This document shows, piece after piece, positions 1 through 64,000 of a stretch of 64,000 nt of DNA. The DNA lies in the NCBI GenBank assembly GCA_018902385.1, contig JABSSW010000013.1:310001-374000 (forward strand), in the 5' to 3' direction. Below the pieces are notes generated by a model. That model saw only the letters and a list, made by a program, of their open reading frames with translations, ran no database searches and was not told the origin of the DNA. Source of the stretch: Physcia stellaris. Lineage: Eukaryota; Ascomycota; Lecanoromycetes; Caliciales; Physciaceae. Made by a program: the position numbers and the translations under genes. Positions within the stretch are counted from its first letter, which is position 1. Every line of letters begins with the position of its first letter.

Positions 1-613
1 ACCCTTCTTCAACACCCTCGTGCGCATCCTCGCGACGCGCTGCATGATGTCCGCGGAGTACTTCTGCGCCGGCGCCCACGCGTACCCGGAGTTCCGGCAC
101 TACGGCCTCGCGTCCGAGATCTACACCCATTTCACGTCGCCCATCCGGCGGTACGCGGACCTGGTCGCGCACCGGCAGCTCGCGGCCGCGATCGGGTACG
201 AGCCGCTCGACGCGGGCTTGCTGTCCAAGCAGAGACTCGAGGGCGTGTGCAGGAATATCAATGTGCGGCATCGCAATGCGCAGCTGGCGGGACGGGCGAG
301 CGTGGAGTTTTATGTCGGGCAGGCGCTCAAGGGGCGCGTGACTGTGGAGGAGGGCTTCGTGATGAAGGTTTTTGAGAACGGGTGTGTGGTTTTTGTGCCC
401 AGGTTTGGGATTGAGGGGTTGGTGAGGTTGAGGGAGATGAGAGAGGGGGGGGGAGCGGAGCCAGAAGCCATCTTCGACGCAGAGAACTACATCCTCGACG
501 TCCACCTCCCCTCTCGCCGCCGCATCGAGCTTTTCGCCAAGGTTCAAGTCCGCATCCGGGATGAGATGGAGGAGGCGTCGGGGAAGAGGAAGATTAAGAT
601 GGAGCTTTGTTGA
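1..613 (+). CDS. DIS3: Exosome ribonuclease DIS3/RRP44, C-terminal part (5' end outside window)
   Basis: The reading frame is open from base 2 and ends with TGA at 611-613, giving about 203 C-terminal residues. The first half is the end of the RNB catalytic domain: the segment SEIYTHFTSPIRRYADLVAHR is the well-conserved RNB C-terminal signature of the DIS3/RRP44 family. After it comes a compact S1-like RNA-binding domain and a basic tail (GKRKIKMEL). DIS3 is the 3'-5' exo- and endonuclease subunit of the RNA exosome, acting in nucleus and cytoplasm on mRNA, rRNA precursors and unstable transcripts. The N-terminal PIN domain, cold-shock domains and most of the RNB domain lie upstream of the window. 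No frame break is seen here, although a run of nine G lies near 448. DIS3L2 is less likely because of the length and sequence of the tail. Confidence 0.93.
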   Translation, partial: PFFNTLVRILATRCMMSAEYFCAGAHAYPEFRHYGLASEIYTHFTSPIRRYADLVAHRQLAAAIGYEPLDAGLLSKQRLEGVCRNINVRHRNAQLAGRASVEFYVGQALKGRVTVEEGFVMKVFENGCVVFVPRFGIEGLVRLREMREGGGAEPEAIFDAENYILDVHLPSRRRIELFAKVQVRIRDEMEEASGKRKIKMELC

Positions 614-3142
614 GGGTTTTAGTTAAAGAAGGCAGATTGAGGGGTGTGGGAGGGTAAGGGTAGATCTACGATGCTGGTTGATAAGAAGCCCCATTTTTCT
701 GTTTTGGACAAAGGGGGGTTTGGAAAGATATCCATTTTCCTCAATATGGGAACACACCTACCATCAAGACCAGTACAAGCCAGGCCCTTGATTAGCTACA
801 TTTTTATCTAAAAGCAGAAAGCATGGCATAGCAACAGTGTATTGGTTCAGTATCTCCCCTTTTTGAACCCGCCTTGCTGTATCGAAGCCATAGATCACCA
901 AAAGCCATGCAGTCCCCTTTTCCCACGCACCACTCGGACCTCGAAGCACGTAAAACCATCTCATAGACAATATACCCTTGTCAAAGCAGCGGAGTTACGA
1001 CAGCAGCTACCCGCCGCTGTGAAAAGGGACTCCTGCTCAGCTGGGAGAGTCCAGCCACCAGTGTAAAATCTATGAGTGTGCTGCAGGGCGGTATATGGAA
1101 TATAAGTATGCCAGGGTAAAGCGGCACAAGAAAAATCGGGAGGGGCTAGTAAGAGATGTTTGCATTGGAAAAACCAATGGCTTAGAATAAGGAAAACTTG
1201 GAAAGGTAGAAGAGCCTTGAACCGAGTTGGGGGTTTCAGGCTTTGCGTTGCAGACCTGAACTGGATGAGGGATGGGAAGGAGGGAAGGAAGGAAAGCAAA
1301 CGAGAGATAGAGAGGGAGGGAGAGAGAAAGGCTGACGTCGGAAAACCAAATGAGAAGTTGGTCTTTCTAGCTTGGTAACAGCTCGATCGACGTGCCGCCG
1401 AAGAAAGATCGATTGGAGGAGAGAAGTGGGTATCGCAAGCCTGGATTACTATTGCCCCCCTTTCATGGTATTTCCAACCAGAACTCTCCATGGGTAAAAG
1501 AAGATGGCCATGTATCGTTTCTATCAGGAACGGTGGGTGGGGATTGCTCGGATGGAACGAGGCATGAATGGAGCCCCCCGTAACGGTATCTGATGAGTTC
1601 GCACTGGCCAACATCCACATGGTGTCTCACGCTCATCGTATCCCAAAGGCTCCCGGCCTTGTCTTCTCTTTTAAGGTTTTATGTATGGTAACCTGTTCGA
1701 CGCACTGGTATGGCACCGTCGAATAAGTGTGACCAAGGTAGATGGTGTCACCGTCTCCCAGTGCGTGGGATAACAGAGTGAATCGAGAGCCTATTGAACG
1801 CATTGGCTGGGGACCCCGGCTTTGCCCAGCAGTGTCGATCTTCGTAAAGCAGTGAAGCCGAGAGACTGAGTCGCAGTCCGAGAGTGAAGTTTGCAGGTCT
1901 AAGCTAGTGACGTTGCTAGGGCGGGCGACGAGCAGCATCCAGGCCACGAGCTGATGGTCGGCTATCAACATGGATGGACACAGTGATGAGATTCATTGTT
2001 CCTGTTTGTCGCAGTGCTTACTTCCACTCGTACCGGGGGGCCAGGGCGCTCGTCCACGGGTGGAATTTGGACGGCTCAAAGGCCTCCAACCGTGGGAGGG
2101 TAGGTAATTTAGAATCCATAGCCGGTACCCTCTTTCGAAAAAACCTGAGCTCATATTTCGCCAGCGCAGAGACGTATTATTCGGCCGCCACAATAGAGGG
2201 TGTCTTGATCTGAACTCTGGCTTGTGTGGACGAGATCTTTCTTCATTTCCGGGCTTTGAGTCGAGCCAAGCACAAGAGTGGATGAGCTGGTGAATATGAT
2301 GCTTTTATCCTCTATACGTTTCTTTATTCTTCGACCAAAGGTATGCTTCGCTCCACGAGACAGGTGAAATTTGGAGGGTTGGCACCTAGTTGCTTGAGGA
2401 GACTGTTCAGTCAATCTTCCAATCAACAGCTACGAAGATACCTAGCCAGAGAATACCCTCAGAGGCCCTAGTACAAAAGGGCATGGTGGTCGTAGACCTT
2501 TTGGGACAGGACTTTTGGCATGTTGTGAACTAGACTCGTAGATTGACAGCTACCGCCGTTAACAACCGGGCCCCACACAGTCAATCTAATGGCTCAGAGA
2601 CTTCTCACAAGCAGAACAGGAAATAGGTGATTCTGGTAGAAGTCTGAGTGGTGTGCTAGCGCTCAGACGAGAAAGGCTCGGGCTTGTATCCCACGCTACG
2701 GGGAAGAAGGGCATGCTCCTTTGGATGCTTCATGCCACGCATGTTGCAGTATCTTTTGTGGGCCTGAACAAATCTAAGGTAGCATCTATCTCTTCATCCC
2801 ACGGGCCGATTGAGGCAATTTGCACTCAAACCGTCACCCGGCGTAAAGCCCCTATCAGTTATGGGCTGGCCACACCACCCTTCTTGAATATCTTCTAAAC
2901 CTGCAAAGCAAGCTCGATCTGTCGAGGCACAGGAAAAGACAGTGTCATCTGGCCCAACATACTGGACTCGGACTAAGCATTTGCCGTTGTGTCGCCATCT
3001 ACATCGTGCAGCAAAGCGGCTTCCATGTGCGCCGTTTCGCACCACTGAGAGGCCGGCCAGGGAGCCGGAAACCGTCACACTTCTAAGAATGGGCGCCAGA
3101 CTATGCAATCAACGCTCAGGCAGTTTCTGTTAATGTAACGGA
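614..3142. other. Intergenic stretch between DIS3 and VPS26 3' ends; no supported gene
   Basis: Lies between two convergent genes. It contains a purine-rich GGAA/GAGA tract around 1266-1335 and scattered short open frames on both strands. The longest, about 219 codons on the minus strand at 961-1620, has no recognisable domain and a biased composition mirroring the purine tract. I see no tRNA, transposon end or conserved protein. Confidence 0.5.
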
Positions 3143-4482
3143 TCATCCTGCCGCACCCGTGATCTGCTGTGGTTGAGATTGAGCCTGGAGCTGCTGTGCA
3201 GCAACGACTTCAGGTGCTTGCCTGTAGAGCACAATCTCTGACTGTTTGAAATATCTTCGGGCATCTGCAATGCACCTTCGTCAGCGGAGTTTGCATTTCT
3301 AGGGCATTCCACAAGGCACATGAGGCGTGCCCCCAAATGAACGAGACCCCTCTCGTGACCATTCAAAACCAGCGGTCAAAGCGGCATCCACTGTTGATCA
3401 CACAGCAATGACATGTATACCATTATACCCTAAGAAAAGTATCGTACTTACCTTCATCGATGAGGACCAGGCTTAGGTAATAGCGTGTCGAATATTTCTT
3501 ATTGACCTCTCGAAACGTTGGTGTCAGATCGAATCCACCGAGGAACAATCGGATCGGGATCGTCTCTCCTGCAGCAGTTCAGCCAGCCATTCCTTGCCAA
3601 GCTCAAAGCACCGGCCCCAGCCATGGAACGCGGGCGATCAGGAGCATCACGCGAATCTCATACCTCTTGAGGGTGAGCCATCCATAATCTAGCCATTGTC
3701 AGCGCACGACGTTCTTGCTCGCTACACGCATCATGCTTACCTCGAATCGGACTAATGTTTCGCTCTCGTTGTACTGGTTCGGTGCAACCCCAGTCGTTTC
3801 TCTGCGTATAATGGAGAGCTCCATGTGCTTGATCTTTAACCGCACCAACAGGAAGTAGATTCTTCCCACTATTACGTCCTTCAGATGATATTTCGATTTA
3901 GAGTACTCAAACTCGATGTGCAGGCAATCTTCGATCCCGACGTCCATTTTGATCGAGCTGTTGGTCTCCGGAGGTATTCGGTAGGAGTAAACCCAGATGT
4001 CTTTTTCCCGTATAACGTCAGCCATTCGGCGTGAGACTGTAACACGCACAAAGTATCTGAGCTTGACGTTGATGCCGTTGTAGGATTCATACTGTTTCTC
4101 CACGTTCTTGAAATTAAAGTCAAACGTTTGAGGATGTTGCAAGTCCCCAGGCGCGGCAAGTTCCTGGCCAAGGGAGAGGAACTCATAGTGGTTGCCTCGG
4201 TCGAAGAACATTTCTGTACTCTTCAAATTACTTCGTAAATCGGACAACAAGGGTTCAACCCCTACCGATTGTGCCTATGAATTGCACCTTGATGCCAGTG
4301 TGTTCTAGTCGCTTGCCATCCTTAGGTCTGATGGTCACGGCGCCTTTGACGGATTCTCCATCCATATACAACGGAGCTTTCTCTCTGCGGTTCTTGTCTA
4401 GCTTCATATCAATCATCGTCCTTTCATCCGTGTCATCCAACACGATGTCGATGTCCAAGGGGGTTGAGAAAAAATAGGACAT
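3143..4482 (-). CDS. VPS26: Retromer subunit VPS26
   Basis: Five exons on the minus strand (4482-4266, 4213-3741, 3688-3664, 3568-3452, 3264-3143) give 317 residues, normal for fungal Vps26 (yeast Pep8). The start MSYFFSTPLDIDIVLDD is the usual N-terminus. The two arrestin-like beta-sandwich lobes follow, with family motifs such as GNHYEFLSLGQEL, YNGINVKLRYFVRV and the tail DARRYFKQSEIVLYR. All junctions have GT/AG ends and keep phase, and one exon is only 25 nt. Vps26 works with Vps35 and Vps29 in the cargo-selective retromer that returns receptors from endosomes to the Golgi. The poorly conserved Gln-rich C-terminus is typical. No frame defect is visible. Confidence 0.96.
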
Positions 4483-5888
4483 GACGGGCGATTGGTTTCA
4501 GAGGGTCCCAGTAGGCTTCAAGAGTACGTCCCAGTAACTTATTATGCGACAGGATAGAGGTGTTAGAGGAACCAAGGCGGGGTCTGGATACAAGTAATTG
4601 GTGTTGCCCAAGCTCATGAAAGCGGTGGAGGCAGGTTCAATGGCTCGAATGGAATCAGAAGACGCCAGAGCTCAACGAGGTTAGTGCGAAATCCGAAGCG
4701 AGGCTCTGCCCTGTCTCGCCTGTCGAACCTTCACTCATGACCTTACTCGAGTACTTTAAAGTACACAATCACGAGAAGCACATGATTCGAATTGGGAAGA
4801 TGGCAACCCAGAAGACTGAAGGTCGGTTTGTCAAAACGTGTCTGTTTGGGCTCCTGTCTGGACGTTCATAGCAACCTTCTAACGGGATTTGGCAGGATAT
4901 CTCTGCACTGGTTTCGGACTGTTCAGAATTGATGATGGACTGACATAATTATGCCAATGATGGATGAAGTAACCTGGCTTAAAGTCACAGCAGCTTTGAA
5001 CAACGAGCCAACGCTTAAGAAGTAAGACAACCATTGGCCGCTCTCAGCTGGGACTCATCCCTATTGTAGAATCTGTTGGTTCTGGTATGAGGTGTGATAT
5101 CCAGCAAGAGGGTTACAGGACGCCTGTGCAGTCTATACCAACCTAACAAGACACCACAATGATCATTTAACTGATCTCGTGACTACTGCCTCGGCCGTTC
5201 TCAGGGAGACGAATACCGAGTATTGATATTATAGGTTTACGATTTAGGGTGACAGGTAATCGGTAAGTGAAAGTGCTGTCAGCCCAAACACATTTAGCTC
5301 CTCGCAGCCATGGTTGTCCGATCGGTGCGGTAAAAAGGTCAGATGCATCCTGCACCCCGGATTTTCTAAGCGTTCAGAGTCCAATTGGCGTTCTAGTCTC
5401 GCGCGGGCCAAGAGCTGCACATGACCGAATTCTTCCTTTCGCAGAAATCGAGCAGCTGCCAGATGATAGAAGCGCGATTGCGCGAGTTGACATGAACTAA
5501 ATCTTGCCACACGACTAGATGACGATGAAATTCTCCGACTGGATATCAGAAGCCCCCACGCTATGTGGCATATTTCACGAGCGCCGAGGAGCGTCTTTCT
5601 ACATGTAGCAGAGACATTTCGGAAACAAAAGCTCCCTTATTTTTGGGACCATGTAGGATAGCAAGTACCGAGTATCTGGATAAACGCACGTCTTGATTGG
5701 AGGGTATCCTTTATGTTTAATTAATGGCTTTTAACGCTTTATAGCTAATAAGCGGGCCTAATTACTCTTTGATTGCTACGGCCGTCGCGACTTTCACCTA
5801 TATGCTGCACTGCGTGGAAACATAACGGTCAACCTGCATTTGTCGGTGGTTGATCTAATAATGCACGAAGTTGTATATTGGCCCTTTA
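4483..5888. other. Upstream region of VPS26; no gene seen
   Basis: Promoter side of VPS26 followed by AT-moderate sequence without a long or conserved frame. A 14-bp perfect palindrome GTACTTTAAAGTAC lies around 4751-4764. Nothing else is supported. Confidence 0.45.
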
Positions 5889-6583
5889 GGGCCTGTTTGG
5901 ATTCAAATCATTAAGCACATTAGCCTAATTGACCCCCTCAATTAGAGTCATTAGCATTAAGGCCATTAAAGCGAAAATGCGTTTGGATTCGCTGTACAGT
6001 AAACAATTAAGGGTCTCTGCAATTCTGAGTCATTAATTACCCCACACCCCCTTTTCGCGATAGCAATCTCTAGGGGCCGTTTCTGGGTGCCTTCAAGCCC
6101 CGAAAGCGCCCAGAAGAGCTGAAAATCACGTCGCAATCGCAATGTGTTTGACGCTTTGTTCAGAGTTTATTATATATAGTTACAAAAATCAATTGATTTG
6201 TCAATGTTTATGATAATTTGTAACAAATAATCAAGCGTCAAAACATATTGCGACGTGATTTTCAGCTCTTCTGGGCGCTTTCGGGGCTTGAAGGCATCCA
6301 GAAACGGCCTCTAGAGATTGCTATCGCGAAAAGAGGGGGCAAACATCGAAATAATGACATCGATAATGACCTTAATGGAGGGTATTCGGCCCATTAGGAA
6401 TTCGAGTTAATGAAGACTCCATTATACTAAAAATAGGTCATTTGCGCGATAGACGCGATAATGAAGGGTCCATTAGTTAATGCAATTTGAATCCAAACAG
6501 TCAGGTTCATTAAGGCCATTATCGCTTAATGGAGGGTTCATTAGGCCCATTAAGACGTTAATGGAGCGAATCCAAACAGGCCC
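5889..6583. mobile_element. PIF/Harbinger (Tourist-like) MITE, 695 bp
   Basis: The element starts GGGCCTGTTTGGATTC at 5889 and ends with the inverted copy GAATCCAAACAGGCCC at 6583. It is flanked by TTA at 5886-5888 and TTA at 6584-6586, the 3-bp target duplication typical of PIF/Harbinger. The GGGCCTGTTTGG terminus is the classic Tourist-type end. There is no coding capacity, so it is non-autonomous. Internally there is a second, diverged pair of TIR-like sequences (around 5981-5996 and 6487-6501) and a long inner inverted repeat of about 105 bp per arm (about 6047-6156 and 6233-6339) around an AT-rich loop. This would fold into a large hairpin and suggests one foldback element or two nested related elements. 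Confidence 0.88.
6047..6339. repeat. Inner inverted repeat of the MITE
   Basis: The left arm (about 6047-6156) and right arm (about 6233-6339) are near-identical reverse complements. They run from the CGCGATAGCAATCTCTAG region through the GCCCAGAAGAGCTGAAAATC region, with a few substitutions and a short indel near the CGTCGCAAT block. The loop is AT-rich and contains the short palindrome AATCAATTGATT. Transcription through it would give a long hairpin RNA. Confidence 0.8.
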
Positions 6584-6586
6584 TTA

Positions 6587-7651
6587 GATATTGGCTTTGA
6601 GAGACTATTTTCCATCCCTGCGCAGATCCTGCAGCCCAAGGAAGAACGACGCCACCAGATGAACAGACGCTGCGTGGCAACAGGTACAAGCCCTCTACGC
6701 TGAAGGAGAGATTAGCACGTCGAGCATCTTTGTCCATAAGCTCCACAGAGGCCCATCGAATACCAATATTGAAGGACGAATCAGTAGATCTACTTCTGGC
6801 TTACACGAAAAGCCTCCATGATTGGCGTAGGCTAAAAGATTAGAGGAGGTAGCGGCGCCGACCAGCGCCCGGTACCATGTGGATTGTGGTGCAGCCCGTG
6901 CAGGTTCGTAATCTAGTGCAGTAGCAACTTGACGGTGAAGTTGACGGTACAAGTCCAGCTGCTGCAACTCCGCTATTTCCCAGGCTGACATGGAGCGGTT
7001 GACGGCAACTGGTTCTCGGCGCCCGCAGTTGCTCCGTCGTTCCGACATCATCTTCTGAACTCAGAAGACCCGGAACAGTTTCAGATTTAGCGGGTCGTGT
7101 TCGTAGGATTCCAACGCTTGACGTTGGTGAAGTGGGCTCGGTGGGGACCGGATTGGGCGAGAAGGGCGAGTTTGGTTAATTATAGGCGAGAATTGGGATT
7201 TTCGTTAATTATATGTCAACGCTCAGACCTCTCCCACACAAACGGAGAATGCCACCACGAACCGGCTCCATCGGCTTACCTTCTTGGGCAGGGAAATTCT
7301 CCTACGAACCTTGCCTGTGCGTCTGCTGTGGCCATTGGGAAATTCTCCATCCATGCCTTTTGTCGTGTGTTTAGTGTGGGGTTGGTCTTACTTCTGACCC
7401 ATTGTCCACTGATTCGCCGTCATCCTCATTAGCCTTCACCAACTGCGGCACCCTTTCCCAATACCTCATATAACACCGACATCTTTTACCTTTGACGCAA
7501 ACCGAATATGGACCCGATCAATTCTCTCCTTCATCGTCTTCTCCCCAGCTTCACATCTCTCAACACACGCTGTCACGCGAACCACCGTGGACGGCACCTT
7601 CCATATCTCCGCATCACTTAACACTCACCGTGCACCGGTCCGATCATTAAA
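6587..7651. other. Region between the MITE and the gluconokinase gene; no gene seen
   Basis: Contains only short frames without recognisable domains. The last part (about 7430-7651) is pyrimidine-rich and is probably the promoter and 5' leader of the gluconokinase gene. Confidence 0.45.
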
Positions 7652-8382
7652 ATGCTCGCAATCAACGGAAGACACGATCTTCCTTCGCCACAGATGGATT
7701 ACGCGGCGACATCCTCAATGAAGCAGATCAACGGCGCTCTCTCCACACCCCACCACCGGCACATGTGGATCATCACAGGTCCTGCGGGCTGTGGGAAGAG
7801 TACAATCGCCCAGTATATTGCGAGAGAACTCAAGATTCCGTACATTGAGGGCGACGACGTGAGCTTCATGTGTCTGACCCCCTCTCGCAGGTCGATGCTA
7901 ACATGGTCATTCGTTGGTAGTATCACTCGGAATCGAATAAACAGAAGATGTCTACGAACCAGCCTCTTACCGACGCAGATCGGTGGGACTGGCTGATCAC
8001 CCTAAGAGAAGAAGCCGCAGCTCGCCTATTGCCCTCCAGTAAATCAGCCACCAGGCCTCACGATGGTGTCGTCGTCACCTGCTCCGCCCTCAAACGCAAA
8101 TATCGTGACGTAGTGAGGATAGCAGCCTATAATGACCAGAACGTGCTGGTGCACTTCATTTATCTTCGGGCCAACGAGGACGTCTTGATGGCCAGGGTAG
8201 GTAACAGGAAAGGACACTACATGAAAGACACCATGGTACGATCACAGATGGAGATGCTGGAGGAGCCGGATAAGGAAGAGCAAAGGAGAGACGTGCTGGA
8301 GGTCGATTGCGGGCCTAGCCTGACCGAGGTACAGAAGTTGGCATTGAAGACAATTCGAGAGGCATTGGCCGATGACCAATGA
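7652..8382 (+). CDS. Gluconokinase (GntK/IdnK family)
   Basis: Two exons (7652-7858, 7921-8382) with a 62-nt intron give 222 residues. The P-loop GPAGCGKST is at about residues 43-51, preceded by the hydrophobic strand MWIITG. The exon junction rebuilds the family motif IEGDDYHSESNKQKMS (substrate-binding region), followed by PLTDADRWDWL. Further family signatures are VVTCSALKRKYRDV and GHYMKDTMVRSQMEMLEEP. The enzyme phosphorylates D-gluconate to 6-phosphogluconate, feeding the pentose phosphate pathway in the cytosol. The first 40 residues form a poorly conserved extension; in-frame ATGs at codons 15 and 23 are alternative starts. No defect is seen. Confidence 0.94.
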
Positions 8383-11300
8383 TCTTTCCCATACCGGGTG
8401 TTATCGGCGGCGACCAGGCTATCAGGGCGTTTGGGATTCCTCTGGAACTTTTGCAATCGACGTAACTGGCGTTGTGATCAAAGCTCTGTGCGTTTATGGA
8501 TAACTTAGCAAGCGAAGCATCGAGGTGCTGTTGACGGACGGGGTTACACGAAGATCCCATGGATTCGCGGGCTGTAGTCCTGCAAGGGCGTTAAAAAGCA
8601 AAGAGTCGATCTTGAAGCTTATCTATGTTCCTTATGATTGGCCTCACCAATGGCATGTGTCTGCTCACAAAAAACCACCGGAGAAATCTCCGCACGGCGA
8701 CCTTCCTCTTTGGGGGCCGTAAAGGCTTGCACGTCCAGCGGGATGTTGACGTTATTGACTTGTCAGTAGTCAGGCGTCGCTAATTGAATCAGCCGTTGAC
8801 CTGCATGAGAAAGAGCGCTACAATAACGCGATATGTAGAGTCCTCCACATTACTCTTCCCCGTTCCAAGTTTCAAAGCATCATTGGACGATCATCCACTC
8901 TATGGCACGTAGTCTTCAGCGCCATGAGAGCGGCGAGGCGCTCCACGAGTCCTCATTATTGGATCTCGATTTGCAACCATCACGTGGAATCGACATTCGG
9001 TTCATCCTTTCACCACACGACCTCTCGAAAACGACATTAAAACAGTCATCATTCATTGGTCAGGCTCTCAGCCTGCGCTCTAGTCAGCAGCTATCGATGC
9101 TGGAGCGTATATGTTCCCGTAACCAGATTGAAGTTCCAAGCATATGGAAAAATCAAGACTCAAACTTCAAGAGCTCCGAACACGTGAGCCGAAACCCAGT
9201 GAGTTTTGTATTGACCTTTAAGAGCTATGGCCCTGCCAGCCGAGTATCGAAGTAGAGTTAAGTCTCGAGTCCTTAAATTGCTTATTCTGCGTCACCTCCA
9301 ATATCATCTCTTTTGGTACTTTTTGGAGTTTGTACTAGACAAGCGCCTACCCCGGAGTCGATGACCACTCCCAGAACAAAATTGTGCTATTTACTCCTCC
9401 TTCAACTTCACTATTTAAATCATGGCAAATTTGCTAGGAACAGCTTTTTCGATTTCACTTTTCACATCAGAGTAATGGCTGACCGACCCAGGCCACTCGC
9501 CCAATTTCATTCTAAGTCAATTGTGGTTAGGAAAGCAATCTTCGAGCCGCCTCAAGACTTCCGGAAGGAGCAGCAAAAGATCCAATCCGAATTTCAATTC
9601 TGCCGCCATCATTCTTGTAGAGATCCATCTGTTACGGTACGGCGATGGACCATATTCGAAATGTAACCTCTGATTATACCGTACATTGTGCGAGCGCGGA
9701 CATGAAGTGAATGGAAGGTGACTTGATATCGGAAAGCATTAAAACATTACATCTAGAGAGTTTTATTCAATCAAATACACCGGATTCTTTGTCGAATGGA
9801 GAATGATGATTTATCAACACGTCACCTCCTCGCGGCACTCAGTTCGTCCAGGAAGAGGCAGCGTCAACTTGATCTCGATGGTACCACGTTGAGCCTTTAC
9901 GGTTAAATCGACTGGTAAAACCACTTTCTAGTGCTTCTGTACGTTCGAGATACCCCATCTACGCCAGGCCAAAGAGTAATCATTCTTGGTCGTCAACCCA
10001 TGTTAGGAATATTTTTCTGGGATTTTCAGGCTACGACACAGCATGGAGCTTACTACTTATTTTCGCCAACCTTGTCACAGCCTTTCTCTTACTGCTCATG
10101 CATTGAGTGCCTACAGCAATCTCCAAAGCTAATCGCGCAACTACAGCTTGGAAGCGGCGTACCACTCTTGTGGGCAACAGCCTCCTTACTACCGATCCTC
10201 ATCACCTATTCCCCCCTCAACCCACTCATCCACACCATGACCTCCCTCCCGCCAATCCTCTCTAGGTTCATATCTGTTCCTCACCGAATCTCTTCTCCTA
10301 CCGTTAAACCCACCCAACAGTCTCCTTCTCGCATCCCAGAAATCACCTTCATACCGTCCCCAGAATTCTACAGCCGGCACCTGCAGAACCCTCCCCTTCT
10401 TCCGGGATAACAGCACCAGGTCTCTGCCAGCATCATACTCGGCTACTTCGTGATCTGGACAGCCTTTGTCCTTGACGGGGTCGTAGATGTAGATGGAGCC
10501 GCCGGGGGGCTGTAACGCATGCCGAAATGGTTGTAGGATGTGCCGGGTGCGCAACCCCAGGGATGGCGGGCTCGACGCATGGCGTCAGGGCGTGGTTGCG
10601 TTGGGGCTGACTGCTTTACGGAGGGATCGATCTAGGTACGAACCTGACTGGGTCTAAGAAATCCTGGTGCCCTTGTTGTTAGCTGACTAAAGCAGGAAAA
10701 CATAGCGGATTACGGAAGATCGGGTTGCTGATAGCCATCACTTCCCCCTGACGATGGGCGTCACACCTTTTGTTGCTTACAAGGTCAAAGAAGATGAGTT
10801 TGCCTTTCTCCCCAATTCTGTTTGATACTTTGTCGATTTTGTTCTACCCCAGCAATGGTCAACCATATCTAGACTCCGGGCTTTGCCACCCGGTATGAAG
10901 GCTCATTATGGCCATCCCCGACAAACATTAGGCTCCCGATCCGCGTGTTGGACCACGAACACCACCCAGCAATGACCAAAAGAAACGCCCAGATCCGAGA
11001 TGCCAGACAAAAGGCCGCAGATCAGCTTCTATGAAGTTCTCTAGGTCAGAAACGCCGTATAGAAGCAAAAGTCTCAATGACAGCTTAGCCTTTTCTGTGC
11101 TTCAGCAGATAGATTAATCGCCATCGGCCACTTACTATCCGCGTCCCGACCAGTCGTACGGGTATCCTTCATGCAAGCGACTCGTGTATCGCGGCTCCGC
11201 TGTTGTAACCAAGGTAGATGGGAAAAGAACCTTTCGCATAGATTCAGTCGATGGTACAACGAGATTGAGAACTGAAATCCCACCTATCGATATATTGAAT

Positions 11301-12635
11301 GCCAATCAGACCGGATAATGCAATATGTGAGTTAGGGAGGGAAGGTTTGGTGGACCTCTTGCCATCACAACACCCCGGTTCTACGCACCCTCAAGGAAAT
11401 GTATTGGAGGGAGATGGTGGGCGCTCCCGGGCCATGCATCCTCACTTAATTTCCCATGCTTGGGATCGAGTGCCAGATCGTCTTTTAAACAGATCCACGT
11501 TTTTGCCGCGTCTAGAGACGAGGTACCAACTCACTAAACTCCATATCCCATATCCCATATCTCATCCCCCATCCCTCAACCCCCTCCAACCCCCTCCACC
11601 CCTTCTTATTAGAATCCCATCATCATCACCACAGCATCGCACCCTCACATATAACAAAGTAAAGATAAGAAAAAAAGAGAAAGAAGAAAGCAAACAGACA
11701 TCGGAACACTAACTCGAGATCGTGGCTTTGAGCTTGATAGGGTGTGTTTGGGGTTGGAGGAGGAGGGGGAGGAGGATGATGATGGGATGAGAGTCGGGGA
11801 GTCGAAGGGAGTATAGGTGGATAAAAGCTGTGAAATGGCTGACTGGATTCTGGAATAGCATGCAGAAAGTCAAATCCATCAAACTCTCTCTCTCTCTCTC
11901 TCGAGATTGAGATAAGAAAAAGATCCAGAAAAATTAGCGTGGATACTGAGAACCTCAGACATTTATCAATGGTACTCTAGTGAACAAAAAAAAGGGGAAG
12001 GGAAATTAATCTCTCTCTTTTCCATCTTTATCTCCATCTCCCATTCTTCCATTACTCAACTTCTTCATTTCCTCTCATCGTGTGGGTCAGGAGGCCCAGC
12101 CGAGTTCTAGTACCCCACGATGAGCCCCTTTTAGAAGAGCTATTTAAAATGTTGAGATATTGAGGCATAATAAGCGGGTAAGCATACTGGATTAGATGAT
12201 AAGATTTCGGGCCATTGAATCGCCCATGATGCAAACAGTAAATCAACATCAAAAGATCATTAAGCGGGATATACTGAAGCTTCAGAGTACGCAAAAATGA
12301 GTGAAGATGAGTTTTCAAAATTCCACATTTCCCACTAAAATCAGGTAGAGAGACAGGAAAAGTTAAAGTTCTGCTTTGGCCCGATTTGGAATGGCGGCAG
12401 TTAGGTAGAACTACCTCTTGTTTTTCTTAGCACCCTACAACCGCTTCAACAAACATTCAGTTCTCCCTCCATTTCTTTCTGCCACTTCTACATCATTTCT
12501 ACAATCTAACACCAAGCCATATCGACCATCCTACATATCCCCCATTTATCACCAAATTCGTCCAACTTTTCCGCCGAATGTGATTATCAAGCCACCAAAC
12601 GACTACCTTTCTGCGCCCGTGCGCTGTCCTCAACC
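8383..12635. other. 4.2-kb stretch without a convincing gene
   Basis: Several frames of 60-160 codons occur (for example plus strand 8902-9255 and 9931-10410, minus strand 10189-10554), but none shows a recognisable domain, good splice structure or family similarity. The minus frame at 10189-10554 (containing GGSIYIYDPVKDKG and GRVLQVPAVEFWGRYEGDFW) looks the most protein-like and could be a gene relic. A (CT)n microsatellite lies at 11884-11903 and C-rich repeats CCATATC at about 11541-11562. The last 230 bases are probably the HST4 promoter and leader. Confidence 0.45.
11884..11903. repeat. (CT)10 microsatellite
   Basis: Uninterrupted CT dinucleotide run in a purine/pyrimidine-biased segment. 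No other function is apparent. Confidence 0.85.
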
Positions 12636-14658
12636 ATGAACAGCCCTGAACTGTCGGAATTGAGCTCAGACTTGAGCTCCGTGGGCTCTCTATCACCTCC
12701 ACCAGAATATGCAACACCACCATCATCCGCAGAAGATGTAATTTCCAGCACTATCCGGGAGCAATCCCTGAAGCGTCTCCGAGACGGTGACGAGTCTCCT
12801 CCTGCAAAGAAAAGAAAGACAGCGGAGCCAAAGCCAAGAATTACCCAGCATCTGAATCTAGGCTTAAGCCCAAGCAGTCTTGCAAGCGATCAGAAAATTC
12901 AGCTTGATACTCTTCTCAAAGTGCTCCGCAAGCGCCAGAAGATTGTTGTCATTGCAGGAGCCGGCATATCTGTGTCTGCTGGCAGTATGTGTTCCCTCAA
13001 TTTGACCAAAATGTGCTAACTCGTTGCCAGTTCCTGACTTTCGTTCCGATACTGGTCTCTTCAAGATTCTGAGAGAGGAGCACAAGCTCAAAGCTTCCGG
13101 TAAACATCTATTTGACGCCTCAGTGTATCAAACAGATGCCGCGACATCCTCCTTTCATGATATGGTCCGGGGTCTCTCGGAACAAGCCACTGCTGCACAG
13201 CCCACAGCATTCCATCATTTGCTGGCAAAGCTTGCAATTGATGGTCGACTTATGCGTCTTTACACGCAGAATGTCGATGGGATCGAAACCTCAATGCCTC
13301 CTCTAGAAACCAAAGTACCATTGAGTAACAAAGGCCCATGGCCGCGGACTGTGCAATTACACGGTGGTTTGGAGAAGATGTCCTGCTCGAAGTGTCACAA
13401 CGTTTTTGACCTGGAACCCTCTCTGTTCAACGGCGCTGAAGCTCCCCCCTGTAATCATTGTGTCGAGACGGATAAGATTCGAACAGACCATGCTGGAAAG
13501 CGGAGCCATGGCATTGGGAGGCTCCGTCCAAGAATTGTACTTTACAACGAACATAACCCGGATCAAGATGCTATTGGGGCAGTCATGAAGGCTGACTTGA
13601 GGACTCGACCTGATGCAGTAATTGTTGTAGGAACTAGCATGAAAATCCCCGGAGTGAGGAGATTTGTACGAGAAGCGTGTGGTATTGTAAGAGACAGAAG
13701 AGATGGTTTGGCGGTATGGATAAACAGGGACCCACCACCGGTTGGTAAGGAATTCGAAAACTGTTGGGACTTGGTCGTGGAAGGAGACTGCGATCAAGTC
13801 GCTGCTCACGCGAACATGAGGCGGTGGGACGATACCAGCGTCGATTACCAGCAATGCACAGAGTCCGAAATGGAGAGAGCAAGGGCAAAGCATAGCGAGG
13901 TCAGAGTGATGATCGACTCACCAGCAAAGAAGATTTCGCAGTCTGCCTTGCTCACGCCAGCACCAAGCCCCGGTCAAGATCTGTTGAATTAGAAAAGCAC
14001 CGCAAGAATATCTCTCTCAAGCTCAAACCTCCGAAGACGCCAAGTATATTCAAGGCAAAAGAAACCTCCAAGACAACAGCCAAGCCCACGGCAAATGCGA
14101 AGATAACCAAAAATAAACACTCAAAAGCACCAAAGAACCAAGTCGCGAGAACGAAGGCTAAGAAAGCCTCAAAAACCTCCCTCCCTAACCTCAAGATCAA
14201 CGAAGTCTTCAAGATCTCAAAACTCCAAGCTCCACAACCTCGCAAGCCAAAAACGGTACTTCTCAGCGAAGACGACGACCTCTCCCCCGAGCAATGGCCC
14301 CCATCTCCCCTTCCGCAGCCCGCAACAACGGACCCATCCAAAAGATCCCTCCATAAAACCACCCCTCTCCAACCTCCTAGCCTCACCCACTCAACCCTCA
14401 ATCGAAAACATCCACCTCCCCGTGGCCCCCGACCATCCACTAACCAACTCAAAACGAATGTACCCAATCGTTCGCATCGGGCTCGACGAGGGCTACTTCG
14501 AACTCGGGCGCGGCCAACGGATGGGCACGCCCCTGGTGCTGGCTTCCGAGATCGACGAGCGCAGGAAGGAGAAGGCCGTGGGGCGGCTGAAGAGGCTGAG
14601 TGAGGAGATTGTGAGCCCGACTAGTATGCCCGGCGGGATGAGGGGGCTGCTGAACTGA
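12636..14658 (+). CDS. HST4: NAD-dependent histone deacetylase, HST3/HST4-type sirtuin
   Basis: Exon 1 is 12636-12984 and exon 2 starts at 13031 (46-nt intron, branch CTAAC). The class I sirtuin core is clear: AGAGISVSAG joined across the intron to IPDFRSDTG, then TQNVDGIE, VQLHGGLEKMSC, zinc ligands CSKCHNVFD and CNHC, and VVGTSMKIPG. HST3/HST4 enzymes remove H3K56 acetylation after S phase and affect genome stability and subtelomeric silencing. As read, the frame stops at 13990-13992 (436 residues). The Lys-rich tail clearly continues (VELEKHRKNISLKLKPPK) and ends at 14658 with an acidic/basic motif, if three bases are restored in or beside C runs at 13968-13971, 14298-14302 and about 14347-14352. 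That gives 659 residues and exact codon closure. The breaks are likely sequence errors. Confidence 0.9.
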
Positions 14659-15337
14659 ACTGGACTGCATTCAACTTGTTGGCACCACTGGCTGATCCTG
14701 TCATCTTTTGGGGAGGGTGAGCGGGGCGGGGAAAGTACTTTCGAGTTTGGGCGGGTGGATTCTTTCTCTTTTTCTTTCCCTTTTCCTTTTTTTCTCTTTT
14801 GGCTTTCATCACCTACCATGGAAAAGATGGAACGAATGGCGTTTTGGATGCCGACGGACCTATGTTGTGGTTCATCCCGCGGTATGCCTAGTGCAGGCTC
14901 TCGGATGGGCGGTTGGCTTTTGTCTTGGGAAAATTGTATTTCTTTCTGGTGGTATGCTCTTGGCCCTTTTCATGTCATGTAGATACCCCTACAATCGTCA
15001 GGCTTGGATGGCTAAGTGGGTTTGCGGCATTACTTAGATACCGGTGGCTTTTTCCTGCATACGTAGTATAATAACCGATTTGAATCGATGCAGGACTTTT
15101 TGGGGACATTCTTGACTTTATGTGTGAGACAAGAAAGGGGCGTGTTTGAAGGCAGAACCTCTAATCTTTTGACCACTCCCCTTTCTGTTCCCGACGGGAC
15201 GGCAGTGGGATTACGAGACATACATTAGATACATCTATGTTGATATGTCCATTGCGACCTAAGCCAACCCAAGTCTAGGATAATCGGACCCTTAACTCGG
15301 TCAGCTTCGCCGTTCACATTTCCTTTCCTCCTCCCAC
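14659..15337. other. Convergent 3' region between HST4 and uL10m
   Basis: No coding frame is supported. The segment holds a pyrimidine-rich tract (about 14759-14805), likely the HST4 3' UTR. It also contains a perfect 12-bp palindrome GAAAGTACTTTC at 14731-14742, matching the core found in the SNF2 gene introns. Confidence 0.5.
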
Positions 15338-16313
15338 TCACTCTTTCCCTTCCATCGCCTTCCCCTTCTCTCCAATCGTCTTCCCCTCCTCCTCCAACAT
15401 CCCCCTCCGCCCCTCAACAGCAACATACAAACTCCTCCCCACCCCCTCCAACGCCCCGGTAACCCTCACCCCAACCCCCCAACAATCCAACCAACCTCCC
15501 CCTCAACCCCCAATCCCGCCCTCAATGCCCCCCACCCACCTCACGCCCTCGCCATCAAACACCCTCCCCTCGACCCTCGCGCCCAACAGCATCAATTTCT
15601 GCAGCCCGGCCTGCGTCGCAAGTTCGTAGTACCCGGGATTCTGTCTCCGTGTTGGAGCCGGGAAGGACGGGGCTTTGGGCGCGAGGATGCGCAGCGCGGC
15701 GGAGAGGTGGGCGGGGAGATGGTGGGGAAGGTGAGGACTGCGAGGGGGCCTGAGAGGAGGGGGTGCAGGGGGTGGGTGGCGCGGCGGTGGTAGGTGGTGT
15801 CGTGGGCTGTGCGGGAGAGGGCGTGGGTGTGTGCGGAGGGGGAGAAGTAGTCTGAGACCAGCAGCGCGGAGGCGAAGATGGAGGTTTGGATGATTTGGAT
15901 CTTTATGCTGTCTGCGAGCGGGGAGGCGATGAGGTCTTGCGGCGATTGGTGTTGTTGTTGTTGTTGCTGCTCGTCGACTTTTCGGAGGGCGGAGGTTAGT
16001 TCGCGCCGGATGGACATCCATTCTGTGGATTTGAGGTTGTTGTGTTGGAATAGGAGGAGGAGGGGGGTTGATCGGAGGAGGGAGGTGTATTGCCTGTGGA
16101 GCTGCGATTTGCGGTATTCGGGGGTCTATGTGAGGGAGGCTGGGTTGGTGGATAGCGCGTCAATGGAGGTGGGGAGATTGTCGTCTGAGATAGGGAGGCT
16201 GCTGGAGTTATCGCTGAGGCGGTTCGGGCGTGTTGAGGTTTGAGAAGAGGAAGACGACTTGGTTTGGGAAGGAGGTGGTGGCATTGGGGGCAGAGACGAG
16301 GTCGTGGAGACAT
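15338..16313 (-). CDS. MRPL11: Mitochondrial large-subunit ribosomal protein uL10m
   Basis: A minus-strand gene from ATG at 16313 to TGA at 15338-15340, apparently without introns. The N-terminus is Arg/Pro/Ser-rich with no acidic residue until far in, as in mitochondrial presequences. The conserved part includes [39 protein letters not shown], a Gln run (about 15950-15970), and near the end [19 protein letters not shown] and [16 protein letters not shown], as in fungal uL10m (yeast Mrpl11). The frame is interrupted at G/C runs at 16120-16124, 15713-15716, 15507-15511 and 15475-15480. Restoring five bases gives 326 residues and a continuous protein. It shares a 362-bp divergent promoter with TRP4. 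Assignment rests on the QHNNL block and overall order, so family-level confidence is good rather than certain. Confidence 0.82.
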
Positions 16314-16675
16314 GGCTGCTCGTTCGACATTAATTAGCTTAACATCAAACTCCTCGGCATTGAGTGACTTACCTGGCAGCAAGGACCAAGATTAGTTGGC
16401 CTGCAAATATCAAAGCTCGTCTGAATTTGAGGTCAAGGTTCCTCAAACCTGATTAGTAAGCAGGCTTTCTGCTGAAGTGCCCCATTTTCAAATTCCTTCC
16501 GGCGGTGTGAGATGCCGCATGATTCTGCCCGTTCTTTGTAAGGTTTGAATGATCTCGCTCTCTTCTCCTTTCCACAGTAATCTCTACTTTCGATGAAAAT
16601 GGTCCCTTGAAGTGACCACGATAATGATTTAACGCACTCCTGAGGTTCGAAAACAGAGACCAATCGTGAGACCCA
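16314..16675. promoter_or_regulatory. Shared divergent promoter region of uL10m and TRP4
   Basis: 362 bp separate two head-to-head starts. No TATA box or canonical Gcn4/CPC1 site (TGACTCA) is evident; a near match TGAGTGAC occurs near 16362-16369. Regulation cannot be read further. Confidence 0.4.
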
Positions 16676-17967
16676 ATGGCGCCTCAACCGGCGTCGAAAG
16701 GGCCCCTATTGTTTCCATTTCCGTACTCCTAAAAGAACTCACTTCTAATTCTTCTGTCCATGCAGACCAGATAGCTGCTGCTCTCTCTTTAATTTTTGAT
16801 AACTCTCTATCAGTAACCCAATGCTCCAGTCTACTCACAATCCTCACTTCATCTGGAAGAGGTCGAGACCCACTGGTACTAGCGAAATGTGCAGAGCAAA
16901 TGAGAGAAGCGGCTGCTCAGATCAATCGAATAGATCTGAAAACAGTAGTACGGTCACGGGGTCGAAGGGAAGGCTCCTACAAGGGTGGTCTCTGCGACAT
17001 TGTTGGGACTGGCGGTGATGGTCACTCAACTTTCAATGTTTCAACAACAGCTTCAATTCTAGCATCGTCTCTCCTTCTCGTAGCAAAACATGGCAATCGG
17101 GCATCCTCATCAACATCGGGATCAGCGGACCTTCTCCAAGCAATAGCTCCCAAAGGACCTAATATCGAAGCCGTGACAGCTGAAACATTGCCACAAATCT
17201 ATGAGAAGACTAATTATGCTTTTTTGTTCGCCCCGAAATTCCACACTGGTATGAGGCATGTTGCAGCCATCCGCAAAGAACTCGGCTTCAGGACAATCTT
17301 CAATTTGCTTGGACCTCTCGCAAACCCAGTCCATGATTTGATAGAAGCCCAGATCGTCGGAGTTGCACAGCAGGACATGCTGCCAATCTTTGCTGAAAGT
17401 CTGAGGTTCAGCGGCGCAGACAAGGCGATGGTCGTCTGTGGTGCAGAAAACCTAGATGAGATCAGCTGCGCGGGCATCACGCACTGTAGAAGGATTTCCA
17501 AACGGCCCAATCCAAAGGCTAATGGTGTCAAGAACGGGCAAGTAGACGACGAGAGCACCAGCGACGAAGAAGAGCCACGGACGATAGCCGAGATAGACCA
17601 ATTTGCGCTTCGACCAGCAGACTTCGGCTTGCCTTCGTGTCCGCTCTCTGAGGTCTCTCCAGGAAAGCTTCCACGGGAGAATGCGGAGATTTTGATGAAA
17701 TTGCTGCGTAATGAGCTGCCGAAGGACAATCCAGTGTTGGTTTTCGTGTTGATCAACACTGCAGCTCTGTTAGCTATCTCTGGAATTTGTGACGCCAATA
17801 TAAGTGACATGGGGCCGGGAGATGACGGGAACGTGATACGAGAAACCGGGCCTGGAGGCCTCAGGTGGAAAGAAGGCGTACGGAGAGCGAGGTGGGCTGT
17901 GGAAAGCGGGCAGGCGCTGGCATCGCTCAACAACTTCATTGAAGTCACTAATGAGTGCGGTTCGTGA
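16676..17967 (+). CDS. TRP4: Anthranilate phosphoribosyltransferase
   Basis: Single-exon gene of the tryptophan pathway, transferring phosphoribose from PRPP to anthranilate. Key motifs are DIVGTGGDGHSTFNVST (PRPP/pyrophosphate loop), KHGNRASSSTSGSADLL, FHTGMRHVAAIRKELGFRT, NLLGPLANP and a C-terminal glycosyltransferase-3 fold. A Lys/Glu-rich insert (about residues 275-305) is common in fungi. The long frame lacks an in-frame ATG: upstream it hits TAA at 16630 and only GTG at 16666. ATG at 16676 starts MAPQPASKG and joins the main frame if one base is restored in the GGGCCCC run at 16700-16706, giving 430 residues and exact closure. This is the preferred model. Confidence 0.95.
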
Positions 17968-18306
17968 GAGCTATTTGCTTTATCTTCAGGATTTTCCAAA
18001 CGTTTAGCGAGGAGCCTGGCGCTGGATATCCAGGCATGCTATGTTCACGAGACCTGGCTTGGAAGCCATGATCGCATGAGGATCTGTGCCGCCAGTTTTG
18101 GGATACATATCATCATTGTATTTGAAATCTCGGGTCCAAGTAGGTATCAAGAATACTATCTTGTGATACCTTCACCGTGCAAGCATACTGATTCAGACGC
18201 CTCCAACACCATGCATCATCAAAAATCCGCAATAGACCATCCCCTGTATCCTAACCTTCGTGATGCCTAGGGGTTCAGGGCCATGACATCGGCATCGTGA
18301 ACACCC
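17968..18306. other. Convergent 3' region of TRP4 and RPB12
   Basis: About 340 bp between two converging genes. No other coding or structural signal is seen. Confidence 0.5.
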
Positions 18307-18583
18307 TACCGAGCTTCAAACTGCACCATCCTATTCCCTGCCCGTTAGCCCATATAACTCACAATTTCCACCAAGGCAGGAATCACCGCTTCGTCCGCTC
18401 CTTGTACAGAACCCGATGCCCACATTCCTTGCATCGGATAGGATCGCCCTTCTTCAGCTGCACCTTCTGGTTGCAGTCGCCGCAGAGATACTGTGTGGAT
18501 GGGCCGGGGGTGTCGATTGGGATGGCGGTGCTTTGGGAAGAAGGCTGCTGCGTGGGGGGGACGTAGGATTCGCGTTGAGACAT
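18307..18583 (-). CDS. RPB12: RNA polymerase I/II/III shared subunit RPABC4 (Rpb12)
   Basis: Two exons (18583-18387 and 18331-18307) separated by a 55-nt intron give 73 residues, the normal size for this zinc-ribbon subunit. After a variable Ser/Pro/Gln-rich N-terminus comes [16 protein letters not shown], then [18 protein letters not shown], and the tiny second exon supplies the invariant tail MVQFEAR. The four Cys in two CxxC pairs bind zinc. The subunit is common to all three nuclear RNA polymerases (yeast Rpc10/Rpb12). The last exon is only 25 nt, easily missed by automatic annotation. Confidence 0.97.
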
Positions 18584-19569
18584 GACGAAGGTTTGCGGTG
18601 AGTTCGTTTGGTTTGTAGATGTTGGGTTGGTTGATGCGTAGGTGCTTTGTAGCTGGGGGCTTTGCGGAAGAATTAGGAGTTGTCGAGATGTTGGGACTTA
18701 GAAATTCTGGATTGGCACAAGAGTATTCGAAGTCTACTTGAGAACTTACGGGACTTGATGATTCGACACACGAGTTTGTTAATGAACAAGGTAAACGCCT
18801 CAAATTGCAACAGCGCTTTATCTTAGGGTTTGGGTTACCAAATATCACAGCTTTTGCCACCATCTCCGAATCACCACCCAAATCATATGAGACGGAGACG
18901 AGACTCTCGCCAAACATCATGCCGAATATCGCTGCCAATTTCCATGCTATCTAAATCTGGCTTTGGTTCATAACACTTCTAGACAATCAATCACTTCATC
19001 ATCCACAACAAAATCGGCTGTAGAGCTTTCGAGATGATCTTAATGCTGCAGAAAGAATCCTTTTTCCAGGTCGAAACAGAGCAAAAGAATTAGATTGTGC
19101 TCAATTTTGCAGAGAAAACTACAAACCGAGATGCTAACAAGATTTATTAGAGCAACCTTTGGATTATCCTTTACAAAATGAAATAACCGAGTGCAACAGC
19201 TCGATCCGCTTTTGACTACACATATTGACTATAAAGTTTTCCACAATGTCAACCTGTAGTGAAGAAATTACGACTCGATCGTAGAAGAAAATGAAAATGT
19301 TGTTCAAAAAGGAAGTATCTCTTCAAATTTTGTTATCACGTCTCTTTTCGTTCCAGATCAGACCTATTGTAGATTAGAGAACAGGTTCGCGCTCCATGTG
19401 AATGATTTCGATGTGAATGATTTTCGACGCGTCATCAAATTATCAACCTCACTTTGAACCTCGCCCTTTATCTCACATTGACTTACTTCATTTCTACTTT
19501 TACAGGTACAAGCTATCGGATCATGGCTTCCCATAAACTTTCGGCCAAGGGGCTCAGAAGACTGCAGCA
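18584..19569. other. Intergenic region between RPB12 and the SNF2-PHD gene (divergent)
   Basis: AT-rich from about 19000 on. No conserved frame is seen. A candidate 3' splice site CTTTTACAG lies at about 19498-19506, preceded by a CTTAC branch-like motif, so a 5' UTR intron of the SNF2-PHD gene is possible. An upstream ATG at 19533 (MASHKLSAKG) would reach the main frame only if one more base were restored near 19567. Confidence 0.4.
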
Positions 19570-22500
19570 ATGCAAGCTGGCAAATCTGATCCTTCTTTAA
19601 CGAAGACGTTTATCCGTCCCTACAACGAAGAGTCAGTTTGCGCAGCCTACAACGGTTATGATAACGTAGGGGAGTTCCGAAACTTCCTTGTCACTGCCCA
19701 ATTTGTGGACCGATACTTGAGATTCCGAAAGCTAGCCATCGGTTTACCCTCGAATACGATTCTCCAACTGTTACTTACAAACGAGTCAGCATATAAGGCA
19801 GTGACCACTTACGAGAACGCCAAGGTGATATGGCCTATCCAAGAAGGTCATAGACATGGGCGAGAGGATAAAGATAATAGATACCATCAAATTGCGCATC
19901 ACCTCTATCGTACCGCTGCCTGGATGCGGAACATGAGGCCTTTTGATAAACCCGACCCGGAGCAAGCTTGGCTTCAGGATGAGGCCAAAAGTAATTTTGC
20001 TGACGCAACGGAGGGCCTAATTCTACCGGATCCTGATTTCAACATCATGTTGATGCCGCAACTAGGACCTTTCCAAGGCGAGAGTGCTGTAGAGTCTTAC
20101 AACCGCGTCTTCTGTATGTTCAGATATTTCCAATACGTCTCGACTTCCAAGCACTGGAGCGTTCGCTTCAGTGGCGACACATGGCGTGAGCTGTCCTCAC
20201 TGCCGATAGAAGCCAAACCAGGATGGATGCGAACGTCGAATCAAGTACCACCGCAACCAAAGAGGCTATCGGATCTGAAGGCACTCCCAAAGATCCCACG
20301 CAAAAATTGGAAAATTCTATGGAAGAGGGGTGCAAACTTCCCCGAAAAGAAGGAATTAGATCAGCATTTAGAAGCTGCGTCGACACCTCTGCCAAGCTAC
20401 AGGCAGATACTGGACATTGACCCCCAGCTTTGCGCCGACCTGTTGCAGTGGAGAGACTGCATAAAACGACAGTACAGCTGCCTGCAGCTGGGTATGACAG
20501 TACATAGCATTCATCTCACGCATAGCCCTGAAGGGGACGACGAAGAGGTGTACAACCTCCAACAGATGGTGTGGACGAAGGTGAAAAGTACTTTCGCAGA
20601 CCTCACTGTCGAAGACGTCTTGATTACAGTCATATTCCGCAAGCTCTACGAGGGAGAAGAGATTTGGGAGAGCGAACAGCTACCGTGGGTGACACCGTCG
20701 AATTGGAACCTGCCGTCTATGCTCTCCCCCTGTTCGCTTCAATTTCCCCGGAGGAGACGATGGTATGGGAGAAGATTATGATATGGATGAGGATGACAGC
20801 ATACAAGGGAAAGCTCGGTCATGCAACACGATGACGACTTGGATACTTTTTTACCGGAACACATGGCGGGCTTGCTGACCGCGCAAGTCCGAAACCAACT
20901 GACTTTTTTGAAGCTGATGACCCCGAGTGCACCACTCACCACTCCGGACATGACGTGACGACATCTGCGGCAGCCTTATTGGATTTCCAACAGCACGCAC
21001 TAGCAGAGGTAGCTGGTGTGCCTCCACCAGCGCGTAAGCCCTCTAGGTCCAAGAACATTGGGGGCGTAGCGCTCAATGATGAGGAAGAACAAGCGCTAGA
21101 GGAGGCGATCACCGCTGGAGAATCTGCCGCTATGACACGAGAGGTAGTAGATCTATGTTGTCTGAGGTGAAAGTACTTTTCGCTGAGCTTTTTATACAGG
21201 AGGTCGAGGAGAAAGATCGCGCTGCAGACGATACATTATACTATCAGATTCAAGGAGCATTTGAGGGAACCCCAGCACAAGTAGGTCCGCCAGTAGACCT
21301 GTCCATCACCATCCTCGGTATGAAGCAACTGGAAAATGGTCGATACACTTGTACTCTGCTTGAAGGGTTCACAAAGTCGGAGTTTTACAATTTCCAGGTC
21401 AGTGGGGCAGCCGACATGTGTTTGAAGACCTACGGTGAGGTTCCGTTGCCGCAAGAACATAAAGCCAAAAAGGCTGTTAAAAAGGCTTTCAAACATTGGC
21501 CTAAAAGGCTGCAAATATTCGGAGGAATTCTACGAGACGAGACTGGTCTCGGGAAGACCAAACAGACTCTGCTGATGCTCGCCCTCTATGCGAAATACGG
21601 CAAGGTCACCCATGACCTGCCTATTCTAATCATCGTTCCTGCTACATTGATAAAGCAGTGGGCGAAAGAGATTCGAGAGATGTGGCCCGGCTTTACACTG
21701 TGGTTTTGCTACGCCTCGGACGACCTGCTGGCTGTGCAAATGCCGAATGTCATCACGACTTCGCATCTAAAAAGCTTGCCGAATTTGAGCGGCCTGCCTG
21801 TTCATATGCAAAAACTCTTCGACAAGAGCAGTGGTAAAGGAATTAACATCGTCCTTTCGTCGTACGAAACGTGGAGCGAAAGAACAGTATGGCAGGAAGT
21901 CGTTACCAGCGTGAACCAAAAGGGTGAGACGCTGAAACATAAGGAGCATCGCAGCAGAGTTACCGGGCTGTTTGGACACGTTATTATCGACGAAGGTCAC
22001 CGGGCCAAGAATCGAGAGACTCGCATCCACGCCAGTATCTTGTTGCTGGCGGCGATCTATTGTTGGGTGATCACAGCGACCCCCATGCAGAACTCTGAGA
22101 TGGTGAGCTCCTCCAAAAGTACTTTTCGTCTCGGCCACTGACTCATTGATACTGTAGGACATACTCGGTCTCTTGGAGCTTCTATGGAAGTGCGTAAAAC
22201 ACAGTTTACAAGACCTGAGCCAAGAGGATCTGGAATGGATCAAAACCCATCGCTCCAGGGATGTGCTGAAGGAGCTAGAAGAACTGCCACAACTTGACAA
22301 GCGACGGCTGATCGCTTTAGACCACCAGCGGGTGGAGAGGATTCTTCGAGACGCGAGGAAGAACAAGGTCAGAATTGCGCAACAGTTCCACGTAATCGAG
22401 GACCTATGTGTCCTATCAAGGTCGTCCTCCTCCGTCCTACCTGTACACTCACGAAACGCATCACCAATTCGTCTACGTGATATGGTGAAGAAGCATCATG

Positions 22501-24843
22501 TTAGAACGATAGCGCCCACAAGAAACGACCGAGAGGAAGCCGAGTATCAACTCTATCATCTCGATGCTGCGCGGTAAGAGTGATATATCTCTCAAAAGTA
22601 CTTTTCACCGCTGACCAAGTATAGTCGCTACATTCAGGAAATGAGGAACCAGATGAAGAAAAACATCAAGAGAAAGGGACCGTCCCGTCCAGGCTATCTT
22701 CATAATGTTTTCTTGCCCGTGGTCCCTTTGCGGGACTTGATGATCTGCAATTTCTCTGTTATACTCGGCAGATTGAACGCAGCTCTCAAAGCGAGGGGTA
22801 AAGATACTTACGTCAAGTCGATCGCCAGTTGGAGAGACATCAAGCTCTCGGCGGTCGACATCATCCACGCAACATGGCGCGACGGAGATCTCCCTATAGG
22901 AACAAGAGTCGAACAATTGAGCTATTTAACTTACGGCTCCCCGCCCTCAAATTTACGATGCACTTAGTGCATAAAGTGACATTGAAGGATTCGACCGCGT
23001 CAGGACATAGAAAGCTTTTGCTCGGCGAAGCACTTCCCATTTCCGCATGGTACACAGCTTTGGTGCTCGAACATGCATACATTAACGTAGCAGTGGTGCA
23101 TGCTGGCCTAACACAAACCGAAAGATCGACTTTAGGAGAGAAGTTCAATGACCCTCAAAGCGACATTCAAGTCCTTATCCTATTGGCCGACGTATCTATT
23201 GTTGGCCTCAATCTTAACCTTGCCTGTTCTACTGTGTTCATAATGACGATTCTCAGAAATCTGGCACAGGAGATACAACTATGGGGCCGGATTATAAGGG
23301 TAGGCGCTCCTGAGCAAAAGTACTTTTGCGGCACACTGACCTACGCAGATAACCTCCACAGAAGAAGTCTCTGTCTATCGGAAGCACACTCCAAACTCTC
23401 ACGACGATTACCGTGCGTATAGACAGGAGGATAAAGTAGGTGTAGAGCTAGCGACGAAGGCGTATCAGCCTCAGGTCCGCAGCCTTCTAGTAAGACTGCT
23501 CAACGAACATCAAAATGAAGTGAGGGAGGCCCATGATTCGATGGAAGGACAGGAATACATGGCAAAGATGGAAGACTCGTTGCAACCGCAATTAGAAAGC
23601 ACCGACAAGGAGATTGTCTCCGAGTATCAAGCTCATACCACGCCTCGGAATCGTCAGGCTCCCGATCGGTTCAATATCATGGCGTACGACAAGCATGGAC
23701 GGCCAAAAATCCAATTGAATGAGAGCGATTATCAGTGCTACGAATGCCACGCGGGTGTAGACGACGAAGATGCCGTGGAATGCAGTTCGTGCCACGAATG
23801 GTTTCACCTTCTATGTGTAGGACTACAACGACAGCCCAAAAGTGGTTTCGAGTGTGCCTACTGTGTGGAAGACGATGGACTAGCGGAGGAAGCTAGCTCG
23901 GGCAAAGGTGGAAGCGCTAATGACAAAGACTATCAGTCAGACTCTCACTCAGACTCTAAAGAGGACGACACGGACGACAGCTCGCGCCTGAGTCAATCGG
24001 ATGACGAGGCAGAAACGAATCCTTTCAAATTCTTCACCGAAGTAGACGCCCGACAGTTTCAAAGCGAGCTACAAGCAGATGACACAGAAGCCACGTTAGA
24101 ATACCTGCTCAAACAACCCTATGACAAGACCTACCAAGATGAGGATCTCGAAGATGAGATCGTCCTCCAACGAGCGCTACGACTGCTATATGCCGCCCGA
24201 ACGGGAGAAGGAAAACTCCGCGAAAAACCGTCCATCCATATCAAGTACACCCATATATCAAGTGATAAGGCCACAATGATCAAGGACGAAATGGATTCTT
24301 TACATCAGGATCTACTAAAGTTCTTAAACCCCGAAGAGTAAGCTAATATGAGCAAAAGTACTTTTCACTGCTAACCTATCTCAGCTCGACCCCACCGCCC
24401 CTGAATATCTTCAATCCCAAGAAGTCTACCCCTGAAAAGGAGTCCGATAATGAACTCAGATCTAGCGCTCAGGAGAGGCCTGTGGCTGAGCAGGTGTCCC
24501 GTGATGAATCACGTTCTAGCAGTGAGGAGGAGCCCGCCGCTGCTGAGGAGCCCGTTGCAGAGATCAAGGGCCGGAAGCGCAAGGGGAAGGACAAAAGAAG
24601 GAAAAGCTCAAGCGCAAGAGTGAGGATGAGCCTGCCGCTGCTGAGGAGCCCGTTGCTGAGATCAAGAGTCGGAAGCGCATGAGGAAGGACAAGAAGAGGG
24701 AAAAGCGCAAGAGTGAGGATGAGGAGGCAGAGATGGAGCCTGCCGCTGCTGAGGAGCCCGTTGCTGAGATCAAGAAACAGAAGCGCAAGAGGCAGGGCAA
24801 GAAGAAGAGCAAGGGCAAGAATAGGGCAGAGGCAGAGTCGTAG
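19570..24843 (+). CDS. Large SNF2-family ATPase with PHD finger; palindrome-bearing introns
   Basis: Six exons (19570-21143, 21200-22102, 22158-22573, 22625-23299, 23349-24337, 24385-24843). The first ~500 residues have no domain I recognise. Then comes a SNF2 helicase core: motif I DETGLGKTKQT, motif Ia IIVPATLIKQW, motif II IIDEGHRAKN (Rad54/CSB-like), motif III ITATPMQN, then HAGLTQTER, VGLNLNLAC and motif VI QEIQLWGRIIR. A C4HC3 PHD finger follows (CYECHAGVDDEDAVECSSC, WFHLLC, CAYC), then an acidic region and three Lys/Glu repeats. Such proteins remodel chromatin, the PHD reading histone tails; here that is inference. Six single-base deficits (about 20685, 20740, 20819, 20952, 22935, 24592) must be restored, giving 1673 residues with exact closure. 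Four of these cluster in 270 bp outside long homopolymers, so partial decay cannot be excluded. Confidence 0.85.
21144..21199 (+). repeat. Intron 1 of SNF2-PHD gene with palindrome AAAGTACTTT
   Basis: 56-nt GT/AG intron. The palindrome AAAGTACTTT (21170-21179, within GAAAGTACTTTTC) ends 20 nt before the intron end. Confidence 0.8.
22103..22157 (+). repeat. Intron 2 of SNF2-PHD gene with palindrome AAAAGTACTTTT
   Basis: 55-nt GT/AG intron. The 12-bp palindrome is at 22115-22126, followed by CACTGACTC (branch site) and CTGTAG. Confidence 0.85.
22574..22624 (+). repeat. Intron 3 of SNF2-PHD gene with palindrome AAAAGTACTTTT
   Basis: 51-nt GT/AG intron. The palindrome is at 22594-22605, followed by CACCGCTGACC (branch) and TATAG. 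Its 3' half closely resembles intron 5. Confidence 0.85.
23300..23348 (+). repeat. Intron 4 of SNF2-PHD gene with palindrome AAAAGTACTTTT
   Basis: 49-nt GT/AG intron. The palindrome is at 23316-23327, preceded by GAGC as in intron 5 and followed by CACACTGACC (branch) and GCAG. Splicing restores the SNF2 frame RIIRITSTEEVSVYR. Confidence 0.85.
24338..24384 (+). repeat. Intron 5 of SNF2-PHD gene with palindrome AAAAGTACTTTT
   Basis: 47-nt GT/AG intron. The palindrome is at 24354-24365, followed by CACTGCTAACC (branch) and CTCAG. Confidence 0.85.
24530..24774 (+). repeat. Tandem coding repeats at the SNF2-PHD C-terminus
   Basis: A 39-bp block encoding EPAAAEEPVAEIK recurs at about 24530, 24628 and 24736, each followed by a Lys/Arg-rich spacer. 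The periods are 98 and 108 bp. The 98-bp period is one short of 33 codons, matching the one-base frame break inferred at the AAAA run near 24592. Confidence 0.85.
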
Positions 24844-25196
24844 TTTCACGATGCTGTGTGGGCTTGTTACGAACACGCATACGAGTCATATAGCTATGCT
24901 GTGGAAATTACAGAACTCGTCGAGTCTGCTTCTACCTAAATGAAATTTTTTTCGTGAGATTTGCATAATCGCTGGTTTTTTTGCGCGAATTGGAGCCTTC
25001 CCCTCGATTTAATCGGATACGTACCTTAGTGTGACCATTATATTCCTGCCGTTTGCCTACTTCACCTCGAGTCAATTATTTCTCGAACACTCATAAACCT
25101 GCATACGTCTAGTTGTGTGGCTCTTGAGCTTCTAGGTCAAGATGATCCATAAATTTTGCTACCTCTCATCAAGCTTCTCTCGAGTTTAATTATAAT
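24844..25196. other. Intergenic region between SNF2-PHD gene and MED16
   Basis: About 350 bp, T-rich. It serves as 3' end of one gene and promoter of the next; no other feature is seen. Confidence 0.5.
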
Positions 25197-28100
25197 ATGC
25201 CACTGATCATGGAGCACGATCTTGATGATCTTTTTGGCGATGCTCATTCTCTATCTCTCCCACGACCATTACCTAAAGGGCTAGCACAGCGTGTGGACGA
25301 ATTACGTCTGGGAGGCTGTCGCCAGTATGTGCCTCGCCCTGCTTCATCTACAGTCCCCCATGGTCTGAAATCGTCCGCAGAAGGATAGCCTGGTCCAGGC
25401 TGGGATGCATTGCCTATATATCCGGGGATGGCCGGGGTATATGCAGTCGTCATTTGTTTTGCAAGCCAACCGATGGACAATGGACCTTGAGTGAAGAACT
25501 ACCTATCGACGGTGTTTCCGCTGTCCATGGCGGTGTTTCGTTGGTCAATATATCCTGGAATCATCAAGGCAGTGAGCTAGCTGTCTTCGACTGCCTAGGC
25601 AAGGTTTCGATTCTCTCTGTAATCGTCAATCTTTGTGAATTCTCAGTGCCTAAGAAATGTGTGCTCGATTCAGAGGATAATCTGAACGAGGTTGTTGGGC
25701 TCTTGTGGCTCAATACTGACAAGCCGGTAAACCCTTATCGGGGCGTACAATGGGCAATGACCATGCTTACGACAGCAGCTATCATTTCATCCGCCGGCAC
25801 AAAAGAAGGATGGGCAATGGAACTTCTCGCCTCAACAGCACAAGGCACTGGGTCCTAGTAACCCTGTTGGCGGTATGTCGGCTTTAGTCACAGTAACTAA
25901 GGGAGCCGTCATTCGTGTACTTTTTCAAGGCCAAGATCGGGCGTGGCACCAGTCAAGAGCAGAGATAGAGAAAATCACTTGTCCATCCGAGCTCGTTCTG
26001 CACGCTACTCTATGTGCTCATAGAGGTAGGCTCTGTACATGGGTCTCAAGACTTGGGCTTACATTATGATCAGATAGTACAATGCTTCTAGCAACTCATA
26101 CTTCAGGACAACAGATCTTGCTGTATCGTGTCACATTCAACTTCCAACGACTGGCTTTCGATATCCAACATCTTAAGACTTTAAATGATTGCTTTCCAAA
26201 GGCTGTCAACTCAAGTAACTCCGAATCAAGTGCAAGTTATACCGATGGTCAATTGACACATCTCGAGTATTTCCCCCAAGGACCGGAAAACCGCAAGGGG
26301 GATCCTTCGCGGCCTTTTGTCCTTGCGTCCTTCACAAACCTTCCAGACCCCAGATCTAATGGAGTTGGTCAAGAGCCGTATAGCGTTGTCTGCAGGTGGG
26401 ATCTACATAGTACGAAGCCAAGAATACACTCCCAATTTGAGCAATTATCGAAGAAGTCCACCAACTCTTCTCCCGACCTTGGTGTATGTATATGTACCTT
26501 TTTTTTTTCAATGTGGCAAATCTAAGCTGTCAGACTAGACCGAGGTTACTGTGAAAAGACTGCCAGACACGTTCATCCCTAAAATTTTCCTCTCTGTCCA
26601 GCAACTGCAGCTGAGCACTATTTTGGCAATCGCCTACAGTGACGGTAGCATCGAGGTCAGGGATAGGCTTACAATGGAAATTGTTCAACAGGACAATGTC
26701 TTGGAGCAGGTCTCAGGCCTAGGTCAGATCGGTTTCGAATTCCCACAAGAACATCAATGTAAGCAGAACGAATGATCAATGCCACAAGATATTTGTGTAC
26801 CTGACCATCTCAGACCTCAACATTGCTCTATCTCCAAATGCTTGCGCCGCAGTATCCATGGCAGACACTACCGATATGCACCTGGGACTCATACAAATGC
26901 CACTCCAAGATGGCACTGAGTCGCTTCCGAGCTGTGATTGGACCTATCCTCCATTCTATTCTGACCTTCCTGCTGATTACATATAGCGTTTCACGAAGCG
27001 GCTACTGAAGCGTTTGCATTACACTTCTCTACAGCCTGCTCAAGCCACGGTAATTATCAAGACGATCTGATCGCAGTAATTCAACTATTTTCCAAACAGC
27101 ACCCTGACGGCAACACCCAGCGAGACTTTCTGAGTGAAATCTACCGAGTCCTTGAAGTCCGCTTGGATCATTCCTTGGAATCTCATCCGGACTATCTATT
27201 TAAGAGTCCGATGGTACAGCGATGTCTCGGGATGCAACTCTCGCTAGGCTCATCAGGCGAACGACATCCTCGACCATTGCCCGCGAAGATTGCTCAAGCA
27301 TTCCTTGACGTTAGGTCAGTTACATTGATTCTGACTTATACACTCAAAAGCATAGCTGGAGGCGCCAATCACGAGAGTGACCGAAAGAAACAACAGGAAA
27401 TCGACGCAAGGAAATCGGGTATAGCACCCTACCTGTACATGACTGACCGGTGCTGCTCATCAAGCTGACGCGCACTAGAGGATCTTCAATCTGTGACAGG
27501 CCTGATATTATGGTGTATCTCTTTGATGGGCTACATCGTCGACGATCTCTTCCAACTCAGCGACTCAATGCGCGAACACGGCTCAATGGACGTCAACCAC
27601 CTGAACACCCTCAGTAAGTCCCATACTCCTCACCAAGCCCCCTAATCTCCCTCCATCACCTCACCCACTCCCCCATCTCAACCACGGCCAAAAACTGACT
27701 GCCCACCCCCACGGCAGTCTCAAACTCCACCAGCCCCTCCCTCCCCCTCCTCTTCATCTCCTCCTCCCGCACCTTCATCCGCTACCTCTCGCGCTACCTC
27801 CGCCAACTAACAGCCGACGCCTACGCCGCCCAAAACCTACTCCCCCTCGCGCCCGCCTTCGCATGCATAGCGTCCATCCTGAAAGACGCCCCGCTCCCGA
27901 TCCACACCTTCGACAAACTCCTCTCCGAGCTCGACGCCGGCATCAAGGCCGCGTACCAAGCCTCCGGCACCGGCGAGACCGAGCGGAAAAGCACGGAGAA
28001 GGCGATGCTGGTCTCGGGACTCGTCCCTGGCGTGCTGGCGCCTGCTGTGGAGGGGCTGTTGGGCGCGAGCGGGACGGTGGTGGGGTTGAGGGCTGGTGGG

Positions 28101-28455
28101 GAGGTGGATGTTGCGGGGCTGTATTTTGGGGATTTTTCGTGGTTGGAGGTGGGTGATGATCGGAGGACGAGGATGTGGATGCTGGGGAGGAGGTTGGATG
28201 TTATTCGGAAGAGCGTTATTGAGATGGAGGGGGACGGGGTGGAGGAGGTGGCGGAGGGGGTGGCGGAGGTGGAGGAGGAGGAGGGGGGAAGGAGAGAGAG
28301 GAAAGGCCAGCAGGAGGTTGAAGAGGTGTACCCGCTGCTGTGCTGTTACGGAGGATGTGCAGAGGAAGGAGAAGGGGATTTGGGGGAATATGGCTGTGGT
28401 CCAGTTGCAGCGCAATTGTCTTTGTGGGGGGTGGTGGATGATGGTTGAGAAGTGA
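25197..28455 (+). CDS. MED16: Mediator subunit 16 (tail module)
   Basis: Seven exons (25197-25324, 25381-26025, 26074-26483, 26539-26758, 26814-27418, 27479-27613, 27718-28455). The start [15 protein letters not shown], the block [11 protein letters not shown] joined over intron 1, the WD-like segments ([44 protein letters not shown]) and the Cys-rich end [15 protein letters not shown] / [11 protein letters not shown] match fungal Med16 (yeast Sin4). It belongs to the Mediator tail, linking activators to RNA polymerase II. Five single-base deficits must be restored (25740-25743, 25785-25787, 26981-26986, 28283-28288, about 28305), after which 961 residues close exactly. A G/A-rich low-complexity stretch at 28230-28300 encodes Glu/Gly/Val. 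The gene converges on NAA15. Confidence 0.92.
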
Positions 28456-29096
28456 GGTAATATCTTTGGTATGGCATGTCCTGATGTAGCACATGTATGG
28501 TATAGGTATAGGTAATGGGTAGAGTTGTTAACATTGGGAGGGCAGAACTCAGAACGAATGCTGCTTTTGGTTATCTTCATTCATTGTTATGGTTGGTGTT
28601 CTGGGACAATATGAGTACATTATAGTAGTCATTAAGACTTTTCTTGCTGTTCATTGGAAACATTAAATCTCTATTTCCCCCTAGATAGTAGCAGTTGAGA
28701 CTTTCGATATAAGGCAAGTAAGGTAGCTATCCGTCCTCACCAGCCTCACTTCGAGCACCTTGTTTCATTGTAACAATAGCCCAAAACAAGTCCTCACATC
28801 CCCTTTCCTGATTTTGCAGTATCGGTGGACTGTTAGGATAAGTGAGAAGATAAGAGCTGGGGGGTCGCAAAGAGAAGAACAGGAGGACGGGAAGGGAAAT
28901 AAAGAGCCAGCAAAAAAAGCATGATTGCAAACATCCAAATCACACAGTCCAATTTATTTTTGGTTTGCCGCCCCTTTGTAATATTGATCTTACCCCCCCT
29001 TCCCCCCCTTTTCTATGCCGGACCTCCTAATCCACATGTTGTTGCCCCCCATCCCGCACTCTCACTTACCTACCTATACCCCGATCCTCCACCGCC
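28456..29096. other. Convergent 3' region of MED16 and NAA15
   Basis: No supported gene. It carries C-rich tracts near 28990-29010 and a short GTATAGGTATAG repeat at about 28498-28510. Confidence 0.5.
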
Positions 29097-31860
29097 TCAC
29101 TCAAAAGCCGTAGCCTCAGGCCACCGCTGCGCTGCTCTAGCCTTATAGTCCGCAACGACCTCATCCTTCGCATCCCACCTTCTCAGCATCTCCGCGCCCC
29201 GGATCGCATCCTCGAGTCGACAACCCCCCTCATCGAGCTCCAGGGTCTTCATCAGCTCCTCCTGGACACCTCCCCAGACCTTGGCCTTATCTTCGTCGCT
29301 CGTCAGGGCCCACCGCGCCCTCAGGGCAGCGTGCACGTGCGGTGCAGACTGTTTGTGTTCGGTGAGGAATGTGTCGTTGCGTTGCGTTAGGTTTGTGTCC
29401 GCGGGGAGAAGGGGTGGGAATTCGGAGTCGATGATTGAGGAGACGGCTGCGGGGAGGGGGGAGGGTAGGGAGTTGAGGGCGTGGCGCAGGCGGAGGGTTT
29501 GTTCGTGGAGTGTGGGGGAGGAGGGGTCGAGGGAGTGGGCGGCTAGGAGGCAGCGCAGGGCGAGGAGGTATTTTCCTGCGCGGGAGGGTCAGTATATTAG
29601 GAGTGCGGAAAATAGGAGTGTGGAAACAGCACGAGGTCGTAAGTGTTCTGTGAGGGTTTCGAAAGAGGGGGAAAGGGGGACCACTCACTTCTTCTGATAA
29701 AGACCTCAAAACTCGCTAGCTGGGCTTCGAGGCTTTTGGGGCTATATTCCAGTAATGGCGTCACGAACTTCATTGCATCGCCCAATGGATCGGTAGTCTG
29801 CAGTAGTTTCTGGCCTGTAGGGTCTTTATCCTCTTTCTTGATCTCGCCGTCCGCGCCAACATTGCCAGCGGTCTTCTTCGCATCTTTCTTTTCCGCTTCT
29901 TCTTGCTCCTTCTTCTCCTGGTCCTTTTTTGCTTTTCTCTGAGCTTTCTTCCGCTCCGCTTTATCGAGCTTGTCAAGATCACCGTTAACACCGTTCGAGA
30001 GGTTCGCTTGGGAAAGTGAAGGTTTGTCGTGTAACAAGACGTAGATTTTGGCGGCGTTGATGGCGGCGCGAGTGAAAAAGGGATGTTCGCGAAGGTGGTC
30101 TTCCCATCTTATCATGTCGACATATGCTCGTATTTGACCTTTTCGTAACGAGAATGAGTGGAAGTCGAACTGGTCTTCCTGCCATATCTCGAACAGATCG
30201 TTGATTGCATGGAATCGCTTTAATGCTGTCCCAAACTTCCCTTGACGCAGATGCGATTCGCCATCTTCCATGATGAACCATACACATTGCATGTCGTGAA
30301 GGTCGCCAAGGGCCCCCCCTACAGCTTCATTACGGGTGAACTTACTCATGGTCTTTAGTGCGGCTTCATTCTCGTCGTTTCGTAATTGGTATTTTGCAGC
30401 CTTGGTATTTATGTACCGGTCTCGGTCGTCCACTGAACGAGCCTTCTCCATGGTCTCGGACGCTTTTTTAGTATTCCCATAATGCTTCCATATTCTCGCC
30501 TTGGTCATGTACAAGTCTACAGATCCAGGATTGGAGCTAATCGCATCATCAATGAGGTTCATAGCCTTTCCTAGATCGCGGCTGAGGTGATAATTATAAT
30601 GTTGTACAAGAAAATATCGAACAGACGAAGCGAAATGCGATGCACTGCCGTTGACTTGCTTTCCCTTCGATTGAACTGCTTCGCCGCCGGCGGGCTTCTC
30701 GCCATCTGGTAGATCTGGCTGTTTCTCCGCCGAGCCATTGGCGTGCGAGTTATCGATAGAAGCTGCATAGCCTTCAACTAGGTCTTGTATCGTATCGCGT
30801 TTCGTAGTATTAGTGTAAAGTGACTTGATATTTGCGAACGTTGAGGGAACCCCTTTGTTCAGCATATGCCTTAGATACGTGTCTGCTGCTTCCCTAAAGT
30901 CGTCACCCTCAAGGAAATCTAACGGTACTCTTCGCGCTGCATCACCTCTCGGGTTCTTCTTGGCATACTCTGCATATAGATTTTTCAATGCATCCAGATC
31001 CGTATTCTGCAGCCCTAGCGCCGTCACTAGGCCATCATAATAGGCCCTGTATTCTGCATTTCTATCCAGTAAAGTGCGATATGTCTTTGCAGCTTCTTCA
31101 TTTCGGCCTAGCTTCAAAAGATATTGTCCACGCATCTCCATGACTGCCGTCCGGTCTAAGTTGCCCTTCGAGACAGCATCTAGATGGTCCAGAGCTCGCT
31201 CCGTCTCTCCCATTTCGGCTATTATCGTATTTTTGTACAGCACCGCCTCGGAGTGCTCAATGTCACTCTTTGGAGGTGGAGATTTGATGGTGTCTTCCCA
31301 TGCGCTTAAAGTCCTCTCAGCATCGACCAATTGACCTGCCAGATGTTGTGCTATGGCCAATGCAGTCCAATTCTGCCGTATTCCTGACCTTGCCTGTAAG
31401 ATGGCTCTTCGGCTTTGTATGTAGCCCTGGTAGTCTCTCATCTGCATCTGCAACAGTGCCAGGTCCCGCTGTATTTGGGCCGAGCTTGGCTCCAGCTTCA
31501 ATGCGAATCTGTAGGCCTTGATCGATTCCTCAAAGTTCTTGACGGATCGATAAAGAAGGCCGTACACATGCCAGCAGATGTGGGATTTCATGTCGTTCTT
31601 CAGGGCGAGCTTGGCCAGCGTAAAAGCTTCTTCGGTATTACCTTGCGAATTGATGAGGAGAGCTTTCATAGCTTGGGTGTCGCCATGATCTGGGTGCTTT
31701 CGAAGGATCTGATCGGCAGCCTTCAAGCCTTTTTCTGCTGTCAGTAATGTCTTGCGCTGACCGTATGGTGTTGCATACCTTTCTTATATTGCTTGTTCTC
31801 GTAGCATTTTACAACCTGGCCAAAGAGCGACCGCTCTTTAGCACCAGGTAAGGAAGGCAT
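29097..31860 (-). CDS. NAA15: NatA N-terminal acetyltransferase auxiliary subunit
   Basis: Three exons (31860-31779, 31728-29689, 29575-29097) give 866 residues. The protein is a chain of TPR-type helical repeats from start to end, beginning MPSLPGAKERSLFGQVVKCYENKQYKK, then GLKAADQILRKHPDHG. It contains a Lys/Glu-rich linker (KAERKKAQRKAKKDQEKKEQ) near residue 600 as in all NAA15/NAT1 proteins, and ends with ARAAQRWPEATAFE. NAA15 wraps around the catalytic NAA10 and anchors NatA at the ribosome exit tunnel for co-translational acetylation of Ser/Ala/Thr N-termini. The first intron has three possible acceptors (ACAG, CAG, AAAAAG within 10 nt); the last matches the family best. No frame break is seen in the 2-kb main exon. 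Confidence 0.95.
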
Positions 31861-32450
31861 GGCTCAGGCACGTTGGCTGTTCAATGCCAAAGACCAAAAA
31901 GGAAAGACAGACTCTTGGTTCCGCGCCGTTGTAGCTTGCGAATGCTCAGTCCATGGATTTGTTAGGAAGCCGCAAGCAATCAAGAACTTTCATCCATTTC
32001 TCCGGGATATCAGGAAGAAAAGATCAAAAGTGAACTGGAATAGATCAATTAGACTCACAGCTAGCCTCTAGGTTGGTAAATCGCATACTATGAAGAACGA
32101 TGGTGTCGTGTGAGAGGGGTGCTGAATTTCCAAAATGATGGGATGCTTCAAAACCCTTTGCGGGCTAGTGCGGCTTCCAGTGGAAAAGGTAGAAACCATA
32201 ATTCACACATCACTTCGCGAGCAATAAATCAAATCAATCTACGAGCTCGACGCACTTTGGTGTCTTAAACTGCTAACCGTCCAATAGCGTTCAAGAATTC
32301 ATGAGCGATCACCAACGTATGCGGACAATTCGAGCTGGCAATATATAAGCCAAAGTAGAATTAGGTCTATATACAACTACGCTGCAAGGGTATCTTATGT
32401 TCACAGCTTCTAAGATTACAGATTTCATTTAGATGCGCTCCTTCTCCTCT
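31861..32450. other. Region between NAA15 start and TIM54 end
   Basis: About 590 bp holding the NAA15 promoter and the TIM54 3' UTR. No other gene is supported. Confidence 0.5.
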
Positions 32451-34061
32451 TCAGTCATCTTCTGCCCCCTTTAAGCCCATTTCCCACCCCCTTACGCCCT
32501 CTTCCCTTCGAAGGCCCAGCCATCTGAGGACGCTGTCTATCCGTCCTTTCCTTGCACGGTCTTCTGCTATCAAAGCAGCCTCTACATCTTTTATTCGCTC
32601 ATCTTCTTCGTGCTTTGGCAGATCAAATACCCTCATTCGCGATCCTATTCGTTCATCGATGATCATCTTCTCTTGCCATGGACGTTCGCGACTTGGAGAA
32701 TCCTCGGTGTTTGGTGCCCATGCAGATTTATGCCACTCGACTTCCTCTTCGAGAAGCATCTTCTCCTGTTCCCAGACCGGCGATGCCTCTGCAACATCAG
32801 TCGACGCAACACTAGGTGAATTCGCATCTTCTGGGTCTGCGCTGCTGACGAAATTACGATCAAGGTGGAAGACCCTACTGTCGCTCGCTAGAACTAGGGT
32901 AGCAACTGACCGACCGGTTTCATCAGCAAGGTGCCGGCGGTTCAGGAAGCGGTAGACACGAGTAGGTGTGTTCAAGAAGCCAAGAAGATGTGGAAATGGC
33001 AGGATTGTTGAGGGAGGAAGCGTGGCGGGGACTTCCGGGGAGGGAGATGAGATAGAGTAGACTGTTGGAAGGATATAAGGCGGGGTCACAGTTTTCTTAG
33101 GGGCCGATTTGTCTGGGGATTGTTTGGGGTCCTGAGTGGGGCTTTCACTTTGTGGTGATCCTTCTTGTTCGGCGATACTCGGCTCTTGCTGAGACTGATT
33201 CGGATCTAGGATAGGTGAGGCGCTGCTAGTTGTGGAAGTATTCGCTGAAGCGTTCAATGGGGATGGAGGGGTTGAAGAAGTGACTGTGTCGGAGAAAGGC
33301 TCGGAAAAGGATGTTTGGTCGTTCGGAGGGGGTTCGGATGACTGAGGAGGATCCAAAGGGCCCAGCCAGCCTTCATGCAGGCCACGCACATACTCTTTCC
33401 AAGTATGTCGCCCTAATATCAAGTCGCCCTGTACACCATCCCAGTTCTTTATCTGAGCGCCTCGCCGGAACTCCTCAAGTCTGTCCTCTGTAGTTTCTTC
33501 GGTCTCTTGCATTTCTACATTTTCCCCACTTCGTCTTCGTACGCGCCTGATCTTTGAAGCAAGACCGGCACGTACTTCGCCCTCTCGGCGCCCTTCTATT
33601 ACTTCCCAGTCCAGAGCCCCAGCTACGAGGACAGGCTTGACATACTCGTGAAAATGCTCCCGCGCCGCTCTCAGTCCATCACCTGGGGGAGCAGACAAAA
33701 AGATGGTAATAGTCCGCGGCATCCTATTCGTTGGTAGTGGTTCTTCTGCTAAATGAGAGACAGCCTTGCACCATCTCCGCTGAGCCTTCCTCTTGTGGTA
33801 GCGATCGTATAAAAGTGCTGAGGTGAAGGAGCCTGTGACGGATAAGAATATGAGCCAATTTCGTGAAGGGAGTCGGAATCGGAAATTTGGAATTCCTTAG
33901 ACAGTATCAGTACGTTTTTCTGCGTCTTGAAGGATCGGAGACGCACCCATCATTCGAAGAGCAGGATTTGGAGTGGCCTTGGACGACGGCTTGGCTTTAG
34001 ACGGTGGGACAGCATCTTGAGCGCCTGTGACAGCTGTAGCAGCAGCTGGCTGCTCTGCCAT
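32451..34061 (-). CDS. TIM54: Mitochondrial inner-membrane import subunit TIM54
   Basis: Two exons (34061-33947, 33895-32451; 51-nt intron) give 519 residues. The Ala/Pro-rich N-terminus leads to NPALRMMGIPNFRFRLPSRNWLIFLSVTGSFTSALLYDRYHKRKAQRRW, which contains the single membrane span and is the hallmark Tim54 region. Then comes PRTITIFLSAPPGDGL with the conserved VKPVLVAGALDWEVIEG. A long Ser/Pro/Gln-rich linker separates this from the C-terminal block (YILPTVYSISSP, GRSVATLVLASDSR, WHKSAWAPN). Tim54 is part of the TIM22 complex that inserts carrier proteins into the inner membrane. Its start lies only 180 bp from the HOM2 start on the other strand. Confidence 0.95.
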
Positions 34062-34241
34062 GCCTTGACACCTAGCTGATATACTGGCCGATGTAGTTCT
34101 CTGAATGAAAAAAGACTGAAGCTAGTCAACGTAGGGGTGACGGCATCCCGGCCCACATCCCTTCAGGTCTTGGCGGAAGTGATCTTTAACAAAATCTGAT
34201 CTCCAACGTCTTTTGATGTCTACTTAGACGTATCATTCGCA
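34062..34241. promoter_or_regulatory. Compact bidirectional promoter of TIM54 and HOM2
   Basis: 180 bp between the two divergent ATGs must contain both core promoters and both 5' leaders. No TATA box or classical Gcn4 site is visible. Confidence 0.6.
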
Positions 34242-35585
34242 ATGGCTGTAGAAAACTTCACATCCGAGAAATTTGACTTCCCGCGACGCAGCTGTGGCGT
34301 TCTGGGGGCCACGGGATCTGTAGGTCAACGATTTATCCTGCTTCTTGCGAATCATCCCCATTTCGAGTTGACCGTAGTGGGTGCCAGTAAACGCTCAGCA
34401 GGTCTAAGGTATAAAGATGCAGCAAAATGGAAGCAATCGCAGCCTATGTCAAAAGATTTAGGATTTTTGATCGTTCAAGAATGTAGGCCAGAAGCTTTCA
34501 AGGATTGTGATATCATCTTTTCTGGGCTTGACAGCGATGTTGCTGGAGAAATAGGTCCGCTTGATGGTTTAACGCCTGGAACTCAGTATTGATAGGCTAG
34601 CAGAGACGGCCTTCCTGAAAGCAAATCTAAGAGTATTCTCGAATGCAAAAAATCATCGCCAGGACCCAGATGTACCATTAATCATCCCTACGGTAAATTT
34701 GAAACATCTTGATGTTCTAAGTCATCAAAGGAAAGCCAACAGGCTTGACAAAGGCTTCCTAGTCTGTAACAGTAATTGTGCAGTTGTTGCACTTGCGGTG
34801 CCACTGGCTGCTCTGATGGAACGATTCGGTGGAATCGAATGCTGTTCGGTCGTGACAATGCAAGCTGTAAGTCGGATCGTGTGATGGAAGTTCGGAATCA
34901 CTAACGTGATCTTGTAGATTTCCGGTGCTGGTTATCCTGGAGTTAGTAGTAAGTCGTCTTTTGAACGTATTATGTAAAGCTACTGGTAGTAATGAATTTG
35001 GAGAAGACGGAGTTCTTGACTTTCACCCGGGGAGCTTCCGAAAGTGGTATCTTATATGGTGATGCTGATTGTATGACAGGTTTCGACATACTAGAAAATG
35101 TCGTTCCTTTCATTTCCGGCGAAGAAGATAAGATGCAAAGTGAAGCGCAGAAGATTCTAGGTTCGGTCAATCATGAAATCACTGGCTTCACACATCTGCA
35201 ACTTCCAATATCAACGGCGTGTAATCGAGTCATGGTTTTAGATGGACACACGTCGTGCGTATCATTAAGATTCAAGAAGCGACCCCCTCCAGATGTCGAA
35301 CAAGTCAAAGCGGCGATGACAAGCTACGTTTCGGATGCTCAGCGCATGGGATGTCCATCGGCGCCCAAGACGTCCATCGTGGTGATGGAAGAGCCTGACA
35401 GGCCTCAACCAAGGCTGGATCGAGACACTGATCGAGGTTATGCAGTCAGTGTTGGTCGAGTGCGAGAGGATCCTTCGAAAGTATTCGACTTGCTCTTTGT
35501 GGGACTGTCACATAATACGATCATCGGAGCTTCGGGGGCCTCGATACTCAACGCCGAAGCAGCGGTCATTAAGGGTTGGGCGTGA
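34242..35585 (+). CDS. HOM2: Aspartate-semialdehyde dehydrogenase
   Basis: Four exons (34242-34555, 34605-34866, 34918-34948, 35080-35585) give 370 residues, typical for fungal Hom2. The NADP-binding loop is [17 protein letters not shown], the catalytic cysteine lies in [11 protein letters not shown], followed by [32 protein letters not shown], and the later active-site region has [14 protein letters not shown]. The enzyme makes aspartate semialdehyde, the branch point to homoserine, threonine, methionine and (in some fungi) lysine-independent routes. Exon 3 is only 31 nt. The third intron (131 nt) contains a decoy frame joined to exon 4, starting at ATG 34992. Junctions keep phase without corrections. 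Confidence 0.95.
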
Positions 35586-37026
35586 TTTTTGGAAAACAGC
35601 TCTGTCATCGCCTTGGTCCAAATTGGTGCAGACTCCCGGTGAGGCATACACTTACCCAACTCGGACAACAAAAAAAGCAAGGTGTCACGTGTATCACCTG
35701 CTGTCAATCACCCTGGGATGCTTCTGCACTGCAGACGTTTTCAAGCCACAGATACCGTTGAAAACTTTACCTTGTAGTTCGATGCGGGTGATCTGGCGAC
35801 TAATGGTGAAGCCACTCAGAACAAACGATAGCTCGGCTATGGAAGAACGTCAAACTCAAAGCTTCATTCATATCGCTTTGATTTTCGTTCATCTTTTCGC
35901 GTTCCGAATTCTAAAGACAATTAATTTTGATATGAGGAGTAAATCACGGTGAAATCCGATGAAAAGTTTTTATGCAGTATCCATCATTGGCGCAGGATGG
36001 ATTGATGACTTGAGGACTTCCGCAGTGTAGAAGATCCTACGCTTCTTCCACATTTCTGTATATGCATCTGATCATCGTCAGGGAATGAAATTAGAGTTAT
36101 TCGTTACTCAGTTGTCTACATGCCCTGCCATACCATTGGACAATGGCCCTTCGAACCTACATGTACCTTAGACGCTCGCTTCCCCGTGGGGGTCATGAGG
36201 ATCGCCGATACAGGATTCCATCTCATCGCGATTAAGTTGAGCCTCCGCTGTCTTCTTCACGGAAGCACTCTCCTTGTTGTGCATCATCTTCCTAGTGCCA
36301 AGGGATGTCATATTCCTTTGGGCACCGACGCGGTCGTTCCTTCAAGCTATCGGTCTACACAGCAAGCTTCCCAGCGTGATCGAATCAGCCAAATGGTGGT
36401 GACGGGCGCATGGTTAGGATTGGGCACATGTGCTTTCCCCTGACCGAATTCCCATCCTGAATGCTAAAATACTGCATATGCAGGGCTTCCACCTGCAGTC
36501 TGGCTGGTTCCACGGGGAAGCAGGATCATCCCTGACCTGTTCTGTCATCATAATTTGAGACTAGAACTGACAACCTTCACGCAACCTTCTCTGTAGCTCG
36601 TCACTACTGCTCCTCAACATATCTTCGTAGCAACATTTGTCATTGATTGTCTTCAACACGACCATATGGCTATCTGGGTCCCATCACCCACCGGAGCTCT
36701 ACCCCGCACACCAGAGGTGATTGGCTCGGCTGCACGTCGTGCCGTTCCGTATCATGGCAACCCCTAATCCCCTAATCGATAGCGTGACAGCTCAAACATT
36801 TTTGTGCTCTTCATCTCACCGACATAAAGCATCCAACTCCTTCTGGCGTTGTACAGTCAGTAAGCCTTGGCTGATGGAGGTACGTCTTTGGAGACCCAAT
36901 CCCCAATTGTCCCTCCATTCATGAGCTATAGCACTGGAAGTATAACGGAGAGTGTTAAACGTATCTCTGCTCCTTGAAGAGACGCGGTCCGCGCTTCCAG
37001 AGCTCTAGCATCAAATTCCGCCCGTC
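35586..37026. other. Region between HOM2 and COT1; probable long COT1 promoter/leader
   Basis: 1.4 kb without a recognisable gene. Short frames such as 36120-36443 lack domain signal. Long 5' leaders are common for NDR kinases, but none is demonstrated here. Confidence 0.45.
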
Positions 37027-39417
37027 ATGGATTCCAACAATCGTTTTCATCTGAATCTTCCGGGAGCAGGAGGATATAATAACGACCGCAATTATGCGGC
37101 CAGCAATGCCCGTGTATACCCTACCACTCCCTCCACTTTCCCTCAGCCAGTCTTTCAAAACCAAGGCGGCCAGCAAACGACCGACTATTTGGGATCCCAA
37201 ATGCAAGGGCACCAGAGTCCTGCTGCGTATGGTGGAGGCCAAGGAGGAGGCTACTTTGGGAATAACAATGATCTTTATCGCGCCCAGTATGCCCAAGGTC
37301 AATACCAGAACCAATACCAACAACAAAATCTTCCAAGCCCGCAGCCATCCTACCAACAGCGTCAGCCAACGTACAATTCGAACGACCCTAATTCCGGTCT
37401 TGCACATCAGTTGTCGAATCAAAATCTAGGGTCTGTTCAACGTCAGGCTAGCCCTTTCGGCCGTCAACCTTCGCCAGTGTCGAGGCCTCGCACCGGTGGC
37501 GGACAACAACAACAACAGAGTTATGGAAATCACCTGATGCCAAGCTCATCGACTAGCAACCTTTCCAATCTTTCTGGCTCTACCGCGGCTGTGAATGACG
37601 AGCCTCCTGAGAAAAATCCGGAAAAATACTCTGTCAATGTTGGAAAGCGAGGACAAGGCCTGCATGTGATCGTCGAGGATTTCTTCAAGCAGAACATCAC
37701 TCGTGCTCGCGATCGAAATGTCCGGTTAGTCTTTGCAACGGACTCTGATTGTGGACAGAGAATTGTGGACTGATAATGTACGGAATACAGTGCCAAGGAA
37801 TTAGAGGAATACTTAACGAACACGAAAGAAAATGACTACGCAAAGAGAAAATACTGCGAGAAGGCCTGGAAATCGGAAGCACAGTTCCTCCGTCATCTCC
37901 GCACAATCGAGAAGCCGGACAATTTCGTTACTAAGAAAATCATTGGTAAGGGCGCCTTTGGCGAAGTAAAGCTGGTACAACGTAAACGGGATGGTAGGAT
38001 ATACGCGCTGAAGTCGCTAATCAAGACGGAGATGTTCAAGAAAGATCAGCTGGCCCACGTACGTGCTGAGCGTGATATACTTGCCGAGTCAGACAGCCCC
38101 TGGGTAGTCAAGCTGGAAACGACGTTCCAGGACAATGCCTACCTCTACATGTTAATGGAATTTCTGCCTGGAGGCGATTTGATGACGATGCTGATCAAGT
38201 ATGAAATTTTTTCGGAAGACATCACGAGGTTCTATATGGCAGAGATTGTTCTGGCAATTGAAGCAGTTCATAAACTGGGATATGTGCATCGGTAAGTTCA
38301 CTTCACTTTTCGTGGGGAAATGAGCCTTGGTGATTATATAACGCTTACAATTGCGAGCGTACGTCATTGCATGCTCGTATGTTACGGTCATGCCATTCAT
38401 GTCACACTTAATCTTATCCACCTCTCGTCCTCAACCCTTAATAAGCACAAATTTGGTTTCATCTGGGAAACTCCGATGAGAGAGAGAGTCCACAAAAGCT
38501 AATCCGTCTGGTATTCTACAGGGATATCAAGCCTGACAATATTCTCCTAGACTCCAAAGGCCACATCAAACTCACCGACTTCGGTCTAAGCACAGGTTTC
38601 CACGCCCAGCATGAAAACTCCTATTACCAGCAACTTCTCAAAGGCCCCTCGAAACCCAAAGATAACCGTCACTCAATCGCTCTCGATCAAATTAACCTCA
38701 CTGTTAGTAATCGTGGTCAGATCAACAACTGGCGTAAATCCCGTCGCGTCATGGCCTACTCTACTGTTGGTACTCCAGACTACATCGCTCCCGAGATTTT
38801 CGGTGGCCAAGGTTATTCTTTCAGCTGCGACTGGTGGAGTGTGGGTGCCATCATGTTCGAGTGCTTAATTGGCTGGCCTCCATTTTGCGCAGAGGATAGC
38901 AGGGAGACGTATGAGAAGATCATCAACTGGCGCCATACGCTTTACTTTCCCGACGATATTGTGCTTGGCGCTAGAGCGGAGAATCTCATTAAATCGTAAG
39001 TCGAAGCCTCTTCTGATCTTCATTCCACTCTAGATGTTCCCTTCAAAACTCCAGCTCTCCATCACCATCCTCCCGTCCCATATCTCTCTTCGTCCTTTAA
39101 CAATCATCTACAGCCTCCTCTGCGACCCACCCCAGCGCCTCGGAACATCGTACGGCGCAGCCGGCAGCACCGAAATCCGCGCCCACCCCTTCTTCCAAGG
39201 CGTCATCTTCGAACAACTCCGCAACATCCGCGCCCCCTTTGAACCTCGCCTCTCCTCCAACGTCGACGTCAGCTACTTCCCGACCGACGAAATCGACCAG
39301 CACGACCATTCGGCGAGCCATCGGGCGCAGGTAGAGCAGTTGGGCGAGGAGCATGTGGCGGAGATGAATTTGCCATTTATTGGGTATACCTACAAGCGCT
39401 TCGATGCCTTCAAATGA
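37027..39417 (+). CDS. COT1: NDR/LATS-family serine/threonine kinase COT1 (Cbk1/Orb6)
   Basis: Four exons (37027-37724, 37791-38291, 38522-38995, 39114-39417) give 658 residues. A low-complexity Gln/Asn/Ser/Pro-rich N-terminus (about 210 residues) precedes the MOB-binding region ([29 protein letters not shown]). The AGC kinase domain follows: [14 protein letters not shown] lysine, [12 protein letters not shown] split over intron 2, LTDFGLS, the NDR-specific insert before the T-loop, [11 protein letters not shown] and [12 protein letters not shown]. The C-terminal hydrophobic motif is [16 protein letters not shown]1 with MOB2 controls polar hyphal growth and branching. No frame defect is seen despite long repeats. 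Confidence 0.97.
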
Positions 39418-40920
39418 ATGGGATTTGGCAATCGGGCAGCCGGCTAGGGCATAGAGCAAGCTTATGTGTGACAGCGACAGCGAGATTGTTGGGAGCATCA
39501 AGGGAGGGAGGGACCGGTGGGGCGAGCATCATTGCATCTCTGGGAGAAACCATTTGTGGCGCGTGTTTTGCTCTGGTGGGGATAGTTCGATCGGGGTCGC
39601 GAGCAGGGAGGAGTGTCACTGGTTGACTTTTTCTCTCGCTGACGCTTCCTATCTATCTAGCTGGCTCTGCGGGGTGTCAGACAATGGCATCTACTCTAGC
39701 GGGCGAGGAAGATTGGTCATCGCAGCAATTCTTCCTGCATTCAGGCGCCCATAGCAGAGCGAGATAGGGCGTTGAAAACATGCAAGGCTCATACTGATCT
39801 TGCTTAACTGAACCGCCTTCTCTCTCTCTACTGTGCTTCATTTTAAGGTATTCTGTAGCAGTTCAGCCTTGTAGGATTCAACCGATTCCGGAAATTTAAT
39901 GTACCTTGAGCCTTGTTGGAAGGCGACTTCTACACTGACACCCCTTTTATTATCCTGACACCCACGAGATTTACTATATTGACACCACATTTATTCGCAG
40001 CGTGATTTCGACGTCCGCGCCTGATCCTCGTGACATGCATTCTGACACACACTCACGCAGGCCTTTTCGATTCAGGTATGGAGCAATCAACCGTCGCTCG
40101 GAACTCAGACGTCTTCGGAGAGTCAGTGTGAAGGTAATAAAGACGGCGGCGGAGAATCAGCGGACGTGAAGGCAGGAGGGGAAAACGCGATTTATCGATA
40201 TGTTTGATTACATGACATTGTTTTGTTTTTTTCACAAGTAACGGATATATAGGTGCAAAGTGCGTTTGCGAGCATCTTTGCAAATCATGACGTTGGAATT
40301 TTACGTCTTGTGCCACAGAGCGAGACGGTCGAGATCTTGCAGGGGAATTTTGCATGTTTCACATCAAAAATCAATGATATCAATGTTCGTTTGCGGATTG
40401 AGGCATCTCGAGAATCCTGAGAATTCGGTCGGTTTTTTGGTGGAAAAATGGAGGTCTTCCTCGAACACCTCTCATGTCAGGGTTTTTCTGTTGAGCATAT
40501 CAAATCGAGCGAAAAAGGGTGTCAGAATAGTAAAAGGGAGCGTCTGTGTGGTGAAAACCTTTGGGAATATGATACCTACAGTTTGTTGGACGCGGCTAAC
40601 ATAGTTAACGAGTAACGCTTCTTACGGGTTTGTGCTGGTTAGGCTGCTGATATGGGGGTTGATAATGTATAAGAAGGTACTTTCCATGTAGAGAGAGGGA
40701 GAAGTTCGGGATCACGAATATTCAGAGAGGTAGGGAAACGGGGGCGGGTAAGAGGCTCTGAATTGCTCTGCTCTTGCTACGGGCTCTACTCTACTGATAC
40801 TCGGGGTACCGAAACACCTTTCTCATCTCATCCCGCCGTCATTCAAGTCGTTGGATGCCCCTTTCCTGCACTAGTCATCGTTGAATCGACATGACTAGGG
40901 GTAGGGGTAGGGAAAGGGCC
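39418..40920. other. Convergent region downstream of COT1, with a possible transposon relic
   Basis: Besides the COT1 3' UTR this stretch contains inverted repeats at 39930-39963 and 40517-40551 (listed separately). The short frames at 40053-40604 have no known domain. A short GGGGTAGGGGTAGGG motif at about 40899-40913 is too short to be telomeric. Confidence 0.45.
39930..40551. mobile_element. Possible degenerate DNA transposon/MITE with ~34-bp inverted repeats
   Basis: The left arm (39930-39963, containing CTGACACCCCTTTTATTATC) and the right arm (40517-40551, containing GGGTGTCAGAATAGTAAAAG) are imperfect inverted copies over about 34 bp. The left side also has two further TGACACC units (about 39956 and 39982), a subterminal-repeat pattern typical of DNA transposons. 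No target-site duplication could be recognised, and no transposase frame is present. Confidence 0.45.
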
Positions 40921-41352
40921 CTATTTCCCGGACGGAGGCGTGTATTTCGAGCCCCCGTCGCCGTTGTTGTAGTAGGTTGAGCCGTTGGGGTTGGAGTAGT
41001 AGTAGCTCCCTGTTTGGATGGTGATGGGTGGTTAGCCAGGAGTTTGGGGAGGAGGGAGAAGGAGGGCTTAAAAGGGGGACCAAAAGGGAATGGGGAAGAG
41101 AGGAAAGACGTACCATCGTTGTTGGAATAATGGTAGCTGTTGCTATTGGAAGCCGAGGAGCCGTAGTCGCGAGAGCAGTAATGGTTGCCCTGACCGTGTT
41201 TGTTAGCCTCTGAATTAAGAAATGAGATGGGGGATGGGAGGGAGGCGGGGGTTGGGCTGGATGAGAGAGTGAGGTACCTGAGAGTTATTCCCCGAGCTGG
41301 TCACATCGTAACCCTTCCCCGAGCTCCCACCGCTGCTACCCTTAGAAGACAT
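40921..41352 (-). CDS. Small Ser/Gly/Tyr/Asn-rich protein, unknown function
   Basis: Three exons (41352-41278, 41189-41114, 41009-40921) give 79 residues with correct GT/AG junctions and phases. The sequence is almost entirely Ser, Gly, Asn and Tyr (MSSKGSSGGSSGKGYDV, then NHYCSRDYGSSASNSNSYHY, then SYYYSNPNGSTYYNN) and ends SKYTPPSGK. I recall similar small low-complexity proteins in filamentous ascomycetes, but no function is known to me. An in-frame upstream ATG at 41547 would add 65 residues; the MSSKG start is preferred because the extension looks unconserved. The three-exon structure preserved in so short a frame supports a real gene. Confidence 0.7.
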
Positions 41353-42323
41353 CCTGACTGTCGTCGTCTCCTTCGTATACGTCGCCTTCGTAAACTTCTC
41401 TTTCACGGTCGTGTGCTCAAAAGCCGCCTCGGCTCCCTGATCCTGGTACGCGGATTCCGGCTTGTTTGTTTGCTTTCGCTCAACTTCGAGATCACTTGGA
41501 TAAGAGCCGGAACAAATCTGAGCAGATGGCACGGAGAAGAGAGTCATCTTGACGGTTTGGGGGGGACGTCTTCCTACTTATAGAGCGGCTTACGGCGGGG
41601 AACGGGAATGACGCAGGCGAACCCCGCATAATGTGTCTGAGCGGTGTTTGAGGCCATTCACCGGCTCCGCAGGGAAGTGTTACGGAGGAGGCGCGATCCA
41701 TGTCTGAGCGTTTGGAGTGAAGCATACTTTCCGCGGCGGTGATCTATTAGCGTCTGCTACTTTCCATGAACCCTTAGGGTCTGGCCAGTAGGGTTAGAGG
41801 TTAGGGTGAGTCAGCCCATCTCGTCATCCCGGGCTTTCAATCTTGGTGTTATCTTCACGTGAAGTATCTCTAGACGATATGGCGGCTTGTGAAACAACAA
41901 ACCACTCGGTCGGTAATTTCAAGAAAAGAGACGATGCACTAATGATCGACAGGGCGCTGATGCCAATTGGTTGTTGGCGAGTTTCGGCACGTGCATATGC
42001 AGCCGCGACGGGCGCATGAAGCCAGGGGTTTAGGCCCCGTTGTCGGCGAATACGAGTCGATGCCATCGCTGCATTTGGCGACTACAGCGGATAGGGAGAT
42101 GGGACGATAACAGCATCACTTTCCGGGAATTTCAACCTTGATGCTACCCTCTGGTTGTTGGTCTCTCGTTTCCATCCTATCTGTATCTTGACTTTTCGAG
42201 AGGAGAAGAGCTCCACTGGTCGTCTACGTTCATTATTTTCCATTTCACTTCTCGTTGCTGCTCTTGCACAGCTTTTACCATTTGGATTCCTCTTTTCAAT
42301 AATCAACCATCACGCTCGCTACG
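41353..42323. other. Region between the small protein and the GPI-type protein (divergent)
   Basis: Promoter side of both genes. A Gcn4/AP-1-like TGAGTCA occurs at about 41810. No gene is supported. Confidence 0.4.
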
Positions 42324-43287
42324 ATGTATCTCTCTCTCACTCTGGGCCTCCTCGCCCTCGCCCAGTTGAGCTTCGCGCAATACAACGCCTCTTTAATGTA
42401 CTTCCTCCCTTCAAAGCTCTGCCCGTCCCGAGCACTCCAGGATCAAGTTAACATCTCTAATTCCATAGAACAAACGACGCCCAACTCGATGCCGCCATCT
42501 CCGCCATCGCGGCTTCCTACTTCCCCGAATCCATCATCCCCTCCCTAGCCGTCGCGATTGGTTCCGCCTCCGCTGTGACCGGCGACCCGCGCTCTCTGAT
42601 CTCTAACCTCATTACCGAAGCCACACCGCCTCCGTTTCTGTCTTCGCTACCGACACCATATCAGAGCCGGTTGATGGGTGCGGAGATAAAGATCAGTTCG
42701 CTCAGGGCCGCTGTGGCTAGTCTCACGGTACGTATACTCAGGCTTTATCCTTCCTTGGCATAGTATTTGCCTCCGAATTTTGGGATTGGATACTCCAATC
42801 TCCAGTTGCGAGGCACTAGAATATAGCCGGAACAATCCCTACCCTCACCCCGGTCCAGTATGCCTTAACGCGAATGCAAAAATCTCCAGAGACTGCACGC
42901 TCAATACTGACTCGTGCTCAATACTGACTCCCCACACCACAGACTCATCCAACAAGCACCCTGCTCGCAGGCAGCAACGGCACCCTGATCGCAGGCACCA
43001 ACAGCACCCTGGGCAACAACGTAACCCTCGTCCCCTTGACCTCGACCGCGAGCAATGGCTCCGCCGTCGTCACCAGCGTGCCCGCCCAGATCGTGAACGG
43101 CACTACCATCGCGCTGGCATACACCACCAGCGCCCCGTCCTCGGCAATGCCGTCGGGTTCTGTGCCTGCTTCGACGGCGGGAGGAGCTGGGGGTACTTCT
43201 GCGAGCAGTGGCTTTGGGGTGCCGACTCAGGTACCGGTTGCGGCTGCTGGATTGCTTGGGGTGCTGGGGTTGTTGGTCGCTTTGTGA
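42324..43287 (+). CDS. Secreted, probably GPI-anchored Ser/Thr-rich protein
   Basis: Three exons (42324-42397, 42469-42727, 42943-43287) give 225 residues. The N-terminus MYLSLTLGLLALAQLSFAQ is a clear signal peptide with likely cleavage after AQ or FA. The middle part (AAISAIAASYFPESIIPSLAVAIGSASAV) is a small helical domain of unknown family. The C-terminal half has several N-glycosylation sequons (NGT, NST, NVT), is Ser/Thr/Gly/Ala-rich and ends in a hydrophobic tail VAAAGLLGVLGLLVAL preceded by small residues, the pattern of a GPI attachment signal. A cell-wall or plasma-membrane location is inferred. The last intron (215 nt) is longer than average. Confidence 0.8.
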
Positions 43288-44692
43288 GATGATATCTGTA
43301 GGTAGGGATGTGGCTCATGGGAATATAAATATGTGGGTTTTAGGAAAAGAGTGAGGGGAGGGTATATGGTGGGTAGATAATATGGTAATGTCAATATTAT
43401 CTCCTTTTCTAGAATATAGAATACCTTAGAGCCCTTTTTTCTTGCCATTTTATATCTAATTTAGAATATATCCAGCGAATCAACTTCCTCGATAATTATA
43501 CGCTACTTCACTCTCAAAATTGACTTTCGGGTTTTTTGAACGTTTGTTTTTTCCATTGGCTCTTGCATCTCTATGCAATTTCAATGTGGACTTGAGAGGT
43601 CCCCTTCGCTAATAGACTAGTCGAGGATTCTCTGTCTTCTTCAGTCGCCACGATTCGTTGTTACCTAGAACGTCAATAGAGACTATATGCTCTGTAAAGC
43701 CTCTCGAAGAAAAGATTTCATGTTCTAGACTTAGATCTTCTTCATCGGAAGTCAAAAGCACGATCATTGATCAACCATACATGTTTCTATCTAAATGAAG
43801 AAACAAGAGAAACCCCGAGAGAAAACAGCGTATCGAAATGCCTTAAGACTAAAGGACAAACGGTAAGCCGACAAAAGAAATAACTAAGTCCCTCCGGCTT
43901 TCATCGAGAGTCGCTCTATGGAAGCGGTCATTCGGCATGCTGCTAGCTGTTTGGTCAATTCAAGGTCTCAGTGGAACCGACTACAGAGAAAACAAGAAGT
44001 TCAGTTGAAAGTCTTCTGGGGAAAACCAGATTTCCTCATCATTCTCCATTATTTCATTTGGGCATACTTTGTATTCAAACACCATAATCGTGCACACAGC
44101 GTGCCAAGTGCCTACTTTTTGACGTCATTGACGCCGAAAAAGAGCGTCGATTCTGCCTTCTTTCCATGACTTCTACTGCACTGCTTCGATGGAAGTGCAG
44201 AACCCGAAACAGTCACCCTAGAGATTCTGGCTGTATAACACGCGCTATATGGCGTTGATACCCAGGCATCGTTCCAAAAAACCATCTTTACTGTCGCGTC
44301 GAACTGATATGCATGGCAGACAAAGTAATATAAGGTGCTTCGATTTCTCTCATCTCTTGAGCACAATCAGAGGCACATATGCAGTCAAAACTCCTATTGT
44401 GTTAAGCCAAAGGATACATACACACTGTGCTCGCATACGAGGCAACGGGGCGTTTATGGATGCGGCATGCGTGTGAAGGCAGCCAATCATATATTGCTGG
44501 ATGGCCGTATCAGCCAATCATGACAATGCATACGTCCTAGCGGCTTTATGACAACCTTTCAACATTATGAGCCGTCAGAAATCGGCAGATGAAAGTTTGA
44601 AGTTATACAGCCTCACTGCTACTGTGTTTGAGAATACCTCCTCTTGCTTCTCCCGAGACACAGTACGGAGTAGGTGACCAGTGCTGTGGTTC
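43288..44692. other. Intergenic 1.4 kb; no gene seen
   Basis: AT-rich, with only short frames lacking any family signal on either strand. No repeat boundary or RNA gene was recognised. Confidence 0.45.
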
Positions 44693-46946
44693 ATGAATAT
44701 GTCAGTTCAATCGCTGCTAGGCAGCAGCAATCTCGTCGCCATTGGAATTGGTGCCGGAGATGTCGCCACCCTCTTTACTCTTGGTCGGAGAATAGGAAAT
44801 TGGCTTACTGCTCCACTCGGGGATGCTGAATTGCTCGCACTGCTTGAAGAAGACGAATTCGATATCTTGCAACGTCGAGGAATAATTGACATGGCCCGAT
44901 TTCAGTCACGATGGAACTCGTCCTTGAAGCTCCTAGAGAATGGCAATCTAAAACACTTTGAGGGCGAGGCGGTAGAGGCACTATTGAGGAAATCCTCCCG
45001 ATTTACTGCCATTATGATGTGCATTGTCGCAGCCCTTGATGAATTCGCTTCGGCTTCGACTGTACGTGCTGTATGTAAAGGCCTGCTTAGGCGCCTACTC
45101 TCAAGTCGGCAAGGGCCTGAGATGACCGAAGAAGTGCTTAGTTCTCATTTGGGGGTAAGGATCAATGGATGGCGATCTGCTGCTGCTGTAAGAAGTAGGC
45201 TACTCATTTTTCGTATATCGTTATATTCACAACAGTACACAGGTCCGAGGCATGAATGTCGACTGTCGGAAGTTGCATGACGGCTTGCTCAAGGATGATG
45301 TAGTGGTTACAGGCTTCATGCCTCAAGACGATAGTCATGAGGTTGCCGATTTCCTCTATTGGCTTCTAGCCGAGAAGGATCAAGTCCGGTATACGTCCTC
45401 GTCAGATGTCGCAGGCATAGCGTATTGTCTTTGCCATCTCAGCTTTGAAATCCTGACTGTTGAAAACTTTGGCCACAGCCCAGCTTCGGGCACAGGATGC
45501 CGCTTGGTATATAACAAAGCACCCCTCTTCACTGGTCGAGAAACGGGCTCTTCAGATTCACGGCGAAATGAAAGTCGCCGTGGGCTCTCAACCACTATAT
45601 CCCTTACGCAGCCGGAAGAGACCTTTTCGACATTCCCAATTAGCCGAGAACTTGCCACCACATGCCGTATGGCATGGGAAGAAGGGGCTAAGGCAGGTGA
45701 ATCTGTCCATCTTGGTCCAGGGGAGCCTGGGCAGACCGGATTTACAGATTACGATCTCTCTATGCGCTTTTCCAACCATGGCACGCCGGTTCCAGAACAG
45801 CGCAGGACAGACACTAAAATATCCCGGCTTGCTTCCAATCTAGCGGTGTTCAACAGCCAAGAGGTCCATGAAGGCTTAGGACAAGTCGTAGGAAGACTTT
45901 CGTCAGAGGTCTTGCTTCTTGTCGTGGATATTGTCAGAGCTAGTGATGAAAGTAAGGTTAAGGCTTTATTGAGCGACGAAGCGACTTTAGAAGCTTTCAC
46001 ATCCTGCCAGGCTTTCTTCATGGGCTATTACTACAGGATATTTTCCGAGATTGTCGACATTTCCTTGTTAGAAATCAAGACCGTGTCAGGATGCTGGGGC
46101 TACAATTCTGCGTCATTCCTGCGCAGAATGGAAGGTTTCTTCCAAGGCGCCAACTCCTACTATACCGGCCCCGACAGGAAAGATGTCTTCCTAGCGTCCC
46201 GCACACGCGTTCTCTCCATCTTGGCCAACCTTTACACGAACATTGACCTTGAGCTTCCCATGAGCCCCCTTGGCACCCGGCCCAGTCATAAGGAGCTATG
46301 CGTGGGTATCGTTGGAAAAAGAATCATACTGACAAAGAGTTTGATACATGCATGCAAAACCACCACCGAAATAGCTCAATTCGTACTCCTGGACTCTGAT
46401 TCCGGCAGTATCCCTCGGACTGTCAATGGACTTGTCTTCACCGGAATCCCAAGTCCGTTTCCAACATGGGAAGGCGAGTCCCCAAAGGTATGCGACAGTA
46501 TCATTCCTACGGGTCCACGGGAGGACTGCACGCGCCACATTGAGGCAGACTGGGATGGCGTACCCGAACGTCTTCTCCTCTGCATTCGCTACAAGGGCCG
46601 GAGACTGGGCTCCCTGAACCCCGGTCACGCTGACCTCAATTTCTGGAACGCTACCATAGCGTCGCAGAGTGAACCAAGACCAAGGGCGTTCTCGGGGCAC
46701 GAATGTGAGCTCGACGACTTTGTGATCAGCTCGCGGCTCGTGACGCCGGGCCGGCATCAACCACAGATACCGGTTGTTGTGCACTCGAAGTCAGCGCCGA
46801 CCCTACGCTACGCAGCTGCAGCTTGGTATTCCGAGGCATGTGATGTTGTGATGGCGAATCAATGCCTGTGGGAAGCCATGGAGTATTGGCAGGGCCAGAA
46901 CGGTGTTCGTCGTCTTGGCTCGACATCCGTAGCTCTCATAGGGTGA
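44693..46946 (+). CDS. Unknown fungal protein, 732 residues
   Basis: Two exons (44693-45187, 45243-46946; 55-nt intron with in-phase junction) give 732 residues. GTG-initiated frame extends to 44681, but ATG 44693 (MNMSVQSLLGSSNL) is the natural start. The N-terminal part (VAIGIGAGDVATLFTLGRRIGNWL, then AELLALLEEDEFDILQRRGIID) is hydrophobic with Gly/Ala and alternates with helical segments. Later blocks include FLYWLLAEKDQVRYTSSSDVAGIAYCL and WGYNSASFLRRMEGFFQGANSYY. No catalytic motif, zinc finger or clear transmembrane helix beyond the N-terminal hydrophobic stretch is evident. It resembles the lineage-specific uncharacterised proteins common in filamentous ascomycetes. It needs no frame correction. 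Confidence 0.85.
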
Positions 46947-47929
46947 CTGGCAGTAACCAGAGGTGAATCATGCGGATGCGAAAAGCTATCTGACATGTAT
47001 CTGAATGTTTAGATACTCATCGTTAATGTAAAGGTTTCAAAACTAATCAAAGATCACGATGGTCGATGTCAGTACTCGCAGGTTTATTCAGAGGCTCAAA
47101 TTGGACATCTGATACCTCTACCTGTCAAGAGAGAAGGGAAAGGAAAAGGGAAGGGAAACGGAAAGGATAAGAGAAAGGAGGGATTTGAGAGGCAGCTGGC
47201 TTCGAATCGCCATGAAGAATAGCTCGCCTGCTGCTACATTGGATCAGATATCTTCTCTCCACATCTAAACAGCTCGCACGTGTCTCTACTTGGACCCCTT
47301 TTCTTCGGTAGGGGTCATTCATACTCCACTTGCCCTAAACAAAACCGAGCACGGGAATCGAGGTGAACACCTAATTGCCCGACCTGGGAACAAGACCTGT
47401 TCAATATTCATAGCACATACAGTTATCTATAGCCGCAAAACGAGCTATCGTGGCTTCATAGCTATCCACTTTCCCACGGCACTCGTTTTCTGGCCAGCGG
47501 TAGTGGGCCAGAGTTCGAAGATATACCTACATTCCGCACGTAAGTTATCCTGGCAGTCAAAAGCCTGGTAGGTGCGTCTTGCACGGGGAGGACAGCCTGC
47601 ATCTAAGTCTTTCATCATGGGGACGACTTAATTGATGCAGCCTTTTTTCAATCGGCTGAAGGTTTGCGTGCTTCACAGACGGAGTGACGGGGACCGTTGG
47701 AGGACAAGGGTTAGGGCCAAGCTTTGGTCTTGGCAGTCTCGCTGTCACGAATTCGCCACTTCCGATTCCTCGGAAGTCTCCTTCACGCGATGGAAATCGC
47801 GCCTCGCTTGGACAAAAGGACCGAGGGTGAGTCAGTAGAGGGAGGACTTTGGACGTCTGCTGTGCTTCTAATAGTCAATCATCGAGCAACCCAGTGAGAC
47901 GATTGCATCGCTGCTCGCAAATAAAAAGA
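46947..47929. other. Intergenic region upstream of NAR1
   Basis: About 1 kb without a supported gene. A TGAGTCA motif lies at about 47829, 100 bp upstream of the NAR1 start. A GGAAAGGGAA-type purine tract is at about 47130-47175. Confidence 0.45.
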
Positions 47930-49774
47930 ATGAGCGCGATACTATCAGCCGACGATCTCAACGATTTCATTTCCCCAGGAGTAGCATGCATTAAACCTGT
48001 TGAGACCCTTCCACTTCAAGAACCTCAAAAGCAAGACGTATGTCATAGCCCATGCTATGCTCGTACCCAAGCTGATATTGGTAGAATGCGTATGAAGTCA
48101 CGACGGAGGACAAGCTTGCCGCTGACAGCCATGCTCCCGCCCAGATCTCCCTGACTGATTGTCTAGCCTGCTCAGGATGCGTCACCTCAGCAGAAGCCGT
48201 ATTGGTATCTTTACAATCGCATGCAGAAGTCTTGAACACTTTAGATGCGTACCCGGCGATTGAGCCCTCGAGGCTTCAAAGACAATATGTCGACGGTTCG
48301 ACGCAGACTCTGGACGAAGGCGTTGGAGATGTCGAGAGTGAAGGCAAGCTCTTTGTGGCAAGTGTAAGCCCACAAGTAAGAGCAAGCATAGCGGCTACCT
48401 ACGACGTCTCCGAGATTGAAGCTGGCCATATGATAGATCATCTCCTAAGTGGCCCCAATGGCTTAGCATCAGGAGGGAAAAATGGGAACAGCTTCACATG
48501 GGTAGTCGACACCAACGCCATGCGGGAAGCAGCTCTCCTCCTCGGCGCAGACGAGGTCCTCGCCTCCCTCCCTCAGCCTCCGCGCAACGAACGCTCCACC
48601 TCACAACCCACCCCCTCCACCCCTCTAAAGACCCCAATCCTCACCTCCGCCTGCCCCGGTTGGATCTGCTACGCCGAAAAAACCCACCCCCACGTCCTCC
48701 CTCACCTCTCACGTCTCAAATCCCCGCAAGCCCTAACAGGAACCCTCCTCAAAACCGTTCTCAGCCGGCACCTCCATATCCGCCCCGATCAAATCTGGCA
48801 CGTAGCCATCATGCCCTGCTTTGACAAGAAGCTCGAAGCCTCCCGCGAGGAACTGACGGATATATACTGGCGACCCTCCTCATACTCAATACCACCCTCC
48901 GCGCACGCGCCCGTCCGGGATACAGACTGCGTAATCACAGCCCGGGAACTACTCATGCTAGCAGACACGCGGGGAATCTCATTCCCCTCTCTCCCACGCA
49001 CCCCCTTCCCAACCGACCTCCATTCCCAGACCGCACACTCGCCTCCTTCCTCTTCCCACCCCACTCCCCCTCAAAGCGCCATCCCCACGCCCAAACCCCT
49101 CATCCGGTACCTCAGGCGGCTACCTATCCCACATCCTCGCCACGCACCTCTCCCTCCACCCCTCCTCCACCCTAACCAGCGCCCGCGGCCGCAACGCCGA
49201 CGTCACGGACTACACCATCACCTCCGCCGACGGCGCCCCCCTCTTCCGCGCAGCGCGCTACTACGGCTTCCGCAACATCCAGAACCTAGTGCGCAAGCTG
49301 CGGCCCGCGCGAAGCCGTATGCCCGGCGCGAGAGCGGTGCCCGTGAAAGAGAAAGAGAAGGGGGGGCTGGAGTACGCGTATGTGGAGGTGATGGCCTGTC
49401 CGGGCGGGTGCACGAATGGCGGGGGCCAGATCAAGGGCGCGGATGTGAGCGGGGTAGTGGGACAGAAGGAGTGGCTCGCGAGGGTGGACGAGGCGTATTT
49501 CTCCTCTGCTTCTGGGGGCGAGGGAGAGGATGCGGAATGGGATGGGAATGCAGGGGATAGACGAACTGATGACGACAGCGAAGTAATAAACGGCATCTCC
49601 ACCCGCCGCATCCGCACAGTCCTGGATCACTGGTCCTCGAGCACGGGGATCCCGCTTGAGAAATTGGCGTATACGAGCTATAGGATGGTGGAGAGCGATG
49701 TTGGCAAGGTTGATAGAGGTGGGGGTCAGGAGAGGGTTGCTGAGCTTGCGGGGAGGATTGGTGGGGGGTGGTGA
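47930..49774 (+). CDS. NAR1: Cytosolic Fe-S cluster assembly factor NAR1 (hydrogenase-like)
   Basis: Two exons (47930-48037, 48085-49774). [25 protein letters not shown] is the usual Nar1 start with the first Fe-S cysteine, and [16 protein letters not shown] supplies the CxxCxxC of the N-terminal cluster. The hydrogenase-like core follows: [67 protein letters not shown] and [18 protein letters not shown]. Nar1 works in the CIA machinery delivering Fe-S clusters to cytosolic and nuclear proteins. Two single-base deficits at C runs (49024-49028 and 49096-49099) break the frame before the SGGYLSHI block. Restoring them gives 599 residues and exact closure. It converges on TBCE. Confidence 0.95.
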
Positions 49775-50298
49775 TCGCGGGGGCGGGGGCGGTTAAGCGG
49801 GTGGTTGATGGCGGGCTGCGGATTGCTGGGGGTGGTGATTGTTGGGGGGACGATTCAAGGGTGCTACTACGAACTTTTAAAAGGGGCGATTACCTCTACG
49901 ACGCTCAAAGCCTAAAGGAACCCGCGATATTGGGGGCCTTTACGATAGATGAGAATACGAGCCACGAGAAGCATACGTATAGATTCGAAATATAAGGTTG
50001 ATAGATAAATCCCCAAGACCCGGAAATCTTGGCGTTTGAGATCAATGGGGGAGGTAGAGTGCATTTTTTGAATGAAGGACTTGGAAAAGAAGGATAGGAG
50101 AATGAGGATGAGGACGGGACTGGGATGGGATGCATCGTGGATGTTTGTTGGGTGGTTGAATAGGAGATAGTAGTATAGCATAAGTACCATACTGAAGTAA
50201 AATGCCCCTATTTCTTCCCTCGCCTTTCCTATCCACAAACCGGACCCGACGAAGACGAACCACGGACATTCGAAATCTGCCTCTTGACTCAACCCACC
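49775..50298. other. Convergent 3' region of NAR1 and TBCE
   Basis: About 520 bp, no gene. The short minus-strand frames here look like 3' UTR readings. Confidence 0.5.
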
Positions 50299-52746
50299 TC
50301 ATCGCAACTCAACCCTCACCCTCGCCTCCGCGCCCTCGATCCAGAACCCCACATTTTTCGTCCCGTCCAGAAGTTCGATCTCGCGGCGGGCCCACTTCGA
50401 GGGGTCTCTGTCGGGTAGGATCTATAAATTAATTAAGTTAGCACTTGCTTCCATCCATAATTTCATTCTCTAGAGAATCGCCGAGCTATCATATATATCC
50501 TCATGCAGTCATCTCTGCTATTCATAGACGAGCATGCCCGAGAGCTGCAAAAAAAAAAAAAGGGACCTTACCTCCTCATCGCTAACCCCCCAATCATCGT
50601 CATCATCCAGCCCGGGGACAGGATCCCACTCGTCGGTCTCCCATACCAGTCTCAAGCCCATGGGTCGCAGACCGAACATTTTGCCGACGAGCCCTTTGAG
50701 TTTGTAGATGCCTACTGTCCGTGGCAGCTCCCGCTGGATCTCTTTGACAGATGAATTTGTATCAAGGGTTGCTGGTAAGGTGGAGGGGGGGAGGTAGAAT
50801 GTGAATTTCGTGAGGCGCGCTGCTAGGGTTCTGGGGGGATCGATATCAGCTTTTCTTATGTGGCGTGGATGAGGGCGGGGAGTGGGCAAGCTGGGATGAA
50901 GGCTCACCCTGGTTTCGGCTCGTCTGATACTGGGGTCTCTCGCTTGATGGCTGGAGCGCCGTGGGTGTCGCAGAGCTCGGCATAGCGTGGGTGGCGTCTT
51001 AGAGTCACGGTTTCTTTGTCTTCTGTGGACGTGGTACAGTCAGTTTTTAGCTAATCAGGGGTGTGTGGATTGATATTGGCAGGACGTTTATTTCTGACGC
51101 TGAGAAGCATGAGATATTACAAGGGCTTACCAGGGACTGAAGAGAGCTCCGCTCCGATAGCGGAGAGGTAGTACAGCTCTGCATTCGTACGCTCCTGCGG
51201 ACTGATTCTTGAATGATTTAGAGATGTAAGAGTCTTGATCCGAGCGATTGTGTGCAGGTCAGAAGCTGGAAGGCCGTGCAGCGGGGTGTGTGCTGTCAGG
51301 AGCGTTGTGAGCCGAGGAAAATGACCTGGGATGGGGAGTAGGGAGTCGAAATCGGGTCTGTCGATGTCTTAGAAGTCGCATCTCTCTAACCTTTGAAAGG
51401 CTAAAAGCTGATGGAGACACTCACAAAAGCGTCGACGAAAGGTCTAGAGTAGTGACCGATAAAAGCACTTCATTACTTGTGAGACTGGTAATGGGATTGG
51501 AGCGGAGTGATAGAGACTCAAGTGATGGGAAGCTGGTAGAAAGGTCAGGCAGTCCAGCGAGACTGGTGTATTGGTTGGAAGCTAGGTTAAGAGACTTGAG
51601 GGAGCTAATAGTCATGCGCGCAAACGGCGTTGACAAATTATTGGATGCCAGAGACAATGAGGTCAATCCAGAATATTTTATCAGAGACGCAATCTAAAGA
51701 ATGAACGTCAAACTCTCGCAGTCCTTTCGAAGCCAACTCGCTTGTCCAAGGATGTTCTAAGAAATGATGCACATACCTCTTTCTGAGTAAGGAATACTTC
51801 ATCCAGATATAGTTCTCTGACTACTTTATGGATGTTCAACCAGGCATCTGCGTGTTCAAGTGTTTCAACGCGAAATCGATTTCCACTTTACGATATTACA
51901 GTCAGCGAATGTGTTCACGGGCTGATGACTATGGCTTGCCTTAGGTTCAGTACCTTCAGCGACTTGAGAGCACTGACGATTGCCTTGACGTCGCGAAAGT
52001 CCTCAATTAGATTTCTGCTCAGATCAAGTTCTTGAATCCTCAGGTCTGATGATGCATTTTGTATTAGCTTGTAAGTCGTGACACAAATAGCGCATAGTCC
52101 GCGCGAGATGATCCTGTAGGTAGTTTGACAACGATCCGTACCTTGTTCTTCGAGTTCTCTCAAGGCATGTTTCCAGTTTTCATCATTGAAACCAGATATC
52201 TGTAGTACTGTAGGTTCTGGTGATGTCTGATCTCGTTCTTGTAGGTAAATTTGGTTTCCTCGTGACAAAATGCCACGAATACAGAGTCCGTCCAGTATTA
52301 CCACACGTAGATCATGCAGGCTAGCAAGCTGCTGGTTGATCTTCTCAAAGCCTACCTCTTCAACGGTTTTACCACTGATCCTAATGGCTTCTTTGCTACT
52401 CAATCCTTCTGTAGCGGATGATGCGTATTTCTTCCGCAAAGCATCCAGGAAGCCATAGCTTTCGTCGCTCTGTCTGGTTGGTCTAATGAAGCTTCCAGCT
52501 GTTGGATTCGGATTCTGACCTGGCCGGCTTGGATGAGCTAGGAGCTCATCGAACCTGGTGCTATGGCTGCATACAGTCGAAATATTTTACACCATTATGG
52601 CTGCCATCGTGCTTGCCTCGTTCGGGATCATCCCATTCTACACCCAGCCATTGGCCTTTGGTGCCATGCACTTGGCCAATATACCTCACAGTGCATGGTG
52701 CACCTGAATATGAGAGACGCTGGCCAGGAGAGAAGTCAGCTGCCAT
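50299..52746 (-). CDS. TBCE: Tubulin-folding cofactor E (Pac2/Alp21)
   Basis: Nine exons (52746-52575, 52519-52142, 52045-51940, 51885-51777, 51693-51425, 51357-51131, 51022-50908, 50830-50572, 50421-50299) give 585 residues, exactly in phase. An N-terminal CAP-Gly domain (GTKGQWLGVEWDDPERGKHDGSHNG) is followed by leucine-rich repeats (RIQELDLSRNLIEDF, SLKVLNLSGNRF, SLSLASNNLSTPF, SLESLSLRSNPI). Next come the TBCE signature LNHSRISPQERTNAELYYLS and a C-terminal ubiquitin-like domain (FTFYLPPSTLPATL to IELLDGTKNVGFWI). The cofactor binds alpha-tubulin during heterodimer assembly. The third intron begins with GC instead of GT. A run of 13 A (plus strand 50549-50561) lies just inside the last intron. 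Confidence 0.94.
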
Positions 52747-53025
52747 TGAAGCGCTGTCTTAAGCGATGAGGAGTGAGAAATGGAAAGCAGATCAATTTTG
52801 GGGTCCATCGTCGAATAGCCGAGGTACACGCGCGTTAACGGGATTTTTGGGATATAAAGTAAACAGTAAACATAAGGATCGCATCTGTCTCTTGCTTCGA
52901 AGAAAAACAACATCTGGACCTGATCAGTGAAAGCGCAACAACATTGTGCTAAGTGTCAACATGAGCGCTATGAGATATTTATCCAGCGCTTGATATAATG
53001 CACCTTACCGAAGCTCGCCCCTGCT

Positions 53026-54353
53026 TCAAACAACTACTTGAGCTTTAGATATGACCGTACTCGTACTACCGGCTACCTTCTTCAGAGATGGAAAGACGAC
53101 AACTTGTACCGCTCGTCCTCTTCCACCCTGAGCTTGCGACACATCCTCCATAGTTTCACTCTCAAATATCGAGTTTACCTGATCCGACCCAAGGACATAC
53201 GTAGCCTGCTGTTTGGCAAGCTCGACCGATAAGTCCGCAGCAGTGTCCACGATCATCTGTAAGTTTTTCGTTTGTGAATTAGATGCACCGAGACCACCCG
53301 CAAACTCAGATGTCATGGTCTCAATCCTTGTGGTCACTTCTTGCACCGAAGAAGCTTTCTCTCTTCCGAAATTCGGCATCAATTGCAACAATCCTACAGT
53401 CAGAGCTCTCCACTCACTGGCTTTGTCGGGCGAAGCTATACGTATGTCAGCAGCCATTCATTCTTCAGGCAAAAATGTACGCACCGTATCTGCTGAAGGC
53501 TTGCTTTAGTTCGTTGAATGGTATGTTGGCAAAAAATTCGCTAGCCATGAAGGCTTCTGTGATGTTCCCCATCACAACAGCTCTGATAACATGATACTTC
53601 ATCTGAGGATCTTGAAGGAGCCTGTCAAAACTCGGTGCCACCGTTCTAAGCAGCCCTAAAGCTCGAGAAGACGTTGGACTAGTAAAGGTTTGGCCTTTGA
53701 AGTATGTCATCACCCAGTCATTGATATTCTGGGACAACGCTGTAAAGCGTGTGCAAACTTGTCGATCATCAATGTCCGATCCTCCACGGCCTTGTTTCAA
53801 TAAAGCTGCTTGCAATTCTCGGATTTTATTATCACGTTTTTTCACGTCGCTTTCCAAATTATCCAGACCAACAGTGGAAGGGGGATCGAGGGGTGTCTTT
53901 GACTCATATGAAGGCTCATACTCGCCGCGTTTGGGTGATTTGCCTGCATAATGCTGTCAGATATACCTTTAGCACAAGTCTTTGGGTGTCCCTACGCTTC
54001 TTTCGAAAAATCATGAACCCTATAGCCGCTAGTGCTAAAGCAAGGAGGACTGCCAGCACAGCAATACCTGCTATGAAGCCTGTATTTGAACCTTTCGGGG
54101 TGACATGTGGTGTTTGAGTCGATGAAATTACTGACGCAGTGTTCGAAGAAGCCGCAGAAGAATCTGACCCAGCTGAAGTGGAGCTCAAGAGTGAGCTCGA
54201 TTGAGCTTGACTCGAAGCCACTGATGCAGCAGCTGGAATTCGTGTCGTCGGTGTCTGCCCTGCTACTACTGGAGTTGTTGACCTGCCGTCATCACCTGCT
54301 GCAGGCCCTTTTGACGTAGATTCTCCTGTTCCAGCCGTAGGAGGCTTGCTCAT
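53026..54353 (-). CDS. Single-pass membrane protein with Ser/Thr-rich extracellular part, unknown
   Basis: Three exons (54353-53996, 53943-53485, 53435-53026; introns 52 and 49 nt) give 408 residues. The first ~90 residues are Ser/Thr/Ala/Pro-rich without cysteines. A strong transmembrane helix follows (FIAGIAVLAVLLALALAAIGFMIF) and then a basic stop-transfer RKKR. The cytoplasmic part has a short coiled coil (LESDVKKRDNKIRELQAALLKQG) and a helical domain (FTALSQNINDWVMTYFKGQTF, LLRTVAPSFDRLLQDPQMKYHVIRAVV). I do not recognise this domain as a named family, though membrane-anchored proteins of this layout are common in Leotiomycetes and relatives. No signal peptide is evident at the chosen ATG, so a missing upstream exon or a reverse-type anchor is possible. 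Confidence 0.78.
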
Positions 54354-55119
54354 CCTGGAGGTGTTGTGGACGATCGAGGAGCAACTTTAAGTCAGGCTCT
54401 TTACCTGGAGTAGATATATTATGATTTCAAATTCTTCACTCTCCTTTCTCCCCCAGAATTGAGAAATTGAAAGGGCGATTAATGCTAATTCCGTCCTTGA
54501 ATGGATGGTCAGCAAATGACGAGATGCAATTGGTGACTCTAATGCGCACTTATTTTGCGGTGGACAAATATTCTTCGCTGGATGCATCCAGGTGATGTGA
54601 CTGCGCGTTCAATCTACATCCTTCTAATTTCTTAGTGTGAGGCTGAGGCTCTTTGTGATTTATCGCGTCGGGACTCGCTTGCTATTCTTGTACAGCCCGT
54701 CGACAGCCATGGCTGCCATGCTGGCCATGCACGCTTCCACCGTTGGAAGTATTATTGGGACCCGGCCAATCAACCCATGCCAGCAGACGCCAAGAGAAAT
54801 GGTTTAAGAAGCTCGATGGCGTCGAGATAATCTCTCTTGCAGGGCACAGGCATGGAATTGAAAAGTGTGCGTGCGGTGAAGTGAGGTGCATTTAGTGCCG
54901 TGTCTCAGGATCACACTTGACCATAACGGGACTGAAACAGCTTGCCGCCAGAAGAGCATAAAGAAACTTCAACAACTCCGCCGCAATTTGCTTGGGATCG
55001 GCGGAGGATTCGCTTGGCAGCCTTGTGCTGGCACTAGTCGCCGGATCCCGAGAACGAGAGCTGTTGGCGATTGACGTGCGTTGAAGATATACGAAGGCCT
55101 TTGAGGTCAAGGTTAGGAG
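54354..55119. promoter_or_regulatory. Divergent promoter region of the membrane protein and the Hsp70-like gene
   Basis: About 770 bp between two divergent starts. No heat-shock element array or other clear site was recognised. Confidence 0.4.
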
Positions 55120-57052
55120 ATGGGGGAATTCCATCGAATCGTTGTTGGTATAGATTTTGGGACGACTTATACTGCAGTTGGCTGGGCAGACACCTCAAAT
55201 CCAACCCAAGTAGAAATCATCAAGAATTGGCCGACTGCTGGTCAGCTCGTAGGCGCTCAAGCTCCGAGTGAAATCGCGTACGATGAGGAAAATCCGCAAG
55301 AATATTCCTGGGGTTATAATATAAGCCCGCGAGCGAAAAAGGTGAGCTGTGAAGTATACAACATTTCCGGACATGATTGATGAAGCGTAGGTAAAATGGT
55401 TCAAATTAGGTCTCGAAGTCGAGCAAGAAGTGCTCAAGCTTCCTCCTGGATTGACCGCTGCCGATGTGGTTCACGACTATCTGGCTGGAATATACAAGCA
55501 CATCATGACAACCCTATACAGGAGATTCGACCAAGGAGTAATGCAGATGACAACCATAGATTTCGTCCTGACCGTCCCTGCAATCTGGTCTGACGGCGCA
55601 AAGAAAAAGACTGGTATGAAAAATCCATAAATGATTCTGCATCAGCAAACTGATGCTGATTCCAGTCTAGAGGATGCAGCAATAAGCGCAGGACTGGGCA
55701 ATGAACACAACCTGCAACTACTCTCTGAGCCAGAAAGCGCTGCTATATACACCTTAAGAACCCTCGAGAACAGCACCTCGTACGCCCAAATCAAAGTCCA
55801 CGACCGGATCATCGTCTGCGACGCCGGTGGCGGAACCGTAGATCTGATATCCTACGACATCCAATCCATCCATCCCAATCTCAGTGTAGCCGAATGCGCC
55901 GCCGGAACAGGCGACTTCTGCGGATCAACGTTCATAGACCGCGAATTCGAAAAGCTGTTCACGAACCGCATGGGCCATCACTACAACAACGTCTCCCTCG
56001 TCAACCGGCAGCAAACGGTCAAGAACTTCGAAACGACCAAAACCGCCTTCAGGGACGACCCCAGCCAAAAAACCTTCTACGTCAACGTTCCCACCGTCGG
56101 CACGCTGGAAGACGCAGGCGTCTACGGCGGCAACTTCGAGATCACCCGCGAGGAAATGCGCGGTCTCTTCGACCCCATCGTCGACCAAATCATCCAGCTC
56201 ATCGGCGTGCAAGTGCAGACGATATCGCAAGGCCAAGGCCCCGTGCGCGTCAACGCCATCCTCCTCGTTGGCGGCTTCGGGGAGTCCGAGTACCTGTACC
56301 AGCGCGTGCAAGCGTGGGCAAGCCAGATGCAAATCCAAGTGATCCAGCCGCGAGAAGCTGCCACCGCGATTGTACGAGGGGCAGTGATGAAGGGCTTGGA
56401 GCCCAAGGACGGGCCGAAAACGCAGATCGTGCGGAGGGCGAGGAGGAGCTATGGCGTCCCGGTCGACCATCCGTTCATAGAAGGGAAGCACCACGAGCAG
56501 GACGCCATGTACCAAGCGCAGACGGGCCAGAAGCTGGCGAGGAACCAGATCAGTTGGTTTATCCGGAAGGGTCAGGTCATGGCTGATGATCAGATGTTCA
56601 GTAAGTCCCCTCCTCCCCTATCAAGATCTTCTCCCTCCCTCTCTTTCTTTCCTTACCATCTTATTCCCAATCCCCTCTCCCTCTCCCTCCCACCCCTCCT
56701 CACCTCTACCCCCGGCACACCACAGCAACACTAACCCTCCCCCTTCCCCACCCCACAGACCACCTCTTCCACCGCCCCTTCCGCACCCTCACAACCTGGC
56801 GCGACACCCTCGTCGTCTGCGACTCGGACCCGCCCCCGCGCGCATGCAGCCCCCGTGCAGAAACTCTGCGCCATCACCTCGGATCTAACGCACCTCAAAA
56901 AGGCAGCCGGCTTCAAGCGCAAATGGAGGGGCTTGAAGCCGTATTATGTGGCGGAGTATGAGATCGAGATGGGGGTTAGGGATGCGATGTTGGTTTTTGG
57001 ACTGAGGTATAGGGAGCAGCGGTTTGGGGTTGCTAGGGTTGAGTTTGAGTAG
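55120..57052 (+). CDS. Hsp70-like actin-fold ATPase (divergent, HSPA12-type)
   Basis: Four exons (55120-55341, 55391-55613, 55671-56600, 56759-57052). The actin/Hsp70 phosphate loops are plain: IVVGIDFGTTYTAVGWA (phosphate 1), IIVCDAGGGTVDLISYDI (phosphate 2) and AILLVGGFGESEYL (adenosine motif); the connecting LSEPESAAIYTL is also Hsp70-like. A substrate-binding domain of classical Hsp70 is absent. The C-terminal part (TSDLTHLKKAAGF, YYVAEYEIEMGV, LVFGLRYREQRFGVARVEFE) is the extension seen in fungal HSPA12-like proteins. Function is unknown in fungi; these are large multigene families. Two deficits in CCCCC runs at 56833-56837 and 56850-56854 break the frame. With them restored the protein is 556 residues and closes exactly. 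Confidence 0.88.
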
Positions 57053-57485
57053 GGGGAGGTGTTGTTTTGGGGAGATGGAATTTTTGAAAAGGTGGGGAGA
57101 GGATGTAATTTATAGGTCTTTATATCTCTTTATGCATAATAGATTCTTAGAAGTGGTAATCTCCCACAGTGCCTGACTTGAGGGAATTGAGTGGACGCTG
57201 AAATAACTGACTTGGAGGCATGAAAACAACGAGTGGAAAAAACAACAATGTAGATAGTTGGCAGGCTTGGTAGCCACTGAATCGTATAGACAAAGTTATC
57301 CATCATATCAAAGGGGGTAATCTATAAACAAAAAGGCCCCGGAGAAAGAGAATATGTAAGGCACGAGAAGTATATATAAAGACCATCACATCATCCAATC
57401 CCCCTAAAAACACCATGCCCACGCCCATCGCTACACATCCCCCTCCCCCCACCTCAACCACACCCACACCCCATCCCAAACTCAA
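57053..57485. other. Convergent 3' region of the Hsp70-like and Cys-rich genes
   Basis: About 430 bp of 3' UTR-like sequence. No gene is seen. Confidence 0.5.
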
Positions 57486-58460
57486 CTACCCCCTCCCATA
57501 ATCCCATTCCCCCTGCCCCCAATCCCCCGCAATCCCCCTCCCCTCATCCTTCTCCCCACCCCTAAAATCCTCCTCAACCCTCCTCCTCTTCCTCCGTTCC
57601 CAGAACCCGAATCCCAGCGCAGCGGCCAGAGCCGCAGCAAGCGGGACGCCGACGCCGGCTCCAATGCCCGCTTTCTCAGCTGCATGGCTCGGGCACTGCG
57701 CCTTGGGGATCAAGCTGCTTGCGGCGTTGACGGCGCCGGTAGCGCCGGGGAGGGGAACGGTGACGACTTCGGTCAAGGTGATTGTGGCGGTGGTGCTGTC
57801 GCCGGGGTTATTGTGGATGTTGGCGGACGGGGTGGGTGTGGAGGTGACGGTGTCGGTGTAGGTGGAGTAGACGACGGATTGGACTGCGGAGGAGGAGTTG
57901 CGGAAGTCGGCGAGGAAGGCGGAGCCGATTGAGAAGGTGGGCGTGGAGGAGTCGTTGGTGCATTGGATGCTGTCTTCGTTGTCGCAGTAGAATTCTAGGC
58001 CGCCCGTCTGTTGACAGACGAAGATGTAGGTGTCGGCTGGAGAGGGGATGAGTTTGGTTTTTTGGATAAGGATCGTGATTTGGGATGTTGATGAGGGGTG
58101 GGGATATTGGGGAGAATGGGGGTTGTTGGATACGAGATCCGAGAGGAAGGACTTACGGAGTTTACACATGGGTCCGTTGCCCTGGGAGTTTTGGAAGCAT
58201 TCCGAGGATTCCCATTTGCTGTCTGTACAGCTTCCCTGGTTGAGATTCGCATATGTCTGTTGCCAGCAGAGTTTATTGGACAAACATATGGACTCGCTTG
58301 AACAGCAGTGTGTTACTTCAGCACCAGGATCGCAAGGCGAGTCTTGATCGTTCGCGCTGCCGTCTGGATTGTAGCATTGCAGCTCCGCAGCAACGAAACC
58401 GATATGGGTAAACACAAGTAGCCTTATGAGGGAAACATTCTGCAATAGAGACTGAAACAT
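57486..58460 (-). CDS. Secreted Cys-rich, single-pass membrane protein, unknown
   Basis: Two exons (58460-58157, 58036-57486; 120-nt intron) give 284 residues. MFQSLLQNVSLIRLLVFTHIGFVAAELQCYN is a signal peptide with likely cleavage near AAE. The extracellular part has about a dozen cysteines in the pattern LQCYNPDGS, DSPCDPGAEVTHCCSSESICLSNKLC, FVCQQTGGLEFYCDNEDSIQC. A Ser/Thr-rich stalk leads to a transmembrane helix (IGAGVGVPLAAALAAALGFGFW) and a basic, then acidic/Gly-rich cytoplasmic tail. The layout is that of fungal wall-sensor-like or receptor-like proteins. I recall many such uncharacterised proteins in filamentous ascomycetes starting with the QCYxPDGS block. An upstream in-frame ATG at 58499 would add 13 residues before the signal peptide and is less likely. 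Confidence 0.82.
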   Translation of the reverse strand: MFQSLLQNVSLIRLLVFTHIGFVAAELQCYNPDGSANDQDSPCDPGAEVTHCCSSESICLSNKLCWQQTYANLNQGSCTDSKWESSECFQNSQGNGPMCKLRKSFLSDLVSNNPHSPQYPHPSSTSQITILIQKTKLIPSPADTYIFVCQQTGGLEFYCDNEDSIQCTNDSSTPTFSIGSAFLADFRNSSSAVQSVVYSTYTDTVTSTPTPSANIHNNPGDSTTATITLTEVVTVPLPGATGAVNAASSLIPKAQCPSHAAEKAGIGAGVGVPLAAALAAALGFGFWERRKRRRVEEDFRGGEKDEGRGIAGDWGQGEWDYGRG

Positions 58461-59507
58461 CTTGACAGAGGATTCAGAATGAGACTCTCCGACCACCAAC
58501 TTCTTCGCCTGCTAATAAAGGAATTGGGAATGGAATGCCGGAAAGAAAAGAGGAAGCATCTTGAGGGGCAGAAAATAGAGACATAGCCATGGGATGTCTT
58601 GGCAGCTCCATCACCGTGGTCCATGGTTATGCTTTGTTTCTCACAACTACCCAGGTGAGCCAGGGTTCGCGTGCAGGCATCAGACGAAAAGGGACAGGGG
58701 GAGCTAGGAGGCTTAGAGCAGCGAGAGCGCAATCTAGCGTGCTTTGCTGAGCCTCCTCGGCCTCCCTCGATAAGGTTGATGGCGGGACGAATGAAGCGAG
58801 GATAATGCTAAATCTTCTTTCCTCAGCTTAATTGGTCTACGCGGAATACCAAAGTGTAGTCCGCATCCAATGGTAAAATGAAGGACTGAAGGATCTCGAA
58901 ATCAAAGCTTGGCGTGCTTCCAACACCCGGCACTTGTGAAGAAAACTCACTCTGTGATTTCAAAGCATAAGACAGAGGGAAGCTGCCCATTGATAAACAA
59001 AGTAGTAATTCCACCTCATGAGTTTTTGGGGATTAGTCGTCTGTTCACTGCAGTCTCGCTTGAAGTCAACTCCTGAAGAATCCTAGCTCTTTGGGCGAGC
59101 TGCTAGGATTTTTCAAGCTCCACTTCTTCAATTGAGAATTGCAGAGATGACCAACGGGGTTATCTCGTAGTTCCTGATCGTTGAGTAGGATGATCCAAGG
59201 GCTATAGACCGCTTGTATGGACGTATCTCTTCCGGGAATCATAAATGAACAACTTGAAAAGAGAGACACAGCGGTGCTGACGGAATGTCCCTTGAGTCAC
59301 TCTGTATCGCCGAGTGGGGAGAGGGGTCGATCTCAAACTCAAGTCCGAGGCTGTGGGCTTGGCAACCACCGGCCAATTTCCAACCTCCGGCGGTTAATTG
59401 AGGATCAGAGAACGGAGCTAAAGGAGGAGAGTTCTGTATCCCTGTGTGACGCTGGACCTGTGAGACTTACGTTTTGACAATAATACCATCATTGCTGGCA
59501 TATTGTC
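58461..59507. other. Intergenic region, divergent promoters; no gene seen
   Basis: About 1 kb between two divergent genes, with only short frames on both strands. Confidence 0.45.
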
Positions 59508-61216
59508 ATGTATCCCCAGCAGCCCTCCCCTGACATTCATCCCACCATTTATAGCCACAAGTTGAAATCCATATACGCAAATGATAGGCATCTTCTTGTT
59601 TCTGGTGTGTCTCGAAAAGAGAAAAAAACAGCTGATTGTCGTTGACTCATTGATCCAGAGAACCCCTCATTGATCGAACCGAATCTTCATCCTTCGCTTC
59701 TCAGATCACGATCAGACGGGCAAAATTGTCCCCATCGCTCCACCATTTCTCTTGCTTCAACCTTTTCCGAGCACTCGACTCATTCAGCCCCATCGTCACA
59801 GAGCAGCCGAACACTCTCGAGTTCAGTCCAGTCGCTAGCACCTGAAGATCACAACGATGAGCAATCCCCAACGCATCCTCTTAGTCAAATGGGTGCTGGA
59901 AGATTTTGGGCGCCGCGCGAGCGTTGCCAGACTCGGTCTTCATTCCAGCAAGTTCGAGACCGGATAAGACTGCCAAAGGACCTGCGATGGAGCGAACCGA
60001 CAAAGTCTCAGCAACCGATCTCGGCTAATGCGCCCGATCGTGACCGAGTAGCTGAGGCGCGAGAGTGGATCGAAAACCAGTGTGCGACAGCAGGATTCGG
60101 GGATCTAGATCTCGGAAAACCTCCGTCGCCTCCGTTGTCAAGCAGAAAGAGCTCCATATCTCTTGCGCCAAGTGTGATGACTCAAAGTACGGCCGCAGGT
60201 TTGCAGGAACGCGATGTGCCAACGTCGCCCAAGGACTTGCAGACAAGGATTGATGTCTTGAGTGAAAAGATCGCAGAGCGTGAGAGAAAGATCAGAACCC
60301 GGCAGCAACTCGAAAGACTGCAAGCTGAAGAAGATGGACACAGCGTCCGAGCGCCGTCTATCGAGGTCCATCCGGAGAGACGAGAGCAAGAACCGGTGGG
60401 AAGCACAGGCGTTGAGCTGGATTCGAGCTTGGTAACCAATCTGACCATCTTGGGGAGGCTGATGATAAGGACGAACTTCCTGCATATTCAAACCCAAACG
60501 GCGTATCCGTATTTGATTACAAGATATATCGGCCTCCGCCACCCCATCATCCCGCCTTCTCGACGTATCAGCTAGTTGAACCCGGCCAGATGGAAAGTCT
60601 AGATCGTTCAAGGAGTGGTTCGTTGACGCCAAAACCGTACCTCCATGGTTATGAAGAGCAAAACAGTACCCCGGCAGTGATACCAGACCCAGGAACGAGA
60701 GGCTCTCCACCAGAGTCGCTTAATCTGAGGCCACCGTACCGACCCATAATGCACCAAAGAACCTTGTCAGCGCCAGGAGACAGACCCACGCAAACGACGC
60801 AAGACTTTCAGAACGCTGGTAGAGGCCGTAGCGTATCGATAGACACTAGGAATCTAAGTCCCACAGCGCAAAGCTCTACCAGCTCAACGGCGACGACTTG
60901 GGATACAAGCACTGCAGCGACAACCCCTGCCGAGGACACTGACCCCAATTTTCTGTCAGCAAGCTCGGCAAGGCCACCACTGCCACCACCTAAATCAGCA
61001 CCAACTACACCGATAGTTTATTGCAGCGATCCAATAGCTTTATCCCCTACGGAACACCCATCAGAGGATTCCAGTTTGTTTTCCGATTTGGAGAATCTTG
61101 CCGGTGCTTATCGGATCAAACCTAGGAGATCCATGTCAAACCTTCAACGAAATATATCCCACGCAAGTCAGGCGCCGATACCCGTCGGCAGTACAACGAC
61201 GAAAAGCCAACGATAG
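59508..61216 (+). CDS. Disordered Ser/Pro/Thr-rich protein, unknown function
   Basis: Proposed exon 1 is 59508-59604 (MYPQQPSPDIHPTIYSHKL). A 54-nt intron then joins to 59659-61216, because the long frame itself has no ATG. The protein is mostly disordered: Ser/Arg-rich N-terminus, a short coiled coil (RIDVLSEKIAERERKIRTRQQLERLQAEE, about residues 200-230), a DELPAYS motif, and a Pro/Ser/Thr-rich C-terminus (ARPPLPPPKSAPTTPIVY, SLFSDLENLAGAYRIKPRRSMSNLQRNIS). One base is missing in the GGGG run at 60452-60455; restoring it unites two long frames into 551 residues with exact closure. A signalling or scaffold role is possible but not shown. No family is recognised. Confidence 0.7.
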
Positions 61217-63624
61217 AATTATCTGGCAGGCCAAGCTCCGATGCCTGCAATGCCTGCGCTAAACCCACAGCCGAGATAGAAGCCGTGTAATGATATACAC
61301 TGCTCGATTAAATGCACCCGTTTTATTCCACGTGCAATAACTCCGCGTAAACCCACGAAACGATTCTGCTGTGCTATATTCAGTAGTAAGCTTTTGGTGA
61401 ATTAATGCCTCCGAAGCCGGTTGAAAGACCAGTAGAGAAATATGGGTCTTGTCCAAGCTATGACTCGGATGAATCTCCAAAGAAAAGCTAGGCTCAAATA
61501 TGGTCTTGGATGAAGGTGAGATTGCAGGTATGGATAATGTACTACTAGTGAAAGCTGACTGCTGCTAAATATAGATTCCGGGGGTAGCCGCGCGTCAATC
61601 CCACAAGTTGAGGGCTGATGTTCATTGACGATCGTCAGCTGTGAATCTTGATTTCAAAGACTCAAGAGAACCGTTCCTTTTTTTTCTGAAAATTGCTTCT
61701 TACGCAAAGTGTCTCTGGCGAGTAGAACGTATCTTATCTTGCTCTCCTTACTTGTTTCGATCTCGCCTTTCTGTCTTGGATTCTCACAAATCATTTCCTG
61801 AGTAGCCGTCTCTATATTTCCGAATATATCAACAGTGCAGTGCGTCGTTTGTTCGGAGTGTGAAGATAGCTTGAGAAGGCTGTTTCACCTTAAGAGGAAT
61901 AGCTAGTAAAACCCTATCTCGGTGTCGACGATGTTACGGTCGCAATGACAGGAAGTATCGTGCAGGAGAAATTGAACAGTGAAGCCGAGCAGGTTTTTGA
62001 GTGTCCTTGGAACAGACCCTGGTATTACTGCACTGTGTAAAGGTATTGGAACGCATCATTGCGACGATACTGGGATCACCTCGCGATGTGCGAAAATGAT
62101 CGAAGGAGAGGGCACTGCATCCGAAGGACAGTTTTGCGATATCTGCTCGCAGATTTGGTAACGAGTGAAAGAATAACTGTGTCATATGCAGTCCAGTTCT
62201 CTTGAGCAATTGTTATATGGGGCCGGAAAGAGGGGGGGGGACAAGGTAAAGGAAGGAAATGAATTCCAAGAAGCAGGAGAAAGGACTCGTTATCTGCGCG
62301 CGGAAGCGTCGATGAAGGGGGATCAAGTATTGAGGTAAGTACTCATTTCATCAGTTATAGAAGGAGCAAGTAACATTGCCTTGCCTACCTGCGGTTGCCT
62401 CTGTTCGCTTCGACTCTGTACACGTGTTTTTATTCAAACAACGCCTTGTTGAAAAGAAGTATTCTCCGGGAGCTTCTGCTTGTGCGAAAATCTATTGTGT
62501 TGACCTAAGTCATCGAAAGCAGCGACGGCTCTTCTCACGTGCTGCGCAGAAAAATCAGACTCTTGATTGTTTGTGTTGTGGTAAGAATTAGAGAGGTTAA
62601 GTAATCTAATTAGAAGATTGTGTTCATAGACAGGCGTCCACCTTGTGGAAAGGTTACGCTTAGCGTAGTGGCTCCCACCCACTTCACCGCTTGCAACTCA
62701 GCATGGGAGGTCCACCCTAGGCTGCAAGAGGCCCACATTACCTTAGGGGTGTGGTGACGCTAAGCTAAATTCCGACTCACATTGTACCTGCCCTCGGGCA
62801 GGGAGCGACGTTCTGGAGCAAAACCCGTTGGGACTTGGGGTTTTCACCATACTACCGGTGAGGGGTACTTGGTCTTTTGCTTCCTGAACCTATAGCAGAA
62901 ATCAAAAGTTCTTTTTGCGTCGTGGTGATGGTGGTAAAAAGGATTGCAGAATGGTCGAAGAGGGATTTGAACCCTCTGGAGTGCCCCCAAGGGTGCAAGC
63001 CACTGTGTTGTCCCGGGGACGGATGAATCATCTTCCTGCTGTGTTGAAGGAGCATCAAATCTAGCATGTTGTGTACGCATGATGACAAGGGGCTCGGCAT
63101 CGCTACAAAGAGATCCGATTTCAGTTGGTCCTGGCACAGAAGGTGTAGAAGCTAAGGGCTTCATGAATCCTGGCTTGTTATGCCCTCCAGCAGTGCTTAC
63201 AACAGTTTGATTCATTCTATTCCATTGGGAGGCATGACACGATGCAGCCGACAGCAGAGCCCCCATTGTCAACCAAGCACCTCAGCCTCCAGAGACTGTT
63301 ACACCCTCAGGGGCTGGCTAGTCGACGACGCCATGAAGTGCCATGCTCTGACCAAGCTCATTGTCATTTCTCCCTGGTTTCAGACTCCTACGCATTAGAA
63401 TTACAGCAGCTCGCACCTTCAATTACACGCTCCATCCGAAGCCATTAAATAGCCCACAACAAGGCGGTGCGACTGTTATTGAAAAAGCCCAGTGCTCAAC
63501 TTCTCAGCCACCAGATATGGGAAGGATAGTAAAAACCAAGGCGTGCTGAGCATACAAATCCCCAGGCATACAGCAGACAGCATATTGAGGAAACGCCAGG
63601 CTGGGCCGCGCAGATAGTTAGACG
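61217..63624. other. 2.4 kb without a supported protein gene; structured or repeat-derived DNA near 62.65-63.0 kb
   Basis: The first half has no signal. From about 62650 to 63010 there are several inverted repeats, a GCCCTCGGGC hairpin and, on the minus strand, a tRNA-like T-arm (described as a finding). A minus frame of 142 codons at 62844-63272 overlaps this and has no domain. Confidence 0.45.
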
Positions 63625-64000
63625 ATGGCGATCGCTCGAGACGGCGTGGAATTAAACTGCGTATCTTCCCAGAGACATGATTCGAAGAGCGATACAACCC
63701 CTCACCAGCAATTTGCCAGTTTTCGAAGCACCAGTGAACCGAGATCGTACCTAGCTTCGGCCAATCAATACTTCTACGCCAAGAACCCTACCTCACTCCC
63801 TATCCGTCACCACGACATTATGAGGAGAACACATAGCAAAATCAGCGATCTGGGCACCATGGAACAGTCGAAGGCCGCTCACAACGAGCTACCAAAAGCA
63901 AACAGGGAACGCTATATGACAACCGACATACAGCTTCCTCATCTGCCCTCAGGCCGTGCGAGTTTCACTTGGCTCTTGAATCCGCCCCCAGCGATGACCA
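63625..64000 (+). CDS. 5' part of a gene running off the window; product unknown
   Basis: From ATG at 63625 (MAIARDGVELNCVSSQRHDSK) the frame stays open for 125 codons to the last base. It encodes a basic, His/Ser/Arg-rich, probably disordered N-terminus (YFYAKNPTSLPIRHHDIMRRT, GRASFTWLLNPPPAM). No domain can be named from this part. Open length and composition make it more likely than not to be coding, but an intron or a chance frame cannot be excluded. Confidence 0.5.
   Translation, partial: MAIARDGVELNCVSSQRHDSKSDTTPHQQFASFRSTSEPRSYLASANQYFYAKNPTSLPIRHHDIMRRTHSKISDLGTMEQSKAAHNELPKANRERYMTTDIQLPHLPSGRASFTWLLNPPPAMT

Follow-up and report, generated by a model that had tools for sequence, protein, structure and literature searches.

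The symmetrical sister (stw)introns of the Hypoxylaceae share a central 10-nt palindrome (TTTCTAGAAA); the 93-nt cropped intron forms an imperfect inverted repeat whose arms measure 45-55 nt, overall similarity is high, and 10 cropped introns and 23 stwintrons are reported (PMC8469720). Introners, by published criteria, comprise at least four similar introns whose likeness is not due to paralogous genes and reaches near both splice boundaries, and fungal introners are stated to lack terminal repeats (PMC9860276). A system of another kind is the Mer1 intronic splicing enhancer of budding yeast, whose motif AUACCCUU marks the introns of four genes (PMC6380292).

We analysed a stretch of 64,000 nucleotides of Physcia stellaris DNA (hereafter, the window; C13:310001-374000 in an assembly that spans 44 Mb over 147 contigs), in which genes with Pfam matches include Tim54 and a NatA subunit. 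Such genes, together with short GT..CTRAC..AG introns, are in keeping with a filamentous fungus. An SNF2-PHD gene was delimited from open frames, a coding-frame scan, Pfam matches and copy number, with the following features:

19523..24843, forward strand: SNF2-PHD gene, approximate extent from first candidate ATG to last stop
21144..21199, forward strand: predicted intron 1, 56 nt, GT..AG, frame 1 to 0
22103..22157, forward strand: predicted intron 2, 55 nt, GTGAGC..CTGAC..TAG, frame 0 to 1
22574..22624, forward strand: predicted intron 3, 51 nt, GTAAGA..CTGAC..TAG, frame kept (1-1)
23300..23348, forward strand: predicted intron 4, 49 nt, GTAGGC..CTGAC..CAG, frame 0 to 1
24338..24384, forward strand: predicted intron 5, 47 nt, GTAAGC..CTAAC..CAG, frame 1 to 0
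21512..22096, forward strand: SNF2-related ATPase domain (Pfam PF00176, 5.3e-27)
23066..23305, forward strand: Helicase_C domain (Pfam PF00271, 8.7e-9)
23736..23864, forward strand: PHD finger (Pfam PF00628, 3e-5)

The three domains lie in this order in separate exon stretches, each above its own Pfam cut-off, and the gene is by its domain content an SNF2 family ATPase with a PHD finger; the Helicase_C match extends into intron 4 by six bases, since the scan was run on unspliced sequence. Intron lengths modulo 3 agree with the frame changes (1-0, 0-1, 1-1, 0-1 and 1-0, in our reading of the frame scans), and the reading frames support the five introns as predicted. SNF2 motif VI has the pattern GRxxRxGQxxxVxVYR, and removal of intron 4 joins GRIIR to ITSTEEVSVYRK, a spacing that we take to fit this motif. 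At both the protein and the DNA level the gene is single copy in the genome; its ATPase part has only two other protein matches, both to distant genes (identity 28 and 30%).

All five introns contain the 10-bp core AAAGTACTTT of a palindrome, four of them within the full 12-mer AAAAGTACTTTT, at the places where the first-pass annotation had put them. Two further sites in the N-terminal open frame, at 19987 and 20584, had been missed:

19987..19998: near-copy E1, AAAAGTAATTTT, one mismatch, in the N-terminal open frame, with TGAGGCC before and GCTGAC after
20584..20595: copy E2, AAAAGTACTTTC, one mismatch, in the N-terminal open frame, followed by GCAGACC
21169..21180: copy I1, GAAAGTACTTTT, one mismatch to the 12-mer, in intron 1
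22115..22126: copy I2, AAAAGTACTTTT, in intron 2
22594..22605: copy I3, AAAAGTACTTTT, in intron 3
23316..23327: copy I4, AAAAGTACTTTT, in intron 4
24354..24365: copy I5, AAAAGTACTTTT, in intron 5

The distance from the 12-mer to the intron end is 19, 31, 19, 21 and 19 nt in introns 1 to 5, in line with the 19-21 nt noted earlier for four of the five, and CTRAC lies downstream of the core in introns 2-5 (CTGAG in intron 1); both likenesses previously seen beyond the palindrome are present: introns 3 and 5 have CACNGCTRACC, and in introns 4 and 5 GAGC precedes the core. The N-terminal frame is open and best-scoring in the coding-frame scan at both E1 and E2, and the peptides encoded there are alike (KSTFADLT and KSNFADAT), so that the likeness of the two DNA sites may lie partly at the protein level. 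Because E1 and E2 fall in an open frame, and because a further site of the window starts at 14731, the palindrome is not restricted to introns. This further site (GAAAGTACTTTC, 14731-14742) is perfectly palindromic over its 12 bp, shares the 10-bp core, has 2 mismatches to the 12-mer, and lies some 130 bp past the end of the open frame 13896-14603.

That this arrangement is due to chance or artefact is scarcely credible: the window contains AAAGTACTTT 7 times, shuffled windows on average 0.05 times, and not one of 100 shuffles reached 7, which bears out the earlier judgement that chance is negligible. Within one mismatch, the 12-mer is found 142 times in 44 Mb and seven times in the 5.3 kb gene, where 0.017 would be expected, and five of these seven copies fall in the introns, which account for 258 of the gene's 5318 bases (binomial 5e-6). 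What can be said for chance is that the genome-wide count of AAAGTACTTT, 40 in 44 Mb, differs little from the 42 that equal base frequencies would give; the word is therefore ordinary, and its clustering is not. The genome search that the first-pass annotation called for also led us to reject a general intron motif, given only these 40 cores and a single AGTACT in 4009 bases of predicted control introns without AAGTACTT, about the rate in the sample.

The earlier suggestion that the palindrome is confined to this gene did not hold, since exons carry copies too, as does a second gene that lies some 30 kb upstream on the minus strand of L006 (C13:298.5-300.3 kb), with 29.7 kb between the nearest copies of the two genes. 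There, two introns of 52 nt with identical sequence, 157 bp from each other, contain AAAAGTACTTTGGTGGCTGACC, and frame changes (0-1-2) support their status as introns. A variant, AAAAGTAGTTTCTGACC, lies within a 57-nt GT..AG stretch that may be a third intron, although an uninterrupted frame across the stretch makes this doubtful. One more copy (L006 3583) sits in an open frame, and two other GT..AG introns, in our reading, are without the core. The surrounding region (L006 2900-6000 minus; C13:297.9-301.0 kb) contains tandem repeats of 99 bp and 69 bp, and an exon there is duplicated in tandem together with an intron. None of the four pieces of the second gene that were scanned gave a Pfam match above cut-off, its product appears zinc-finger-like by eye only, and the protein pieces of the two genes matched each other with a best E of 0.019. 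The core is found in seven introns of two unrelated genes, two of these introns being identical by duplication, and they are alike only around the core.

The two genes also hold nearly all of the genome's matches to the core followed by CTRACC, a pattern that the first-pass annotation had not picked up: AAAGTANTTTN{0,11}CTRACC has seven matches, of which three are in the SNF2-PHD gene (3/7 of its copies), three in the second gene and one on C4, and the reversed control has 5. The reversed palindrome, TTTCATGAAA, has 471 genome copies, about eleven times the equal-frequency expectation; among 14 of the 471 sites that were fetched (e.g., L057, L059, L064, L065), 8 lie in 18-32% GC and 6 in 39-51% GC, and we rejected it as a second intron palindrome when no intron was recognised among the 14 by eye. 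The reversed word being a poor control for that pattern, shuffles, control sites and control introns were relied on instead. Two looser patterns, AAGTACTTN{0,16}CTRACC (9 genome matches, 5 of them in the two genes; control 22) and AAAGTACTTTTNNYNGCTRACC with at most 2 mismatches (5 matches, 2 of them in the SNF2-PHD gene; control 8), complete a comparison in which the counts against controls give no genome-wide enrichment, and what stands out is the concentration of matches in two neighbouring genes. The clustering of the palindrome is real and non-random, and it is concentrated in these two genes; any mechanism behind it is putative.

When all 40 genomic core sites were read quickly by eye with their flanks, C4:159957 (GGCTGACCCAGGCACAG) was the only one outside the two C13 genes that appeared intron-like. 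The element at C4:159945 (L011 2987-3010 minus; TAAAGTACTTTTGCTGGCTGACCCAGGCACAG) lies, in our reading, upstream of an alcohol-dehydrogenase-like gene and may be a similar intron in a 5'-UTR. Matches to AAGTACTT..CTRACC on C8, C34 and C46 were not intron-like by eye and were rejected as further members. A model built from eight copies (R1) found nothing beyond the known sites in the 105 kb searched, and scans of the viral_contigs collection yielded no relatives. Elsewhere, AATTGTACAA occurs six times in L029 1871-5619, in two groups with a spacing of about 200 bp inside each, and is possibly a repeat.

Set against the published systems, the predicted Physcia introns resemble the Hypoxylaceae sister introns in being spliceosomal introns of a filamentous fungus with a common central palindrome, and differ from them in being 47-56 nt long, without inverted arms, alike mainly in the core and present in two or three genes. 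When arms were compared with their own reverse complements, none of the five introns exceeded the 95% level of 71 control introns, and terminal inverted repeats of the Hypoxylaceae type were accordingly not found; because fungal introners are stated to lack such repeats (PMC9860276), this result speaks only against the Hypoxylaceae type and not against introners generally. With the introners and introner-like elements of Dothideomycetes (PMC4457414, PMC9860276), the locus shares a common sequence in several introns of unrelated genes, and by number (at least four introns) the set would qualify, but here it is mainly the interior that is common, and exons carry copies too. The longest common stretches of introns 1-5 are interior, and since the likeness falls short of the splice ends, these introns are not introners in the published sense (PMC9860276).

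The palindrome looks either like a signal particular to the gene or like what is left of copied introns after wear, and the sequence around it bears on both. On the right side, introns 3 and 5 have 22 of 24 nt in common; on the left side, introns 4 and 5 have 17 exact nt in common, and introns 2 and 3 share CTC(T)C plus the palindrome. With the palindrome masked, 3/10 pairs among introns 1-5 (3/21 when the two L006 introns are added) lie at the 5% level of control introns, and, anchored at the palindrome, the intron set is more alike than 68 predicted control introns (p ~0.01). These control introns were drawn by a splice-signal regular expression and not from annotation (75 for the masked-pair test; 71 for the anchored and arm tests, 68 of them usable in the anchored one), and some are therefore false. 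Gapped flank likeness reached a score that none of 5000 sets of chance sites attained, the controls here being chance sites and not introns. Without gaps, the flanks of introns 1-5 agree at 8.9 of 30 places, and those of introns 2-5, whose cores are identical, at 8.8, against 7.5 expected at 31 chance sites (p 0.05 and 0.11, respectively; the values become 0.0035 and 0.0075 if the outermost letters of the 12-mer are included in the flanks, and those without them are used).

Short words accompany the core as well, on either side and in exonic copies as in intronic ones. A CTRA(C/G)-like word (AGAC/TGAC in the exonic copies) follows it within 16 nt in 6/7 gene copies, intron 2 having it further on, against 2/62 for words of the same type in the control (31 unrelated genomic sites, both orientations). 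TGAG or TGAC precedes the core within 12 nt in 5/7 gene copies (I1, I2, I4, I5 and E1, not I3 or E2) and in the two duplicate introns of the second gene, against 3/62 controls; the copy at L006 3583 has neither flank word. These words were picked after looking, and the alternative CWGAC was chosen so as to include E2.

Because the likeness is gapped and different pairs have different parts in common, the introns may descend from an old common source and have since undergone small insertions and deletions. Under such an origin, a short element, some 30 nt long and centred on the palindrome, would have multiplied locally in both genes, exonic copies included, and then diverged by insertions and deletions; the shared stretches, the flank words and the gapped likeness all point this way, and proliferating introns with a central 10-nt palindrome have a published precedent in the Hypoxylaceae (PMC8469720). 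We nonetheless regard this origin as somewhat unlikely: the likeness stops short of the splice ends; there is no wider family, the three patterns having 9, 5 and 7 genome matches against 22, 8 and 5 in controls; outside the two genes only C4:159945 is intron-like by eye; and neutral decay does not readily give a perfect core in four copies with near-random ungapped flanks. Four identical cores amid such flanks are most simply read as a sign of constraint on the core, and the preservation of the core while its flanks are scrambled suggests as much from the sequence. Of the two possibilities that the first-pass annotation had offered, a functional site is for this same reason the better supported, whereas multiplication of introners fails in its end-to-end form and survives as the old common origin just described, to which the gapped likeness and the flank words, found also beside exonic copies, lend room.

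We therefore favour, tentatively, a putative symmetric recognition site that serves the joint handling of the SNF2-PHD gene's introns. The 12-bp palindrome would be a two-fold-symmetric site spread over the gene body, with one copy per intron and two in the intron-poor N-terminal exon, usually placed a few bases upstream of the branch site and within a looser unit that often has TGAG before it and a CTRAC-like word after it. Selection would keep the core; a symmetric (dimeric) nucleic-acid-binding factor would recognise it on the gene or the nascent RNA; and, bound next to the branch site, this factor could control the joint removal of all these introns, in the way that yeast Mer1 acts through its enhancer. 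The locus matches the Mer1 regulon on the sequence side, with a short motif common to otherwise different introns (here 5/5), a likeness qualified by flanks that are near random when ungapped and not wholly so when gapped. It is unlike Mer1 in that AUACCCUU is non-palindromic and marks four genes, whereas the motif here is palindromic, occurs once per intron within one gene, is also exonic and would be read by a factor that is itself putative. Observations that count against the recognition site include these: a purely splicing role leaves the exonic copies unexplained, the gapped flank likeness fits common descent as well or better, and the second gene's exonic copy at L006 3583 is without either flank word. 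Literature searches that covered few subscription papers found no account of the site itself: the 12-mer is contained in four papers that appear unrelated from their titles, the 10-mer as a whole word in none, and combining the palindrome theme with SNF2 gave only work on a plant ubiquitin ligase.

The seven copies of the SNF2-PHD gene are separated by gaps of 597, 585, 946, 479, 722 and 1038 bp, a spacing more even than that of random placements with fixed ends (CV 0.28, P 0.005), which leans to a site read on the whole gene or the nascent transcript and not on spliced RNA. The spacing, the perfect two-fold symmetry and the exonic copies would also suit a dimer site that acts as DNA and has nothing to do with splicing, in a fairly even gene-body array for chromatin or transcription control that occupies introns only because introns are free to vary. 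We consider this array unlikely, in that it leaves the link to CTRACC unexplained and in that the flanking intervals 18000-19523 and 24841-26000, which are largely free to vary, hold no copy with fewer than three mismatches.

Pairing at the RNA level is less probable still. The first-pass annotation had raised an RNA hairpin; a local one in each intron is a weak proposal, given that predicted folds differ between introns. Self-complementary sites could instead let any two introns pair and loop out the exon between them, and the predicted duplex of two copies (-10.2 kcal/mol) and the fact that the adjacent variants E2 and I1 are exact reverse complements of each other are compatible with this. 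However, E2 and I1 are the single such pair of variants, the differing local folds weigh here too, and all copies can pair with all others, so that the pairing would have no specificity.

The condition of the genes bears on whether any such role is current. In the coding-frame scan the SNF2-PHD gene appears to change frame about six times where no intron can be recognised (near 20.65, 20.73, 20.80, 20.88, 22.91 and 24.57 kb), with one further possible change near 19.54 kb, all in the same direction in our reading, and the second gene has at least one such change by eye; long open frames nearby are intact (444, 728, 481 and 491 aa with Pfam matches, 584 aa without). Both genes may be decaying, or the assembly may contain local errors. 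The apparently broken frame weakens any claim of present function, and if the gene is decaying, the palindrome need not act today; because the changes near 20.6-20.9 kb are unexplained, the count of five as all of the gene's introns depends on the gene model. In that interval, E2 at 20584 is the only copy with at most two mismatches.

We tentatively place the recognition site first, worn introner-like copies second and a splicing-independent DNA array third. A bolder form of the recognition site, which we put forward as improbable, is a gene-private splicing code, in which a symmetric site in every recognised intron of a remodeller gene, and present also in a neighbour, would let a single dimeric factor switch all introns of that gene on or off together, possibly in dependence on the remodeller itself. 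With its five small introns sharing one 12-bp core, its two exonic copies and its neighbour gene, the SNF2-PHD gene would allow a clean test of whether short fungal introns carry gene-specific signals or are worn copies of mobile introns. Either outcome would be informative: an intron code particular to individual genes, or a very small, local burst of introners.
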